From a virus, in IMG/VR virus record IMGVR_UViG_3300001352_000012, positions 1 to 56,007 of that record: a stretch of 56,007 nucleotides of DNA; one strand, written 5' to 3'. This document shows, piece by piece, positions 1 through 56,007 of the stretch. How positions within the stretch are numbered: the first letter of the stretch is position 1; every line of letters starts with the position of its first letter. Under the pieces are notes generated by a model. The model worked only from the letters and a program-made list of their open reading frames with translations. It searched no databases and was not told the origin of the DNA. Made by a program: the position numbers and the translations under genes.

Positions 1-295
1 TAGGGGATGATTTAGTTGATCCCCCCTTACCAGCCCAAAGTTTCTTGCACGCCCAATACCGTGCTGTGAGTTTATCGTTTGCTGTGCCGCATTTATGTCT
101 TGCCTTGAAACTTTTCCTAGCGGCATCACTATAATTATGTCCATAGCCTTTAGCACCAAAGTGGATTAGTTTTTCTTTACCCCCCTGACACGCTTTAACC
201 ATCATCTTTTTGTTTGGTCGTGAAGATTTAGTTGGTTTGTTGCAGGTCATACCCCGCTTAACAGATGAACTAACTTTCTTCTTACCTTTAGCCAT
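1..295 (-). CDS. Small basic Cys-containing phage protein, 3' end cut by window edge
   Basis: The frame opens with ATG at 295 and is still open at position 2, giving 98 visible residues. The N-terminus is Lys/Ser-rich. The core reads KLIHFGAKGYGHNYSD, then ARKSFKARHKC and LTARYWACKKLW. That conserved block is typical of a family of short basic phage proteins of unknown function often found near structural genes. Several spaced Cys and His residues could bind a metal, but this is not shown. It starts just downstream of the endonuclease I stop, so the two are probably co-transcribed. The family resemblance is from memory and no function is assigned. Confidence 0.7.
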   Translation of the reverse strand, partial: MAKGKKKVSSSVKRGMTCNKPTKSSRPNKKMMVKACQGGKEKLIHFGAKGYGHNYSDAARKSFKARHKCGTANDKLTARYWACKKLWAGKGGSTKSSP

Positions 296-297
296 AG

Positions 298-675
298 TTA
301 TATAATCTCTTTAATCCATCCTACAGGCATTAACTCTCCTTCTGACCACTTCATACCAACACTATCAGCCCAATCTCCATAGGTAGTCTTAGAACCTTTC
401 CCAATCTTGTTTGCTGCCCTTTGAAATATGATTCTTAAATCTATTCCTTCGTGTTGTTTTAATATGGACTTTAACTTAGTTCGATCAGATACAGTGAGTA
501 CTCCCTTTAGTTCTACAAACATTGTCCCTCCATCTTTCTTTTGAAAAACAAAATCAGGTAAATATTTTTTTACAGGCGGTTGCCAATTTAGTTTAACAGA
601 CTCATACTCGAATCTCTTTTTACATTGCTTTGCAAACCGCTGTTCATATTTACTCCTGTAGTTGTTCATCCCCAT
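298..675 (-). CDS. T7 endonuclease I-like Holliday-junction resolvase
   Basis: The product is 125 aa. It matches the T7 gp3 endonuclease I fold: an N-terminal Glu in RSKYEQRF, then LPDFVF, then FVELKG, which together supply the D...ExK nuclease triad. The conserved tail ends in KGSKTTYGDW and PVGWIKE. This enzyme cleaves four-way junctions and branched DNA, and in T7 it degrades host DNA and resolves concatemers before packaging. I chose ATG 675, one base after the upstream stop codon (677-679). A longer frame from 708 would lie inside the 44-aa gene. It sits among late genes, which fits a role in processing DNA for packaging. Confidence 0.88.
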   Translation of the reverse strand: MGMNNYRSKYEQRFAKQCKKRFEYESVKLNWQPPVKKYLPDFVFQKKDGGTMFVELKGVLTVSDRTKLKSILKQHEGIDLRIIFQRAANKIGKGSKTTYGDWADSVGMKWSEGELMPVGWIKEII

Positions 676-676
676 C

Positions 677-811
677 TTAACTACCGCATGACAAACATTC
701 AGCGTCATCTATATCACATACTTGAGGTTTTACAACCTTTGTCTTATCTTGTTCCGCAGCGGCTCGCATCAACGCCTCTAAGCCTAGAGACTCTTCCGTA
801 ATATTTGCCAT
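677..811 (-). CDS. 44-aa hypothetical protein with C-terminal Cys pair
   Basis: This short frame has start ATG 811 and stop TAA 677-679. It begins MANITEESLGLEALMRAAAE and ends with a Cys-rich tail, VCDIDD then CLSCGS. It fits exactly between the 74-aa gene upstream (2-base gap) and the endonuclease I gene downstream (1-base gap), which is strong evidence that it is translated. The N-terminal half looks helical and the tail could bind a metal, but no family is recognised. Confidence 0.7.
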   Translation of the reverse strand: MANITEESLGLEALMRAAAEQDKTKVVKPQVCDIDDAECLSCGS

Positions 812-813
812 TT

Positions 814-1038
814 TTAATCTTCTATTAATGGTATAGGTGGACACCAGCTCTCAGGTAATACTTCTACTTCTTCCATATCGCTAGAGTAGTTATCGTGCTT
901 TACAATAGCGTATTGAACTTGTGTTGGGTTTTCAATAATATCTGACCAGCGAGTAGTAGTGCCATGATAGTTTTCTCCAACAGTAACCTCTTGGTTGTAA
1001 TCTTCACACTCTTGATTTGTTCCTATGTAGTATGCCAT
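814..1038 (-). CDS. 74-aa hypothetical protein
   Basis: A small acidic protein beginning MAYYIGTNQECEDYNQEV and ending LPESWCPPIPLIED. It has two Cys and no membrane segment. It lies in a tightly packed minus-strand string (2-3 base gaps) directly after the receptor-binding fibre gene, so it could be a tail-fibre accessory or assembly factor. That is inference from position only. No family is recognised. Confidence 0.7.
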   Translation of the reverse strand: MAYYIGTNQECEDYNQEVTVGENYHGTTTRWSDIIENPTQVQYAIVKHDNYSSDMEEVEVLPESWCPPIPLIED

Positions 1039-1040
1039 TT

Positions 1041-1238
1041 TTATTCTTCTATTACTGGTTCTACAATTTCAATCTCTCCAATAGTATACGCAATTGCTGC
1101 ATTGTCTAAATCAAGTTGAGCTTCTAATTGTAGCCAATACACACCGCCAACGGTGTTGTTAGTGGGATTCCAATAGAAATCGTCAATGCTACTTAGTATT
1201 GGAAATTTAGAAACGTCTGGTATTATTAAAGCTGTCAT
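1041..1238 (-). CDS. 65-aa hypothetical protein coupled to the tail fibre
   Basis: The start ATG (1238-1236) overlaps the fibre gene stop TGA (1237-1235) in an ATGA arrangement, so translation is probably coupled to the fibre. The sequence has an aromatic patch (DDFYWNPTN, GGVYWLQLEAQ) and an acidic tail (EIEIVEPVIEE). Small proteins encoded directly after fibre genes are often fibre chaperones or tail-tip subunits. Here that is only a positional guess. Confidence 0.72.
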   Translation of the reverse strand: MTALIIPDVSKFPILSSIDDFYWNPTNNTVGGVYWLQLEAQLDLDNAAIAYTIGEIEIVEPVIEE

Positions 1239-3490
1239 CGTACTGCTGTGTTATAAGTTGTTATTGCATCGTATAAGTCTGTTGCTTGGTTAGCCGTTAA
1301 GGATTTATGTATGCCGAAAAAGTCAAATTCCCAATCAGTAAAATATTGTGGACTACCAACAACGCTACCTCTTGCTAGCACAAAAATAGGGTTGACAGGT
1401 AACGTACTAGGCGAAAGTGAAATATCAGAAGCTGTTAAAACATTGTTTTCATACAGATTCATGGTTGTTGCATCTCTAGTTAAAGTAGATATACTCTTCG
1501 TGTTTTTAAGTCCTGTGAGACTATCACCATTACTACCAATAACTGCAGATGGATATGTAAGATTCATTTGAACAAATCTCAGTGGACTGGTACTATAAAC
1601 ACCCATCGCTACACCTGTATTTATCGTATTAACGGTTGCGGTGCTTACGGTTATAGCCATACTATTAACGTCTCCATCTACGGATGGTATAAACCCAGTA
1701 TCACCGTATGTATCTACCAAATTACCAGCTACCCCAGTAGTTGCGTGTGTCGGAGTGTTATACCAAGTAATGTTTTTAGTTGGGTCTTTAAGATTGTATT
1801 TCGCAGCAGTTAATGAAGTCGGTGATATAGGGTAAATTCTATCTGAATCACTCCATACGTCTGTGTTATTAGTTGTACTTCCTGTGCCTTTTAAGTCAAG
1901 TACCAATTGATTAACAGCCGCTTGTTCTGTTGCGTCTGTTATACCAGCTGCTGTGATGTAAGCAGTAGCATCAGGGTCATAAGCATTGTAAAGTGAATCT
2001 AATATTGTTTCAATACCAACTCTGTTTGCGCTCTGATCTGATGTGTAAGCTACAAGAGCTGACAATTTGCCACCAAAGTTTAAAATTCCTGCTGACCAAA
2101 ATCCAAATCTATACTCTGCCCAAATAGATGTGACTGCATCAATATGTGAAATTACCTTGCGTCCATTTGTGTCATTGTACACAGTAGTTCTATTTGTCAC
2201 ATTAATAGGTACACCATTTTGATATAAACTAGGAGAACCATAAGAAGGAGACGTTGTGACTGTACTCGTATTACCATCATATGCAATCATCCCATAATAA
2301 GACGTTATACTGCTGTTTGGGAATATGTAGGCGGTATCTCCATCCGTATCTGTTAAAAAGAATTGGTCTAGTCTAGCCTCACCAAATAAATCAACAGTAT
2401 TACTTAAATACTCGTTAATACCGTCAAATTTAACAGCAGGAACGCCTCCGCTAGTAACTACCACACCAGCGTTTACTATCATAGGTTGATTAGCCGCACT
2501 TGCTTGAATAAAGTTTGATGAGTTACCACTCTGGTCGTAGTAAGTAGTTACAAAAGCATCATAGTTACCGCCTGGATGGCTAACCCACATACCACTAGCT
2601 GGGAAATTATTTAATGTTCCGTTATTGCTATTTCCACTAGCATCAACAGCGGTAGTGTCTGTACCCGACTCATTAAATTTATAATATACATTTGGAGACG
2701 CTATTACACTTGTTGCAGTTGCGCCTAGTCCACCGTTATATAAGTCATCAACATTTTGTTGAGTTAATGAAGATTCTGTCTTAACAAATAGCTCATCAAG
2801 AATAAATTGCCCATAAGCACCACTACCTTCACCTATTCGATCAAAACTTATATTTTCGTTATCGTAGTTATCGGTATCACCTGTGTATTTTGTTCCATTA
2901 ATCCACATTTCATTTACTCCTCCATTTAACGAAACAGCAATGTAATACCAAGTACTTGTGGAAATGGCTGGAAATGAAAATGTAGTAGTTGCAGCACCAG
3001 CAGATCTACTTCTAAATGTAGCAGAGGTGCTATTGTTCCACCTAAACCATTGATTTCCATTAGTTGAATCGCCTAAAATATATTCAAAATTGGGCGTTGA
3101 TGAAAAGTTTACCCAAAATCCAAAGCATAAGCCATTTGAAAGGGCTGGTTTGGCAATTGCGGTAAATGAAACATTGTCATTTACCCCATCAAACTCTAAT
3201 GCGTTTTCAAAGATTGAATTAGTAAAGGCTTCTAATGCTGCTGTGTCTAATGTGTCACCTACAAATCCTATATCTAGTTCTGCACTATCATGTTGCCTTC
3301 TAGCCCTTAACGAATTGGTAGCTGTACTTGATAATTTAAAAACACTATAAGCTGCTGCTGCACCGCTATATGTATCAAGTAAGTAAGAAACCGCTGGAGC
3401 AGAGCCTGAAGGTGAACCCATGCCATCATGACCCCCAATAGATGCCCCACTACTAATTATACCCCTTATAAAACCGCCAAAACCGCCCAT
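1235..3490 (-). CDS. Receptor-binding tail fibre with nested LamG lectin-like domain
   Basis: The product is 751 aa. Residues about 1-35 are Gly-rich. A first half-module (AYSVFKLSSTATNSLRARR, LDIGFVGDTLDTAALEAF, about residues 45-90) is interrupted by a concanavalin/LamG-like beta-sandwich (about 95-305: LEFDGVNDNVSF, FGFWVNFSS, WYYIAVSLNG, FILDELFVKTES). The interrupted module then resumes as FVTTYYDQSGN at about 310. A second carbohydrate-binding-like domain follows (PAVKFDGINEYL), then a C-terminal module starting YITAAGITDATEQAAVNQL. This architecture fits a fibre that binds a host surface glycan. The chain is Thr/Ser/Asn-rich with no Cys, as usual for fibres. No catalytic motif was seen. 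Confidence 0.85.
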   Translation of the reverse strand: MGGFGGFIRGIISSGASIGGHDGMGSPSGSAPAVSYLLDTYSGAAAAYSVFKLSSTATNSLRARRQHDSAELDIGFVGDTLDTAALEAFTNSIFENALEFDGVNDNVSFTAIAKPALSNGLCFGFWVNFSSTPNFEYILGDSTNGNQWFRWNNSTSATFRSRSAGAATTTFSFPAISTSTWYYIAVSLNGGVNEMWINGTKYTGDTDNYDNENISFDRIGEGSGAYGQFILDELFVKTESSLTQQNVDDLYNGGLGATATSVIASPNVYYKFNESGTDTTAVDASGNSNNGTLNNFPASGMWVSHPGGNYDAFVTTYYDQSGNSSNFIQASAANQPMIVNAGVVVTSGGVPAVKFDGINEYLSNTVDLFGEARLDQFFLTDTDGDTAYIFPNSSITSYYGMIAYDGNTSTVTTSPSYGSPSLYQNGVPINVTNRTTVYNDTNGRKVISHIDAVTSIWAEYRFGFWSAGILNFGGKLSALVAYTSDQSANRVGIETILDSLYNAYDPDATAYITAAGITDATEQAAVNQLVLDLKGTGSTTNNTDVWSDSDRIYPISPTSLTAAKYNLKDPTKNITWYNTPTHATTGVAGNLVDTYGDTGFIPSVDGDVNSMAITVSTATVNTINTGVAMGVYSTSPLRFVQMNLTYPSAVIGSNGDSLTGLKNTKSISTLTRDATTMNLYENNVLTASDISLSPSTLPVNPIFVLARGSVVGSPQYFTDWEFDFFGIHKSLTANQATDLYDAITTYNTAVR

Positions 3491-3542
3491 CTTAATCTTT
3501 TTATGTTAACACCGCTATACTCACCTATTAATACTACTTATG

Positions 3543-3866
3543 TTACCCGTTTTCTTTTAGTTTATTTTTAGTTCTTTTCATTATCCAATTGATAATAGGA
3601 GTAGAAGAAAGACCCATTACAAGTCCACCAAAGTGAGGGTAGTTGTGTATCTCTACATTTATATTGAAAGACTCTTCTAAAAACAGTGACATCTCAGGAA
3701 AGACCATACAAAGAAGTATACCACTAAGTAAACTTACCATTAAGTTAGCCCATCTATCCTCTAACCACTCTCTTCCTGTTATATACTTTCTAAACTTAGG
3801 TAGGTTAGATATGTACATAATCTCTACTAGGATTACAGCTAGGGTCATTGTGAAGTATATAATCAT
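3543..3866 (-). CDS. Small membrane protein, holin-like candidate
   Basis: The product is 107 aa with about three hydrophobic segments (residues 2-20, 42-60 and 80-96) separated by charged loops such as KFRKYITGREWLEDRW, and a basic tail (KRTKNKLKENG). It is the last gene of a three-gene membrane cassette with the 74-aa and 214-aa genes. The cassette sits between virion genes and the fibre, as lysis cassettes often do. It could be a holin or an antiholin. No family is recognised. Confidence 0.6.
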   Translation of the reverse strand: MIIYFTMTLAVILVEIMYISNLPKFRKYITGREWLEDRWANLMVSLLSGILLCMVFPEMSLFLEESFNINVEIHNYPHFGGLVMGLSSTPIINWIMKRTKNKLKENG

Positions 3867-3872
3867 TACTCT

Positions 3873-4097
3873 TTATTTGTTTTTATTTCTTAGTTGGTTT
3901 ATTTTATAGAGTGTGTATATTGCTGCAAAGGTAAAGGATATAAACTTTGCTAATTCTGTAAGTATCATAATTCCCCCTGTCCAATCCTCTAATGTCCAAT
4001 CTAAAACCCCACCTATAAAGAATACACACCACACCTTAATTATACTAAGCGCACCATCAAATTGTGGTGTTAGAGGGTATAAAAAATTACTGTTCAT
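3873..4097 (-). CDS. Two-TM holin candidate
   Basis: The product is 74 aa with hydrophobic segments at about 17-36 and 45-66, an acidic linker (LDWTLEDW) and a charged, basic C-terminus (INQLRNKNK). Size, two membrane helices and a basic tail are classic class II holin features. Its start ATG overlaps the stop of the 214-aa gene by one base (TAATG), and the next membrane gene begins 6 bases after its stop. The role of forming membrane lesions at lysis is inferred from topology and context. Confidence 0.6.
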   Translation of the reverse strand: MNSNFLYPLTPQFDGALSIIKVWCVFFIGGVLDWTLEDWTGGIMILTELAKFISFTFAAIYTLYKINQLRNKNK

Positions 4098-4741
4098 TAC
4101 TTTCCAAAGATTATTTTTTTATTTTCTGTTACCGTGTCTCCGCAATTGGTAACTAATGTTTGATAATACTCCTTTCTCCCTATGCGGGGAAAGAAATTTA
4201 CTCTAAATAAACTACGTCTTTTAAAATAATTAATGTCGTGTATTACTATATTCCTATCTCCTGTAATGACTAATCCACTTGAGGTAAACTCCCCACTCAC
4301 TGTAAGGCAGTTATCTAACTTCTTTGTAAACTTGTTGGGGATTGAGGTGTTTAGTTCTATTAACTCGTAGAGTGTATCATACTCGGTAATAGTCTTTGTA
4401 ATCACCTTTCCAAACTTTATCTTCTTTAACTCAATTATTTGTCTGCCTTTAATGTTAAGGCTATCCATAATGGCAGCTATGGAAGAGTCTTTTAACACCT
4501 CTTTTCTATTTGCTTTTGTCTTAATTAGGATAATCTCTTGTTGGTAGGCATCTTCTATGTTCGCTATGCGAGAGCGTGTAGCGTTTTCGTAATCCGCTAA
4601 AATGTCCTCGTTCTTTTGACAGGAACTGACACCAAAAAATACCCCAACTAAAAGAACTACAATAGCTATCCATTGAACAATTACTATGTTTTCCTTTAGA
4701 TTAGAAAAGAATCCTAATATGGAACTGACTAAAGCTATCAT
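4097..4741 (-). CDS. Membrane-anchored, spanin-like protein with possible lipobox
   Basis: The product is 214 aa. A hydrophobic helix (about 20-40) is followed by Cys in GVSSCQKNED, then a helical, coiled-coil-prone stretch (about 45-110) and a beta-rich basic C-terminal region ending KKIIFGK. The hydrophobic segment plus Cys could be a lipoprotein signal. The acidic run after the Cys resembles the surface-export signals of Bacteroidota lipoproteins. In context with two holin-like genes the best guess is an i-spanin or Rz-like lysis protein, or an outer-membrane lipoprotein. No C-terminal membrane helix was seen, so it is not a typical u-spanin. Confidence 0.5.
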   Translation of the reverse strand: MIALVSSILGFFSNLKENIVIVQWIAIVVLLVGVFFGVSSCQKNEDILADYENATRSRIANIEDAYQQEIILIKTKANRKEVLKDSSIAAIMDSLNIKGRQIIELKKIKFGKVITKTITEYDTLYELIELNTSIPNKFTKKLDNCLTVSGEFTSSGLVITGDRNIVIHDINYFKRRSLFRVNFFPRIGRKEYYQTLVTNCGDTVTENKKIIFGK

Positions 4742-4750
4742 TCTACTATC

Positions 4751-4915
4751 TTACTTTTTCTTAGTAGTCTTTTTCATTAACTGTTTTGTGTAGGGCTTGT
4801 ACGTTGTCTTCACTGACAGTTGTTTAGTTGGTTTTTTCTTGTAGGTTGTCTTTACACTTAACTGCTTGGTTGGCTCTTTCTTTGCCGTTGCTTTCTTTTT
4901 TCCTCCTGTTGGCAT
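4751..4915 (-). CDS. 54-aa Lys-rich repeat protein
   Basis: The frame runs from ATG 4915 to TAA 4751. It is extremely basic and built from near repeats: EPTKQLSVKTTYK, then KPTKQLSVKTTYK, then PYTKQLMKKTTKKK. The first two units share PTKQLSVKTTYK exactly in protein, while their DNA differs at several synonymous positions, as expected for selection on protein. The composition suggests binding to DNA or another polyanion, for example a head-packaged basic peptide. It lies between a small structural gene and the lysis cassette. Confidence 0.68.
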   Translation of the reverse strand: MPTGGKKKATAKKEPTKQLSVKTTYKKKPTKQLSVKTTYKPYTKQLMKKTTKKK

Positions 4916-4941
4916 TGTGCTTGTTTTTATTATAAATAATA

Positions 4942-5394
4942 TTAATCCACTATATCGTAGTCAAAGTTTACACCACTTCCTGCTGTTACAATAAAGGGTT
5001 GTACTAAGCCATTCTCTTTAGCTTGTGGGGTGAAGCTATTACCATCTCTAATTATAAGGGTATCATCGTTAGGAAAAGTGATTGTTACATCTCCTCCGTT
5101 AGCTACTCCTGAGATCTGCCTAGCTGCGTTCTTTAATAGTTTCATTGTAGACCCTGCTTGAGCGTCTGCAAATCCATCCTTGAGCCAAAGAACTGTATCG
5201 CTGTCTATTCTCTCTACTTGTCTTATTGCTACGTTAACTGTATCAAATATCCAATCATTGATATTTAGTTCAGTTGTGAAGAGTGTAGATGTACCTACTA
5301 ACTCTTTGCTTGCTGCTGCTGATACTATTGTTCCCGTAAGTGCTGCCGAGAGTGGGAGGGTATCTGTAGCGTTTGTAATATTCTGTGCTGCCAT
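4942..5394 (-). CDS. 150-aa probable structural (fibre or decoration) protein
   Basis: It begins MAAQNITNATDTLPLS, is rich in Thr/Ala/Val and has beta-type blocks (GTIVSAAASKELVGTSTLF, INDWIFDTVNVAIRQVERI, GGDVTITFPNDDTLIIRDG). This is the style of small phage decoration or head-fibre proteins. It has its own promoter-like sequence immediately upstream (5422-5450), suggesting higher or separately timed expression, which fits an abundant virion component. The exact role is unknown. Confidence 0.65.
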   Translation of the reverse strand: MAAQNITNATDTLPLSAALTGTIVSAAASKELVGTSTLFTTELNINDWIFDTVNVAIRQVERIDSDTVLWLKDGFADAQAGSTMKLLKNAARQISGVANGGDVTITFPNDDTLIIRDGNSFTPQAKENGLVQPFIVTAGSGVNFDYDIVD

Positions 5395-5421
5395 TGTTTG
5401 TGTGTTGTGTGAAACTTAGTG

Positions 5422-5450
5422 CAAAGTTACGAAATTATTATCTTTTGCAA
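5422..5450 (-). promoter_or_regulatory. Bacteroidota-type promoter for the 150-aa structural gene
   Basis: On the minus strand, TTG (5450-5448) is followed after 18 bases by TAACTTTG (5429-5422), matching the Bacteroidota TTTG / TAnnTTTG consensus. It lies in the 61-base gap between the 2414-aa gene stop and the start at 5394. The decamer GTAACTTTGC is repeated exactly at two other late promoters (29362 and 31836). Confidence 0.75.
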
Positions 5451-5455
5451 TTCCT

Positions 5456-8400
5456 TTAGTTGATGTTGTATTTTTTTGTAAGGGGTTTCTTTTTATTATT
5501 CTTTCTTTTACTCTTAGCTTTCTTTAGCATCTTATTTATTATGTTTGACATAGGTAACTGAGTACCTGCACCAACAGCTAAAGAGAGGTTCATTATAGCG
5601 ATAGATAAATCTGCCGCTACTACTGCGTCTATATCATCCTCCTTAACCATTTGCTCCCGCGACTTATTTACTGTTGCCCCTAGTGCTATTAGGTTATCAA
5701 CTGCTGGTAGTAGCTCTTTACCTGTAAACACACTAACATCATATTTACTAGATAAATTTATCGGCTTATTCACAAAAAAGTTATTCTTTAGTAAATCTGC
5801 CAATATTTTTTTATCTTCCTTATCTTCTGCCATATTGTACAGCGCACTTATAACTGCTATTGCTGCGCCCCTAGACACTTTTCCATACTTACTTACTGCT
5901 AGGAATGTCAGTTGGTTTGTTATTAAATCTCCTAAACCTTTAAGGGTAAACATCTCCTCCATTCTCTTTTCTGCCTCTTCTGCTTCGTCATCATCCCCAA
6001 ACATTATCTGCGAGGCTAAATAATATACTCCCATCATGTATGAGTATGTAATAGCGTTCATTAAAACACCCCCTGCGTTAGCTAACTCTGCTGCGTTATT
6101 TCCTTTTTTATTTCTAAGGTCTCCTGCGATGAACTTTAAGGATTGGAAAAACTCACCTTGCTCCCTATATCCGAAATTACCAAAGAATGACACTAACCTA
6201 CCTTGTGGGGAGTCAGCCTTAAATGTTATAGGTGTACCATCTTCTGACAGCCCTATACCTAAAAATTTAGACGGTGCTATCTCTACTGATCTCCTAGTCC
6301 CCCCTTTTGTCTTTGAGCCATAGATTCTTTCTACTAATTCTTGAGCCTTTGCTGTTGCATCTTTTATTGCTTGTAGGTTCTGTTCTTTATAAGCCTTATT
6401 ATTTAAGAATTTTTTTCTGTCAAAAGATTCTCCTGTTATAGACTGAAACTCCCTTCTGAATACGGGCATAAATCCTGTTATGGCTGTTAGGTATTCTGGA
6501 ATAGACATTGTGTAACGTCCAACCTTTATAAAAATATTCTCTCTACCTACCGCTTCCTTTACGCCTCTTCTCTCTATATCACCTGATTTAAAGTCTGCTA
6601 TATCTGCACCTGTTAAATCCTCTAATTCTCTTAGGGTGTCCCAAGATTCTTTATTGAAAGTGTCTGCTATACCTCTTGCACTTCTAACTTTGATTGGGAT
6701 AGATGTAAATGCAGCTACTATCTCTATTGCTGACCTTATTGGGTCAAATAAGGACTTAGCGTATCTAGCACCTAACAGTTTAGTTAACATTCGTGGGGTG
6801 TTGCCTATTGACTTTTCATAGTCTAGTGATGCGTTGTAATCCCCCTTTATGGCGTTTGCAATAACTCCTGCCTTTGTTCTACTTATGGTTTTATTAAGTA
6901 TAGCATTAGTTACGGGCTGTACCTCTGAGAATACATAATCTAATGAAGTGTCCTCAGCGTAGTTAATAACCATCTCTGCAATATTAACAGGGTAAACTCC
7001 AAATGTAGGTCTCAGGGATTCTGTTACTTTTTCCTTTCCTTGTTTTGCTTGTGGGCTAAACTTATCAAACTTCTTAGTTGTTGCGTCAACATCTCCTATT
7101 CTACCTTTTCTTTGTGTTGGTACATAATACACTTGAGGGTTAAACTCTATGCCCCTTCTTAAGTTAGCTGCTTCTTGTCTGTCCCTACCCTTTTCAAATA
7201 CCTCTTCTGCTGTTTTTAGCATCTTTCGTTCGCGGGGGTTGAGTAAACTTTCATAGTTTTCTGATAGTACTTGTACATCTACATACCCCTCTTCTGTTTT
7301 TGGTAGGCTCTCGTAGAACTCCTCTATATTCTTTCGTTCTCGGTTGTCCCACATTGACTTAGCTTGTCCCTTCTTATGGTACTCCTTTTCGCTTTCTGAT
7401 AATCCTGCCGCATCCATAGCTGCTTCATTACCTAACCAGATGCCAAATATATCTCTGTTCCCTACCTCAACTCCATCTGCTTTTGTACCACTACCAAGTA
7501 GTGATGCTTCTCTTAGATACTGCGCAATTATACCCACCCTATTAAAGCCTCGCTCATCTCTCCTAAAAATACTAGGGGACGATGCTTTTAAAAAGTCTTT
7601 AAGCATTGTGTCAGACATCTTCTTAGCCCTTGTAAAAGCATTACTCATAGGTTGATACACCATCTTGTATATCTCATCCCTCTGTGAGTTGAGTATATTT
7701 CTTACTCTTTGTGCCGCCTCTTTTGTACCTAATCTATCAATCCACGCTTTAACGCTTAACCCCTTGGGGTCAATTTCTTCAATAGCGTCAACAAGTTTAT
7801 CTACCCTCTTTGATTTACTTGCAGCAAATTCTCTAAGGTCTGATATTTCTTTAAATGGGATATTCCCCGCTATAATAGCCTCAGCCGCATCGTTAAACCT
7901 GCTTAACCAAGCAGCGTCATCAACCTTCTCAGCCTCTAACAGTAGTCTAACCTCGTCTGCCTCTACGCCATCAAGAGTTAACCCCTTTAGTTTTAAAACA
8001 CTCTTTTTGTATTTTTTACTCTCTTGTACTGTGAATTTGTCTAGCTCTTTTTTAAATATATCTACTTGCTCCTTTAACTTAGAGTTTAACTCCTCAGCTT
8101 TTTCCTCTGTTATAACCCCATCCTTAACTGCCTTGTCTATTGCGTTCTTAGCCCTTGTTAAGTTACCTCTTGATTGTGATGCTAATTGAGCCGTAGTTAT
8201 TTTATTAGACTCTATATCTATCTCTATTTCTTCTTCTAATTCTCTTACTAACTCTGGGTCTATGTCTTGTTCTGAATCTAAATACTCTCCAATTATTTGT
8301 TGTCTTTCTACTTCAAGATTTATGAACTGAGAGAAGGTTTCTGCTTTTGCTCTCTTTTTCTTATAATCCTTTATCTTTTCGGTAATGCTTTTTTGTGGGG

Positions 8401-11400
8401 TGTTCTTTTGCTGCTCTGCTACCTCTTTATTATACTTAGATAATAACTCATTAATATCTGCAACAGTTGTTGTTGGGGATTTAGTTAATAAGTCATCCGC
8501 AATTTTTTCTATTTCGTCTAATAGGTTTTCATCTTCAATCTTCTTAGCGTTAATCTTAGAGAGTGCTTTTGCTGCTTGCCCTACCTTGGACTTTCCTCTA
8601 GCCATCTTTCCAGCCCTCTTTACTTTAGAGTTTACATTAGACTGCTTCTGTTTTGTGGCTGCATCTTTGAATCCCTTTTCAATATCAGTTAAAAACTCAT
8701 CTACAGCCTTCTTGGAAGCTAGGTCTGTATTGTTTAATTTCTTTAGCCAATTAGCAGATTGATTAACTGTTATACGTCCACTCTTTTCTAAGTCGTTAAT
8801 GTAATCAGATATACCCTTTCTTACAGCCTTTTCATCCCCTACGCTGGCAAGAATAGATAGCTTTACTTTCCCAATTTTTTGTTTACTCCCTTTCTCTAAT
8901 ACACTATTCCTATACTCTATAGCCTTATCATAATCATCAAAAGATTTCTCTTCTATATCTAATTCATTATTAGGGTCATATACCATTGCAACAACATCTG
9001 GCTTTCCATGCTCTGCTTCGTTCCATCCTTCAGGAGCGAACTCTTCATTAAATGGAGTTCTAGAAACAATTCTAAATCCATTTCTTTGATAAACCTTTGT
9101 TAAGTAGTTATCAAAGTTATCTAGCATTTTACCGCCTTGCTTTACAGCCTGTTTTAATATATTGTCTGCTACGCCTTTCTTTTTACTATCAGGGTCTTTA
9201 AATACCCCTGTAATATCTCCATCAGGTTTAACAAAAGCTGCACCACCATCAACACGAACAACAGTACCATCAGTTCCTTCTGGAACTTCTGATACAGACC
9301 AATATTGCTTTGTGTCTGAATCTTTAACTTCTTTTAGCTCTTGAAAGTAGGAATCATTTTCTTTCTTACCTTCTTTGGCATCTTGTTCTTGTATTTTGTA
9401 CTTATTATTTTTAAAGTCGTAAGATATATCTATATTATCTACTTCGCGTATGTTATTTCCGTCAAAGTAGAATAGTTTATCTGCCCCATTTTCATGAAAG
9501 CCTTTTTCTATATCTCCTGACCTAACTGCATCTTTTAAATCTTCGGGGGATGACCAATCTGTTATATTTTCATTAGTAACTTCTCCTGATTTTGCAGAAT
9601 ATGATTTAGCTTTGTACTTATTAACGTCCTCAGATTTTGAAGGTCTGTAACCATAAGATGAATCACCCTCAAATATAAAGCCTCTTTTTTTATACCAATC
9701 TTTTAACTGCTTATCTGTAAGTCCTAGTTCTCCCTTTTTTAATCCCTGCTTAGTTTCTGTTGCTCCTTTTGAGTCTACTATTAATGATACAGACATATCA
9801 CTCTCGTCTGCCGCATCTAGTATATTTTTTAACTCTTTTGATGCCAACCCTTCTCCACGATTTTTGTCTACCCCTATAAAATCTATTTGAATATCTCCTT
9901 GAACCTCTTGACCATTTATGTCAACAACATCATTATCCTCTCTCAATGTAACTTCTACTCCATCAGGTGTTGTATAGTTATAGCCTTTTTCTCCAAATCC
10001 TGCGTCTACCTCATTAAATTCCCCTCCACTGAGTCTATCCGTTAGTCGGCTGACATCCTTGTTTGGTACACCCTCTGCTTCTTTTGTAGTCTCTTCTGTA
10101 GTTTTTTGCATTTCTACAGGCTTAACTAATACAGGAAGGTCTATAGATATTTTATAGGTAAGTCCTTTTTTTGTTATAGTTGCGTTTATTCCTGGATATG
10201 CTTTTTTTACCTCAGCTAATTCTGTTTCTGCTTCTGATTTTACTGGTGTTGAAAATTCATTAAATGCACTCTCTCCTTTCTCTTCTAAAGACTCTTTTGT
10301 TGCGGCACTATATTTTGTAGGTCTTGTTACTACATTCCCATCTTCATCTACTTTTTCTACAAGTCTTGACTTATTATAAGTTCGTAAACCGCCTTTAGAT
10401 ATTGTTGTAGTTTCAACAACCTCTACATTATTAGGTAATGCATTTTCTGCGGATGTAATTATATTCTTAAACACACCGCTTTCAGAAGTTTGCATTTTAG
10501 CAGAGAACATATTTGTTGGTTTACCATTTTCGTAAACCCTTACATAACCTACAAAATTACCTTCATTTGTAGCGGTAATTATAGCATCCACGCTCTTCGT
10601 TTCAGGATTTACATACGTTGCTGTTGTGACCCCATTCTTGTCAGTAGTTGTAATGTCTGAAATTTCAGCCGCTCCGTAAGGTAGTCTCTTGTCTTTGTGT
10701 TGGTCTCCAAATAAATTCTCCTGTTCTTTAGTTCTATTTTCTAATCTTTGTTCTGCGGTAGTTTCTTCTGTTGTAGTTTCTTTAGTAGCAATACCCTCTG
10801 TTGCTAGTTCTGTTAATTTTTTATCTATTACGGCTATCTTAGCTTGCTCTCCTCCTCGTTGTGTTGGGTGGAGTGATCCCATCTCAGCTTCTAGTTTTTC
10901 TCTTTCAGCTAGGAGTCTTATACTTTCCTCTCTGTTATTGTTTGTTGGAGATAATTCAGAGTCATACTTTAATACTCGATTTATTTTATCTTGTGATATG
11001 TTGTACCCCTCTTCGGTTAATGCACCTGATTGATACATCCCCTTAATTTTCTCAGTTAATTGTTCTAGGTCGCCTTTACTGTTGAGTACTTCTTTTATCT
11101 CTTCGTCTGTTAATTCTTGTGTGGGTTTGTCAATAACAGCTTTAGTTTTCCTTAAAGAAGCCGCCCCCTTACCCATACCAAAAAGTAGCATACTTCCTGC
11201 AAATGTAGATGCACCTGTTTCTGCTGCATCTTTTGTAAAGGTTGCGTTAAAACTTTCTTTTAAGAAAGCCTTTCTACCCTCATCCGTTTTTATGCCTCCG
11301 TTTTCTAGTGCTGCTTTGTTTGCTTTTTCTACTGACTGTTGAAAAATCTCTGTCCCTGATTCTTTTAGAGATGCAACAGATATGTCTTTACCTAATGAGA

Positions 11401-12700
11401 CTAGTTTAGGTATATTTTTTTTGACTTGATCTTTAACCCCAGCCTTAAATATTGAGTTTCTCATAAGGTTGGCAGCCGTACCCAATCCGTAAAATTCTGA
11501 TGCTGTTGCTAATCCTGCTGAAAGAAGTGCTGTGGTTTCGTCTTCTAGGTCTTCCGCAATAATATCTTCCTCTTTTTTACCTGTCTCTTTTGCCTTAGCT
11601 CTTACGGCTTCCATGTACATAGGTGCGCCTATTTCCCCAAACGTACCCATACCCATAGTAGCTGTGCTTGTGACCATAGACCTTAAAAAGTCTACTGCCG
11701 TACCTACAGCCGCAGCCGAAGCCTTGTCAATCTCTCCTTTTTCTAGGCTTTCTAAAAACGGTAGTGTAGGTTTTAATTTTTCCTCTGTATCTTGTATTTC
11801 TTTATATGCCGCCTGTTGTTGTGTTACACTTTGACTTGCTCCTCTAACTAATTGTTTAGTTTTATCTGATATATCTTGACCACTTAATATTCCATATAAA
11901 GCAATAGGTAAACTGACAGTAAAATCTTCTGATAACTGCTCCCCTAATAATATGGTCTTAGCGGGTATTAAGCTAGTCATAAGCGCAGAATTATACAACG
12001 CATTACCTATACTCTCTAATGGTGAAAGTTGGTCTATCTGTTCTTGATAAGCTAGGTCTATAGCTGCTTGCTTATCCTTAACTACAATATTAAGTTCTTT
12101 AAACGCTTTATCGTTTACATTCTCATTTACTTTTTTTAACTCTTCGTTAAGTTTAAAGTTTGTTTGGAGTTTTTGGTTTACTTGTGTATTAACTTTTTCA
12201 TAGTAACTATTCAGTCCCTCGTTAGCTTTATTAGCATCAATCTCTCCTCTATCTAAACTGTCTTGAAGTTCTTGCCTTTTTTGCTGTAGGAGTGGCTCGT
12301 AAGAGTCCATCATCTTTTGCCTTACATCTTGTATAGGTAATTCGTCAACAAGTTTCTTTCTCTCTATACTTGCGTCAAGAAGTATTTGCTCTTGACGCTT
12401 AATGTATGGGTCTTTTATATTAGATATAAGTTCTTCCCTAGAAGCTACCCCTACAGGTAACTCTTGCTCTACAAGTGGACTAGGAGTTCCACTCTCCTCT
12501 GAAGGCTGTGGTCGTTGTATACCTAATAAATTAGAATATGCTTCTTCATCACCGTCAAAATCTTTCTCTTTAAATGTGTTAAAGGATAAATTAAAAAAAT
12601 CATTATTGGATTGTAATAACTTAGTAAAATCTTCTTTACTACCCTTAAATCCTTTAGCAAGAGATAAGTTCCATGCGTCTTGTAATGCGTCTTCTTCCAT
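5456..12700 (-). CDS. Giant 2414-aa internal virion / DNA-ejection protein (polyvalent)
   Basis: This is the largest gene in the window. The N-terminus (about 65-90) carries a Pro-rich linker with GTPSPLVEQELPVGVA, shared with the upstream 817-aa protein. There are hydrophobic stretches near 235-290 and 490-510, long charged helical regions, and two GNAT-like blocks (about 960-1030 with IDFIGVDKNRGEGLASKEL and WYKKRGF; about 1170-1240 with GVADNILKQAV and VYQRNGFRIV). The C-terminal third includes amphipathic and hydrophobic segments (about 2200-2230 and 2370-2390) and a very basic tail. Size, position after the other internal proteins and helical content fit a T7 gp16-like ejection protein with extra enzymatic domains. 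No lysozyme or RNA polymerase motif was recognised. Confidence 0.75.
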   Translation of the reverse strand: MEEDALQDAWNLSLAKGFKGSKEDFTKLLQSNNDFFNLSFNTFKEKDFDGDEEAYSNLLGIQRPQPSEESGTPSPLVEQELPVGVASREELISNIKDPYIKRQEQILLDASIERKKLVDELPIQDVRQKMMDSYEPLLQQKRQELQDSLDRGEIDANKANEGLNSYYEKVNTQVNQKLQTNFKLNEELKKVNENVNDKAFKELNIVVKDKQAAIDLAYQEQIDQLSPLESIGNALYNSALMTSLIPAKTILLGEQLSEDFTVSLPIALYGILSGQDISDKTKQLVRGASQSVTQQQAAYKEIQDTEEKLKPTLPFLESLEKGEIDKASAAAVGTAVDFLRSMVTSTATMGMGTFGEIGAPMYMEAVRAKAKETGKKEEDIIAEDLEDETTALLSAGLATASEFYGLGTAANLMRNSIFKAGVKDQVKKNIPKLVSLGKDISVASLKESGTEIFQQSVEKANKAALENGGIKTDEGRKAFLKESFNATFTKDAAETGASTFAGSMLLFGMGKGAASLRKTKAVIDKPTQELTDEEIKEVLNSKGDLEQLTEKIKGMYQSGALTEEGYNISQDKINRVLKYDSELSPTNNNREESIRLLAEREKLEAEMGSLHPTQRGGEQAKIAVIDKKLTELATEGIATKETTTEETTAEQRLENRTKEQENLFGDQHKDKRLPYGAAEISDITTTDKNGVTTATYVNPETKSVDAIITATNEGNFVGYVRVYENGKPTNMFSAKMQTSESGVFKNIITSAENALPNNVEVVETTTISKGGLRTYNKSRLVEKVDEDGNVVTRPTKYSAATKESLEEKGESAFNEFSTPVKSEAETELAEVKKAYPGINATITKKGLTYKISIDLPVLVKPVEMQKTTEETTKEAEGVPNKDVSRLTDRLSGGEFNEVDAGFGEKGYNYTTPDGVEVTLREDNDVVDINGQEVQGDIQIDFIGVDKNRGEGLASKELKNILDAADESDMSVSLIVDSKGATETKQGLKKGELGLTDKQLKDWYKKRGFIFEGDSSYGYRPSKSEDVNKYKAKSYSAKSGEVTNENITDWSSPEDLKDAVRSGDIEKGFHENGADKLFYFDGNNIREVDNIDISYDFKNNKYKIQEQDAKEGKKENDSYFQELKEVKDSDTKQYWSVSEVPEGTDGTVVRVDGGAAFVKPDGDITGVFKDPDSKKKGVADNILKQAVKQGGKMLDNFDNYLTKVYQRNGFRIVSRTPFNEEFAPEGWNEAEHGKPDVVAMVYDPNNELDIEEKSFDDYDKAIEYRNSVLEKGSKQKIGKVKLSILASVGDEKAVRKGISDYINDLEKSGRITVNQSANWLKKLNNTDLASKKAVDEFLTDIEKGFKDAATKQKQSNVNSKVKRAGKMARGKSKVGQAAKALSKINAKKIEDENLLDEIEKIADDLLTKSPTTTVADINELLSKYNKEVAEQQKNTPQKSITEKIKDYKKKRAKAETFSQFINLEVERQQIIGEYLDSEQDIDPELVRELEEEIEIDIESNKITTAQLASQSRGNLTRAKNAIDKAVKDGVITEEKAEELNSKLKEQVDIFKKELDKFTVQESKKYKKSVLKLKGLTLDGVEADEVRLLLEAEKVDDAAWLSRFNDAAEAIIAGNIPFKEISDLREFAASKSKRVDKLVDAIEEIDPKGLSVKAWIDRLGTKEAAQRVRNILNSQRDEIYKMVYQPMSNAFTRAKKMSDTMLKDFLKASSPSIFRRDERGFNRVGIIAQYLREASLLGSGTKADGVEVGNRDIFGIWLGNEAAMDAAGLSESEKEYHKKGQAKSMWDNRERKNIEEFYESLPKTEEGYVDVQVLSENYESLLNPRERKMLKTAEEVFEKGRDRQEAANLRRGIEFNPQVYYVPTQRKGRIGDVDATTKKFDKFSPQAKQGKEKVTESLRPTFGVYPVNIAEMVINYAEDTSLDYVFSEVQPVTNAILNKTISRTKAGVIANAIKGDYNASLDYEKSIGNTPRMLTKLLGARYAKSLFDPIRSAIEIVAAFTSIPIKVRSARGIADTFNKESWDTLRELEDLTGADIADFKSGDIERRGVKEAVGRENIFIKVGRYTMSIPEYLTAITGFMPVFRREFQSITGESFDRKKFLNNKAYKEQNLQAIKDATAKAQELVERIYGSKTKGGTRRSVEIAPSKFLGIGLSEDGTPITFKADSPQGRLVSFFGNFGYREQGEFFQSLKFIAGDLRNKKGNNAAELANAGGVLMNAITYSYMMGVYYLASQIMFGDDDEAEEAEKRMEEMFTLKGLGDLITNQLTFLAVSKYGKVSRGAAIAVISALYNMAEDKEDKKILADLLKNNFFVNKPINLSSKYDVSVFTGKELLPAVDNLIALGATVNKSREQMVKEDDIDAVVAADLSIAIMNLSLAVGAGTQLPMSNIINKMLKKAKSKRKNNKKKPLTKKYNIN

Positions 12701-12707
12701 CTTTTAT

Positions 12708-15161
12708 TTATTTTTTAAACCCAATACCACTACCTGACTCTAATTTAACATTATAATCAACCCACTGCCTTCTATCTAACACACCATTTGAGTTTTCAGC
12801 AGGTTTAGCAGAGTAACTCCCAGCGTCATAGAATGCTAATGTAATATCCTTCAAAGGTACATCATAGTCTTTTGATAGTCTCTCTGCTTCCGCTTTTATA
12901 TTATTCGCAGAGCCACTGAAATCATCTGCAATTAATTTGCCGTCTTTCTCAAATAAAAAAACTGTTGCTGAACCTGAGAATCTACTATATAATTCCTGCC
13001 CCTTTACGAATTTACCATCTGCTGTTTCTCCATCAAGTACAGGTAGATTTGGTATGGGCTTTCCCTCTTTAGTAGACAGTACCTGTATATCTTTGCCATA
13101 TTGTTTGTCTGTTGTTCTTTTTACCCAATCTATCTCTCCATATTTATACTGGTCTAAGTTTTGAGTTACATAGTCGTTCTCGGTAACATCTCCTTTCTTT
13201 TTGTAAGAGATTCTCAAATCCCCACTCTCAGTCTTATTGAAGACGGGTACATATTGGTCATTTTTCAGTTTCTTGAAATTTGATGTGTTATAGCCTAACT
13301 CTGTTGAGTAGCCTCCTTTTTTAAACCACTCAGATTCTTTTTTTAAGTCCTCATTTGTTGCATCATAAACATCCTTAAATTCCTTAGGTCTGCCATCCCG
13401 TATAAAGAAATGGGCTACCCCCGATACCCCTTCTAACTTCTCAGGTGCTTCTGTATTACCATTGGAGGGAATTGGTGCGTAAGTAAATCCATTCGCTGCA
13501 TCAAACACATTTCTAAATACATTTAGGTTATACTCTATGTCTGAGTCCTTCTTATTACCCTTCAAATCTACATTCAGCACACTCCTCCAAAAATTATCTG
13601 GTACTGGAGCATATATTTGAGTATATGTGGGTATAGTGTCTTGTACAGTTTCGTTATTAGTTTGTGAAATATCTACGGGTTGTGTTGATATTTCTACATC
13701 GTTAAATTCTGTTATACTGCTTTCGGCTACTACTTGATCTTTAAAACCATACTGTATTAGAACCCTGTTAACGTATGACGGAATATTACTAATAAAATTA
13801 CCATAATATTTTTTCTCTTGTTTTGCTTTTGCCTTTAGCTGTTCTCCTTCATCTAAGATCATGTCTCCTATTTCCTCAAATGCGGCACTTCCCCTTAATC
13901 TAAATTTATCGCTCTCAGCAATAGTGCTGTTTAATAAACCATCAATATAAGATAGCGATTCAGTAAACATAGAGTAATCCTCTTCATTATCAATATTCTT
14001 TGCTACTTCCGATATTTTTTTAATCTTTTCTTCTTTGATAATCGGTTTAGTAGTAGTGGTATTAGCGGGAGTGAATACGTCTCTCACGTTTTGGGTTATT
14101 CCATCCTTCATTGAAGGTATCTCTTCCATCTTAGGGAAGTTTATCTCAGATGTCCTAGGTTTATATTCCTTGTTCGAAGGTATCTCTTCCATCTTAGAAA
14201 AGTTTGTCTTAGATGTCCTAGGTTTATATTCCTTCTTCCAACTTCCCCTAGCAAACTTATCTGCCTCTTCTTGACTATCAAACTCCCAAACTTCTTTTCT
14301 CTTCTTAGCTTCATCAAAAGCCTCTCCACCTTCTAATCTAATCCAATCTTTAGGGTCGCTTGTTTGTTTGTTTGGGTCTTTAGGAAACAGTGTGGGATAG
14401 GCATACTCTTTCCCATCGTACCCACCACTCTCCATTAAAACAGTAGATGGACTCTCTTGCCCCTCTAGTTTAACAGAGTTTTTTCTTATATCATAGGGAC
14501 TAGGAGTTCCCACCGTAGTTTTATTACCCTCAACTATTCCTGCCTTAGAGCCTATAGCCGCCCCCCTAACAGAACCGAGAAGTGATGGGTTAGGAGTTCC
14601 AACCTTAGTTTTATCTACTTTATTTTTATATGGAAGAACCTTATTTTTATTAATAATACCGACAGGTAACTCTTGCTCTACAATTGGACTAAGGGTTGTA
14701 TTACCGTCAACTATTCCTGCATTATAGCCTATAGTTGCACCCTTAATACCACCGATGGGGGTACTGGGCTTATATTGTTTATTATACTTACTAATATCAA
14801 TAGTACTTACATCTATCGTTGTGTCAATTGGATTTTCAACTTCAAAATCTGCGAAACTAATAGTCTTAGGTGCAGCTATGCCAAAAGGTATCTCTTTCTT
14901 TACAAATGGACTAGGAGTTCCACTCTCCTCTGAAGGCTGTAATGGTTGTGATGGACTAGGAGTTCCAACCTTTGACTGCTCCCTTGTAGCCCCCTCTGAT
15001 TGCTCTGAGGAGGCGTTTGAAAAACCCATAGAAGCCCCTCCCGTGCTTGGTGGTGGGGGAGGTGGTGGTGGAATACTCCCGTTAAACTTAGTTGTAGTAC
15101 TTGGTGGGGGAGGTGGTGGAGGTGGTATACTCCCTTGAACTTTATCTTTTTCTCCTACCAT
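12708..15161 (-). CDS. 817-aa internal virion protein with two octaproline tracts
   Basis: The N-terminus has two copies of GSIPPPPPPPPST (prolines at 13-20 and 31-38). A low-complexity linker (about 40-240) follows, with repeated GTPSP motifs (VGTPSPS, SGTPSPFVKKEIPFGIA, LSPIVEQELPVGI). A second repeat reads EYKPRTSxxNFxKMEEIPS twice (about 300-340). The remaining half is a mixed globular region with FSGSATVFLFEKDGK and YDAGSYSAKP near the C-terminus. The start ATG overlaps the stop of the 515-aa gene (TAATG). It lies between two probable ejection proteins, so an internal or ejection role is likely. The enzymatic role of the C-terminal region is unknown. Confidence 0.7.
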   Translation of the reverse strand: MVGEKDKVQGSIPPPPPPPPSTTTKFNGSIPPPPPPPPSTGGASMGFSNASSEQSEGATREQSKVGTPSPSQPLQPSEESGTPSPFVKKEIPFGIAAPKTISFADFEVENPIDTTIDVSTIDISKYNKQYKPSTPIGGIKGATIGYNAGIVDGNTTLSPIVEQELPVGIINKNKVLPYKNKVDKTKVGTPNPSLLGSVRGAAIGSKAGIVEGNKTTVGTPSPYDIRKNSVKLEGQESPSTVLMESGGYDGKEYAYPTLFPKDPNKQTSDPKDWIRLEGGEAFDEAKKRKEVWEFDSQEEADKFARGSWKKEYKPRTSKTNFSKMEEIPSNKEYKPRTSEINFPKMEEIPSMKDGITQNVRDVFTPANTTTTKPIIKEEKIKKISEVAKNIDNEEDYSMFTESLSYIDGLLNSTIAESDKFRLRGSAAFEEIGDMILDEGEQLKAKAKQEKKYYGNFISNIPSYVNRVLIQYGFKDQVVAESSITEFNDVEISTQPVDISQTNNETVQDTIPTYTQIYAPVPDNFWRSVLNVDLKGNKKDSDIEYNLNVFRNVFDAANGFTYAPIPSNGNTEAPEKLEGVSGVAHFFIRDGRPKEFKDVYDATNEDLKKESEWFKKGGYSTELGYNTSNFKKLKNDQYVPVFNKTESGDLRISYKKKGDVTENDYVTQNLDQYKYGEIDWVKRTTDKQYGKDIQVLSTKEGKPIPNLPVLDGETADGKFVKGQELYSRFSGSATVFLFEKDGKLIADDFSGSANNIKAEAERLSKDYDVPLKDITLAFYDAGSYSAKPAENSNGVLDRRQWVDYNVKLESGSGIGFKK

Positions 15162-16708
15162 TATTGTGTCTTTAAAGATTTAATATACTCCTCAGTATAG
15201 TTAGCATCTATAAGCTGTTGTTTTGTATATGCATACCCATTACTTGCAATATACTTTTTTTCTGGTAATAAGTCTACACCGTACATAGCTTCTATCTTAC
15301 CAATTAACCTATCATTAAGCTCTATGACTTTAGGCCCTATTACCTTCTCGGAAATTGTTTCCCCATCTGTGCCGTCCTTAGTCCTTGATGATACTGTCTT
15401 CTCTTCGTTGATTATTAAGAATCCTTTTCCTTCGGGGTTAATATACACCTCTTGTAGAGTTCCTTTTGAACTTCCTATTGTTATAGGCTTTAACTCTTCA
15501 CCTTTCTTAGTAATTTGTATAGATGTCAAGTTGGCGTCTTTTTCTATCGCGGCTTGTAAACCAACCACAAACCTATCTTTAAGTCTTGCTGTTTCGGCTT
15601 TTTGGTCTTCATCCGAATCCAAATTACTACCTAAGTCACTAAACATTTGGTCATACTCATCAGCTTTCAGTGCAGCTAATCTCTCAGCATCTCCTTTACC
15701 TAATACTGTTTTAGTTACGTTAAACTCTTTATCTTTACCGTCACCATCTGTCGGGGCTTTAAATGTTTTAGTTTCTAACTTACTTGGGCGGTATCTCTCT
15801 CCTGTTTGTTTTACAAAAGCATTATAGTCGTTTCTATAAATATCTTTAGCATTATCATCACTTAACATTGAGGGTGCATTACCTTCTTCTATTGCTCTAG
15901 TAGTCATGTACGATGCAAGAAAGTCAGGTCTGTTTTGTACAGCCTCTAGTGCGCTGTTGTAATCATCCTCTGTAATACCTGTTAAGGTCTCTTGTACTAT
16001 TAGTTCTCCTGTCCTATCGTTGTAAACACGGTTTAGTTTTTCCTTGCCTTGTAGTCTTAATGAAGCGTCTATCTCATCTAATAGTGCTTTGTTCATATCC
16101 CCCTCAGTAAACTTTGGGTTATACATAATGTTTTCATTTACTTTAGGTGACATCTTTTGCATTGTGTCTGCTGCCCAAAGTTGAATATCCTCTACATCAT
16201 CTGTTGATGAATCCCCTAAAAACTCGTATTGGTATGTGGGGTTTTCATACTTCATATTTTCTTCATCCCAATATAAAGCATCTTTATATTCCCCCGATTG
16301 GGACTGTGCGTTCTTAAAACCCTCTTTACCTTGTTTATTTATAACGTCAATGTACCCAAGACTCTTCATTAACTCTTTCTCTGACTGAGCTAAGTCTATT
16401 CCGTTTACAGAGTCTTCCATAAACTTATCAATAGCTTGTTGCTTTAATGCCTCTGTCTTTGGGAAGTCTGTGTCTTGCTCATACGCAGCTTTAGCGATGT
16501 CCATCATCTGCTTCTTCCTAGCTGCTGCTGCTGCATCCTTCTTAGCATTACCATCAGCAATCCCCTGCCCTATAGCTTGTGCGCCTCTTTGAATTGCAGT
16601 AGTGTCTAATCTTCCCGCTTGAGGTGTGAAAACTTGTGCGCTGCCTTGTCCCATACCTGTTGTGGTAGGTACGCTTGAGTATGCTCCGAAACTGCCTTGC
16701 TTTGCCAT
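15161..16708 (-). CDS. 515-aa probable internal virion protein
   Basis: It begins MAKQGSFGAYSSVPTTTGMG, continues with an Ala/Lys-rich helix (AKKDAAAAARKKQMMDIAKAAYEQ) and is largely helical and charged to the end. There is no signal peptide or membrane helix. The order 263-aa Gln-rich protein, this protein, then two very large proteins mirrors the gp14-gp15-gp16 internal core order of T7-like phages. The assignment rests on that order and composition, not on a recognised motif. Confidence 0.62.
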   Translation of the reverse strand: MAKQGSFGAYSSVPTTTGMGQGSAQVFTPQAGRLDTTAIQRGAQAIGQGIADGNAKKDAAAAARKKQMMDIAKAAYEQDTDFPKTEALKQQAIDKFMEDSVNGIDLAQSEKELMKSLGYIDVINKQGKEGFKNAQSQSGEYKDALYWDEENMKYENPTYQYEFLGDSSTDDVEDIQLWAADTMQKMSPKVNENIMYNPKFTEGDMNKALLDEIDASLRLQGKEKLNRVYNDRTGELIVQETLTGITEDDYNSALEAVQNRPDFLASYMTTRAIEEGNAPSMLSDDNAKDIYRNDYNAFVKQTGERYRPSKLETKTFKAPTDGDGKDKEFNVTKTVLGKGDAERLAALKADEYDQMFSDLGSNLDSDEDQKAETARLKDRFVVGLQAAIEKDANLTSIQITKKGEELKPITIGSSKGTLQEVYINPEGKGFLIINEEKTVSSRTKDGTDGETISEKVIGPKVIELNDRLIGKIEAMYGVDLLPEKKYIASNGYAYTKQQLIDANYTEEYIKSLKTQ

Positions 16709-16718
16709 GTATTTTATT

Positions 16719-17510
16719 TTATGCTATACCCCCTGATGCTACTGTTCCACTCATCTGTAAAAGTGAACCTGTCATATCCATCATCATTTGCTGTTGGGCT
16801 AGTTGCTGTTGGTAGTCAAAGTTAAGTGCGTTATATTGGTTCTGTTGTGATGACCCCATTAATGCTTGCATCTCTGCTGTCTTCTCTGCGTATGGTTGAA
16901 GGACGTTATAACCCTCTGCTTGACCCTCTAATGCCCCTAAATTACCTAGCTGTGCCATATACTGCTGTTGGTTAGCTTGTGCAGCCATAGCGTCTTGTGC
17001 GTTTAGTTGTCTGTATGATTGTGCGGTGGAGGTTTGTGTTTGTCCTAAGTTTCTTAGCCCTGCTCCTAGACTACTTGCTGCGGATAGCTGTGCTGCTTGA
17101 TTACCTGCAATATTATCCGCAGCCATTTGTCTTTGAGCTTCGGGCATACCCTCTCTAGCATATCCCTCTGCCATTTGAGTAATCTGTCTTTGGCGGTTGA
17201 CCGCTGCTTGCATATCAGGGCGACCTTGAGCCTCTAATTCAGCCTTTAGTTTTTGGGCTTGTATATCTTGTTGTGACGCTGTTAGGCTTTGGTTGTTTAA
17301 TAATGCATCTGCCGAATCTCCTGTCTTCCCTCCCCCAAATACTTTATCTTGTACGTCTGTTGAAACACTCTCGCCTGTTATATTCTCCCCTAGTGACTTT
17401 CCCGTAGTACCGTATGAAATAGCCTGTAAAGGTACACCCACTGGTGACATGACGTAACTTGCGGCATCTACTGTTGTTCCTAATATCTTATTCCAATTCC
17501 AATTCTTCAT
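16719..17510 (-). CDS. 263-aa Gln/Ala-rich internal virion protein (gp14-like position)
   Basis: The N-terminus (about 5-35) is amphipathic to hydrophobic (ILGTTVDAASYVMSPVGVPLQA). The rest is unusually rich in Gln, Ala and Met (for example LAQQQMMMDMTG and AMAAQANQQQYMAQLG), suggesting long helices. Small Ala/Gln-rich proteins ahead of larger internal proteins are typical of podovirus ejection cores. A promoter-like TAAATTTG box lies just upstream (17521-17528), so the ejection genes may form their own transcription unit. Confidence 0.62.
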   Translation of the reverse strand: MKNWNWNKILGTTVDAASYVMSPVGVPLQAISYGTTGKSLGENITGESVSTDVQDKVFGGGKTGDSADALLNNQSLTASQQDIQAQKLKAELEAQGRPDMQAAVNRQRQITQMAEGYAREGMPEAQRQMAADNIAGNQAAQLSAASSLGAGLRNLGQTQTSTAQSYRQLNAQDAMAAQANQQQYMAQLGNLGALEGQAEGYNVLQPYAEKTAEMQALMGSSQQNQYNALNFDYQQQLAQQQMMMDMTGSLLQMSGTVASGGIA

Positions 17511-17520
17511 CTTATTACTG

Positions 17521-17528
17521 CAAATTTA
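17521..17528 (-). promoter_or_regulatory. TAnnTTTG promoter box ahead of the ejection-protein genes
   Basis: The minus-strand sequence GTAAATTTGC contains TAAATTTG, 10 bases from the 263-aa gene start at 17510. No clear TTG element is seen 18-21 bases upstream, so the promoter call is partial. Confidence 0.5.
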
Positions 17529-17545
17529 CGAATTATTTATGTCTT

Positions 17546-20500
17546 TTATAATGAACTCTCAGATATGAAGAACTGAACTCCCATACTAGCTAACTTAGCT
17601 TGTGTGGTTGCGTCACTCAATAGTCTTATTGTTCCGTACTTACCTCTTAGGTCATAGCCCTCTAAAAGAGCGTTTGTCCTATTTGGTGTTAAAGTGTCTT
17701 GTCTAAATCCTGCTGCCCACTCATTAGGTTGGTACTCGCTGTAGTAGTTCTCAAATAGTTGACTTGTCTGATTACCATCTTCTATGTTTATGTCTCCATC
17801 TGTTTCTGATGTCCATACACTGTTAGCTTCTAGCTCTATGGTTTGTAATCTTTTTTGTTTATCGGGGGCGGTGTTAAAAGGCATGGTAATCTCTGCGTTT
17901 TTAGCCACTCCATAAAGACTTCCATAAGCATTGTTAGTATTATGCACCCACAACCCGCCATCTTTAAAAGAGGAAAAGTCTACTCCCGTTGTAACCATAT
18001 AGTCAGGGGTAATATCTGAAAATGATACCCAAGAGTTAGACGGCTCATTGAACATTGGAGTGTCTATTCTATATCTTAACCAAGCTGCTGTTATTGTATT
18101 AGCACCTACTTCTAATACAATAGTAGCGTTATCATCACTGTTTACAGTAATACTTAACCCCGTTTGGTAATAATAGTCTGTGCCATCAAAAAGAACTATG
18201 CCCTCTACAAGATCAGCTAAGTTACCACTAAATGCGTTCTTTAAAGTAAATGATAGATTTGAACTAGCTCCACCCAAGCCTGTTGCTTGTGCGTAACCCA
18301 TAATACTTACAGTATAGTTCTGTAACCTTTCATCATAAACTCCTAATATCTTTCTATCTGCTGCGTAAACATCCTTAACGTCAAGGTTCTCATTGAACCA
18401 CGTTGTCATTCCGTAGTCACTTATCTCTTGTATTCCGTTAGAGCTAAGTCTGCATATTGCATTATTCCTACTACTTGGGAAATAGTGTGTTTCGTTATAC
18501 TTATCAAACCCTTCTGGATTAGTCCCTATACCCCCATCATACTCATAGTAGTTAATACCGTTTAACAGTGCTGTTGTTTGGTAAGTAATCTCTGATGAAT
18601 CTTGTTTTGCAAGTTCTTCAAGAATACCTATCTGCCCTACCTTATCTTCAAAATAGACTATGAGCTGTTTGTTTTGTCTGAGTGATGCTTTCTGTATCGA
18701 CCCAAAAGAGTCGTCATAAGTTTTAATAGAACTGCCAAGAACAATACTAAGTCCATTTGTCGTGCTTTGTGGTATTATAGGCTGTGTAAATGCTATAGCT
18801 GCTCCCCTTTGAATTTGGTCTAATCCTGACTCTGTTACTACGTTAGGTCTTCCTATGGCTGTAACTGCTGAGTCGTAGTATGGAGAGAAGTCATTAGCTT
18901 CTGTTATCATGTGTTCTGTGTCATCAACAATTGACCCTCCAGTATATGTTACTATACCTAATGCGGGGGTTAGTCTACTCCAAGTGTCTCCTGCGTCTGT
19001 TATGTCTATAATAGCCCCTCTAACTGCGTTTTGTGTCTGCGTGTTCCCCGTATGGTATCCCCCTGTAATATTATAGTGATGCCCTATCTCACTATATACA
19101 ACAGGCTTGGTATTTGATGTAGGTCTAACTACTTCTGCTAAAATTATCCCTGCCTCATCCTTAGCAATACTAGGTGTAAGTGTAGACAGGTCAAAGTTAA
19201 ACAATACGAAGTTGGTGTTTACTTCGTTTATCTTTATTAAGGGGGCTGAGTTAAAATATGTAAATACACCTGCTGTTGGGGACGCAGGAGGAGGGTCAGT
19301 TGTTGCATCCGTTTGGACATATTTTGCAATAGGTCTTATTAAATCTCCGTCAACATAGTTATACTGCTGTGCTTTTGAGCCAAATTCTTTTATATTAAAA
19401 TCATTTACTGAAAAAATGCTAACTGCATATAGGTCGTTATTAAGAAAAGAAGGGGATATTGTTATAGCACCTGTCCAAGAAGATGTATTATGTGAAATAG
19501 TCTCGTCTGTGAATGTGCCACTAGCTACCCCTATCAATAAACTTCCTGCTGTTGAATTGGATACATCTCCGTATCCTACAATAAGCCCAACAGCAGATGC
19601 GCCATCAACTTGTTGTCCAATTAGGGGTAATGTACCTGTTCCTGCCGTGTATGAAACATTTATAACATAGTATGCGCCACAAAATATTTGTAGTAACTCA
19701 GGTGCATTTTTAGCATATAATATATCGTAGCTGTCTGCGTCTGTTGGGGGGGTGTTTTCTATTATTACTCTAGCTGAAACTGAGCCGTCATTAGTAGTTG
19801 AATCAAATCCCTCAGAATAAAAACTATCTAACGGTATGGCAGAGCTTCTACGTCCATTCTTGTTGTATTGAAGTGCGAAGAAGTGTTCTCTGTATCTCTT
19901 AAAGTTGGGTTCTGATACTGTTGTATTATCTATGCCTATGAGACCTATTCCTACTGATGTTATTCCTGTTGTTGGTGTGTATGGGGATACTTGCTGGTTT
20001 ACCCCATATATAAGCCTTACGACACTCCCTACAGCGTAGGCTACTATTCCTCCAAACCCTAAATATCTTGTATCAACGCTATTTATTTGGTCTGCTATAA
20101 ACTGAGCAAAGCTAGATTGTGTTTCCCCCTTTCTTGCTCTTGCTGTTATACTTACTACTTGCGATGCTGGTGTTACGGGAATACTCCCCGTAACAAGTAG
20201 GTTTAAATTTATGCCGAACGTATACCCATACTGTAACCCGCTATTAACGGTCAGTGTTTTAAAATGAGGTGATGTATTAATTAAAATATCAAAATTAGGG
20301 TTGTAGTATGACCCCGCAGTTAATATAGATGTACCATTAAAAGTAATTGTAGATGATGAACCTGATGATCTTGTATTATAAATAGGTAGTGTTTGTCCTG
20401 CTACTTCTACATCTGCATCAAATCCCTCAGTGATGTTTAAAAAAGCTAGTACGTTACTTGGGAGAAATACTACTTCTTTTGCTCTTGGGGGGATAAAAGA

Positions 20501-21448
20501 AAAAGGCATAGCCATCTCTGTCTGGTCTACCGCTTCTAGTGGTTCATCCCCTGTATAAACAATAGCTACCCTGTCGGTCTGATTTAGGTCTATCTCATCA
20601 TAGGTAAGCTCTCTGAACTTATACCATATACCCATTGTATTATCGTCTGCCCCTGACTGAACAAGCAGTTCTACCTTTTCTACTTGGTCACTGTCAGGTA
20701 ACTCAACAGGTATTGTAATTGCGTTATCATAGTAAAATGAATCCGAAAAAGTTTGTGCCTCTTGTTTTAATTCCTCGTACTGAGGGTGTGTTAGTTTTGA
20801 TATTCTTGATGGGTGTGTTCTAAACCCTCCCTTATACACATATCTTGTTCTAAACTTGTATAGCTTACCTACTAAGTTATTCTTTTTTATAGATGATGAA
20901 CTAAAGAAATTTGGCTCTAATGGTGTGGGGTTTGGTATCTTGTAAAGCTCTACTAATGCTCTGTTAGCTGTTGTGATTGTTGTTGCGGGTAGGTTCTCTA
21001 AATCAATACAGCCTATCTCTTGGTCTTCCTGAGTCCAAACTAAATATCTGTCAAGTACAAGAACAATACCTGTGATAAGTTCGTTGAACATGAAACCTAG
21101 TCCTACTCCCTCTGCCAACTGAGTAAATGCTCCGTCTGATAAATTATACCCGTAGCTTACTACTTCATGGTCTCCATTACCATTCCAAATAAAGTAATAT
21201 ACTGTCTCTAGTCCCTTATCATCATACGCTCCTATGCAGATGTTATCTCCTGCATTTAGTGTGTAAGATTTAGAGGTGTTTCCCTTTAGGTTTGTGACTA
21301 CAAAGTTATTGCCATTAACCATATAAGATACGTTCCTAGCGTTTGTATAGAAACCATTTTGGACATAGCGGGGGTCTGTGTCTTTATCCATTCCACCTTT
21401 TCTAGCTCCACCACCGCTATTTACAAATATTCTTTTATCTACAGGCAT
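17546..21448 (-). CDS. 1300-aa tail nozzle / tubular-protein-B-like protein
   Basis: It starts MPVDKRIFVNSGGGARKGGM and soon has DTDPRYVQNGFYTNARNVSY, a sequence style typical of nozzle or tail-stabilisation proteins of crAss-like podoviruses. The chain is beta-rich with many Tyr/Thr/Gly and no membrane segments. It follows three probable ring proteins in transcription order, where a nozzle gene belongs. Its role would be to form the distal tail tube through which DNA and ejection proteins leave. Confidence is higher for 'tail protein' than for the exact nozzle assignment. Confidence 0.72.
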   Translation of the reverse strand: MPVDKRIFVNSGGGARKGGMDKDTDPRYVQNGFYTNARNVSYMVNGNNFVVTNLKGNTSKSYTLNAGDNICIGAYDDKGLETVYYFIWNGNGDHEVVSYGYNLSDGAFTQLAEGVGLGFMFNELITGIVLVLDRYLVWTQEDQEIGCIDLENLPATTITTANRALVELYKIPNPTPLEPNFFSSSSIKKNNLVGKLYKFRTRYVYKGGFRTHPSRISKLTHPQYEELKQEAQTFSDSFYYDNAITIPVELPDSDQVEKVELLVQSGADDNTMGIWYKFRELTYDEIDLNQTDRVAIVYTGDEPLEAVDQTEMAMPFSFIPPRAKEVVFLPSNVLAFLNITEGFDADVEVAGQTLPIYNTRSSGSSSTITFNGTSILTAGSYYNPNFDILINTSPHFKTLTVNSGLQYGYTFGINLNLLVTGSIPVTPASQVVSITARARKGETQSSFAQFIADQINSVDTRYLGFGGIVAYAVGSVVRLIYGVNQQVSPYTPTTGITSVGIGLIGIDNTTVSEPNFKRYREHFFALQYNKNGRRSSAIPLDSFYSEGFDSTTNDGSVSARVIIENTPPTDADSYDILYAKNAPELLQIFCGAYYVINVSYTAGTGTLPLIGQQVDGASAVGLIVGYGDVSNSTAGSLLIGVASGTFTDETISHNTSSWTGAITISPSFLNNDLYAVSIFSVNDFNIKEFGSKAQQYNYVDGDLIRPIAKYVQTDATTDPPPASPTAGVFTYFNSAPLIKINEVNTNFVLFNFDLSTLTPSIAKDEAGIILAEVVRPTSNTKPVVYSEIGHHYNITGGYHTGNTQTQNAVRGAIIDITDAGDTWSRLTPALGIVTYTGGSIVDDTEHMITEANDFSPYYDSAVTAIGRPNVVTESGLDQIQRGAAIAFTQPIIPQSTTNGLSIVLGSSIKTYDDSFGSIQKASLRQNKQLIVYFEDKVGQIGILEELAKQDSSEITYQTTALLNGINYYEYDGGIGTNPEGFDKYNETHYFPSSRNNAICRLSSNGIQEISDYGMTTWFNENLDVKDVYAADRKILGVYDERLQNYTVSIMGYAQATGLGGASSNLSFTLKNAFSGNLADLVEGIVLFDGTDYYYQTGLSITVNSDDNATIVLEVGANTITAAWLRYRIDTPMFNEPSNSWVSFSDITPDYMVTTGVDFSSFKDGGLWVHNTNNAYGSLYGVAKNAEITMPFNTAPDKQKRLQTIELEANSVWTSETDGDINIEDGNQTSQLFENYYSEYQPNEWAAGFRQDTLTPNRTNALLEGYDLRGKYGTIRLLSDATTQAKLASMGVQFFISESSL

Positions 21449-21456
21449 CTAAAGGC

Positions 21457-22194
21457 TTAAAATTTAGGCGTTTGCGAAAAATTACGTCTTATAATATCTA
21501 ATAGTTCTGTTTGGCTCATTCCCCCGAAGCGTACTCTAGCCCAGTTCTTAGCGTTCACATAACTCTTTTCTAGTTGATGTGCTGCTTGAGTACCTACAAA
21601 CCATCGCTGAGACTTCCACATAGCGTATCGCATTAGTGGCTCTCTTAAAAACTCATGTACATGAAACTTACCATTTACCTGCTCGGGTCTTGCTATGTAG
21701 TCCAATACTACAACAGAGGAAGTAAGATTGCTTGACAGCTCTATTCTGTTCTCTGCTCTGTTCATTCTAAACTCTCCTGCTGTACTTCTCCCACCTACTC
21801 CATAGTACGCTCCTATAATCTCTCCGTTTTGGTAGTGATTAACTGATGAAGAACTTGCTGTTCCTATTCCGTAGGCTAGGTTATTTTGTTGGGGAGATGA
21901 AATGTTACCGCAATTATCAAGCCCCTTAAAGATGTTTTGGTTACGCCCAAGAAAGACTAACCCTCCCCCTGCTGTAACTACTCCTATCTTTACTTCCTTT
22001 ACAAAGTCGTCAGGTAGTTGTACCGTTCCCATAGAGTCAGGCTCAATCTCCTTACGCTTCATATATCCATTGACATCGTAGTGTAAGTCCTCTAAACCTC
22101 TTACCATAAGCGTTAATAAATGCTCATAGTCATGTTGGGTATTAGAACCTAGTTCTGCTTGTAAATCTTCTATTACGCTGTCTAATGTTATCAT
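21457..22194 (-). CDS. 245-aa probable head-tail ring / adaptor protein
   Basis: The N-terminal part (MITLDSVIEDLQAELGS, HLLTLMVRGLEDLHYDVNG) is helical. It is followed by a Gly/Ser/Asn-rich middle and a C-terminal helical region (FLREPLMRYAMWKSQRWFVG). A helical N-terminus plus a beta insert and another helix is typical of podovirus adaptor or tail-tubular-A-like ring proteins. Its start overlaps the upstream stop by four bases, and the nozzle-like gene begins 9 bases after its stop, consistent with joint assembly. Confidence 0.62.
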   Translation of the reverse strand: MITLDSVIEDLQAELGSNTQHDYEHLLTLMVRGLEDLHYDVNGYMKRKEIEPDSMGTVQLPDDFVKEVKIGVVTAGGGLVFLGRNQNIFKGLDNCGNISSPQQNNLAYGIGTASSSSVNHYQNGEIIGAYYGVGGRSTAGEFRMNRAENRIELSSNLTSSVVVLDYIARPEQVNGKFHVHEFLREPLMRYAMWKSQRWFVGTQAAHQLEKSYVNAKNWARVRFGGMSQTELLDIIRRNFSQTPKF

Positions 22195-22808
22195 TGAGAG
22201 ATGTTGTCATTTTGTAAGTCCTGTGGTATGCCCTTTTGGAGTTGGTAGAGTTCAACAGCCATCTTCATAATATCTGTAATGGCTGAGTCATCTATTGGGA
22301 AGTAATCATCTTCGTCAAGGTCTGAGTGATTAGGTATAAGATACATCAACAGCTTACAATCAGTGTTCATCTCTTGAAGGTAAACTAATCTATCTTCTAC
22401 CAATACATATCCTGTCTTACCTTCTAGTCTTTGGGACATATTGTTTCTTCTACTTGAAAGAAATCCTATTGATGTGGGAATAAATGCTTCTTCGGGCTTC
22501 CCTGCGTAATGAACTAGATACACTCCCTGATCTTTAGGAAGTGATATAACGCTCACAGGAAGGTCTGAGAAGTATCGTAAGCGATCTTCGTCCCACTTTA
22601 CTTCTCCTTCATACTCAGCTACCCAATTACCGCTTACAGTCCTTGTAAATGCTTTGTTTTGAAGTATGTTTATTTTGACGTAACTTGCTGTGGCTTGCCC
22701 TACTGCCGCCATAGCTGTTTGAATGTCAAACTTAGCATCCGTTGTGGCTGACGGGTAGAGTAATTCTTGGAGTTGGTTTCCGTAATATCTCTTTGTCCTT
22801 GTAGCCAT
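22191..22808 (-). CDS. 205-aa probable ring / connector protein
   Basis: It begins MATRTKRYYGNQLQELLYPSA and contains beta-rich central blocks (GVYLVHYAGKPEEAFIPTS, GYVLVEDRLVYLQEM). The C-terminal helix (ITDIMKMAVELYQLQKG) resembles the C-termini of head-tail connector subunits. It is the middle of three consecutive genes of similar size with 2-base gaps or 4-base overlaps between capsid-region and nozzle genes. That arrangement matches stacked ring proteins in crAss-like virions. Inference from order and composition. Confidence 0.6.
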   Translation of the reverse strand: MATRTKRYYGNQLQELLYPSATTDAKFDIQTAMAAVGQATASYVKINILQNKAFTRTVSGNWVAEYEGEVKWDEDRLRYFSDLPVSVISLPKDQGVYLVHYAGKPEEAFIPTSIGFLSSRRNNMSQRLEGKTGYVLVEDRLVYLQEMNTDCKLLMYLIPNHSDLDEDDYFPIDDSAITDIMKMAVELYQLQKGIPQDLQNDNISQ

Positions 22809-22810
22809 TT

Positions 22811-23521
22811 TTATTCTTGTGTTTTAAGTGCTTGTCCTGCTTGTACTAAGTCGGATTGTCTTACTGTTACTCCTAGTAGCTCTGCTATCTGCCAAATCAA
22901 TTCATCTTTAAACTGATAAGGAAGGTCAAAGTCCGTACTGTTTCCTGCTGTTACTCCTGCGTTGGGGTTTGTAAGGCTTCCTCCTGTTGCTGCGTAAACC
23001 TCTTCGTTGTTTACTATTGTCCTGTTCCAAAAAGGTATTAACGGCTCTCGTAAGTAAATTAGGTCAACTACTCCTGTTGTCTTAGGGTAAACTTGTAAAA
23101 AGTTTTCATACTCTGCTACTATTGGGAATCTTGTTGTGGGGGATTTGAATTTATTTCCTAATCTCTCTCCTAACTCATTGTCACTTACAAAGTCAATAGC
23201 GTTTACCGATGGTTCACTCTGTCCCCTCTTGTTTAGATTAAACACCGTCTTAGACATTGTAATGTAATACATATAGTCTGATGGCTTAGTGAGTTGCCCT
23301 GTGTTGGGGTCTACGTTAAATGATGTCTTCTTTTTAAGTGGCGACAGTGCATCAGATGAAATTAACCCCGCCTCGAACTTCTTGCGCTGATTAGTGATAA
23401 TCATGTCCTGAGCTAAGGGGGCATACTTGTTGAACTTATCCGCGTTTAGATATATTGTCTTTTGGTCTTTAGCGCATATTAGTTCAACCCTTTCTTTTAC
23501 TTCGTTTGTGCTAATTGCCAT
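22811..23521 (-). CDS. 236-aa probable ring / connector protein
   Basis: The N-terminal region is helical (EVKERVELICAKDQ, LAQDMIITNQRKKFEAGL), the centre is beta-rich (YMYYITMSKTVFNLNK, YENFLQVYPKTTGVVDLIYL) and the end is helical (FKDELIWQIAELLGVTVRQ). This layout matches proteins that sit on the portal ring and connect it to the tail. It lies between the exported fibre-like gene and two similar ring candidates. No enzymatic motif was seen. Confidence 0.6.
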   Translation of the reverse strand: MAISTNEVKERVELICAKDQKTIYLNADKFNKYAPLAQDMIITNQRKKFEAGLISSDALSPLKKKTSFNVDPNTGQLTKPSDYMYYITMSKTVFNLNKRGQSEPSVNAIDFVSDNELGERLGNKFKSPTTRFPIVAEYENFLQVYPKTTGVVDLIYLREPLIPFWNRTIVNNEEVYAATGGSLTNPNAGVTAGNSTDFDLPYQFKDELIWQIAELLGVTVRQSDLVQAGQALKTQE

Positions 23522-23524
23522 ATA

Positions 23525-24352
23525 TTAAGGTACTTGTAGTGCTGGTATTGCAACTGTTCTAACAGCACCTCCTAAGTTAACATTCACCCTTATGTAAAAT
23601 ACGGGGTTACCTGCTACGGGGGCATTAGTAAAAGTTGCTGTGTTTCCCCCTGCTATTATTTTGGGGTCTTTTATATTTAGAAATATATTTTGCTTTGAGT
23701 CTATGTCTAATGGGTATTTAGGCTTTCCAATCTTTATACCAACAAACCCACTATCTAATCCTATTGACATATTTGTGTCAGCACCGTTTAGAAAAAGATT
23801 TTGTTTGGGGTCTAGTAAAAGTCTTGTGGACATTGAATCTACCTTAAGGGCTATACCGCCTCCTGTCCCTCCTGTCTTAAACTCTATGGATTGATTTACT
23901 AAGTCACCTCCAACAGAGAAGTCTAAAGATTGAGATGTAAGTGTTGTCATAGTGTCTGCTTGTCGGACAAGTATTTTTGTATTATCTACCGCTGATCTGA
24001 AGCTTAAAGATGATGTAGCTGTGTCTAGTGTGAATTGTGGTGGGGAGTAAACAGAGTCTTCTGCCCCAAATACTGCTAACCTACCTGCTACTCCACTTCC
24101 CTTTAGAGCCCCTTCTCCTCCACTAGATGCTATAATTTTATAATATCCACTTGCTGCGCTTCCTGTTGTGTCTAATGAAAGTTTTGTAGCGTTACCTACC
24201 ACGCTAATAGCGGTGGTTTTTACGAACAATGTGTCAGACATCCTCAAGTTTCCGTTGAACTCATAATACCCGTTCATTGGTTTATACCCTATTTGTGCAA
24301 CACCTGTCGCGCAAATCAAAGTAAAAATTAATGTATATAGTAAATTTTTCAT
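23525..24352 (-). CDS. 275-aa fibre-like protein with Sec signal peptide
   Basis: The first 20 residues (MKNLLYTLIFTLICATGVAQ) are a textbook signal peptide: two basic residues, a hydrophobic core, then A-Q. The remainder is Ser/Thr/Gly-rich and beta-type with internal repetition (LLLDPKQNLFLNGADT versus LDIDSKQNIFLNIKDP). An N-terminal signal is unexpected for a gene inside the head-tail module, because virion subunits assemble in the cytoplasm. It could be a periplasmic or surface-displayed protein from a moron-like insertion, or a fibre domain that recruited a host signal. No family is recognised. Confidence 0.65.
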   Translation of the reverse strand: MKNLLYTLIFTLICATGVAQIGYKPMNGYYEFNGNLRMSDTLFVKTTAISVVGNATKLSLDTTGSAASGYYKIIASSGGEGALKGSGVAGRLAVFGAEDSVYSPPQFTLDTATSSLSFRSAVDNTKILVRQADTMTTLTSQSLDFSVGGDLVNQSIEFKTGGTGGGIALKVDSMSTRLLLDPKQNLFLNGADTNMSIGLDSGFVGIKIGKPKYPLDIDSKQNIFLNIKDPKIIAGGNTATFTNAPVAGNPVFYIRVNVNLGGAVRTVAIPALQVP

Positions 24353-24356
24353 TATT

Positions 24357-25586
24357 TTATTTTAGTATTAATATCTTACCTATTACTCCTGCGGGTTGCC
24401 CTACAGAAAAAGTTATTGTTCCTGTTGAGCTTACAAATGATGCTGTATCTTGTACGTTATCTAACCAAAGGATAAAGTCGTTCTGAGAGCTTGTGTAAAC
24501 CTTATTAATTAAATCGTTTGATTGATATGTAGATTGACCGCTTGTGGTGGTAAAGTTTAAAATTCTACCTACACTTACACTGCTGCCTGTTATTGGTACA
24601 ATTAGTGTTGGGTTTCCATCTGAACAAGAGCAATCTCCTTTACAGTCTGCAAGGTTCTTAATATCTTGTACCCAAGCATTAACGTCACTTGTCTTACTAC
24701 AACTAAACGCTGCTGAGATAAATGTTAAATACGAGCCTATTAGGGCTTGCTTCTGTAACATTCTTTGTTTAGCGTCTCCTGTTGCTAGTTGTATTCTATC
24801 ATAGAACTCACTAATGCAACAGAACACATCACAAATAGAAGTGTCGCTCTCTACGTTGATATAAGCGTCTGCTGTTACTGCATCGTTTAGAGAGTAAGAA
24901 AAGAAAGTGGCAGTCCAATCATTTGTCGTGCCACTAACTGTTCTTGCTGAATAATCCCAAGTGTTTATAGCTGATAGGGTCGCTTGTTGTTGCCCTGTAT
25001 AAAAGCGTTGGGTTGTTAATTCAGTACTTGATGTAGTGCTTGCTGCTTCTCCTGTACTACTAGGGTAGTAAAGAGTTAATGTCCTAGCTGTTGTTGGGGT
25101 TATATTATTTACAACATAAGATGTTACATCTGTCACCGTGATTAGTGGTGAAGTGGGTGTAAGGTCTAATGATGTATCTAATTGCCCCGTAGGAAGAGTA
25201 AAACTATTGTCAATTGTAATAACGTTGGTAATGGCAGAGGCGAATCCTTCTACTACACTATAGGTAACTTTAATCTCCCCCTGTGCAAAAGCAGTGCTGC
25301 CTGTTATGGTAGGTAACTGAATTGGAATAGTGGTTGTCCTAGCTCTTGTTAAATCTTCATTAGCCTGACCTGCGCTAGACCCGTCAATATCAGGGGCTGT
25401 TGAAATGTTAGCTAAATTGTCATAATAAGTTACCCCGTCTACCTCTATTTTGATAGCAGCCTTTACGTCAGCGAGTGTTACCCCATTGCCTGTGTAGTCT
25501 GTGGTGTCTGTAAACGTATAGGAAGGGACTGATGCGTCCCTATCCTCTACGATTGCTAGTTTTAATATACCTTGTGATAATGCCAT
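24357..25586 (-). CDS. 409-aa structural protein with Cys-rich motif
   Basis: The N-terminal half is a Thr/Ser-rich beta-domain (LKLAIVEDRDASVPSYTFTD, PIQLPTITGS). The central helical domain carries ICDVFCCISEFYDR and later CKGDCSCSDGNP, and the C-terminus is beta-rich again. The CC...DCSC pattern recurs in structural proteins of Bacteroidota phages as I recall them, and may bind metal. It starts only 4 bases after the stop of the 387-aa gene. Head-fibre, decoration or tail function is possible. Confidence 0.62.
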   Translation of the reverse strand: MALSQGILKLAIVEDRDASVPSYTFTDTTDYTGNGVTLADVKAAIKIEVDGVTYYDNLANISTAPDIDGSSAGQANEDLTRARTTTIPIQLPTITGSTAFAQGEIKVTYSVVEGFASAITNVITIDNSFTLPTGQLDTSLDLTPTSPLITVTDVTSYVVNNITPTTARTLTLYYPSSTGEAASTTSSTELTTQRFYTGQQQATLSAINTWDYSARTVSGTTNDWTATFFSYSLNDAVTADAYINVESDTSICDVFCCISEFYDRIQLATGDAKQRMLQKQALIGSYLTFISAAFSCSKTSDVNAWVQDIKNLADCKGDCSCSDGNPTLIVPITGSSVSVGRILNFTTTSGQSTYQSNDLINKVYTSSQNDFILWLDNVQDTASFVSSTGTITFSVGQPAGVIGKILILK

Positions 25587-25590
25587 TTTG

Positions 25591-26754
25591 TTATTTACTG
25601 TTGACTTGTGTTACCCATTTTTCATATATGGCTTGGAAAACATCTGAGTTCTCTTCAAGTAACAAGTAACCTTTAGCTCCTGCATATCCCCTCTTACCGC
25701 TATTGTCAATTAGGTGGATGTCATTGAACTTAATGTCTGCTCCTGATACTTGGTCGAAAATCTTAAAATCATTTTCCTTGTCCTTGTGCCAATTAATAAA
25801 CGCATCTGCAAGTTGCTCCTTACTTCCATTGTCCATAAGGTCTTGTAAATCATTTACGTCTTTTGCTTCCCTTCCTGAGTTAATCTCTCCTCGTCCTATC
25901 TTTCTACGAATAGCAGAGTAAGTTTCGGGGGATTTCTCTTGAAGGTATCTTGCAGCAAAGGTTAACTTGTCTGAACCTTGTTCGGCTTTACAGATAACAT
26001 CTCCTGTCTTAGCGTCTGCTAAAACATCGTTATACTGTCCTGTCCAAGCAAGAACATTCATGTCTGTTGCTGTAAGAATATCATATTTTTGATGTAAGTA
26101 GTTATCTTCAATAGTAGACTCAAATAAATTTGAATCTCTTTTAGATAGTCTAATTAAATACCATCGTATTTCTTTTGGTGAAAGTTGTAAAAGCTCGTTT
26201 TGATGTTTTACTTCTCCTGATACTCTAACTGTTGCTAAAGCCTTGTCAAAGTCCATCTCTCTTGCTTGCTTCTCTAACTTAAACTCTTTTTCTGTGTTTG
26301 CAATGTAGTTCTCTGCTGACTCTTCTGCATTAAACTCAAAGAAGGTCTTGTTGTTGTAGTTGTACTTCTGTGAGTTCTTCTTGTTGAATCTACATTTTCT
26401 AAGAAAATCTAGTTGGGTTTCATCGTGTGCATCTACTCGAAGTCTACCGTCAATAAAATAAATAGGTGTACACTTAATGTTACCTAGTTTGTATTGCTGT
26501 AAATCCCATTTTTCGTACTGCTCGTCTACCCAAATTGATGCTTCTGACGCTGAATAACGAATCATTACCTCTCTTCCCTTTGTTGGGGAGTTAAGGCGGT
26601 CATCCACTACCATGCAAAAGGAAGGAAATCTTAATCCTGCATTATAAGGTACTGTTACCATTCTTTCGTCATCAATTACTTTTTTGAGTGTTCCTCTTTC
26701 GTTTGCTTTACTTAGAAAAAACTCTACTGTGTCTTGTTTTATTACTGTCTCCAT
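25591..26754 (-). CDS. 387-aa protein of unknown function next to the capsid gene
   Basis: It begins METVIKQDTVEFFLSKANERG and is a mixed alpha/beta soluble protein with long charged helices (EEEFKLEKQ-type region at about 140-180) and no membrane or secretion signal. Late parts include SGADIKFNDIHLIDNSG and GYLLLEENSDVFQAIYEKWV. It is the first gene after the major capsid protein, separated from it by a strong GC-rich hairpin (26795-26820) that may lower its expression. A head-associated role is possible; no family is recognised. Confidence 0.6.
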   Translation of the reverse strand: METVIKQDTVEFFLSKANERGTLKKVIDDERMVTVPYNAGLRFPSFCMVVDDRLNSPTKGREVMIRYSASEASIWVDEQYEKWDLQQYKLGNIKCTPIYFIDGRLRVDAHDETQLDFLRKCRFNKKNSQKYNYNNKTFFEFNAEESAENYIANTEKEFKLEKQAREMDFDKALATVRVSGEVKHQNELLQLSPKEIRWYLIRLSKRDSNLFESTIEDNYLHQKYDILTATDMNVLAWTGQYNDVLADAKTGDVICKAEQGSDKLTFAARYLQEKSPETYSAIRRKIGRGEINSGREAKDVNDLQDLMDNGSKEQLADAFINWHKDKENDFKIFDQVSGADIKFNDIHLIDNSGKRGYAGAKGYLLLEENSDVFQAIYEKWVTQVNSK

Positions 26755-26794
26755 TTTAACTTTAATTTAATCTATTTTAATGTTTTTTAAGAAT

Positions 26795-26820
26795 GGGCGG
26801 GGGTTTATTGTTCCCCGCCC
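26795..26820 (-). other. Very stable GC hairpin after the capsid gene
   Basis: GGGCGGGG (26795-26802) pairs perfectly with CCCCGCCC (26813-26820) around a 10-base loop, in an 86-base gap just downstream of the major capsid gene stop. On the transcribed strand it is not followed by a U-run, so it is not a standard intrinsic terminator. It may protect the 3' end of capsid mRNA or attenuate read-through. Confidence 0.7.
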
Positions 26821-26839
26821 TATTCCTATTGTTTACTTA

Positions 26840-28222
26840 CTATGAACCAACAAAGATTCCGAATCTGTTTGGAGCAAACGCTTCAAATCCAACTCTCTTT
26901 CTCATGTTGATAACCTCAGTGTCAGTACGGTCAGTAGCAGCTCGTCCTGCACCTCCTGTAATCCACTCTTTGTAACCCATATCCTCACCGTCAACGTTTC
27001 CGTAACGAAGAACACAAGCAGGTGTGCTGATTTTCTCACCTCCAAGATCAAATGCTGTAACATCTGTCATTGGAATAACAAGACCCATGTTCTTGTACTG
27101 AGAGTTAGCAGAACCAAAGTTCTTCTTGTTAGAGAAAGCGCGAAGTGTCTTAAAGTAGTAATGTACACCACCATAAGTTACAGCGTTGAAACCGAAGTCA
27201 GCCATCTTGTCGTAGCTTACTCCACCTGCTTTCAAACCTTCTGATGTTCTAAGGATGTTGTCAACCTCAATCTGTAAAGGTTGAGAAGTAACCATCATGT
27301 TCTCAGCAGCACCAAGGTTAGTGCCAATAGCCAAACTCATGTTCTCCAAATCTTGAAGTGACCATGAACCTGCTGTATAGCCTTCCTCATTTCCGTAGTT
27401 ACGGATGAAAGGAATCAAACCTTCTGTAGTGTTTGTACCTGAGTAAGTAGCACTTGTAGAAGTGATTTTCTTACCTGTGAAGATGATTGCGTCACAAGTA
27501 TCCTCAAAGCGGAAACGAGTGTTCAAGATACCTCTGTAGTAGTACTTAGCACTTCCGTCAGACTCTACTAAGGCTTCTTGTAACATTGCTGTTCCTGTAG
27601 ACTTGTAACCTTCTGCGATAGTGTGAAGTTTGTTTTCGTACTTGATGTCACGAATCTCACGATTCTCAGGAGTTGATCCACCTTCTGCTTCTGCACGACC
27701 AATAGTGAAGATTTCTTCTGTTGCTAAACCTGCTGGAATAACATCGCCTGTTTGCATTGTCTCTACATCAAAAGTAGAAGTAGCTCCTTCTGATACTGCT
27801 GTTACAATTACATGAATAGCACTAGAACCTAATTCTAATACATCTCCAACTCTTGGTGTAGCTGCGTAGCTAGTAGTAGAACTTGTGTAGATAGTTTGAC
27901 CCGCTGGAGGGTAGCTGTAGTTGTAGTTAGAGTCTACAGTGAAAGTTGCAGTTGCAGCAAGGGACGTATAAGATGCTGTTACGCGAATAATCTCATCTCT
28001 GTAATCCTCCTCGAAGTGAGAATATACGTTACCTGTTGCTACTTGCTTAGTCATTCCCATTTGAGAGAATAACTCTTGTAGACCTAATTGATTACGACCA
28101 AAACGCTTAGTTACTTCTGATCTTACATCTTCTGCTGCGTTCTCGTAAATTGCTAAAAGTTCACTTGACGTTAACGCATTTGCGTTTAATTGTGGAAGTG
28201 AATATGAACTTGGTGTTGCCAT
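26840..28222 (-). CDS. Major capsid protein
   Basis: The product is 460 aa. The N-terminal part has DVRSEVTKRFGRNQLGLQEL and FSQMGMTKQVATGNVYSHFEED. The middle is a Thr/Ser/Val-rich beta insertion (about 85-185). The C-terminal part has typical capsid segments (ENREIRDIKYENKLHTIAEG, KYYYRGILNTRFRFEDTCDAI, MRKRVGFEAFAPNRFGIFVGS). Length, composition and position after a scaffold-like acidic gene fit an HK97-fold capsid protein of the type found in crAss-like podoviruses. The start is preceded by an A/T-rich leader without a Shine-Dalgarno sequence. High expression is expected, and a hairpin follows the gene. Confidence 0.82.
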   Translation of the reverse strand: MATPSSYSLPQLNANALTSSELLAIYENAAEDVRSEVTKRFGRNQLGLQELFSQMGMTKQVATGNVYSHFEEDYRDEIIRVTASYTSLAATATFTVDSNYNYSYPPAGQTIYTSSTTSYAATPRVGDVLELGSSAIHVIVTAVSEGATSTFDVETMQTGDVIPAGLATEEIFTIGRAEAEGGSTPENREIRDIKYENKLHTIAEGYKSTGTAMLQEALVESDGSAKYYYRGILNTRFRFEDTCDAIIFTGKKITSTSATYSGTNTTEGLIPFIRNYGNEEGYTAGSWSLQDLENMSLAIGTNLGAAENMMVTSQPLQIEVDNILRTSEGLKAGGVSYDKMADFGFNAVTYGGVHYYFKTLRAFSNKKNFGSANSQYKNMGLVIPMTDVTAFDLGGEKISTPACVLRYGNVDGEDMGYKEWITGGAGRAATDRTDTEVINMRKRVGFEAFAPNRFGIFVGS

Positions 28223-28238
28223 GTTTTATTTTTTATTA

Positions 28239-29303
28239 TTACCAAGCCTGAGATAAATCTATTTTTCCATCCTTGTACGCTTGGGTCAGCTTATCTATTT
28301 TATTGCCTCCCGTAACGTCCCTTTCTCGGCTAGAAGATTTATTCGGACTCATTGTGTTGTTTTTAAAATCCTGTTTAATTACCTTGCCTCGTCCCTGACC
28401 GTTTCCGTGACCTAATGCAATTTTCATTAGTTCTTTCACTCTACGACCAGCTATTAGGTCTTGAATCAGTCCCTCCTTATCGGCAGAGCCATCTTCTTTT
28501 ACATAGTTGTTTGAGAAGTAGTTTGGAAGGTCTGACACTGCCTTTTGCAACATCTCTTTATCTTCCGCACTTGGTTCGTATTCAACTACATTGCCACCTC
28601 CTAGATCAAAACTTAAGGTCTTAAGTTCACTCACTACTTCGTTGGCTAATTGCGTTCTTGCATTAACAATTTCTTTTTGTTGGGCTTCAAACGCTTGTTT
28701 CTGTTGACTAACATACTCCTCAATAACCGAATCTTTTGAGGTTGGTACATTTCCACCAGCAGGAACTTCCAATTTAATCTGAGATTGTTTCTCCTTTAAT
28801 TCGGAGAGATATTTCTTACCCTCAGACTTCATCTTAATGAACTCCCTGTTTAACAATTTTACAGTGTCCTCATCGTCCTCATCAACGTCTTCATCGCTGA
28901 ACTGAATAGGATATTTCTCCTCTAAAAGTGTTATAGCTTCATTTTCTGAATAACCTTGTCCTTTAAGACCGTCAATCAAAAGAGTGGCTACTGTATCTAC
29001 ATCATTAACATCTACGCTGTCTAAATCTCGCGTTGCTAATTCTATATTTTCTTTATTCTCTTTATAGTAACTTAAAAAATTAAAAGGCTCTACTTGTTCC
29101 TTTACCTCCTCAGCTTCTTTAATTTCTTCTTGTGCGAGAGTCTCTACCTTTTCCGCTTCTTCTGTTTGTGATTGCTCAACAGCAACTCCTTCCTCAGTAG
29201 ACTGCTCTTCATTTGTTGTTACTTCCTCTTTTTGCCCTCCACCTTCAGCTTGTCGTTGTTTTGCGGCTGCTAATTCTGCGAACATTTTTTCTTCTTCATC
29301 CAT
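28239..29303 (-). CDS. Scaffold-like acidic protein
   Basis: The product is 354 aa, very rich in Glu, Gln, Lys and Asp. Low-complexity regions include EVTTNEEQSTEEGVAVEQSQ, SDEDVDEDDEDTVKLLN and a coiled coil (YVSQQKQAFEAQQKEIVNAR). The C-terminus is a short basic segment (KVIKQDFKNNTMSPNK ... YKDGKIDLSQAW). An acidic coiled-coil protein with a basic C-terminal tail, encoded between portal and capsid genes, is the standard description of a phage scaffolding protein. The tail would bind the capsid subunit during prohead assembly. Confidence 0.78.
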   Translation of the reverse strand: MDEEEKMFAELAAAKQRQAEGGGQKEEVTTNEEQSTEEGVAVEQSQTEEAEKVETLAQEEIKEAEEVKEQVEPFNFLSYYKENKENIELATRDLDSVDVNDVDTVATLLIDGLKGQGYSENEAITLLEEKYPIQFSDEDVDEDDEDTVKLLNREFIKMKSEGKKYLSELKEKQSQIKLEVPAGGNVPTSKDSVIEEYVSQQKQAFEAQQKEIVNARTQLANEVVSELKTLSFDLGGGNVVEYEPSAEDKEMLQKAVSDLPNYFSNNYVKEDGSADKEGLIQDLIAGRRVKELMKIALGHGNGQGRGKVIKQDFKNNTMSPNKSSSRERDVTGGNKIDKLTQAYKDGKIDLSQAW

Positions 29304-29362
29304 GATAATTCTCTATTTGATTATAATTTCTTAACGTTATGTTAATATTAATTTTATATTTG

Positions 29363-29370
29363 CAAAGTTA
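29363..29370 (-). promoter_or_regulatory. TAACTTTG promoter box for scaffold and capsid genes
   Basis: The minus-strand decamer GTAACTTTGC occurs in the 80-base gap between portal stop and scaffold start, about 60 bases before the ATG at 29303. It is identical to the box at 5421-5430 and at 31836-31845. A TTG element at the usual distance is not clear. Confidence 0.6.
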
Positions 29371-29383
29371 CAAAGAATATATT

Positions 29384-31813
29384 TTATATATTTGGCTTGG
29401 TACTTACGTTAACTGACGGTAAGCGAACTCCACTAGCTTTTGGCATCCCAAGTTTCTCGTAATTTTCTTTTGATTTTCCTCCACCTTCTTCTCTTCCTGC
29501 CCCATCCATAGCCGTTTCTATCTGCTCTATCTTAAGGTCACCCTCTACAAGAATCTCGTTTATTTTCTCTTTGTGGTCTTGTGCTGATTGCTGTCCCTCT
29601 AACATATACTTAGCTTTCATCTTACGCATTTCAAGGTTAAAGAGGAACATCTCTTTTTCCTTTTGCATTTGAAGCTGTACTTGTGCTAATTGTTGTTGGG
29701 CTTGTGCTTGAGCGATTGGTGCTTGTTGAGCCATAGCCGCTTTTTCCTCTGCGTACTTATCTTCCCAAAGTTGCATATACCTAGCAGCAGATTTAATATC
29801 TTCTTTTGCAAGGTCTCTTAACACATATATGTCTGATACTTTAATTACTCCCGCAGCAATAGCACTTTGAAGTGTGGATTCAAAGAATGCTTGCTCTACT
29901 ATATCAGGTGCTACTTCTATGAACTGACCAAACTGCATAGCCGAAAGATCGTTTGCAAACTTTAGTGTTTCAGTTGAGCCTTTTCCAATAGCCATTTCGT
30001 AGTCATCTAACTTTCCTCCATATTCAATAGAGTCTTGTACCATAAGTACAATCTGAGAACAAGCTCTTGAAACTACATTTCTGTATGAGTCATCTAAAAC
30101 TCTTGTAGTGTCGTTTCTGTTTTGTGCTGCTATCTTCTCGTTTCCTACTAAAGCCTTTACGTCAGGTGCGCCTACTGTTGAGATAGGTATTCCCGATACT
30201 AAACTCATGTCTTGTATAATAGATGCTGCTCTGTTCTCTAGTTGCATCAATAGACTTAGGTCGGGTGGTGGAAGGTCTCTAATTGGAATGTGATTTCCTG
30301 TGGGGGAGATTGGTTCTCCATCTTCTCTTACTGATGAATAGTAGTAAGTTCCCGTTGCCTTATAAATGTCGTGTAATACTCTTGGGGTTATTTGCTCCTC
30401 CCCAAGTGCGTTTGAAACTGCTGCTGCGGCTGCTACGTCTACTGCTACTCCTTGTGGAGTCATGTTTGCAATAGCTCTTTGTGCTTGTAGTCTTGTAATG
30501 CAAAGTTGATCTACCAATGGAATAAGTCTCTCCATAATAGATGTGTTCTGCATATCGTACATATCTGCACTGAAAGCAACCCAACTGAAAGATGTGTCTG
30601 TTGATTGTTGAAAACCTTTTAGTTTTTCTCTTTGTTGGTTTTCTTTTATCCCGTAGTCGTAAATAAGGTCTGTACCGATGATTAACTTTGCCTTGTAGAT
30701 GTTGTTAATCTTCTTTTCTACAACCTCGTTCTTCTTGTCCTTTATCTTCTTAGGGCTTCCGTTTTTATCTTTTAGGTCTACCCTACGATAAAATACTCCC
30801 CCACCTTTCTCTTTTACTTCTTCGTACTGATACTTGTCTTGTGACCTGTACTCAGCGTTAAGTACCTTTATCTTAAATCTTCCGTAAGGTCGGTAAGAGT
30901 TTGTTGTAAGTGTGTTGTAATATTGTAAGTCCCAACCTGTATCCCATCCACTGTTTCCATAGCGGGTGGCGGCTGATTGTGCTATCTTAGCTAGTTCCTT
31001 TTCTGTGAAATTTGAGTTCTCTGCAATCTCGTCAAGGGTGATGTACTCATACTCCCCCATCCACTTACAGTTTCTAAAATCATCGTAGTCTGTGTAATCT
31101 GATATAAAGTTTACAAGGTCTGCAACCCTCATCTTTATATCGTACTCGTTATCAAATGCTAGATGTAGTATAAGTCTGTTACATACCGCAGCATCTCTAA
31201 TTACCTTTCTTCTTATTTCGGGGAAGCGGTTACTCTCCATTACGAAGTCTAATGCTTTTTGCATTGCTTCTGAGTAACTATCTTTAAAGTTTAGTTTAAG
31301 GTGAAGTTCTATTTCTCTGTCACCTTTTAGTTGGGAGGCTTCCTCTTTGTTTACCTTAGAGGATATATCTACTCCTAACTTATTTAACTCAGCTTCTTTT
31401 TGTATAAGAAGTGCTTGAGCCTTTAGTCTTCTGTATTCTTTATCGTATTCTGTACTTGCTAATGGAGATATGCTTTTTATTTTTAGCTTTAACCCTTGGT
31501 TCTCTAATCTCCCAACCAATGAATCAATTATTGCGGGGGCAGGGGTAGAAACATTCCAATTAAGGTTTAGCTGTGATGTGTTTCCATCAAGTGAGAGTTG
31601 TGGTTTGTACTTATCTATATCCTGCTTTCCCGCAGCATACTTTCTAAGGTTTACAAACTTTCTTCTATTGTCGTCATAGTTTCCAACAATATCTCTTGAA
31701 GACTCAAAATATACTGCTTTAATCCATTCAGAGTTCCACTGAAGACCCTTTTTGTCGGATTGACTAACGTTGTCAGATGGGTAAGGTGGGAAGTTGGACT
31801 TCTTTTTCTGCAT
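29384..31813 (-). CDS. Portal protein
   Basis: The product is 809 aa, a normal size for crAss-like or P22-like portals. The N-terminal region (about 30-110) is charged and helical. The central wing/stem region has ALDFVMESNRFPEIRRKVI, AVCNRLILHLAFDN and MQLENRAASIIQDMSLVSGIP. The C-terminal 110 residues form a Gln/Ala-rich coiled coil (AMAQQAPIAQAQAQQQLAQV), the likely barrel. The gene order terminase, portal, scaffold, capsid supports the call. The protein forms the dodecameric DNA channel at one capsid vertex. Confidence 0.82.
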   Translation of the reverse strand: MQKKKSNFPPYPSDNVSQSDKKGLQWNSEWIKAVYFESSRDIVGNYDDNRRKFVNLRKYAAGKQDIDKYKPQLSLDGNTSQLNLNWNVSTPAPAIIDSLVGRLENQGLKLKIKSISPLASTEYDKEYRRLKAQALLIQKEAELNKLGVDISSKVNKEEASQLKGDREIELHLKLNFKDSYSEAMQKALDFVMESNRFPEIRRKVIRDAAVCNRLILHLAFDNEYDIKMRVADLVNFISDYTDYDDFRNCKWMGEYEYITLDEIAENSNFTEKELAKIAQSAATRYGNSGWDTGWDLQYYNTLTTNSYRPYGRFKIKVLNAEYRSQDKYQYEEVKEKGGGVFYRRVDLKDKNGSPKKIKDKKNEVVEKKINNIYKAKLIIGTDLIYDYGIKENQQREKLKGFQQSTDTSFSWVAFSADMYDMQNTSIMERLIPLVDQLCITRLQAQRAIANMTPQGVAVDVAAAAAVSNALGEEQITPRVLHDIYKATGTYYYSSVREDGEPISPTGNHIPIRDLPPPDLSLLMQLENRAASIIQDMSLVSGIPISTVGAPDVKALVGNEKIAAQNRNDTTRVLDDSYRNVVSRACSQIVLMVQDSIEYGGKLDDYEMAIGKGSTETLKFANDLSAMQFGQFIEVAPDIVEQAFFESTLQSAIAAGVIKVSDIYVLRDLAKEDIKSAARYMQLWEDKYAEEKAAMAQQAPIAQAQAQQQLAQVQLQMQKEKEMFLFNLEMRKMKAKYMLEGQQSAQDHKEKINEILVEGDLKIEQIETAMDGAGREEGGGKSKENYEKLGMPKASGVRLPSVNVSTKPNI

Positions 31814-31836
31814 TATTTATTGTCAGATTTTCTCTG

Positions 31837-31844
31837 CAAAGTTA
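31837..31844 (-). promoter_or_regulatory. TAACTTTG promoter box for the portal gene
   Basis: GTAACTTTGC on the minus strand lies 24 bases before the portal ATG at 31813, in the 108-base gap after the terminase stop. No clear TTG element was found at -33. Confidence 0.6.
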
Positions 31845-31921
31845 CAAAGAAAAAATAACATTAATTTAATACATAATTAATCTTCAAAAAGACCGATTGA
31901 TTCTTATGATACGAGAAAAGT

Positions 31922-34045
31922 TTATATTAGTTTAGAAGTTCTCCCTGTATTGTCATACCTACGAACTAAATCATCTAGACCTATCTTCTTAGACTTATAA
32001 AGAACTCTTGGTATGGCGTGTAATGCTAACATATCTGCTACAGCCTCATCGTAAGGTGTCCAATTATCTGCCTCAAATCCCCTCCACTCTTTTAGGCCTT
32101 CGTTAAAATCACAGATACCAAACTCTAATTTTTCTTTGTCTATCATACCTACACTCTGTTCTATATAGGTACGAAGTTTATTTATCATTGTCTGTCTTGT
32201 GTCTTCGGGGCGGGTGTTGACTCCCTCCTTTCTGTCTTTTGGTCTAAGTGGGTCAGGGAGTATAATTCCTTTATATCCCCAATTTTTCCATTGACGAATC
32301 ATACCCCTACCTGCGTTGTTCTCTATAAGAGCCATAGAGGAATAGAACACACACTGCTTTAATAGATCGTCAAACATCTGCTCTGCTGTCTTAGGTCTGT
32401 AAACATACCTACACACCTTAGTTGGTCTAGAAAAGAACTGCCCTACGTTGCACCAAGTCGTCCCCGCTGCGTCTGAACCTTTTTCTACTGTGCTATCTGC
32501 TTCGTAGGGGTCAATACCAGTGTAACACTCTTTGTGTATTGGTACAAGTCCGTCAAAATCTCTTTTAAAACAGTTTCTATAATCTTCGGGGGGCATCCAA
32601 GATACTTCCCATCTTCCTTCGGGGTGTGGGTAAAACTCAACGTGGTTCTTTTCTGAGCCTATCCATTCAAAGTTCCCTCTTCGTGGTTTGGTGTCTGAGT
32701 CTAGGTTGTACTTTATTTGGTCGTTGAGGTTCTGTAAGTTAAAGGGGCTTACACCTCTTTCCACTGCAAAGGCTTCACTAATCTCTAAGGGGTATTTACG
32801 AATGAACTGTATAAGATCGTTTCCCGAAAGAAGCTCTCTTTGTTTAAGTATTACTGTTCTTGCCGCTTCTCTGTTCGAGTAGCCCCATTCATCTATTGTG
32901 GATTGAAGTAGTGACTCATCTATCTTTGCACCTTTTATATCCTTGGGGTCAAACCTATATCCCCAATCTGCCCCTTGAAAATAGCCCCACAGACCTGAGC
33001 CTGTTTGACCAAGTGAGTTTCTTTTTGTTACGTCACTCCTTTCAAACATTCTTTGAAAAGGGATAAGTGTTTTTCCTCCGATGTTCTCCGCAGTAGATGT
33101 CATAATCATCTTACCCCAAGCGGTAGCACCATCAGCCATTGTCTCTCTGTTTACGTTGTAGAGTTCGTTAATGTCACATCCCTCAATCTTAGATGCCTCA
33201 TCCACAAACATTCTAAACATACCCTCTGAGTCATAGGCGTGTTCTGTTGTGCTGCGGTGGTCTATCCAAGAGTTAAGTACATCCTTTTCGGTGTACGTCT
33301 GCGTCTTTGAACTTCTCTTAGCACTTTGCTCAAACCTTAATACGTTTGACGGATTACTGTCTCCTGAGTGTTCGGGGTAAATGAATGGGTGCTTTGGTAA
33401 TTCTCTCCACATTCTCACTAATCTTTTGAAAAGTGACTTAGCGATTGTAGAGGTTTGTGCTTGCATACCCACACACGCTTCGGGGGTGAGTGTAACAGCG
33501 TTAAGCATGATTGACAGTGCCTTTGACGATTTTCCTGATCTTCTTCCTGATATAAACATCATTCCAAAACAGAAGTCATGTAACTCTGCTTGTCTCCAAA
33601 AAAGGTAGAAGTTTCTGTCCGAGTCAACAAAGTTTGGAAGTGCTTTTACTTTCTTCTTTATTCCCCTTTTATCCTCAGTAAGTACGTCAATCTTTATAAA
33701 GTTTAGGTAGTACCAATGGTCTCCTGTTATGTACTCTAATACATCTCCGTTGTAAAACCAATACCCCTCTGTTCTATATTTGTATAGCTCATACAGAAAC
33801 TCATCACTTTCCTTTTCGTCAAGGTGCTTAAATCCTATACAGCTATCTTCGTCATACATTAACTCAGGGAACTTAATAGGTCTGAACTTCCTCTCTTTTT
33901 TTGGGAGTCCGTAGTTAGCTATTTTTGTAGCTTTTGGTGGGGCAGGGATGCAGTCTATATCTAAGCCGTTTATTACCGACTCAGGTGTAAAGGAGTCATA
34001 CATCTCCTGACACTGCTCTCTATCTCTGTAACTCCTAGTCTTCAC
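31922..34045 (-). CDS. Large terminase subunit (packaging ATPase/nuclease)
   Basis: The product is 707 aa. Walker A is GRRSGKSS (167-174), Walker B is MFVDEAS (about 279-285, acidic D282/E283) and the coupling motif is MTSTA at about 315-319. The RNase H-like nuclease has Asp512 in YTGIDPYEADS, Glu575 in ALIENN and Asp666/Asp671 in YDEAVADMLAL. All catalytic elements are present, so the enzyme should be active. It packages concatemeric DNA into the prohead through the portal. The gene overlaps the small-terminase candidate by 11 bases, implying translational coupling. Confidence 0.93.
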   Translation of the reverse strand: MKTRSYRDREQCQEMYDSFTPESVINGLDIDCIPAPPKATKIANYGLPKKERKFRPIKFPELMYDEDSCIGFKHLDEKESDEFLYELYKYRTEGYWFYNGDVLEYITGDHWYYLNFIKIDVLTEDKRGIKKKVKALPNFVDSDRNFYLFWRQAELHDFCFGMMFISGRRSGKSSKALSIMLNAVTLTPEACVGMQAQTSTIAKSLFKRLVRMWRELPKHPFIYPEHSGDSNPSNVLRFEQSAKRSSKTQTYTEKDVLNSWIDHRSTTEHAYDSEGMFRMFVDEASKIEGCDINELYNVNRETMADGATAWGKMIMTSTAENIGGKTLIPFQRMFERSDVTKRNSLGQTGSGLWGYFQGADWGYRFDPKDIKGAKIDESLLQSTIDEWGYSNREAARTVILKQRELLSGNDLIQFIRKYPLEISEAFAVERGVSPFNLQNLNDQIKYNLDSDTKPRRGNFEWIGSEKNHVEFYPHPEGRWEVSWMPPEDYRNCFKRDFDGLVPIHKECYTGIDPYEADSTVEKGSDAAGTTWCNVGQFFSRPTKVCRYVYRPKTAEQMFDDLLKQCVFYSSMALIENNAGRGMIRQWKNWGYKGIILPDPLRPKDRKEGVNTRPEDTRQTMINKLRTYIEQSVGMIDKEKLEFGICDFNEGLKEWRGFEADNWTPYDEAVADMLALHAIPRVLYKSKKIGLDDLVRRYDNTGRTSKLI

Positions 34046-34373
34046 GATGTATAAAGTTCATAATACTGCCAACAGCAGCTTTCTCCTTTAGTGATGTTTT
34101 ATCATCTAGGTTAAGTCCGTTAGTCTTTAAGTCTTGTATTCTCTTTACAATTTCGGGGAGGTCTTTTAAAAACATCTTACCCCTATCAAAAGTCTTGTCT
34201 TTAGCGTCCTCTAAGTTCTCAACTAAGTTATTACCCTCTAAATAGGTTATAATATCCTCAGCTTGCTTCTCAAGTGCTTTGATAGCTCTGTTTGATATAT
34301 TGTCTGCTAACAGATACTCTATAATATCTATGTAGTCCTTCTCCTTTTTTCCTTTTAGCTTTTCTCGTAACAT
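34035..34373 (-). CDS. Probable small terminase subunit
   Basis: The product is 112 aa, charged and helical: DYIDIIEYLLADNISNRAIKA, then KQAEDIITYLEGNN, then PEIVKRIQDLKTNG. It overlaps the large terminase start by 11 bases and the upstream gene by 19 bases. Size, helical oligomerisation-type sequence and immediate position before TerL are the grounds for the call. No helix-turn-helix was recognised with certainty, so a different packaging accessory remains possible. Confidence 0.6.
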   Translation of the reverse strand: MLREKLKGKKEKDYIDIIEYLLADNISNRAIKALEKQAEDIITYLEGNNLVENLEDAKDKTFDRGKMFLKDLPEIVKRIQDLKTNGLNLDDKTSLKEKAAVGSIMNFIHRED

Positions 34374-35092
34374 CCTAATATGTATTGAAATCTTACTGCG
34401 GCTAAATTATCAAATGGTAATTTGTTGTTGGTGGATTTAAGAAACACAACTTCTCCCTCAAGTCCGTACTTGTTTGGTCTAGCCACTCTTGCCCGACCTC
34501 TTTGGGTTACTTCTCTTTTAGTTCTATATATTCCATTTACTGCGCTATATTCCTCTCCTTCGTCTAAGACCTCAAGGATGACAAAATTATCCATTGACAC
34601 CCCTTTAGATTCGTTATAGACGATAAAGTTAGGTCTAAGAAATACTTTATCTATGTAGTCAAACTGATAAGGGCTGTTTGTATATGTCCATACTACTTCT
34701 CCGTCTACTATAAACTTGTGTGTTTCGTACTCCTCCTTTTGAGATAAGTCTGTTATGATTAGGGAGTCTGTTTTCTTTTTTGCGGGGATTTTATCTGCGG
34801 GTATCATTACCCCACTTAACCACTCGTCACCTCTTTGTATAGCTATAATTGAGCTTTCGGGGAGATCTATGTAGTTCTTGCCGTCCTTCTTGTAAATACG
34901 TTTAGCCTCAAAGTGCATAAAGTAGGCTAAGTCACCTTCCCTAAACTTTGCAGCTATTGGGGTTTTAAGAATTTTTCCGTGCTTGGGGACTAGGTCGTGC
35001 TGTTCTCCTATTCTATCAAGGTATAAGCCTCCGTCTGTTTTATAAAAGGAGTCTACGTCCACCTCTATGTGGTAATGCTTTACTGGAATCAT
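34355..35092 (-). CDS. GroES-like protein, possibly two cpn10-type domains
   Basis: The product is 245 aa. Residues about 20-90 read like a GroES barrel: GGLYLDRIGEQHDLVPKHGK, KFREGDLAYFMHFEAKRIY, then DGKNYIDLPESSIIAI. Residues about 170-240 (FVILEVLDEGEEY, GRARVARPNKYGLEGEVVFL, AAVRFQYILG) look like a second, more divergent copy. A phage co-chaperonin would help fold the capsid with host GroEL, as T4 gp31 does. A separate cpn10-like gene lies 0.8 kb upstream, so there may be a pair. The resemblance is by pattern only. Confidence 0.5.
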   Translation of the reverse strand: MIPVKHYHIEVDVDSFYKTDGGLYLDRIGEQHDLVPKHGKILKTPIAAKFREGDLAYFMHFEAKRIYKKDGKNYIDLPESSIIAIQRGDEWLSGVMIPADKIPAKKKTDSLIITDLSQKEEYETHKFIVDGEVVWTYTNSPYQFDYIDKVFLRPNFIVYNESKGVSMDNFVILEVLDEGEEYSAVNGIYRTKREVTQRGRARVARPNKYGLEGEVVFLKSTNNKLPFDNLAAVRFQYILGCYEKS

Positions 35093-35116
35093 TTACTCTA
35101 ATTAACTTAATTATGG

Positions 35117-35124
35117 CAAAGATA
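35117..35124 (-). promoter_or_regulatory. TATCTTTG promoter box for the terminase operon
   Basis: The minus-strand GTATCTTTGC lies 25 bases before the ATG at 35092 and directly after the terminator at 35133-35160. It would start a transcript covering the GroES-like, small terminase and large terminase genes. Confidence 0.6.
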
Positions 35125-35132
35125 CAAATAAT

Positions 35133-35160
35133 AAAAAACCCCATCTTTTTACGGATGGGG
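35133..35160 (-). terminator. Intrinsic terminator after the exported 142-aa gene
   Basis: On the minus strand, CCCCATC (35160-35154), an 8-base loop and GATGGGG (35145-35139) form a 7-bp GC-rich stem followed by TTTTTT (35138-35133). It lies 29 bases after the stop of the 35189-35617 gene and just before the terminase-operon promoter box, so the two units are separated. Confidence 0.88.
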
Positions 35161-35188
35161 CTAAACCTATAAACTATGAAAACTAATA

Positions 35189-35617
35189 TTAAAGTGCGTT
35201 AAGTGCTGCGTTGAATTGAGCCAATGAAAGTGAATTAATATTTATATTTATAATACTACCATCTCCCTTTTTGTACTTAATAAGGCAAGATGAGTCTGTC
35301 AAGCGATAAGCCTCTTTCACTCTATCCGCGTTAATCGTGTACCCTAACCCTGCTGGTGTGAATAGTCTGGCAGTAAGCGTTACTAGCCCGAACTCGTTAG
35401 TGTTTGATGTAATACTAGCTAAATCACCATTGGCTTTTACATAGCTTACAGTAGATGATCCGCCTCCTATTTGATCCTGCACTTTCCAAATAAGACCTTC
35501 GTAGACTGCTACTGTTGTGTCAGTTCCTCCTAATGTTATAAGTGAAACTATTTTTTGTGCGTAGCCACCGAATGCGCATAGAGTGACTAAAGCTGCTGAA
35601 AGAAAAATGTTTTTCAT
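35189..35617 (-). CDS. 142-aa exported protein (Sec signal peptide)
   Basis: The N-terminus (MKNIFLSAALVTLCAFGGYAQ) is a clear signal peptide ending YAQ, the common Bacteroidota pattern with Gln after the cleavage site. The mature part is about 120 residues, beta-rich, with SLITLGGTDTTVAVYEGLIW, GLGYTINADRV and SCLIKYKKGDGS. It has its own promoter box upstream and an intrinsic terminator downstream, making it a self-contained transcription unit. That is the usual layout of a moron gene. It may alter the host envelope or exclude superinfecting phage, which is speculation. No family is recognised. Confidence 0.7.
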   Translation of the reverse strand: MKNIFLSAALVTLCAFGGYAQKIVSLITLGGTDTTVAVYEGLIWKVQDQIGGGSSTVSYVKANGDLASITSNTNEFGLVTLTARLFTPAGLGYTINADRVKEAYRLTDSSCLIKYKKGDGSIINININSLSLAQFNAALNAL

Positions 35618-35658
35618 TTTTTTGTTTTGTGTTGTTGTGTTACTTTGAAATTTCGGTA

Positions 35659-35666
35659 CAAAGGTA
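35659..35666 (-). promoter_or_regulatory. TACCTTTG promoter box for the 142-aa exported gene
   Basis: The minus-strand GTACCTTTGT matches TAnnTTTG and lies 42 bases before the ATG at 35617, in the 59-base gap after the upstream gene's stop. The leader between box and ATG is rich in ACAA repeats. Confidence 0.6.
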
Positions 35667-35676
35667 CAAATATTTT

Positions 35677-35919
35677 TTAACTTATAACTTTACTTTTTTT
35701 CTGATTAAGGTCAGACCAAAAGTACTCTTCCCACTTTATAGCCTCTGTAATCATTTTATCTGTGGTGTCTACGTCCATCTTTCCTTGCCCTACTAAAGTG
35801 ACCACGATGTTCGATGCGTACCTCTTTCCCTCTTGAATCTTAGCCATTGTGGCTAGTCTCTCTTGTAACTCTAATTCTTTATTTCCCATTACGTTTGATT
35901 TTGGTTTTTTATATTCCAT
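35677..35919 (-). CDS. 80-aa hypothetical protein
   Basis: The start was set at ATG 35919 (MEYKKPKSNVMGNKELELQ), which overlaps the cpn10-like gene by 11 bases. A longer frame from 35988 lies mostly inside that gene, and ATG 35889 is also possible. The product is helical and charged: RLATMAKIQEGKRYASNIV, MDVDTTDKMITEAIKWEEYF. No family is recognised. It is the last gene of the small operon beginning at 36936. Confidence 0.6.
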   Translation of the reverse strand: MEYKKPKSNVMGNKELELQERLATMAKIQEGKRYASNIVVTLVGQGKMDVDTTDKMITEAIKWEEYFWSDLNQKKSKVIS

Positions 35920-36283
35920 GTTGTTTTGCGTATTGTTTTCTTTTTCTATCTCCTTCTTTGTTTGACTTTGTAACAAAGTAAAGGTCATCGTACATGAGGT
36001 AGATTAACTCTTCTCCCTCTTTGATTCCATACTCGTTAAGGATGTCTTTTTCTATGATCTCTGTTCCCCTGTCCTTATTGTAGAAAACCTCTTCTCCGAC
36101 AGACATCAGCGTAGGTTGTGTTTCCCCTTCACTGTTTGACCATGCTTCGGCTATTTCTACAATGACTCCCCTATCGTTTCTTTCTACTTCATCATCGGGT
36201 ACAATAATACCACCCTTTGTTATTTTTTCGGGGGAGTTAGGTTTAAGAACTAACCACCGATTTACACATTTAATTTTACTCAT
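35909..36283 (-). CDS. GroES-like co-chaperonin (cpn10)
   Basis: The product is 124 aa. The sequence follows the cpn10 pattern: NRWLVLKPNSPEKITKGGII, VPDDEVERNDRGVIVEIAEA, SVGEEVFYNKDRGTEI and LIYLMYDDLYFVTKSN. The mobile-loop equivalent is around residues 18-32 and contains KGGIIVP. The C-terminus is extended by a basic tail (EGDRKRKQYAKQHGI). Phage co-chaperonins such as T4 gp31 replace host GroES so that GroEL can fold the capsid protein. The start overlaps the upstream stop by 8 bases. Confidence 0.78.
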   Translation of the reverse strand: MSKIKCVNRWLVLKPNSPEKITKGGIIVPDDEVERNDRGVIVEIAEAWSNSEGETQPTLMSVGEEVFYNKDRGTEIIEKDILNEYGIKEGEELIYLMYDDLYFVTKSNKEGDRKRKQYAKQHGI

Positions 36284-36569
36284 AATACCCTGCCATTTTT
36301 AACATTAATTCCATTTCTTTCTCATCTGAGTTAGGCTTCTTGTTTGTTACCTCTACCCCTGAGAAATCCCCTTCAAAGCTCTTAAACTCAAACGGTGTTC
36401 CGTCTTCATCTTCTGCAACGATAAGAAATGCTTTCTCTTTGAACTTAGCCTCGTGGTATTTATTTCTCCGTATCTCAATAATCCTGCATCCGTTTATTGT
36501 CTGCTCGATTTTATATCTTGAAACGTACCCCCCAACGTGGTCTACTCGTATTGCGTATATTGTTTCCAT
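36276..36569 (-). CDS. 97-aa hypothetical protein
   Basis: The start is set at ATG 36569, four bases after the upstream stop; a frame opening at 36614 would overlap the upstream gene by 41 bases. The protein begins METIYAIRVDHVGGYVSRYK and contains INGCRIIEIRRNKYHEAKF and FEGDFSGVEVTNKK. It looks like a small alpha/beta protein without membrane or secretion signal. It is co-transcribed with the co-chaperonin. No family is recognised. Confidence 0.65.
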   Translation of the reverse strand: METIYAIRVDHVGGYVSRYKIEQTINGCRIIEIRRNKYHEAKFKEKAFLIVAEDEDGTPFEFKSFEGDFSGVEVTNKKPNSDEKEMELMLKMAGYYE

Positions 36570-36573
36570 CTCT

Positions 36574-36936
36574 TTATTTAAACGTAAAGTTTCTTTTAAT
36601 AAGATTGTTGTCAAAGACTAAATCCTTTTTCCACACTCTGTAACAGTCCTCAATAAAGTCTGAGATTGTTTTTGGTGCGGGGAGTACTGTGGATTCAAAC
36701 TGATCTGCTTCATCTCTTATACAATATAGTACCGTATCTGTCTCTTCATCATGGATAGTTGAGAATAGCTCCCAATCATCTCCTACTACAACTTCGGGAA
36801 AAGCAAAGGTCTGTTCTACAGCCTCTATACTAAACTCTTGTCTGTAGGTGTTAATGATGTTACAGATAGTAACCTTCCAATCTTTTGCGGGGAAGACCTC
36901 ATCCTCTAAAAAATCACTTAATGGCTTTGCTTGCAT
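36574..36936 (-). CDS. 120-aa acidic hypothetical protein
   Basis: It begins MQAKPLSDFLEDEVFPAKDW and is acidic with two Cys (TICNIINTYR, IEDCYRVWKK). It is the first gene of the leftward operon that includes the co-chaperonin and has a good promoter directly upstream (36961-36991). No family is recognised. Early position in the operon and small acidic nature are compatible with a host-takeover or inhibitor protein, but that is only a guess. Confidence 0.65.
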   Translation of the reverse strand: MQAKPLSDFLEDEVFPAKDWKVTICNIINTYRQEFSIEAVEQTFAFPEVVVGDDWELFSTIHDEETDTVLYCIRDEADQFESTVLPAPKTISDFIEDCYRVWKKDLVFDNNLIKRNFTFK

Positions 36937-36960
36937 ACTTTATTGATTATCTTTATATTG

Positions 36961-36991
36961 CAAATCTACAACTTATATCTTACCTACGCAA
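36961..36991 (-). promoter_or_regulatory. Complete leftward promoter TTG-N20-TAGATTTG
   Basis: On the minus strand TTG (36991-36989), a 20-base spacer and TAGATTTG (36968-36961) match the Bacteroidota promoter consensus. The ATG at 36936 follows after 24 bases. This is one of the clearest promoters in the window. Confidence 0.75.
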
Positions 36992-37020
36992 GGAATATTT
37001 TATGTAATTTTGTAATTAAT

Positions 37021-37242
37021 ATGGAAAAGCTAAAAATCACCTACCTTGACGAAGAGGGAAACGAGTCTTTTGAGGAATATACTGTTGACCCTGATGTGAT
37101 TGATTATGTCTCTGATCTTGAGTTAGAGAGTGCTTATATGTTTGGTAACTGTATTGCCTTGCAGGAGGAGATAGAATCTCTTAAGTTGATTGTTGAGGGG
37201 TATAAAATCTTAGCCAGTGGTAAGACCCCAACAGAGAATTAA
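37021..37242 (+). CDS. 73-aa acidic hypothetical protein, isolated plus-strand gene
   Basis: The start is ATG 37021 (MEKLKITYLDEEGNESFEEY). Reading further upstream would enter the divergent promoter region. The protein is strongly acidic with an apparent C-terminal helix (SAYMFGNCIALQEEIESLKL). A TAATTTTG box (37005-37012) ends only 8 bases before the ATG, so the leader would be very short. It is convergent with and overlaps the next minus gene by four bases. It is the only plus gene left of the main divide. No family is recognised. Confidence 0.65.
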   Translation: MEKLKITYLDEEGNESFEEYTVDPDVIDYVSDLELESAYMFGNCIALQEEIESLKLIVEGYKILASGKTPTEN

Positions 37243-37454
37243 GCTATCTTTACTTCTTTGTAAAACTCAGGGTCAATCTCTCGTATCCATCTTTCTGTTC
37301 GGGCGTACTTCTTTTCAAAAGCTGTCTTGCTGTACTTAGGTTTATTTGCCACAAGGTATACCTGAGATTTTAATGCCCTATCTAAGTGCCACTTTCTTAG
37401 TTCTACTTCCCCTTCTTCACATTTATGGCATTTGAGCATTATTACTTCTATCAT
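37239..37454 (-). CDS. 71-aa protein with N-terminal CxxC
   Basis: It begins MIEVIMLKCHKCEEGEVEL, with a CxxC pair that could be half of a small zinc ribbon. A basic, aromatic helical region follows (WHLDRALKSQVYLVANKPKY, KKYARTERWIREIDPEFYK). The start overlaps the upstream gene's stop by four bases, so translation is likely coupled. No second CxxC is present. Nucleic-acid binding is possible but unproven. Confidence 0.62.
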   Translation of the reverse strand: MIEVIMLKCHKCEEGEVELRKWHLDRALKSQVYLVANKPKYSKTAFEKKYARTERWIREIDPEFYKEVKIA

Positions 37455-37864
37455 ATTAAATTAGTTTTTAGGTGTTTTTTTGAATGAAGTATCCACAGGT
37501 TCTCCGTAACTAAGTAGGATGTATAAAGTGTAGCGTATTCGCTGTCATCTATTATCTCTTTTACAGAGCTGTACTTCTCTTCTTTAATTAGTTCTATTAT
37601 TTTAGGGTTTATAGTTTCTTCGGGGAAGTCCTCTGTTAGGTGTAGTCTTACTTCCTCTTCTAGCTCATCTACTGTTGCTGTTGGGGATATGTAGAAGTAA
37701 AAGTTGTCTTCTTCTCTTACCCTAAGTACAACACCCGCATTTAAACATTCAATTAAATACTCAGAAGAGAAAGTCTCTGACTTATCAAAATACTTATCTC
37801 CAAATTGAATGTGATCTAATAGGTGATAACTGTACCCCCTAGAAGTAAAACTCTTTTTAATCAT
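37451..37864 (-). CDS. 137-aa hypothetical protein
   Basis: It begins MIKKSFTSRGYSYHLLDHIQ and includes VVLRVREEDNFYFYISPTA, VDELEEEVRLHLTEDFPEE and IKEEKYSSVKEIIDDSEYA. It is a mixed alpha/beta acidic protein with no membrane segment. The ATG overlaps the stop of a 37-aa gene (ATGA), so it is translated from the short leftward operon starting at 37974. No family is recognised. Its place next to the main divergent promoter region suggests early expression. Confidence 0.65.
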   Translation of the reverse strand: MIKKSFTSRGYSYHLLDHIQFGDKYFDKSETFSSEYLIECLNAGVVLRVREEDNFYFYISPTATVDELEEEVRLHLTEDFPEETINPKIIELIKEEKYSSVKEIIDDSEYATLYTSYLVTENLWILHSKKHLKTNLI

Positions 37865-37974
37865 AGCTTCTCTCCATTTCTAATTTTATAAAAAAACTTT
37901 GCTGTTTTTTTTTCTATAGCCCTAAGCCTAAAATCAGCGATGTATTTAAATAAAAATTTAATTTTTTGTTTCAT
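37861..37974 (-). CDS. 37-aa very basic protein, probably leaderless
   Basis: The frame from ATG 37974 encodes a Lys/Phe-rich peptide (MKQKIKFLFKYIADFRLRAI, then EKKTAKFFYKIRNGEKL). Its TGA overlaps the next ATG (ATGA). The promoter -7 box ends four bases before the ATG, so the mRNA probably begins at or next to the start codon. Overlap with the next gene and a strong promoter argue that it is real. Function unknown; an amphipathic, nucleic-acid- or membrane-binding peptide is possible. Confidence 0.6.
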   Translation of the reverse strand: MKQKIKFLFKYIADFRLRAIEKKTAKFFYKIRNGEKL

Positions 37975-37978
37975 ACAG

Positions 37979-38011
37979 CAAATATAGTAAATATCTGTTA
38001 CAAATAACAAA
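37979..38011 (-). promoter_or_regulatory. Leftward promoter TTTG-N21-TATATTTG
   Basis: TTTG (38011-38008 on the minus strand), a 21-base spacer and TATATTTG (37986-37979) match the Bacteroidota consensus. CTGT then ATG follow, so the expected transcription start coincides with the start codon of the 37-aa gene. Confidence 0.72.
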
Positions 38012-38575
38012 CAGTGTAATTTATTTTGTTTTTGTTGTGAATTAGTTGAGTAACTACTAAGTAAGTTACAGTAGATAAGTGACTGTTGTTAATAACTCAC
38101 TCCTCAAAATGGGTTGTGATGTAGGAAACTTAGATGCCTAAAAGAAATCCCCCCTACCCCCCTTTCGGGAGGTAGAGGTGAAATCAAATAACTTTACTCA
38201 TTCTCAAAATTGGGAGTGAATGTGAGGTATCCTTTTTCAGCCCTGTACTGGAAAAAATCCTAATCCAAGCATACAGTAGTTTTATTAGTACAAGTAGAAG
38301 ATAATAACTCCACTGACTTTTATTGCACAGTATTTGTACTTAAGAGGAAAAACATTTAAAATAACCCCTACTTACGCCAACGTTATCTGTTGCGATTAGG
38401 CTCCCTTATTCTAAGCGGGGGTATGGCACTTTTTCAAGCTGCTCCCATACGATGTATTTTATTAGACTGCAAGTTTTATATGAGCAATCTAAATGCAAAG
38501 ATATAAATAAATTTTAATAAAAAACGCATTGTGTGATATTTTTTCTTATATTCGTATAAGAAATTGAATATCAAT
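38012..38575. other. Divergent non-coding region with repeats and RNA-like hairpins
   Basis: No convincing gene lies in these 560 bases. An imperfect direct repeat pairs 38095-38126 (ACTCACTCCTCAAAATGGG...) with 38196-38227 (ACTCATTCTCAAAATTGGG...). Between them is hairpin 38154-38175. On the minus strand this is CTACCTCCC-GAAA-GGGGGGTAG, fully paired with one U-G, whereas the plus strand has a C-A mismatch. A second minus-strand hairpin with a GAAA loop lies at 38421-38450. A minus-strand TATCTTTG box at 38496-38503 could start a leftward RNA. A weaker rightward pair (TTG 38529-38531, TATATTCG 38547-38554) precedes the helicase. The region could be an origin, a regulatory RNA, or both. Confidence 0.55.
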
Positions 38576-39949
38576 ATGTTTAAACTAAGAGACTATCAAA
38601 CAAACGCTGTTAATGACGCTTTAGGATTTATAAAAGATAAATCAGGTAGGGCTTCTTTGTTAGTACTCCCAACAGGCGCAGGAAAGTCTTTAGTTATTGC
38701 AAATATAGCTAAAGAAATAAACCAACCTGTTTTGGTTATACAGCCGTCAAAAGAGTTGCTGATACAGAATTATGAAAAGTATAAATCTTACGGATTAGAG
38801 GCGTCAATATATTCAGCGTCTATGGGTATAAAAGAGTTGGGTCATGTGACATTTGCTACACCGAGGTCAATAGCCAAACACCACCCTTTAATAAGAAAGA
38901 AAAATATTAAGTTGGTAATTGTAGATGAAGCGCATTATGGCAGTTCAGTGGGACAAACCTTAGACACTTTTTGTAAAAAGGCGGGGGTTGAAAAGATAAT
39001 AGGATTAACAGCTACTCCTGTATTATTAGCTAATGGAATGTTTGGTTCTGAGTTAAGAATGTTAAATAGAACAAAGAAGTCAATTTATCAAAAGATACTT
39101 CACGTTACTCAAATAGAAGACTTGTGTAATGACGGATATTGGACTAAGCTAGAATACGAGCCGATAAAAACAGACACAAAACAACTTAAGTTGAACTCTA
39201 GTGGTAGTGAGTTCTTAGAGGAGTCTGTCAGAAAATACTACCAAGCTAACGAGATGAACGACAAAATAAAAGATTCTTGTGACCAACTGATAGAAGAGGG
39301 AAGAAACCACATACTTTGCTTTGTTTCATTAGTTGACGAGGCAAAAGAGTTACAGAGAAAGATGAAATCATATAGTACTGTAATATATGGAGATATGCCA
39401 AGTAAAGACAGAGAAAGGGCAATTAATAGCTTTAAAAGCGGTAAAATAAAAATTGCTATTAATGTAAATGTTTTAGGTACTGGGTTTGATTTTCCTAAGT
39501 TAGATGGATGTGTTCACGCAAGACCAACAAGCAGTATAGGAATATACTACCAACACTTAGGTAGATTGGTAAGGACACACCCCGATAAAAAAGACGCAAA
39601 AATTATTGACCTTTCAAGTAATTACTTTAGGTTTGGTAAATTAGAGGGTATAAGATTTGAACTGTCAACAGATGCTAATGGTTGGTGTATGAGATCGGGT
39701 AAAAAAATACTTACTGTTTTTAGTAGACCCGATGTTGAGGTTGAATACAAACCGAAATTAAGAAAAGAGGTACAGAACATAAACACTTATATAATACCTT
39801 TTGGTAAGTATAAGGATAAAAAGGTAACAGAAGTACCCTTAAATTATTTAAAGTGGATAGCGTCAGACGAGTTTAGTGGAGAGTACAGTAAAGCTGCGCA
39901 ATTTAAAACCGCAGCAAAAATAAGGCTCGCATTAGAATCCCCCGCATAA
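38576..39949 (+). CDS. SF2 DNA helicase with C-terminal DUF3820-like domain
   Basis: The product is 457 aa from ATG 38576; a TTG twelve bases upstream is a less likely start. The RecA-1 domain has FKLRDYQTNAV (Q-motif region), LPTGAGKS (Walker A), VDEAHYG (DEAH box) and LTATP. RecA-2 has NVLGTGFDFP and QHLGRLVRTHP (motif VI). The C-terminal 55 residues (IPFGKYKDKKVTEVPLNYLK) resemble the small DUF3820 domain found at the ends of some exonucleases. It resembles UvsW or SSL2-type phage helicases that remodel forks and recombination intermediates. It leads the rightward early arm. Confidence 0.88.
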   Translation: MFKLRDYQTNAVNDALGFIKDKSGRASLLVLPTGAGKSLVIANIAKEINQPVLVIQPSKELLIQNYEKYKSYGLEASIYSASMGIKELGHVTFATPRSIAKHHPLIRKKNIKLVIVDEAHYGSSVGQTLDTFCKKAGVEKIIGLTATPVLLANGMFGSELRMLNRTKKSIYQKILHVTQIEDLCNDGYWTKLEYEPIKTDTKQLKLNSSGSEFLEESVRKYYQANEMNDKIKDSCDQLIEEGRNHILCFVSLVDEAKELQRKMKSYSTVIYGDMPSKDRERAINSFKSGKIKIAINVNVLGTGFDFPKLDGCVHARPTSSIGIYYQHLGRLVRTHPDKKDAKIIDLSSNYFRFGKLEGIRFELSTDANGWCMRSGKKILTVFSRPDVEVEYKPKLRKEVQNINTYIIPFGKYKDKKVTEVPLNYLKWIASDEFSGEYSKAAQFKTAAKIRLALESPA

Positions 39950-39999
39950 ACCACAAGAATTAAAACTGTATAAAGAAACCACTTAACATAAATTTAACA

Positions 40000-40029
40000 T
40001 TGACTGTAACAGATTAATTATTACTATTG
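40000..40029 (+). promoter_or_regulatory. Promoter TTG-N19-TACTATTG, leaderless geometry
   Basis: TTG at 40000-40002, a 19-base spacer and TACTATTG at 40022-40029 (one mismatch to TAnnTTTG). The ATG of the 64-aa gene follows four bases later. The block TACTATTGTA-TATGAAA recurs with the same spacing at 55319-55334, and TTAACAT lies upstream at both. Confidence 0.6.
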
Positions 40030-40033
40030 TACT

Positions 40034-40228
40034 ATGAAACTAAAAAAGAAAGTAGAAGTAACCCACTACTGCCCCAAGTATAACAGCAAGACAAGAACAC
40101 TTATTGACGCAAAGGATGAAGAAGGTCTGTTTAGCATTTGGAATAAGGGTACAGCAGTAAAAAGAACAGTGACTAATAGGGGGTGGTACTTAACTCTATC
40201 AATAAACAACAAATTCAAACTGATATGA
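40034..40228 (+). CDS. 64-aa basic hypothetical protein
   Basis: It begins MKLKKKVEVTHYCPKYNSKT and has one Cys, a basic character and an aromatic patch (GLFSIWNKGTAVKR, NRGWYLTLSINNK). The stop TGA overlaps the next ATG (ATGA). The promoter box ends four bases before the start, suggesting a leaderless transcript. No family is recognised. Confidence 0.62.
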   Translation: MKLKKKVEVTHYCPKYNSKTRTLIDAKDEEGLFSIWNKGTAVKRTVTNRGWYLTLSINNKFKLI

Positions 40229-40497
40229 AAGATAAAGAAACAGCAACATTTTTAATTAGGCTATTAGCTATATCAGTATTAGCTTTACTTCTTAGCTTTT
40301 TTGTTAATGCGGGGGAACAAAGCGGTTCGTACTGCGATGGATTTGACATGGGATACGCTGCGGGGTATTGTTATCAAGAGCCTAACTGCATAGCACCAAT
40401 CCCCCCAATATGCCCAGTACCAACAGTAAATGAAGAGAATACTTACGAGGGAGGATACGCAAGAGGATTTAGTGAAGGATTAAATGACAATAATTAA
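40225..40497 (+). CDS. 90-aa membrane-anchored or exported Cys-rich protein
   Basis: The start is ATG 40225, overlapping the previous stop. The N-terminus has a charged cap then a hydrophobic helix (FLIRLLAISVLALLLSFFVN), which may be a signal anchor or signal peptide. The outer part has SYCDGFDMGYAAGYCY, PNCIAPIPPICPVP and a repeat-like GGYARGFSEGL. The YxxGY-type repeats and four Cys suggest a small periplasmic disulphide-bonded domain. It could affect the host envelope, for example superinfection exclusion, but this is speculation. Confidence 0.62.
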   Translation: MKDKETATFLIRLLAISVLALLLSFFVNAGEQSGSYCDGFDMGYAAGYCYQEPNCIAPIPPICPVPTVNEENTYEGGYARGFSEGLNDNN

Positions 40498-40505
40498 AAG
40501 AAACT

Positions 40506-40697
40506 ATGAAAAATTACTTTAAGTTTATATTTAGAAACCCACAGTCAGCATTTGTATTTGCAACATTGTTGGTGTTTTCTATATCAATACCCCTAACAGA
40601 GTACAGCAGAGAAGACTTTAGCTTTTTTACGCTATTCTTTACAGGAATGTTTGTGGCATTTATTATTGTAAGTTATGTAAATTATAAAAATAGATAG
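40506..40697 (+). CDS. 63-aa two-TM membrane protein
   Basis: The hydrophobic segments are about 14-30 (SAFVFATLLVFSISIPL) and 40-59 (FFTLFFTGMFVAFIIVSYV), with an acidic connector (TEYSREDF) and a basic C-terminus (NYKNR). It follows another membrane protein and starts after AAAAGAAACTATG, a start context shared by several genes here. No family is recognised. A role at the inner membrane, such as early host modification, fits the early position. Confidence 0.62.
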   Translation: MKNYFKFIFRNPQSAFVFATLLVFSISIPLTEYSREDFSFFTLFFTGMFVAFIIVSYVNYKNR

Positions 40698-40699
40698 AT

Positions 40700-40942
40700 A
40701 TGAAAGACAACGTAAACCCCGATCACTACAAGATAAGAGGAAAAGAAGTGTGGGAAATGATGATAGATGTTTATGGCATGGCGCATTTTAAAGCCTTCTG
40801 CGAGCTTAACTCATTCAAGTACCGTATGAGAGCAGGTAAAAAGGGCGATAACGCCTTAGAAGACATTAAAAAAGCATTGTGGTACGAAAATAAAGTCAAA
40901 GAGATAGAAGAATTAGATTTTACTAATGTGACATACACTTAA
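40700..40942 (+). CDS. DUF3310 protein (T7 gp1.7-related nucleotide kinase family)
   Basis: The product is 80 aa. It has the family pattern NPDHYKIRGKEVWEMMIDVY at the start, FKYRMRAGKKG in the middle and DIKKALWYENKVKE at the end. The family (DUF3310) includes T7 gp1.7, an unusual nucleotide kinase acting on dTMP/dGMP, although catalytic activity of short members is mostly untested. It starts 3 bases after the previous stop. It probably contributes to nucleotide metabolism during phage replication. Confidence 0.8.
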   Translation: MKDNVNPDHYKIRGKEVWEMMIDVYGMAHFKAFCELNSFKYRMRAGKKGDNALEDIKKALWYENKVKEIEELDFTNVTYT

Positions 40943-40947
40943 TAAAT

Positions 40948-41499
40948 ATGATGAGAAAATACATAAACAGAAACTACCCTGACTTCACAGCAGAACAGAG
41001 GGCAGATGGAAACTACAACCTAAAGAAAGAGGGAAGCTACGGTTACACTATTAGAATAGCTAAGGATATAGAGAATAATGAGGATTGGGTGGAAGAGTCT
41101 AATTGGTATTTAGAGGCACTTAAAGAATTTAACGAGAGTTGGAGAGAGGAATGCGAAAGAATTGAAAATGCTATTTGGGGTAGCGGTAATAAACCATCAG
41201 ATAAGTATGAAGGGTTCTTCAAGACCGTCCTAGATAACGTGGATAGTGTAAAAGATGCACATACCACTGACTATATGTACGTTTCTACTGAAAAGTGCCT
41301 AAGATACCATGAAAATAGAGCTTGTCCCCCCGCAGAAAAGCCAAAAGAGAAGAAACCTGACGAAATCCTTTCAGTAAGAGTAGGTGGAAAGAAGTACAAA
41401 CTAAAAGACCCCCACAAAAACAGCAAAATACACTCTTTTTTTACCAACGGGTCGGATATTTGGGTATCTTTGTTTTGTGGAGAACAATATAAACTGTAA
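40948..41499 (+). CDS. 183-aa hypothetical protein
   Basis: It begins MMRKYINRNYPDFTAEQRAD (the second ATG at 40951 is equally possible). It is charged, with aromatic-rich segments (GSYGYTIRIAKDIENNEDW, SNWYLEALKEFNESWREE) and a Pro/Lys linker (CPPAEKPKEKKPDE). A basic beta-type tail (VRVGGKKYKLKDPHKNSK) follows. This suggests two small domains joined by a linker. No family is recognised. Confidence 0.62.
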   Translation: MMRKYINRNYPDFTAEQRADGNYNLKKEGSYGYTIRIAKDIENNEDWVEESNWYLEALKEFNESWREECERIENAIWGSGNKPSDKYEGFFKTVLDNVDSVKDAHTTDYMYVSTEKCLRYHENRACPPAEKPKEKKPDEILSVRVGGKKYKLKDPHKNSKIHSFFTNGSDIWVSLFCGEQYKL

Positions 41500-41501
41500 C
41501 T

Positions 41502-41888
41502 ATGAGTCACATTAGAGTAAAAACAAGAGTAACCTTAGAGGGTATATATGGCTCTACAGAAGAAGTTACAATGTACGCTGACCACAACAATTCATCAGAC
41601 TACACAACTATATATCTTTCATCATCCAATGGAAGAATAACTCAAGGGATAGATTCTTTTGGTGAGTGGGGAGATAGAGATGAGTGGACAGCACTACAAG
41701 ACCTTATGCATCCATATAAAGAAGATGGGACGCTGTTAGATGAGGTAGAACATTACTGTGACTTGGAGTGGGATGAGGAAAATAAAACTTATTTTGAAAA
41801 GCCTTATAATGACTCTGTGTACGAAAACAACCCTGACATTAAGAGACCAACACCCCCGCAAAGAACAACAAAACTAAAACTGCCATGA
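41502..41888 (+). CDS. 128-aa hypothetical protein
   Basis: It begins MSHIRVKTRVTLEGIYGSTE and is acidic and beta-rich (EEVTMYADHNNSSDYTTIYL). It continues with WGDRDEWTALQDLMHPYKED and ends with a Pro/Lys tail (PTPPQRTTKLKLP). It starts 2 bases after the previous stop, and its own stop overlaps the next ATG. No family is recognised. Confidence 0.62.
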   Translation: MSHIRVKTRVTLEGIYGSTEEVTMYADHNNSSDYTTIYLSSSNGRITQGIDSFGEWGDRDEWTALQDLMHPYKEDGTLLDEVEHYCDLEWDEENKTYFEKPYNDSVYENNPDIKRPTPPQRTTKLKLP

Positions 41889-41992
41889 AATGTAAACACT
41901 GTAACAAAGAACTAAACAATACCCTAATAGATATCCTACTCCACGAAGAAGACTGCATAGAGAGAGAGATAATCCCCTCTAATAACACATAA
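41885..41992 (+). CDS. 35-aa peptide with CxxC
   Basis: The frame from ATG 41885 begins MKCKHCNKELNNTLIDILLH and ends CIEREIIPSNNT. It overlaps the upstream stop in an ATGA arrangement. The CxxC plus a later His and Cys could form a mini zinc finger. It is the last gene before a 370-base gap. Confidence 0.5.
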   Translation: MKCKHCNKELNNTLIDILLHEEDCIEREIIPSNNT

Positions 41993-42362
41993 AGAGAGAA
42001 AAAGAAAAAATTTTTTTTTTGTTTGTGTGCAGATACTGAGTAGGTATTATACAGTATAAAAAAATTAGAACTTTTTAAAAAAAAACCAACACCTCAAAGC
42101 ACCCCCTACCAAGCCAATCCGCCCCAATTAACCCGAGTAACAAAATGAGTCATAGGATCAAATGCCGAGTGCAGGTCTATAAATATAATTGAATCTCGCA
42201 AGTTAAGTTTACGTTAAGTTAATGTTACCGCAATGTTAAGATTTCAATTCTTAATTCTCTGTAATGCCTATGAACACTACAAAGTTTAAATTGATTGTAA
42301 AATATATTTGCATACTATAGAAACTCTATGTAGTTATGCAGTCAAATCAAAACAAAGGAAAT
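41993..42362 (+). promoter_or_regulatory. Gap with poly-T tract and a TATATTTG promoter box
   Basis: No gene is seen. Near the left end an A-rich stretch runs into a ten-base T tract (about 42010-42020), perhaps a weak terminator but without a clear stem. The middle has clustered GTTAAG/GTTAATG units (about 42200-42242). TATATTTG at 42303-42310 is a Bacteroidota -7 box about 50 bases before the next start; no TTG lies at the right distance. Confidence 0.5.
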
Positions 42363-42611
42363 ATGAAAATCTTAGCAAAAAATTTAGAAATAGGAATGGA
42401 AATTTATTCAAGCCCAAATCATTGTTTTAAAATAGATTCTTTAGAATTTGGAATTTACAAAGCGTCTAATACTTTGAAAGTAATTGCTAGTGGTACTACA
42501 AGAAAATTTACAGATAGTAAATCTGTTTATTGGGTTAAATGTATAAATACAAAAAATCTAAAAGGAAATACAGAAATAGAAGTAAATACATTTCCAAATA
42601 AACCATTATAA
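42363..42611 (+). CDS. 82-aa hypothetical protein
   Basis: The start is ATG 42363 (MKILAKNLEIGMEIYSSPNH), preceded by AAAGGAAAT; a frame from 42336 adds nine residues that look like leader. The fold appears to be small and beta-type (GIYKASNTLKVIASGTTRKF, VYWVKCINTKNLKGN). Similar short proteins with a 'lakdLkiGmei' opening are known from bacterial and phage genomes, but I assign no function. Confidence 0.6.
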   Translation: MKILAKNLEIGMEIYSSPNHCFKIDSLEFGIYKASNTLKVIASGTTRKFTDSKSVYWVKCINTKNLKGNTEIEVNTFPNKPL

Positions 42612-42633
42612 TAATATCTTAATTTAAGAAACT

Positions 42634-42885
42634 ATGAGACAATTCAAAACAACGTTAGGGTTAACAAATGAGGGGGGCGGGTACGCCTTCCCTTTATCAT
42701 TCAGTATTGAACCACAAAGGAGGGCTGTAACCCCCGCAAAGAACGTCAAGTTATATGCTGTCAATGTTTACTCAATAAGACACGCTAAGAACAGCTTAGA
42801 ACGCTTTAGAACAGCTAAAGAAGCAAGCCAATTCATTGAACGAATCAACAAAGAGAATATTTTTCTCGCTAACATTATCAAATAA
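42634..42885 (+). CDS. 83-aa hypothetical protein
   Basis: It begins MRQFKTTLGLTNEGGGYAFP, is basic, and ends in a helical segment (NSLERFRTAKEASQFIERIN). The start follows AAGAAACTATG, a context shared by neighbouring early genes. There is no membrane segment or known motif. It is co-transcribed with the 82-aa and 73-aa genes and precedes the terminator at 43152. Confidence 0.58.
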   Translation: MRQFKTTLGLTNEGGGYAFPLSFSIEPQRRAVTPAKNVKLYAVNVYSIRHAKNSLERFRTAKEASQFIERINKENIFLANIIK

Positions 42886-42894
42886 AAGGAAACT

Positions 42895-43116
42895 ATGAAC
42901 GCAGAAACAACAAACCAATTCTTTAAAGAGTCAACTATATCAAACATTATCATGTTAGCCGAGCGCATACATGGTAGAAGTGTAGTAAGTACTTTACAAA
43001 AGTATAGCCATAAAAGTCTAAATAAATTAGACTTGGATAGTTTGGAATCTATAAGGGATGCGGCAATTATCGTATATAATAACAAAGCAAAGCGCAACGA
43101 ATTGCACGAAATTTAA
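42895..43116 (+). CDS. 73-aa hypothetical helical protein
   Basis: It begins MNAETTNQFFKESTISNIIM and is mostly helical (MLAERIHGRSVVSTLQKYSH, DLDSLESIRDAAIIVYNNK). The start follows AAAAGGAAACTATG. It is the last gene of a three-gene unit ended by the terminator at 43152-43177. No family is recognised. Confidence 0.58.
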   Translation: MNAETTNQFFKESTISNIIMLAERIHGRSVVSTLQKYSHKSLNKLDLDSLESIRDAAIIVYNNKAKRNELHEI

Positions 43117-43151
43117 CCCCCGCAATAGCTACAAAACAATAACAGCAAATT

Positions 43152-43177
43152 AGCCTCCTTAATTGGGGGCTTTTTTT
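43152..43177 (+). terminator. Intrinsic terminator between convergent genes
   Basis: AGCCTCC (43152-43158) pairs with GGGGGCT (43165-43171, one G-U) around a 6-base loop, followed by a seven-base T run (43171-43177). It ends the rightward unit and touches the stop codon of the convergent repressor-like gene. Confidence 0.85.
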
Positions 43178-43433
43178 ATGCCCTATTCTTTGAGATACTT
43201 CTAAACAGTTCAGACCTACTTAAAGGGCGTTCTGTTGGCGTTTCTTTTTTCTTTGGTTGCTTAATCTGTTTAACTTGTTTTGGGGGCTTAGATTCGTCCT
43301 TTGTTACTTTGTCGGGGGCTAAACTTGTTTCAATAAGTAGATTGATCGCTTTGCTTATACTAACGCCCTTTTGTTTTGCGTACTCAGCTATCAATATTTC
43401 GTTAGCCCTGTTTAAATAAATTCCTTTTGTCAT
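43176..43433 (-). CDS. Ribbon-helix-helix DNA-binding regulator
   Basis: The product is 85 aa. Residues about 4-40 (GIYLNRANEILIAEYAKQKG then SISKAINLLIETSL) fit the ribbon-helix-helix fold: a short strand, a helix, a turn with GVSISKA, and a second helix. The C-terminal half is a basic Pro/Lys/Gln-rich tail (PPKQVKQIKQPKKKETP). It is the only minus-strand gene in the right arm. Its start is 12 bases from an array of perfect palindromes (43445-43497), so it probably represses itself and perhaps the rightward gene at 43837. A partition-type (ParG/Omega-like) role is an alternative. Confidence 0.68.
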   Translation of the reverse strand: MTKGIYLNRANEILIAEYAKQKGVSISKAINLLIETSLAPDKVTKDESKPPKQVKQIKQPKKKETPTERPLSRSELFRSISKNRA

Positions 43434-43444
43434 TACAATATGTT

Positions 43445-43497
43445 ATATAATTATATAGTACACTAGTATACTACTATACTAATAGACTAGTATACTA
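43445..43497. promoter_or_regulatory. Palindromic operator array of the RHH regulator
   Basis: ATATAATTATAT (43445-43456) is a perfect palindrome. ACTAGTATACTA occurs at 43462-43473 and again at 43486-43497, each containing the perfect palindrome TAGTATACTA, 24 bases apart. CTATACTAATAG lies between. This is what a multi-site operator for a dimeric RHH protein looks like. Confidence 0.65.
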
Positions 43498-43627
43498 TTA
43501 AAAGGTTGCTTTTTATCCTTTTGTACGGATAGATAGAGGACGTATAAAACCCCCATAAACTTTACCCCAATAAACTAAACATAACAGCCAATACAGCTAA
43601 ACCCCTTTAAACACTAGCCTTTTAGAA

Positions 43628-43691
43628 TACCCTACTAACCCGATAGACTTATATATTATCTATTCTATTACCCTACTAACTTACTAGACTT
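43628..43691. repeat. Two 23-bp iteron-like direct repeats
   Basis: TACCCTACTAAC-CCGA-TAGACTT (43628-43650) is repeated as TACCCTACTAAC-TTAC-TAGACTT (43669-43691), 19 of 23 bases identical, with starts 41 bases apart and AT-rich sequence between. They lie in the 400-base non-coding gap right of the RHH gene. They could be binding sites for a replication or partition protein. Confidence 0.65.
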
Positions 43692-43748
43692 CTTATTCCT
43701 TAACAATTTGGTAACATAGGTAATACTTTTAGTTAATGTAAAGTGCTG

Positions 43749-43756
43749 TATGTTTG
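43749..43756 (+). promoter_or_regulatory. TATGTTTG promoter box for the 201-aa gene
   Basis: GTATGTTTGC matches the GTAnnTTTGC pattern and is identical to the box at 50076-50085. It is 81 bases upstream of ATG 43837. The -33 TTG is not clear. The leader contains GCGGGGG at 43800-43806. Confidence 0.55.
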
Positions 43757-43836
43757 CTGTATAGAAATCAAATAATAGTTCTTGCCCTTGTTACTTTATG
43801 CGGGGGCTTTAATTAACTAAAAAAGAAAATAACAAG

Positions 43837-44442
43837 ATGAAAAATTCAGTAGTCAAACATTCAGACAATGTAATTCAAGCAAATTTATTAAGATGGTTTG
43901 AACTTGCAAGCGATGAACAGATTAAAAACGGCAAAAATTGGTATGTTGATGCAATGAACTTTGCGTCTTATTTAGCTGATAAATACGATATTGATAAGTA
44001 TATTGCCGCAACAGTTATAAGCGCATTAAGCCCAAATAACAAATGGGAGCGAAACAAGGTTGATGCTGAAGCAGTCATAAAGGCATTTCAAAATGGCATT
44101 TTGCCCGAAAGTATTAAGGTATGCACATATAACGCCAACAAACTAAAAGCGTTCAATGCATTAGATGGTCAATTGATAAGTGAGAAATCGCCAAAGACTC
44201 ACGCATTTTCGATGAATGTAGGCTTGAATAGTTCAGATCACATAACGATAGACAAGTGGCATCTGAGAGCTTGCGTTATTAAGCCAAAGGAGGGGATACA
44301 AGAATGTTCTGAATCGTGTACAAACGTTCAATATAGACGGATCGAAAAAATAACTGCACTACTAGCCAAAAAACTAGGCTTAAAAGGGTACGAACTGCAA
44401 GCCATTATATGGGTAACCATAAAAGATGCTTGGAACAGATAA
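43837..44442 (+). CDS. 201-aa protein, possible HhH-GPD-type DNA glycosylase
   Basis: The sequence has AATVISALSPNNKWERNKVD, KVCTYNANKLKAFNA, SPKTHAFSMNVGLNSSDHIT, then TIDKWHLRAC and a C-terminal GLKGYELQAIIWVTIKDAW. The order resembles HhH-GPD base-excision glycosylases, where KxxA then VDTHVxR carries the catalytic Asp; here the equivalent would be Asp in TIDKWHLR. The canonical LPGVG hairpin is not obvious. If correct it may act on a damaged or modified base in phage or host DNA. The family is seen in other phages from memory; the glycosylase link is inference. Confidence 0.45.
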   Translation: MKNSVVKHSDNVIQANLLRWFELASDEQIKNGKNWYVDAMNFASYLADKYDIDKYIAATVISALSPNNKWERNKVDAEAVIKAFQNGILPESIKVCTYNANKLKAFNALDGQLISEKSPKTHAFSMNVGLNSSDHITIDKWHLRACVIKPKEGIQECSESCTNVQYRRIEKITALLAKKLGLKGYELQAIIWVTIKDAWNR

Positions 44443-44527
44443 ATTTTACTTAACTTAAACTTAACATTAGCTTTATATTTACTTAATACGCGGGGGTTAT
44501 CTTCGCCTTATCAAAACAAACAAACAA

Positions 44528-44953
44528 ATGGGAAATATTAGAAACTTTATCGAATCAGTAACTACAAATGGGGGCGCAAGCCTTAACATTAACAACGGAG
44601 AATTAAACCCAACAAAAGGTTATTTTGTATCCGTTGCGGGGGCGGAAAATAAGATCAATGACTTTAATGGTGACGATCTTAAAAATTACATCCTCGAAAA
44701 CGCTGAACTGCTCAACACTGAAAATGTATTTCTTGGAGGTTGGATGCACAAAGGCGAAATCTACCTTGACTGCAGTCAGCAAATAGCCGACAAACGAACG
44801 GCAATTATAAAAGGTATGGAGCGCGGACAAATTGCAATATACGATGCAGCAAAAGGTAAGGAAATACTATTGCCTACTGCACAGAAATGCGGCACAGAAA
44901 CACAAAAGAAAACGTATATGAGTCAAAAAGCTACTGAACTATGCGAAAACTAA
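44528..44953 (+). CDS. 141-aa phage/plasmid-type hypothetical protein (GGW...YLD family)
   Basis: It begins MGNIRNFIESVTTNGGASLN and contains PTKGYFVSVAGAENKI, VFLGGWMHKGEIYLDCSQQI and ERGQIAIYDAAKGKEILLP. The GGW...YLD...QIAI pattern recurs in small proteins of phages and conjugative elements as I recall, without known function. It is soluble, with no membrane segment. The gene overlaps the following 55-aa gene by 13 bases. Confidence 0.65.
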   Translation: MGNIRNFIESVTTNGGASLNINNGELNPTKGYFVSVAGAENKINDFNGDDLKNYILENAELLNTENVFLGGWMHKGEIYLDCSQQIADKRTAIIKGMERGQIAIYDAAKGKEILLPTAQKCGTETQKKTYMSQKATELCEN

Positions 44954-45108
44954 TTGAATTAAGACTAGCCTTCAACATGATGCGGAGGCTCAGACGTAAC
45001 CCTAACTTATTTGAAGGGCTATTAATGGGAGGCTTTAAAGGCTACAAAAATTATACACTGAACGAATTAGAAAACGAAACAAACGAAACTTTTGGAAAAA
45101 ACGAATAA
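44941..45108 (+). CDS. 55-aa basic hypothetical protein
   Basis: The frame from ATG 44941 begins MRKLIELRLAFNMMRRLRRN and ends in an Asn/Glu-rich tail (YTLNELENETNETFGKNE). The N-terminal basic amphipathic helix could bind nucleic acid or membrane. It overlaps the previous gene by 13 bases and ends 11 bases before the next start. Fit between neighbours is the main evidence. Confidence 0.55.
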   Translation: MRKLIELRLAFNMMRRLRRNPNLFEGLLMGGFKGYKNYTLNELENETNETFGKNE

Positions 45109-45119
45109 ATTTATTTAAA

Positions 45120-45407
45120 ATGAAAGAATTTATAAAAAATACATTAGTGCAAATGCACAGAGAAACTACTACCGACAAATACGGACAAGTGGGTAGAAGT
45201 AATTTTACACCAAGTTTATTTGGTGACAGAAAGGAAGAAGTTGAACAATATTGTAAAGAAAATAAGGGTGTTCTCCAATACTCTACCTACGGAGCAAGTT
45301 ATGGTACTTACAAGGCATTTACTATTGAAGATGCTGAAATTAGAAAATCGTGTAGTGAAGCGTTAAGTAAAAACGAAAACTACCTTAGAAATGTAAACTC
45401 TTGGTAG
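45120..45407 (+). CDS. 95-aa hypothetical protein
   Basis: It begins MKEFIKNTLVQMHRETTTDK and contains DRKEEVEQYCKENKGVLQYS and YGTYKAFTIEDAEIRKSCS. It is soluble with two Cys. It is the first of a run of small acidic genes, several of which share a conserved leader sequence, although this one lacks the leader. No family is recognised. Confidence 0.58.
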   Translation: MKEFIKNTLVQMHRETTTDKYGQVGRSNFTPSLFGDRKEEVEQYCKENKGVLQYSTYGASYGTYKAFTIEDAEIRKSCSEALSKNENYLRNVNSW

Positions 45408-45431
45408 CATTATACACAACAACCAATAAAC

Positions 45432-45455
45432 AAATAGGTGATGTCTTACCATCAA
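45432..45455 (+). promoter_or_regulatory. Conserved leader element, copy 1
   Basis: AAATAGGTGATG-T-CTTACCATCAA, ending 7 bases before ATG 45463. Copies 2 and 3 are at 45836 and 46849. GATG and CATC could form a small stem. The internal ATG would also open a short out-of-frame peptide overlapping the gene start. AACCAATAAAC upstream is shared with copy 3. Confidence 0.65.
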
Positions 45456-45462
45456 ATCAATT

Positions 45463-45795
45463 ATGAAAACTATAAAAGTTAAATCCGCTTTAGGATATAG
45501 AGAAAGTGATTTAGAAAATACTACTTCAAATGATGATGCTTATGAAAAAGCATTTGATTCAATGGATGTAAACAACGCAAAATCAACTGAAGTAGTATCT
45601 GTCAATATACTAGAATTAGCTAGTGAGTTAGCAGATATGCAGCTTAAATTGGTGTGGGGTGAAACAAGGAAAGGTCTATATGAAGATGAAGATGCTTGCA
45701 TAACCACATATAGTGATGAAGCGCAAGACATATTTAATGATTTGTACGATAAGTATTATTCATTAATAGAAAGTATTCAAGAAGTAAACAACTAA
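45463..45795 (+). CDS. 110-aa acidic hypothetical protein with conserved leader
   Basis: It begins MKTIKVKSALGYRESDLENT, is strongly acidic and helical in its second half (SVNILELASELADMQLKL, EAQDIFNDLYDKYYSLIES). The leader element copy 1 precedes it. Small acidic early proteins can be DNA mimics or inhibitors of host enzymes, but there is no direct evidence here. No family is recognised. Confidence 0.58.
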   Translation: MKTIKVKSALGYRESDLENTTSNDDAYEKAFDSMDVNNAKSTEVVSVNILELASELADMQLKLVWGETRKGLYEDEDACITTYSDEAQDIFNDLYDKYYSLIESIQEVNN

Positions 45796-45835
45796 TATGC
45801 TGAAAAAGTTTTAAAAGAAAAATCAAATCAAAATC

Positions 45836-45859
45836 AAATAGGTGATGGCTTACCATCAA
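45836..45859 (+). promoter_or_regulatory. Conserved leader element, copy 2
   Basis: AAATAGGTGATG-G-CTTACCATCAA, ending 7 bases before ATG 45867. In this copy GATGG and CCATC form a perfect 5-bp stem with loop CTTA. Confidence 0.65.
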
Positions 45860-45866
45860 TTAAATT

Positions 45867-46328
45867 ATGAGAACAATAGAAACAAAAATTTATACGATAG
45901 ACGAGCATCCTGACCAAGATAAATGCTTTGAATGGATTAGAAATAATATATATGATTTGAATGAATGTTCAGTACATGAAGTAGTAGATAGCCTGAAAGC
46001 ATTACAAAAAGTAATTGGTGGAGACTTAGATTATTCAATCGGTCAATCACCTGATAGAGGAGAATTTATAACATTCAAAAACTACGATGAGGATTCGCTT
46101 AAAGAACTTAATGCTGATGAATGTCCACTAACAGGAGTATGTTGGGATGCTGACTTAATTAAAAGTATGCAAGCAGATGAAGATGCTTACTTTTATTCTA
46201 TTACTACTACCAATGGTGTATTGCGAGCATTGCATGAAGACACTGAGTACATTTATTCAGATGAAGGATTACGAGAGCTTTGCGAGGCAAATGAATATGA
46301 ATTTACAGAAGAAGGTGAAAAAATATAA
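45867..46328 (+). CDS. 153-aa acidic hypothetical protein with conserved leader
   Basis: It begins MRTIETKIYTIDEHPDQDKC and includes CFEWIRNNIYDLNECSVHEV, GGDLDYSIGQSPDRGEFITF and CPLTGVCWDADLIKSMQ. The opening, ending in an [AEW]-type helix after a short strand, recalls a broad class of small proteins in Bacteroidota and their phages ('...KAIEWIR'), of unknown function. It is acidic with several Cys and has no membrane segment. Leader element copy 2 precedes it, and a structured RNA-like stretch follows its stop. Confidence 0.6.
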   Translation: MRTIETKIYTIDEHPDQDKCFEWIRNNIYDLNECSVHEVVDSLKALQKVIGGDLDYSIGQSPDRGEFITFKNYDEDSLKELNADECPLTGVCWDADLIKSMQADEDAYFYSITTTNGVLRALHEDTEYIYSDEGLRELCEANEYEFTEEGEKI

Positions 46329-46329
46329 A

Positions 46330-46394
46330 GGTGCTAGGGACTGTCTCGAGAATGCCGAGACCAAGGGGTGAAAGCCCCTTGCTCCGCTCAAACC
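46330..46394 (+). ncRNA. Structured leader: two stacked hairpins, unknown class
   Basis: GTCTCG (46343-46348) pairs with CGAGAC (46356-46361) around a 7-base loop. Immediately adjacent, CAAGGGG (46362-46368) pairs with CCCCTTG (46375-46381) around TGAAAG. GGT (46330-46332) and ACC (46392-46394) could close a multiway junction. The element begins 2 bases after a stop and ends 18 bases before ATG 46413. It matches no riboswitch I recognise; a cis-acting leader or small RNA is possible. Confidence 0.5.
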
Positions 46395-46412
46395 AATAAA
46401 CAAAAAAGTATT

Positions 46413-46790
46413 ATGAAAGTTATACTAACAAATCGCGAATCAGAAGAGTTATTTTATATCTCCCTTTGCAATGGGGGAGAATACATATGTGGGTATGGTC
46501 TTGAATTAGATTATTCTGATTATGATTACGAAAAGGCTAAATCTAAGCTAGAGTCATCGTGCTACGAAGATATCTTAATGCAGATACTAAGAGATGGTGG
46601 TGAATTGGAACTAGCTGACCATGAATGTGATGGTGAATATAACAAGTCAATAACATTGAAAGACGTTCATAACAAGGTGCAAGAAACGCCCTTAAAGCAT
46701 CTAATAGATGCTATCAACGAAAATGACGATGCGTGTACCGCTGATGTCATCTTGCAAACTGTATTCTATGGAGAGATAATCTTCGGTTAA
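46413..46790 (+). CDS. 125-aa acidic hypothetical protein
   Basis: The start is ATG 46413 (MKVILTNRESEELFYISLCN); earlier codons lie inside the hairpin leader. It is strongly acidic (LELDYSDYDYEKAKSKLESS, GGELELADHECDGEYNK) with a C-terminal helical part (CTADVILQTVFYGEIIFG). It is preceded by the tandem-hairpin element and followed by a long hairpin. No family is recognised. Confidence 0.6.
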   Translation: MKVILTNRESEELFYISLCNGGEYICGYGLELDYSDYDYEKAKSKLESSCYEDILMQILRDGGELELADHECDGEYNKSITLKDVHNKVQETPLKHLIDAINENDDACTADVILQTVFYGEIIFG

Positions 46791-46791
46791 A

Positions 46792-46834
46792 ACCACATCA
46801 CCTCATAGCGTAACTGCTATGGGGTTTTGGTGGT
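46792..46834 (+). other. Long intergenic RNA hairpin
   Basis: CCTCATAGC (46801-46809) pairs with GCTATGGGG (46816-46824, one U-G) around GTAACT, and ACCAC (46792-46796) pairs with GTGGT (46830-46834) as an outer stem. No U-run follows, so a processing, stability or partial-termination role is more likely than a standard terminator. Confidence 0.6.
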
Positions 46835-46848
46835 ATAAACCAATAAAC

Positions 46849-46874
46849 AAATAGGTGATGTTGCTTACCATCAA
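46849..46874 (+). promoter_or_regulatory. Conserved leader element, copy 3
   Basis: AAATAGGTGATG-TTG-CTTACCATCAA, ending 9 bases before ATG 46884. The two extra bases change the frame of the internal ATG, whose short peptide would end in a TGA overlapping the gene start (ATGA). Confidence 0.65.
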
Positions 46875-46883
46875 AAAATTATT

Positions 46884-47039
46884 ATGAAAATATTTAAAAC
46901 ATTAGACGATGCAATATCTCAGTTAGAGGAAGATTATATAGGGTCTATTGAATCTCATATAAAGAGCATAAAAAGTAGGGGTATTACAAGATACAATGGG
47001 ACTATTTATATTGTTGATAAATACGGAATTTTAAACTGA
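46884..47039 (+). CDS. 51-aa hypothetical protein with conserved leader
   Basis: The frame from ATG 46884 begins MKIFKTLDDAISQLEEDYIG and ends RGITRYNGTIYIVDKYGILN. The first half is helical and acidic, the second beta-type. Leader element copy 3 directly precedes it, which supports translation because the other two copies also sit before real genes. No family is recognised. Confidence 0.58.
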   Translation: MKIFKTLDDAISQLEEDYIGSIESHIKSIKSRGITRYNGTIYIVDKYGILN

Positions 47040-47043
47040 AAGA

Positions 47044-47100
47044 ATGCTTACTATACTAATAATATTTTTAATTTTGATACTTAAACTAAGGAAACTATGA
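47044..47100 (+). CDS. Possible 18-aa hydrophobic micropeptide
   Basis: MLTILIIFLILILKLRKL is a single hydrophobic helix with a basic tail. Its TGA overlaps the next ATG (ATGA), and it starts 4 bases after the previous stop, which fits this packed region. It could be a real small membrane peptide or chance. Confidence 0.3.
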   Translation: MLTILIIFLILILKLRKL

Positions 47101-47243
47101 AAACAATCGAACACAGCTACCAAGTAAGCAAGATGCTAGAGGTAATGAACAGTAGTATTATTGCGGGGGGCTACCCCGACTACGAAGAAGGTGCTACATA
47201 TATACTCTGCATGAACGGCAAAGCTCAAACATATTTAAACTAG
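47097..47243 (+). CDS. 48-aa hypothetical protein
   Basis: The frame from ATG 47097 begins MKTIEHSYQVSKMLEVMNSS and continues IIAGGYPDYEEGATYILCMN. The start follows AAGGAAACTATG, a context shared with other early genes here. It ends 8 bases before the next start. No family is recognised. Confidence 0.55.
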   Translation: MKTIEHSYQVSKMLEVMNSSIIAGGYPDYEEGATYILCMNGKAQTYLN

Positions 47244-47251
47244 GAGAAAAC

Positions 47252-47596
47252 ATGACACAAGAAATAAAAGAACTAGAAGAACTATACAGAAATAGTTATC
47301 TTCGTGAGCAAAAGACATTAAACCAAGAAGCACGAACAGGAATACCTAGAGAGGAAATCCTACATGAGTATATAAAGATTGATAGATTGTTGGGGTATAT
47401 AGCCAATAAGATAAAGAGCGATCAACCCCCCGCACAAATAAAAATACTAAAGGAAAGAAAAAGTTTCTACAATGAAATGATAAAGCCTTACAAAGAATAC
47501 AAAGCAATAGTAGAGAGTAAGAGAGAGGACTATAAAAGGAGATTAAAAGCTGCTCAGTTTGTAAAACCCGAGCCTAATATGCGTGTATTTAATTAA
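47252..47596 (+). CDS. 114-aa coiled-coil hypothetical protein
   Basis: It begins MTQEIKELEELYRNSYLREQ and is almost wholly helical and charged (EYIKIDRLLGYIANKIKSDQ, LKERKSFYNEMIKPYKEYKA), with a basic C-terminus. An AGGAGAAAAC Shine-Dalgarno-like stretch precedes the start. It could be an adaptor or oligomerisation protein. No family is recognised. Confidence 0.6.
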   Translation: MTQEIKELEELYRNSYLREQKTLNQEARTGIPREEILHEYIKIDRLLGYIANKIKSDQPPAQIKILKERKSFYNEMIKPYKEYKAIVESKREDYKRRLKAAQFVKPEPNMRVFN

Positions 47597-47603
47597 ATAA
47601 ATT

Positions 47604-47789
47604 ATGGACTATAAATTAATTGACAACATTGAAGTAGATGACATTGACACTAGCGACTACCCTGATTTTTGCGATGCGTTCATATCAAGTGCTGACTATA
47701 ACGGCAAACCAATGACTGATGAGCAGTTAGATAAACTTAATGAAGATAGCGACTTTGTTTATCAAAAAGTGCAAGAGCTTTTATTCTAA
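47604..47789 (+). CDS. 61-aa conserved-type acidic small protein
   Basis: It begins MDYKLIDNIEVDDIDTSDYP and contains PDFCDAFISSADYNGKPM and LTDEQLDKLNEDSDFVYQKV-like sequence. Short proteins with this 'veDID..DYPDFCDAyI...LtdeqLeeLne' pattern recur in phages and bacteria as I recall, with unknown function. It is highly acidic and has a single Cys. Confidence 0.65.
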   Translation: MDYKLIDNIEVDDIDTSDYPDFCDAFISSADYNGKPMTDEQLDKLNEDSDFVYQKVQELLF

Positions 47790-47814
47790 CGGTAAGTATA
47801 AAAACAGTAGCGAT

Positions 47815-48075
47815 ATGGAAGATAAAATATTTGATATAGTAACAGACCTAATTAGAGATGATATAACTAAGGATGAAGCAATAGACAAGCTATTGATTTT
47901 ATACAATGTTAGGCTTTCGTTGTTTCAAAAAAACAGACTTGACTTGCTTAATTGGGCTAAAAGTGAATTAAAGCAAGAAACAAACACTAAACTTGGTAAG
48001 ACAATGACACCTTATAGAAGTGATAAAATTATATTCTTGCGTAGGATTATAGATTGGCTCAACAATGAAGCCTAA
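47815..48075 (+). CDS. 86-aa hypothetical protein
   Basis: The start is ATG 47815 (MEDKIFDIVTDLIRDDITKD); a longer frame from 47740 would overlap the previous gene by 50 bases. It is helical (DEAIDKLLILYNVRLSLFQK) with a C-terminal MTPYRSDKIIFLRRIIDWL. No family is recognised. Confidence 0.58.
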   Translation: MEDKIFDIVTDLIRDDITKDEAIDKLLILYNVRLSLFQKNRLDLLNWAKSELKQETNTKLGKTMTPYRSDKIIFLRRIIDWLNNEA

Positions 48076-48139
48076 CAATTATATATAACACATTCAAAAA
48101 TTTGAACCGATGGAAACCCCCAGTAGAAGCGGAGGAACT

Positions 48140-48163
48140 ATGAAAGAATTAAATAAATTATGA
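48140..48163 (+). CDS. Possible 7-aa leader peptide coupled to primase-helicase
   Basis: GCGGAGGAACT-ATG starts MKELNKL, whose TGA overlaps the primase-helicase ATG at 48160 (ATGA). The strong GGAGG site serves this start rather than the larger gene directly. It may deliver ribosomes to the primase-helicase start by coupling. Confidence 0.4.
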   Translation: MKELNKL

Positions 48164-50025
48164 GTAACACAGTAACGATTTTTAACGGGGCGAAAGAAAC
48201 CCTTGAAGCACATTACATTACAGTAAATCAAGCATTAAAAAGAATTAAAAATGGAAAAAGTAAAGAAGCAGTTGAAGAGATACGAAAGAGGTATGCCGAG
48301 AAAGAGAAATATGATCACCTTAAGATTGCATTACCTTCTGTTATCTATGCAGGAGTGGCTGACAAAGTTGGTAAAGATTCTCACGCAAGGGATACATTAA
48401 GGAACGATGAGTGTATAACTAAGCACTCAGGATTTTTCGTTCTTGATTTTGATGAGGGGGATACAGAAGTCCTTAAGCAAAGGTTACAAAAGGATACTTA
48501 TATCTATGCTGTTTGGGCGGGGGTTACTAAGGGGTGTAAGGCTCTTGTTAAATGCCCCCCGAATATTGTTAATCACCCTCTATACTACAATGCTTTTCTG
48601 TCTCGTTACCCCGAGTTAGACACTACATCTAAGAACATAGGCAGACTATGCTTTGAGAGTTATGACTCTGACTTATGGGTGAATGAGAAGAGTCTTGTGT
48701 GGGATAAGACCTTAACAGATGAAGAATATCAAAAACAAAAACAAAACCTAAAGGATAGAAAAAAGAAGAGGTTAATGGACATCTCAGCCTCTATGATAAG
48801 GGGGTCTAGGGATGGAGAGAAGCATGAGACACTACTAAGAGCCTCAACACTATTAGGTGGGGGTATAAAGCCAAAAACAGTATCAAGGGAAGAGGCAACA
48901 GAACATTTAGAAACAGAGATTAAAAAGAAACACCCAAAGGATTTTAAGCAAGCACAGAAAACAATTCAAGACGGCTTGACCTATGGTATGAACGCCCCAC
49001 TACATGAGATAAAGGAAATAGAAAAGTCCCTTGACTTTACGAGAAGGAGTGATGGAAGCTATGACTTCCTCGCTAGTGATGAGGAGATGGATGACTATGA
49101 AACTGCTGTTATAAATGGCTCGCTTGAAATGGGAATGATAACAGGTATGCCTAAGTTAGATGAACATTGGATGTTTAAAAAGAATACCCTTGTTTGGTTA
49201 GCCGCTAGAGATAACGTTGGGAAGTCCTTTGTGTTTTGGTACTTCTCCGTACTTGCAGCTATGCAGCATGATTGGAAAGTGTTGATGTATGCAAAGGAAA
49301 ACCGAGATGGTAGCGTAAGAAAGAAGATCAAGGAGTTTTATATTGGTAAGAGTATCAAATTGTTTAATGATACCGACCATAAGTTAGCAAAAGATTTTAT
49401 ACAAAACAACTTTAAGTTCTTTACAGCTAAGAGGATGCACACAGCAGAAGATTGGCTAATGAAGTGTGAGATAGTATATGATGAGGGGTTTGAGTATGAT
49501 GTAGTAATAGGAGACCCTTATAACGCCTTTGATCTGCCAATAGGTGAGAATCAGTACACAGTTAACTTACGCTCTTTAAATCAACTACAGACGTTTAAGG
49601 AGAACTACTCTGCTGTATGGATTACCGACCACATAACAAGTACCGCAGCAAGGGGTAGAAATAGTGATGGGGGTATGGAAGTTCCAACTAAGCATGACGT
49701 AGAGTTCGGACAGATGAAACCTAACAAGGCAGATGATTTTATTATAGCCCACAGAAACTTAAAGGGAGATGGTAACAAGTACGTTACAGAGATTCATGTA
49801 GACAAGATCAAAGAGGTAGAGACAGGGGGATGCCCAACACCAAAGGATGAGCCTGTAATGCTGCTAGCAAACAAAGACCTGTGTAGTTTTAGCTGTAATG
49901 GAGTAGACCCGATTAAAGAGTATTGGAAGCGTAAGGGTATGTACAATCCACCACAAGAAACAGAGCAACCTAAGTCAAGACTTGTGACTCAAGGGTGGAA
50001 CACCCCCCAAAACGCACCATTCTAA
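48160..50025 (+). CDS. Primase-helicase: VirE-N-like domain plus DnaB/RecA-type ATPase
   Basis: The product is 621 aa. Residues about 1-185 resemble the VirE N-terminal/BT4734-like domain (GFFVLDFDEGD at 91-101, AVWAGVTKGCKALVKC), which has a primase-like fold. A linker with helical repeats follows (about 185-310). The ATPase has LAARDNVGKS (347-356; Ala in place of the first Gly as in DnaB), VVIGDPYNAFDLP (Walker B) and AVWITDHITS. It probably unwinds DNA and primes lagging-strand synthesis. A C-terminal Pro/Thr tail may be disordered. It precedes the SSB and polymerase genes. Confidence 0.8.
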   Translation: MSNTVTIFNGAKETLEAHYITVNQALKRIKNGKSKEAVEEIRKRYAEKEKYDHLKIALPSVIYAGVADKVGKDSHARDTLRNDECITKHSGFFVLDFDEGDTEVLKQRLQKDTYIYAVWAGVTKGCKALVKCPPNIVNHPLYYNAFLSRYPELDTTSKNIGRLCFESYDSDLWVNEKSLVWDKTLTDEEYQKQKQNLKDRKKKRLMDISASMIRGSRDGEKHETLLRASTLLGGGIKPKTVSREEATEHLETEIKKKHPKDFKQAQKTIQDGLTYGMNAPLHEIKEIEKSLDFTRRSDGSYDFLASDEEMDDYETAVINGSLEMGMITGMPKLDEHWMFKKNTLVWLAARDNVGKSFVFWYFSVLAAMQHDWKVLMYAKENRDGSVRKKIKEFYIGKSIKLFNDTDHKLAKDFIQNNFKFFTAKRMHTAEDWLMKCEIVYDEGFEYDVVIGDPYNAFDLPIGENQYTVNLRSLNQLQTFKENYSAVWITDHITSTAARGRNSDGGMEVPTKHDVEFGQMKPNKADDFIIAHRNLKGDGNKYVTEIHVDKIKEVETGGCPTPKDEPVMLLANKDLCSFSCNGVDPIKEYWKRKGMYNPPQETEQPKSRLVTQGWNTPQNAPF

Positions 50026-50053
50026 TCCTTAACATTAACATAACATGAAAGGC

Positions 50054-50084
50054 TTGTTCACTCTATCCTTTCTTTGTATGTTTG
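50054..50084 (+). promoter_or_regulatory. Promoter TTG-N20-TATGTTTG for the SSB-polymerase unit
   Basis: TTG (50054-50056), a 20-base spacer and TATGTTTG (50077-50084) lie between the primase-helicase stop and ATG 50108. This is among the best consensus matches and would drive the genes at 50108, 50600 and 50826. Confidence 0.75.
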
Positions 50085-50107
50085 CTGGATAAATAAAAAT
50101 TAAACCG

Positions 50108-50593
50108 ATGAAAAAGAAAGTATTTAAGAGATTAGAAAAGATTACATCAGGAGTTAACATAAGATTAGCTTTAAAGGATAAGGAGTTAAACGATGCCTTA
50201 GAGCAGACAGTAGTAAAAGTGTACGAGAAGAAAAGGTTAGAGTTATTAGGGGGGGAAGAGCCTCAAAGAACTGTTAAGGATATGTACCGATTGTATATGC
50301 TACCCGTAATAGATGTGTTAGATTATTTAAAATATATAGGGTACTTAGATGAAAAGGCACATTATTACAGCTTATCATCCTCACACTTAATATTTGTGTA
50401 TTGGGTGGAAATATGTAAAGACCCAACCTTGGGGAGTATGATAAACTTACCAAATACCATACTAGAATGTTTTGAGTATTGGGAAGAGCTTTTTCCAAAA
50501 GAGGAGTTACCAAATCATAACAACGCACTATCGCAAGAGGATTTTATAGAGAATATACACTTTGCATCAGATGTCTACAATAACTATAACTAA
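50108..50593 (+). CDS. 161-aa hypothetical protein in the replication module
   Basis: It begins MKKKVFKRLEKITSGVNIRL and is helical and aromatic-rich (VKDMYRLYMLPVIDVLDYLK, LIFVYWVEICKDPTLGSM), with an acidic end. It has no membrane segment. Its place between the primase-helicase and SSB suggests a replication accessory, such as a helicase loader, but no AAA+ motif is present. No family is recognised. Confidence 0.6.
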   Translation: MKKKVFKRLEKITSGVNIRLALKDKELNDALEQTVVKVYEKKRLELLGGEEPQRTVKDMYRLYMLPVIDVLDYLKYIGYLDEKAHYYSLSSSHLIFVYWVEICKDPTLGSMINLPNTILECFEYWEELFPKEELPNHNNALSQEDFIENIHFASDVYNNYN

Positions 50594-50599
50594 ATTAAA

Positions 50600-50809
50600 A
50601 TGAATGAAGAACTAGACAACAACGAAGACTGGGATTTTGAGTTCCTAGAGGACGGAGAAGCTACTATGATGGGACTGCTGCTTACAATAGCAGACCAACT
50701 AGGAGTAAAAGTAAATGTAATAGGGGATCACCTTATCTACGGAGAAGATGCAGATGAGGCAGATATTGAAATTATTACTACATTAGCAGACAGATTAAAA
50801 ATTAAATAA
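50600..50809 (+). CDS. 69-aa acidic hypothetical protein
   Basis: It begins MNEELDNNEDWDFEFLEDGE, is extremely acidic, and ends in a helix/strand pair (LLLTIADQLGVKVNVIGDH, DIEIITTLADRLKIK). It lies 6 bases after the 161-aa gene and 16 bases before the SSB gene, so it is part of the same unit. A DNA-mimic or SSB partner role is possible but speculative. Confidence 0.6.
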   Translation: MNEELDNNEDWDFEFLEDGEATMMGLLLTIADQLGVKVNVIGDHLIYGEDADEADIEIITTLADRLKIK

Positions 50810-50825
50810 TTAAATTAAGTAAATT

Positions 50826-51554
50826 ATGAGTATTTCAAGCGATGACAAACAAAAGAACCCTTCTACTAAATTTGTAGAGTGGAGTGGGGGTGATGGTAAG
50901 TTTTACTATTACGACAAAGAAAAGAAGGAAAAGGTAGATATGCCTACGAAGTTTCAAATAGTAGGACTAGATGAACTAGCGACCATTAAAGGTTACGATG
51001 AGAAGGCTTCATCAGGTGTATACAGTAATGAGGTGAAGAATACCACCCAAGAAATCTTAATAGTAAAGAACTTTAAGGGGGACTTATTAGCTAAAGGACT
51101 ATATCAATCCATTAAAGGTGACCTAAGTGGGGGTAAGTATACTAAAAGTATATACGCAGCACTTGTTAAAAAGGGTGGCGCAGTAGAACTTATAAACCTT
51201 TCTATTAAAGGTTCAGCACTTAGTCCTTGGATTGATGCTAAGATTAATATTAGTGGTGGGTTTGTAATTACTTGTGGTATTAATCCCGAAGAGAAGAAGA
51301 AAGGGAGGACAGTTTACTTTGAGCCTAGCTTTGAAGCAAAGCCTCTACCCGAAGGAGAGATTAGAGATACAGTAGTACAACTTGATGCGGAGGTTCTTCA
51401 ACCTTACCTTAAGCAGTATTTTTCTACACCTGCTCAAGAGGAGAATGATGCTTGGGATAACTCTAAGCAAGAGAGGACAGAAGCACCTGAGCCTGTAATA
51501 GCTGCACCTATAAGTGTAGAGGATGATGAAGAATCAGATGACCTACCCTTCTGA
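50826..51554 (+). CDS. Single-stranded DNA-binding protein
   Basis: The product is 242 aa. The core (about 15-190) is beta-rich: STKFVEWSGGDGKFYYYDKE, TKFQIVGLDELATIKGYDE, SGVYSNEVKNTTQEILIVK, matching the OB-fold SSB type seen in crAss-like phages. The C-terminal tail is disordered and acidic and ends DDEESDDLPF, the classic SSB tip that docks replication proteins. It coats ssDNA and recruits helicase and polymerase partners. A terminator follows directly. Confidence 0.82.
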   Translation: MSISSDDKQKNPSTKFVEWSGGDGKFYYYDKEKKEKVDMPTKFQIVGLDELATIKGYDEKASSGVYSNEVKNTTQEILIVKNFKGDLLAKGLYQSIKGDLSGGKYTKSIYAALVKKGGAVELINLSIKGSALSPWIDAKINISGGFVITCGINPEEKKKGRTVYFEPSFEAKPLPEGEIRDTVVQLDAEVLQPYLKQYFSTPAQEENDAWDNSKQERTEAPEPVIAAPISVEDDEESDDLPF

Positions 51555-51577
51555 TAATCAGTAAGTTATAACCTAAT

Positions 51578-51640
51578 AAACCCCCGCTAAATCTTAGAAT
51601 AAATCTCTTGGAAGAGGCTACTTTTTGGCGGGGGTTTTTA
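51578..51640 (+). terminator. Intrinsic terminator after SSB, built from CCCCCGC/GCGGGGG
   Basis: AAACCCCCGC (51578-51587) pairs with GCGGGGGTTT (51628-51637) across a 40-base loop that holds a small CTCT/AGAG hairpin, and the T run extends to 51639. It separates the SSB unit from the HTH-sigma-polymerase unit. Confidence 0.75.
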
Positions 51641-51654
51641 AAAGCAAACAAACT

Positions 51655-51807
51655 ATGCTATCAGAAAGAACAAAAATAGCTATTAAGTTTTGGGGAGGGA
51701 TTCCCCCACGAAAGATAGCAAAGCAACTAAACAGAAGTGAGAGTTGGGTATCCACTCAGACAGATATAATAATGGCTACAAGACCTAGATATGATAACAG
51801 AGGATGA
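51655..51807 (+). CDS. 50-aa helix-turn-helix protein
   Basis: The start is ATG 51655 (MLSERTKIAIKFWGGIPPRK), preceded by AAACAAACT; an upstream TTG at 51625 lies inside the terminator. Residues about 15-38 (IPPRKIAKQLNRSESWVSTQ) form a clear HTH of the sigma region 4 / resolvase type. It overlaps the sigma-like gene by 17 bases. It may be an antagonist or partner of that protein, or a small repressor. Confidence 0.65.
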   Translation: MLSERTKIAIKFWGGIPPRKIAKQLNRSESWVSTQTDIIMATRPRYDNRG

Positions 51808-52282
51808 TTATGAAATATTTGTTAGGTACGCTAAGAGTTTACTGTTTAAAGACTCACAAGTAGCCCCCCAAGATATAGTACACAATGTAATCCTAAAGGG
51901 TATCCAAGAGAACCACTCAATAAGGTATATGATGTACAACATAAGAATGTCTGTTCTTGGTAAGGATAGGGGGAAAAGAGTAACAACAGATGTTATGCCC
52001 CCACAAACAGTAGAACCATCAGCCCATAAAGAGATAGAGGTAAAGGAGTTTATGACAGCCTTAGATAACATAATGATTTATAAGCGTGGGGGTAACGGAG
52101 GTAGAAGCAAGACAGTAGACATAAACAAGACACATAAGGCTAAGACGATAGTAAGAATGTCTTACGAGGGGTATTCTCAAAAAGAGATTAGTAAGGTTGT
52201 GGATATGGATAGTGTAGCTATCAGCAACCTTAGACTTAAGGTGATGAAAAGAATTAAACAACAATTAGAGATAAAAGGATGA
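51791..52282 (+). CDS. Sigma-factor-like protein (ECF-type architecture)
   Basis: The product is 163 aa. Residues about 5-40 (DDYEIFVRYAKSLLFKDSQV, QDIVHNVILKGI) resemble sigma region 2, with the alternating acidic and aromatic helices seen in ECF sigmas. Residues about 115-160 (AKTIVRMSYEGYSQKEISKV then MDSVAISNLRLKVMKRIKQQ) form a region 4-like HTH. The short length matches ECF sigmas or RNA-polymerase appropriating factors. It would redirect host RNA polymerase to phage genes. It starts inside the HTH gene and overlaps the polymerase start by four bases. Confidence 0.6.
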   Translation: MITEDDYEIFVRYAKSLLFKDSQVAPQDIVHNVILKGIQENHSIRYMMYNIRMSVLGKDRGKRVTTDVMPPQTVEPSAHKEIEVKEFMTALDNIMIYKRGGNGGRSKTVDINKTHKAKTIVRMSYEGYSQKEISKVVDMDSVAISNLRLKVMKRIKQQLEIKG

Positions 52283-54135
52283 TTTACATACCCTGTGACA
52301 TAGAAGCAGATAACTTATTATCATATGTAACTAAGATACATTGCCTATCTATGAATTGGGGTGGGGAGATAAAGACTACCTTCTCTTATGATGATATGCG
52401 TAAGCTAGTAGCCCGTAAGGACATTACTCTTGTCGGACATAACTTTGTTTGCTATGATGTACCTGTACTAGAGAGGCTGTTAGGCGTAAAGGTTGAGTGC
52501 GGGGTGATTGATACCCTTGCTCTGTCTTGGTATTTGTACCCCTCTCGAAGTTCACATGGATTAGCGGGGTGGGGAGAAGAGTTTGGAGTACCAAAGCCTG
52601 AGATAGATGATTGGAAAAACCTAACTCCCCAACAATATCAACATCGTTGTGAGGAGGATGTTAAGATTCAGACACTACTATGGGAGAAAATGCAACAAGA
52701 CCTGACAGACTTATACGACAATAACGAGGCTCTTATCTCATCCCTAATGCGTTATCTTTCCTTTAAGATGTACACAGTAAGGTTACAGGAACAAAACCCC
52801 TTCACGCTAGATGTAGAGACTACAGAAAAGAACCTAGCATATCTTGAGGGGCTAAAAGAAGATAAGACTGACGCTTTAAAGAGAGTAATGCCTACTGTTG
52901 GTGTTGTATCTAAGCGAGTGCCACCTAAGACCCCACACAAAAAAGACGGTGGTCTGTCAGCACAAGGGGAGAAGTGGAAGAAGCTAACAGAAGAAAGGGG
53001 ATTAGTTTTTGAACACAGCGAACCTATTGAAGTAATTAATAACTACGATGAGCCAAACCCTAACTCCCCTGCTCAAATAAAAGATTGGCTATTCTCTATC
53101 GGGTGGAAGCCTGAGAACTTTAATGAGGGAGTAAACGGAAAGATACCTACCTACTACCTTGCTGACAAGTCTCTCTGTCCTTCTGTTCTTAAACTAGGGG
53201 ATGATGTAAAGAGTCTTGATGACCTTGGTGTACTTAAGCATAGGATAGGGCTTCTAAAGGGGTTCTTAAGAGATCAGCAGGGAGGGTATATCTCTTGTGG
53301 TATTCATGGGTTAGCCTCTACTCTTCGTACTCGCCATTCTAGGTTAGTTAATATGCCTAAGCCATCTGTTCCTTATGGGGAGTTGATTCGAGGGGTGTTG
53401 ACTTGTGATGAAGGCTATGAGTTAGTAGACTCTGACCTTGCTTCCCTAGAGAATATGATTAAGTTAGACCTTATCTACCCCCTTAACCCCGATAAAGTAA
53501 AGGCACAACTAACAGAAGATTTCGACAGCCATCTTGAGATATGTGTATTGGCGGGGCTTATGACTCAAGACGATGTAGACTTTTATAAGGAGAAGAAAAA
53601 GAATAAGGATGTAGGCAGTGATAGGTTTCACGACCTAGACAAGAAAAGGCATCAAGGGAAGACAGTAAACTACTCTGCACAATATGGCGTGGGAAAGAAG
53701 AAGCTGTCCGAGACATTAGATATACGTCAGTCAGAGGCTAAGAAATTACTTGACGCTTATTGGGTAGCTAATAAGGAAGCTAAGACTGTAGCAAGTAGAT
53801 TTGAAACTAAGCAGTGTCTTGGTAAGACTTGGGTAAAGAATCCCTACAATAAGTTTTGGTATGAGTTAAGGAGTGAGAAGGATAGACTCTCTGCTGTCAT
53901 ACAATCTACTGGGGATTTTATTACTCATCTATGGGCTAAGAATGTAACAGATGTAAGTGGTTGCGTGTCATTAATCTACCATGACGAATTAGCAATGATA
54001 GTAAAGAAAGGATACCGAAAGGGGATAGAGAAGATGCTGCGTGACGGAATAGAAAAAGTAAATAAACAATTAAAACTTCACATACCTATGGACATTTCCA
54101 TTAACTTTGGTGAAAAGTTTAGTGAAATACACTAA
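52279..54135 (+). CDS. Family A DNA polymerase with 3'-5' exonuclease (T7-like)
   Basis: The product is 618 aa. Exo I is CDIEAD (D7, E9), Exo II is HNFVCYD (D60) and Exo III is HRCEEDVKI (D127). Motif A is VDSDLASLE with catalytic D386, motif B is RHQGKTVNYSAQYG (K461, Y465, Y469) and motif C is YHDE (H568-E570). Tyr465 corresponds to E. coli Phe762 and T7 Tyr526. It replicates the phage genome with the primase-helicase and SSB encoded just upstream. It is shorter than T7 Pol (704 aa), and no thioredoxin-binding loop was recognised. The ATG overlaps the sigma-like gene stop (ATGA). Confidence 0.93.
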   Translation: MIYIPCDIEADNLLSYVTKIHCLSMNWGGEIKTTFSYDDMRKLVARKDITLVGHNFVCYDVPVLERLLGVKVECGVIDTLALSWYLYPSRSSHGLAGWGEEFGVPKPEIDDWKNLTPQQYQHRCEEDVKIQTLLWEKMQQDLTDLYDNNEALISSLMRYLSFKMYTVRLQEQNPFTLDVETTEKNLAYLEGLKEDKTDALKRVMPTVGVVSKRVPPKTPHKKDGGLSAQGEKWKKLTEERGLVFEHSEPIEVINNYDEPNPNSPAQIKDWLFSIGWKPENFNEGVNGKIPTYYLADKSLCPSVLKLGDDVKSLDDLGVLKHRIGLLKGFLRDQQGGYISCGIHGLASTLRTRHSRLVNMPKPSVPYGELIRGVLTCDEGYELVDSDLASLENMIKLDLIYPLNPDKVKAQLTEDFDSHLEICVLAGLMTQDDVDFYKEKKKNKDVGSDRFHDLDKKRHQGKTVNYSAQYGVGKKKLSETLDIRQSEAKKLLDAYWVANKEAKTVASRFETKQCLGKTWVKNPYNKFWYELRSEKDRLSAVIQSTGDFITHLWAKNVTDVSGCVSLIYHDELAMIVKKGYRKGIEKMLRDGIEKVNKQLKLHIPMDISINFGEKFSEIH

Positions 54136-54157
54136 AAACGTGAAAAACAATTAAACC

Positions 54158-54475
54158 ATGAATAAAATATCAAACTTAATGCAAGTGGTCGAAGACCTAC
54201 TAAAGAAAGATGCTAGGTGCAGAGATGAAGACAAGCTACTCACAGCTTTGCTTTGGTACGATGTAGTACAAAAGAAGGGTCTCGTATTTAACAGTATGAC
54301 AGCTAAAGATTTATTAGACCTTTATATTAGTGGGGTATTACCTAACCATGATAGCATAACAAGGGCTAGGAGAAAGGTACAAGAGACCATGCCACACTTA
54401 CGAGGGGATAAGTATAATCTCAGACAAGGGCATCAAGAGGAAGTTAAAAAAGATTTAGGCTATGGAAGAGAGTAA
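54158..54475 (+). CDS. 105-aa conserved-type phage protein of unknown function
   Basis: It begins MNKISNLMQVVEDLLKKDAR and contains CRDEDKLLTALLWYDVVQ and HDSITRARRKVQETMPHLRG. The combination of 'tr..D..L....w' and 'SI.RarRkiQe' is common in small phage proteins with a DNA-binding-like helical fold, but no function is known to me. It follows the polymerase gene, suggesting a role in replication or packaging control. Confidence 0.65.
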   Translation: MNKISNLMQVVEDLLKKDARCRDEDKLLTALLWYDVVQKKGLVFNSMTAKDLLDLYISGVLPNHDSITRARRKVQETMPHLRGDKYNLRQGHQEEVKKDLGYGRE

Positions 54476-54508
54476 CAATTACCCCAAACAAATAAACAAG
54501 AGTAAATT

Positions 54509-54862
54509 ATGCTAACAGAAATTGAATTAATAACTGACGCACTAGGAGAAAGGGTAGACCCCTCAAGCCCTCTTGACGTATGGAGTAAACTAGAGAACTG
54601 TGTATCCCTTTTAGGTAACGCTGCAAGAATAGAATCAGAAGCACAGATGAACTACGCCTCAGAGCGTAATAGACTATTACTAGATGGTATTGTAAAGAAG
54701 AGTGACAGTACAGGACACATTGAATCTTATATGCCCTCAGTGGTAGAGCAGAAGTGTTTATGTGAGAACCTTCAACGTAACTTAAAGGAAGCTATTGAGG
54801 GATTAAGAACTATGCTGTCATACCTAAAGACAGAAGAGAATAACAGTAAAAATTATCAATGA
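54509..54862 (+). CDS. 117-aa hypothetical helical protein
   Basis: It begins MLTEIELITDALGERVDPSS, contains LDVWSKLENCVSLLGNAARI and LLLDGIVKKSDSTGHIESYM, and ends in a helical, Asn-rich tail (RTMLSYLKTEENNSKNYQ). It is soluble with no known motif. It overlaps the HNH nuclease start by four bases, so the two may act together. AATAAACAAGAG precedes the start. Confidence 0.6.
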   Translation: MLTEIELITDALGERVDPSSPLDVWSKLENCVSLLGNAARIESEAQMNYASERNRLLLDGIVKKSDSTGHIESYMPSVVEQKCLCENLQRNLKEAIEGLRTMLSYLKTEENNSKNYQ

Positions 54863-55296
54863 CCTTAAAATCTAAGAATAAAAAGTGTATCTCCTGCGGA
54901 AGAGAAGATCAACCCCACTTCTCTAAGAAACGTTGTAAGGCTTGCGCTCAAAAAGATTACGCAAAGAAAGCTCAACAGAAGCGGGAAGAGGGGTTCACTA
55001 TATCCTCTTCTCCACCCAAGAAAAAGACTAATAAGGATACCAAGTATAAACAGATTTATTTTGATTACTTTGGTTACACGGAGGGGGACTTCATTCCTTG
55101 TGAAATATGTGGAAAGGAAGCTGTTGATATACACCACATAGATGCAAGGGGTATGGGAGGAGACCCCACAAAATCAAAAGAAAATATAGAAAACCTCATG
55201 GCTCTTTGTAGAGAAGATCACGAAACATATGGGGATATAACAGAGTATAAGGGATTGTTAAAGTTAATCCACAAGAAAAAGTTAACTTTGCCTTAA
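54859..55296 (+). CDS. HNH endonuclease with N-terminal zinc ribbon (NinG-like)
   Basis: The product is 145 aa. The N-terminal zinc ribbon has KKCISCGREDQPHFSKKRCK and ACAQKDYAKK. A Lys-rich linker follows, then the HNH core EICGKEAVDIHHIDARGMGG, then ENLMALCREDHETYGD, which supplies the His-Asn-His metal site plus Cys ligands. The zinc ribbon plus nuclease order recalls lambda NinG/Rap, a recombination endonuclease. It could resolve branched DNA or act in packaging. A free-standing homing-type nuclease is less likely because it sits compactly in an operon. Confidence 0.78.
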   Translation: MTLKSKNKKCISCGREDQPHFSKKRCKACAQKDYAKKAQQKREEGFTISSSPPKKKTNKDTKYKQIYFDYFGYTEGDFIPCEICGKEAVDIHHIDARGMGGDPTKSKENIENLMALCREDHETYGDITEYKGLLKLIHKKKLTLP

Positions 55297-55318
55297 CATA
55301 CCGCATTAATAGTTTGTT

Positions 55319-55326
55319 TACTATTG
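55319..55326 (+). promoter_or_regulatory. TACTATTG promoter box, leaderless geometry
   Basis: TACTATTG-TATT-ATGAAAA, with the box ending four bases before ATG 55331. It mirrors the element at 40022-40034, and TTAACAT lies upstream at 55293. No TTG is seen at the normal spacing. Confidence 0.45.
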
Positions 55327-55330
55327 TATT

Positions 55331-55456
55331 ATGAAAACAAATAAAGAACAAGAATTAGAACGCTACGAGTACTTCTTTGAGAAAGAATCAGAGAGAGCTT
55401 GGAATGAATTAAGCGAGATACAGCAATTAGAATTAACTCAATACAGTACATCCTGA
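55331..55456 (+). CDS. 41-aa acidic hypothetical protein
   Basis: The frame from ATG 55331 begins MKTNKEQELERYEYFFEKES and is helical and acidic, ending LELTQYSTS. Its TGA shares one base with the next ATG (TGATG). A promoter-like box directly upstream suggests a leaderless transcript. No family is recognised. Confidence 0.58.
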   Translation: MKTNKEQELERYEYFFEKESERAWNELSEIQQLELTQYSTS

Positions 55457-55659
55457 TGCAAAAAATAACACCCAACAAAGAAGCTAACAGCGGATACCCC
55501 CCTATTATGAAAGAGGTATTTACAGAAACACAAGTAGATGAAGATACTTATGAGTATAATATAGCTACCTATAATGGTAAGAGTTGGATAAATAGAGAAG
55601 GTACTGTTATCTTCCCTGACTCTTGGGTTTATTGTGGGGGAGCTTTTGATGAATATTAA
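55456..55659 (+). CDS. 67-aa hypothetical protein
   Basis: It begins MQKITPNKEANSGYPPIMKE and is beta-type and aromatic (DEDTYEYNIATYNGKSWINR, FPDSWVYCGGAFDEY). It overlaps the 41-aa gene by one base, suggesting coupled translation. It has no membrane segment or known motif. Confidence 0.6.
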   Translation: MQKITPNKEANSGYPPIMKEVFTETQVDEDTYEYNIATYNGKSWINREGTVIFPDSWVYCGGAFDEY

Positions 55660-55673
55660 TAAATAAAGGGTAT

Positions 55674-56007
55674 ATGAAAACTGAAACAAATAGAGTATTG
55701 AACGATAAAATTGACGCTTGGACTGAATCCCTAACTGAGCGATTAGTTGAAATTAGGTTCTTTGATGTAGCAGAGATGAGGGCTGCTCTCAAGACACATT
55801 TTAAAATGGCTATGGTAGACAGCTTGAATATGCAAATCTCACAGACACAAATTGAATTTGATGAGATTAGGTACGCAATGAACACCTATAAGGGATATGA
55901 GAAAGCTCAAAAGATGAAAAGGTTGGGGGAATTGAGAGTTAAATTGAAAGCAGAGAATAAATTGTATGCCGAACTTGATAGAGATAGACAAGCTAAGGAG
56001 ATGACTA
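55674..56007 (+). CDS. Helical protein, 3' end cut by window edge
   Basis: The frame from ATG 55674 is open to the end, giving 111 visible residues. It begins MKTETNRVLNDKIDAWTESL and is strongly helical (TERLVEIRFFDVAEMRAALK, KRLGELRVKLKAENKLYAEL), with the look of a coiled coil. No function can be assigned from the visible part. Confidence 0.6.
   Translation, partial: MKTETNRVLNDKIDAWTESLTERLVEIRFFDVAEMRAALKTHFKMAMVDSLNMQISQTQIEFDEIRYAMNTYKGYEKAQKMKRLGELRVKLKAENKLYAELDRDRQAKEMT

Follow-up and report, generated by a model that had tools for sequence, protein, structure and literature searches.

A short bipartite element placed just before the start codons of unrelated phage genes appears to be an unrecorded, movable signal that controls the start of ribosomes on the genes it tags. 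We regard it as a cis-acting RNA module of phage mRNA initiation regions, most likely a putative translational operator, a reading to which we give about even confidence.

The sequence analyzed, hereafter the window, is the whole 56,007-base stretch of an IMG/VR virus record and has a G+C content of 37.5%. The large terminase it encodes matched phages of Flavobacteriia in tblastn at 24-30% identity (Flavobacterium elemo phages; Maribacter Panino; Cellulophaga phi40:1, phi18:3 and phi13:2; Tenacibaculum Gundel; and one Caudoviricetes record), making a flavobacterial host very probable. Elsewhere, the window encodes a candidate phage sigma factor, a small protein (51791-52282) weakly similar to sigma-70 region 4 (PF08281, E 0.02; phrog_351, E 8e-4), and carries clustered, overlapping TAGTATACTA-like repeats (43456-43500) that may constitute an operator or an origin.

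Three copies of the element precede unrelated genes

The original prediction of a three-copy element, with its halves split by 1-3 variable bases, ending 7-9 bases before an ATG and preceding unrelated proteins, held on each point. Exact matches to AAATAGGTGATG-N(1-3)-CTTACCATCAA number three in the whole window, all on the plus strand, and 100 shuffles of the sequence returned 0 matches. The copies end 7, 7 and 9 bases before the gene starts at 45463, 45867 and 46884, respectively, and protein comparison found no mutual relatedness among the products. Conservation continues beyond the core pattern as far as TTATG. The features of this region are as follows, with P1 and P2 denoting the two possible stems considered below:

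45432..45455, plus strand: element copy 1; P2 45439-45443 with 45450-45454, alternative P1 45437-45441 with 45446-45450
45463..45795, plus strand: 110-aa gene tagged by copy 1; no match in Pfam or PHROG
45836..45859, plus strand: element copy 2; 6-bp P2, 45843-45848 with 45853-45858; fold -6.8 kcal/mol
45867..46328, plus strand: 153-aa gene tagged by copy 2; PHROG 10310, no assigned function
46391..46412, plus strand: A-rich leader without the element, AACCAATAAACAAAAAAGTATTATG, before a 125-aa gene (46413-46790)
46786..46834, plus strand: terminator-like hairpin 5' of copy 3; fold z -3.5
46849..46874, plus strand: element copy 3, an exact pattern match; P2 46856-46860 with 46869-46873
46884..47039, plus strand: 51-aa gene tagged by copy 3

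The A-rich stretch AACCAATAAACAAA lies upstream of copies 1 and 3, as had been claimed; the leader at 46391, which had been credited with part of it, contains it entire and is without the element. The gene behind that leader has a relative of 75% identity in the phage G001, likewise without the element. Just 5' of this leader and running into it, the intergenic stretch 46330-46392 folds compactly into two hairpins (fold z -2.8; 3' end AAACCAATAAACAAA); its sequence recurs in the carrier L007 ahead of a different gene, where it is combined with the 20-nt element.

The terminator-like hairpin upstream of copy 3 has arms that can pair with one or the other half of the element (CATCACCT with AGGTGATG; TTTTGGTGGTA with TACCATCAAAA). 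The longest such helix is 11 bp, a length that 12 of 500 shuffles also reach; the hairpin is mostly kept in the carrier L003, where it stands ahead of another gene. Together with copy 3, it could act as a terminator/antiterminator switch.

The element recurs among uncultured phages and is optional

Pattern scans of viral contigs recovered at least 24 distinct leaders, all from uncultured phages, with the consensus A-GGTNRTG-N(1-3)-CTTACCAYYR-N(5-9)-TTATG. GGT and CTTACCA are invariant in all 24 leaders listed, which fall into three versions:

GGTGATG-N(1-3)-CTTACCATCR: 17 of the 24 leaders listed
GGTAGTG-N-CTTACCACTA: 2 of the 24 leaders listed
GGTTGTG-N-CTTACCACTA: 5 of the 24 leaders listed

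The proteins encoded downstream of these 24 leaders belong to 18 unrelated families, 3 in the window and 15 elsewhere. The window has three such leaders and G001 (54.5 kb; terminase 32% identical to that of the window) has five, with one each in many other carriers. G001 additionally possesses a second leader family, in which a palindrome (e.g., GGGTATTCAAATACCC) is followed by an ACTTAAA-like sequence 17-18 nt before the ATG; its three copies precede the L001 ORFs at 6455, 7972 and 10841 (reverse complement). In L009, a gene and its leader element form a tandem near-identical duplication (3449-3896, minus strand).

A covariance model run over 685 kb of DNA from carriers and their relatives scored true copies at 44.9 bits or more and noise at 18.9 bits or less, with nothing in the gap; thus, no decayed copies were found in this material. 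No element was seen in 397 sampled Flavobacteriaceae and 295 Bacteroidia genomes, and among the matches listed from the pattern scan of genome_contigs all resembled chance. BLAST of the two main versions against cultivated phage records returned only chance matches, and the best covariance-model hit in eight cultivated terminase relatives (E 0.025) was an A-rich leader without the motif. Rfam gave no gathering-level match in the window, the element region yielding only a chance snoRNA (E 2.4), and we found no description of the element in the published literature, which is not proof of absence. These scans covered contigs that are mostly fragments, and many held parts of the motif fixed, so that more divergent forms would escape them.

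The element is an optional leader module of about 24 nt, as the same gene occurs with and without it: the 51-aa protein of the gene at 46884 is 100% identical in L258 and L009, the leader being AACCAATAAACAAA-TAGGTGATGTTGCTTACCATCAAAAAATTATTATG in the window and AACCAATAAACAAA-AAAGTATTATG, without the element, in those two carriers. An ortholog lacking the motif, which the original prediction had named as evidence against it, thus does occur, once, and we read it as showing optional presence rather than as disproving function. Other orthologous genes retain the element, namely those of the MNTQENN family (G001, L009 and L258) and the MANHCYN family (G001 and L003). It is likewise kept before the L261 relatives of the first two tagged genes of the window: that of the gene at 45463 (blastp, 94% over 71 aa) has a different N-terminus, yet the element is present in both, and that of the gene at 45867 is distant (25%). 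The presence and absence of the tag before an otherwise identical gene offers a natural pair for a direct comparison of translation control.

Such joining of one leader to different genes (in L007, L003 and the window), the occurrence of one gene with and without the element in its leader, and the differing N-termini behind the element in the gene common to L261 and the window would also be expected if the element were merely a recombination boundary, i.e., a conserved leader through which cassettes of small genes are swapped by homologous recombination, with no regulatory role. We consider this very unlikely: it leaves unexplained the bases that are invariant across distant phages, the 7-8 nt distance to the ATG and the paired changes in the stem, and the decayed copies that would speak for it are missing from the cmsearch scores, which drop from 44.9 to 18.9 bits with none between.

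The element is tied to the start codon

Orientation toward the gene is identical in all 24 leaders listed. Eighteen leaders place the last base of the element at a distance of 8 nt from the ATG, four at 7 nt, one at 10 and one at 11, so that 22 of the 24 have it at 7-8 nt, in the start region where a translational operator hairpin is expected. The gap from the upstream stop codon to the element, by comparison, ranges from -1 (an overlap) to hundreds of nucleotides. Since most scans demanded TTATG, the unbiased test of this distance uses the 8 distinct copies that were found with no start-codon requirement: all 8 have TTATG with its ATG 7-11 nt downstream, as against 0.5% of random positions. 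TT precedes the ATG in only 32 of 183 genes of these phages, with starts taken from open reading frames rather than from annotation. The tight tie to the start codon suggests a role in translation, or else near-leaderless transcription.

The latter would make the element a DNA site, a phage-specific promoter or regulator site with transcripts starting at or just before the ATG, which we deem unlikely while counting it as the most serious competing explanation. A transcript start near the ATG would account for the near-fixed distance, the strong conservation (GGT and CTTACCA identical in 24/24 listed) resembles that of a promoter, DNA sites bound by proteins typically contain inverted repeats, and the window has its own, weakly supported, sigma-70 region-4-like protein. 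Against this, the halves are separated by a spacer of variable length (1-3 bp), which neither a rigid double-helix site nor the promoter of a single-subunit RNA polymerase would readily accommodate. A palindromic double-stranded DNA operator should show fixed half-site spacing and free orientation, and neither is seen, the spacer being variable and the orientation uniform in 24/24. Furthermore, the element can adjoin or overlap the upstream stop codon (L001_1095 and L395), and the search for an RNA polymerase gene was negative, the DxDGD signature of crAss-like virion RNA polymerases occurring in large open reading frames only at spurious-looking sites. The PF00940 profile gave no matches, but its control was silent too, and hence the absence is not proven.

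Two mutually exclusive candidate stems

The small stem of the original prediction (GATG/CATC, said to be a perfect 5 bp in copy 2) is present, with its extent corrected: the pairing is TGATG/CATCA (5 bp) in all three copies, extended in copy 2 to the 6 bp of TGATGG/CCATCA. Overlapping with it is another stem, GGTGA/TTACC, which the original prediction had overlooked. In RNA, these give two mutually exclusive pairings, P2 (UGAUG/CAUCR) and P1 (GGUGA/UUACC), which together span the conserved bases of the hairpin save for the C preceding UUACC. The variable spacer occupies the loop, and its lengths of 1-3 nt fit a hairpin loop.

For P2, 95.8% of cells in the alignment are paired, a level that 0 of 500 shuffles equaled, and both the paired cells and the covariation score also exceed those of slid controls. 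Two-sided changes are seen at two pairs, G-C to A-U in 2 leaders and A-U to G-C in 7, with UGAUG/CAUCR becoming UAGUG/CACUA in other phages; they probably represent one or two events. Given so few independent events, and a central U-U mismatch in the P2 of five leaders, the covariation offers moderate support for this stem. P1 shows no two-sided changes. In context, the predicted probability averages 0.52 for P2 and 0.15 for P1 at 37 C, and 0.59 and 0.05, respectively, at 12 C (P2 of copy 1 reaching 0.97 at 12 C); P1 is thus disfavored by modeling and retained as a possibility. The isolated hairpins have predicted stabilities of about -2 to -6 kcal/mol if fully paired, and near zero or above in some mismatched variants. 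In several leaders, flanking sequence is predicted to outcompete the P2 hairpin; these include copy 3, where pairing goes to the upstream hairpin instead.

A putative translational operator

The idea that a stem controls ribosome access gains support from the near-fixed ATG distance across the 24 leaders, the constant orientation and the two-sided changes in the stem. In Flavobacterium johnsoniae, an efficient start is marked by A at -3, -6 and -12/-13, by low structure between -20 and +20 and by a scarcity of extra AUGs, which are avoided; in this phylum, initiation is usually reduced by structure and an upstream AUG (PMC6847099). Because the tail of the 16S rRNA is sequestered, it is kept from Shine-Dalgarno pairing, rpsU being the exception (PMC9976891). 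The untagged leaders of the phages studied here are A-rich at -15..-3, with A at -3. At -14..-11, A makes up 30% of the bases in tagged leaders versus 58% in untagged ones, and the unpaired probability over -20..-1 at 37 C is 0.54 versus 0.64.

We accordingly envisage the following mechanism, in which action in RNA, lowered basal translation and binding by some factor are all three what we infer. A small hairpin would form in the RNA, its stem being UGAUG/CAUCR or a variant thereof; the conserved CUUAC would occupy the 3' side of its loop, and AGG would immediately precede the stem. This hairpin would be held 7-8 nt before the AUG, where flavobacterial mRNAs normally offer the 30S platform unstructured A-rich sequence, and the element would contribute an extra AUG or GUG. 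With the hairpin in the A-rich place and the additional start codon, basal initiation should drop. A trans-acting factor, be it a phage or host protein or an RNA, would then read AGG/CUUAC and the stem to set the expression of the tagged genes.

As to that factor, some carriers are connected by terminase, polymerase and a small number of other families, none of them common to all, and bS21 is encoded by 0 of the 15 carriers tested (its control being positive). A host factor is therefore a plausible partner. As many carriers have a single copy, a dedicated regulon is not obvious. More speculatively, and in our estimate doubtfully, the element could be a bistable, mobile translational switch of about 20 nt, placed before arbitrary genes of Bacteroidia phages and read by a conserved host factor; if so, such a reader would explain the same sequence in distantly related phages. 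Given that Bacteroidia ribosomes mostly disregard Shine-Dalgarno sequences, a transferable tag of this size bears on how their phages steer translation, and it could serve as a compact regulatory part for flavobacterial genetics.

The opposite sign of control is also conceivable, i.e., a positive translation signal, in which the element would serve ribosomes as a phage-specific landing site in place of the A-rich S1 contact, favoring phage mRNAs during infection. The location at the contact of the 30S platform with mRNA, the near-fixed distance and the conserved TTATG agree with it, as does the AGGUGAU of the version found in the window, which we take to be complementary to the 16S 3' end. Several facts make it rather improbable. 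A Shine-Dalgarno site is expected 5-9 nt before the start, and AGGTGAT is located some 20 nt or further upstream, beyond pairing range, and is altered in other phages, the 16S complement being gone in the AGGTAGT and AGGTTGT variants. Structure and an upstream AUG usually depress initiation in this phylum (PMC6847099), and bS21 is missing from all 15 carriers tested.

Control by a short upstream peptide, suggested earlier from the internal ATG and the similar peptides encoded by copies 1 and 2, or by a decoy start is highly improbable, though an ATG or GTG lies within every copy. Of the two, a conserved leader peptide, but not a decoy start, is excluded, as the internal start lies in all three frames relative to the gene (17, 4 and 3 of 24), spacer indels of 1-2 nt shift the codon reading and the internal codon of seven leaders is GTG rather than ATG.

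Relationship to known systems

The putative operator stands apart from the A-rich, Shine-Dalgarno-less starts of Bacteroidia such as Flavobacterium johnsoniae, to which the untagged leaders of these phages conform: it displaces the A-rich block at -14..-11 and brings in structure and an AUG or GUG. Type III hammerhead ribozymes (RF00008) are found near it in one case. In the 81-kb phage contig L262, one such ribozyme (1848-1903, plus strand; E 1.2e-9, 47.2 bits, just below the gathering score) ends a few bases 5' of the element copy at 1912 and its gene, and G001 carries another elsewhere (L001:5936-5990, minus strand; 52.6 bits), with a downstream gene that lacks the element. The element itself is not a ribozyme, and no copy other than that of L262 was found with a hammerhead upstream; L264 has no Rfam hammerhead match, and linkage as a rule is thus rejected.

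Closer parallels come from the phage T4. Its operators for gp43 (the DNA polymerase), gp32 and RegA resemble the hairpin proposed here in being short, with a conserved loop, UAAC in the T4/RB69 gp43 operator (PMC3014915), and in adjoining or overlapping the ribosome-binding site of phage genes. Unlike these, the candidate operator described here precedes many unrelated genes across several lineages, and the sequences are unrelated. The GGAG sites of T4 RegB at early-gene starts, in turn, share with it the use of one short motif for the group control of many unrelated genes (PMC3014915), whereas the element is bipartite, has a stem and lacks GGAG. By analogy, the gp43 operator hairpin and the RegB target sites would be its closest mechanistic relatives, from which it differs in sequence, in its spread over many genes and in its optional insertion.
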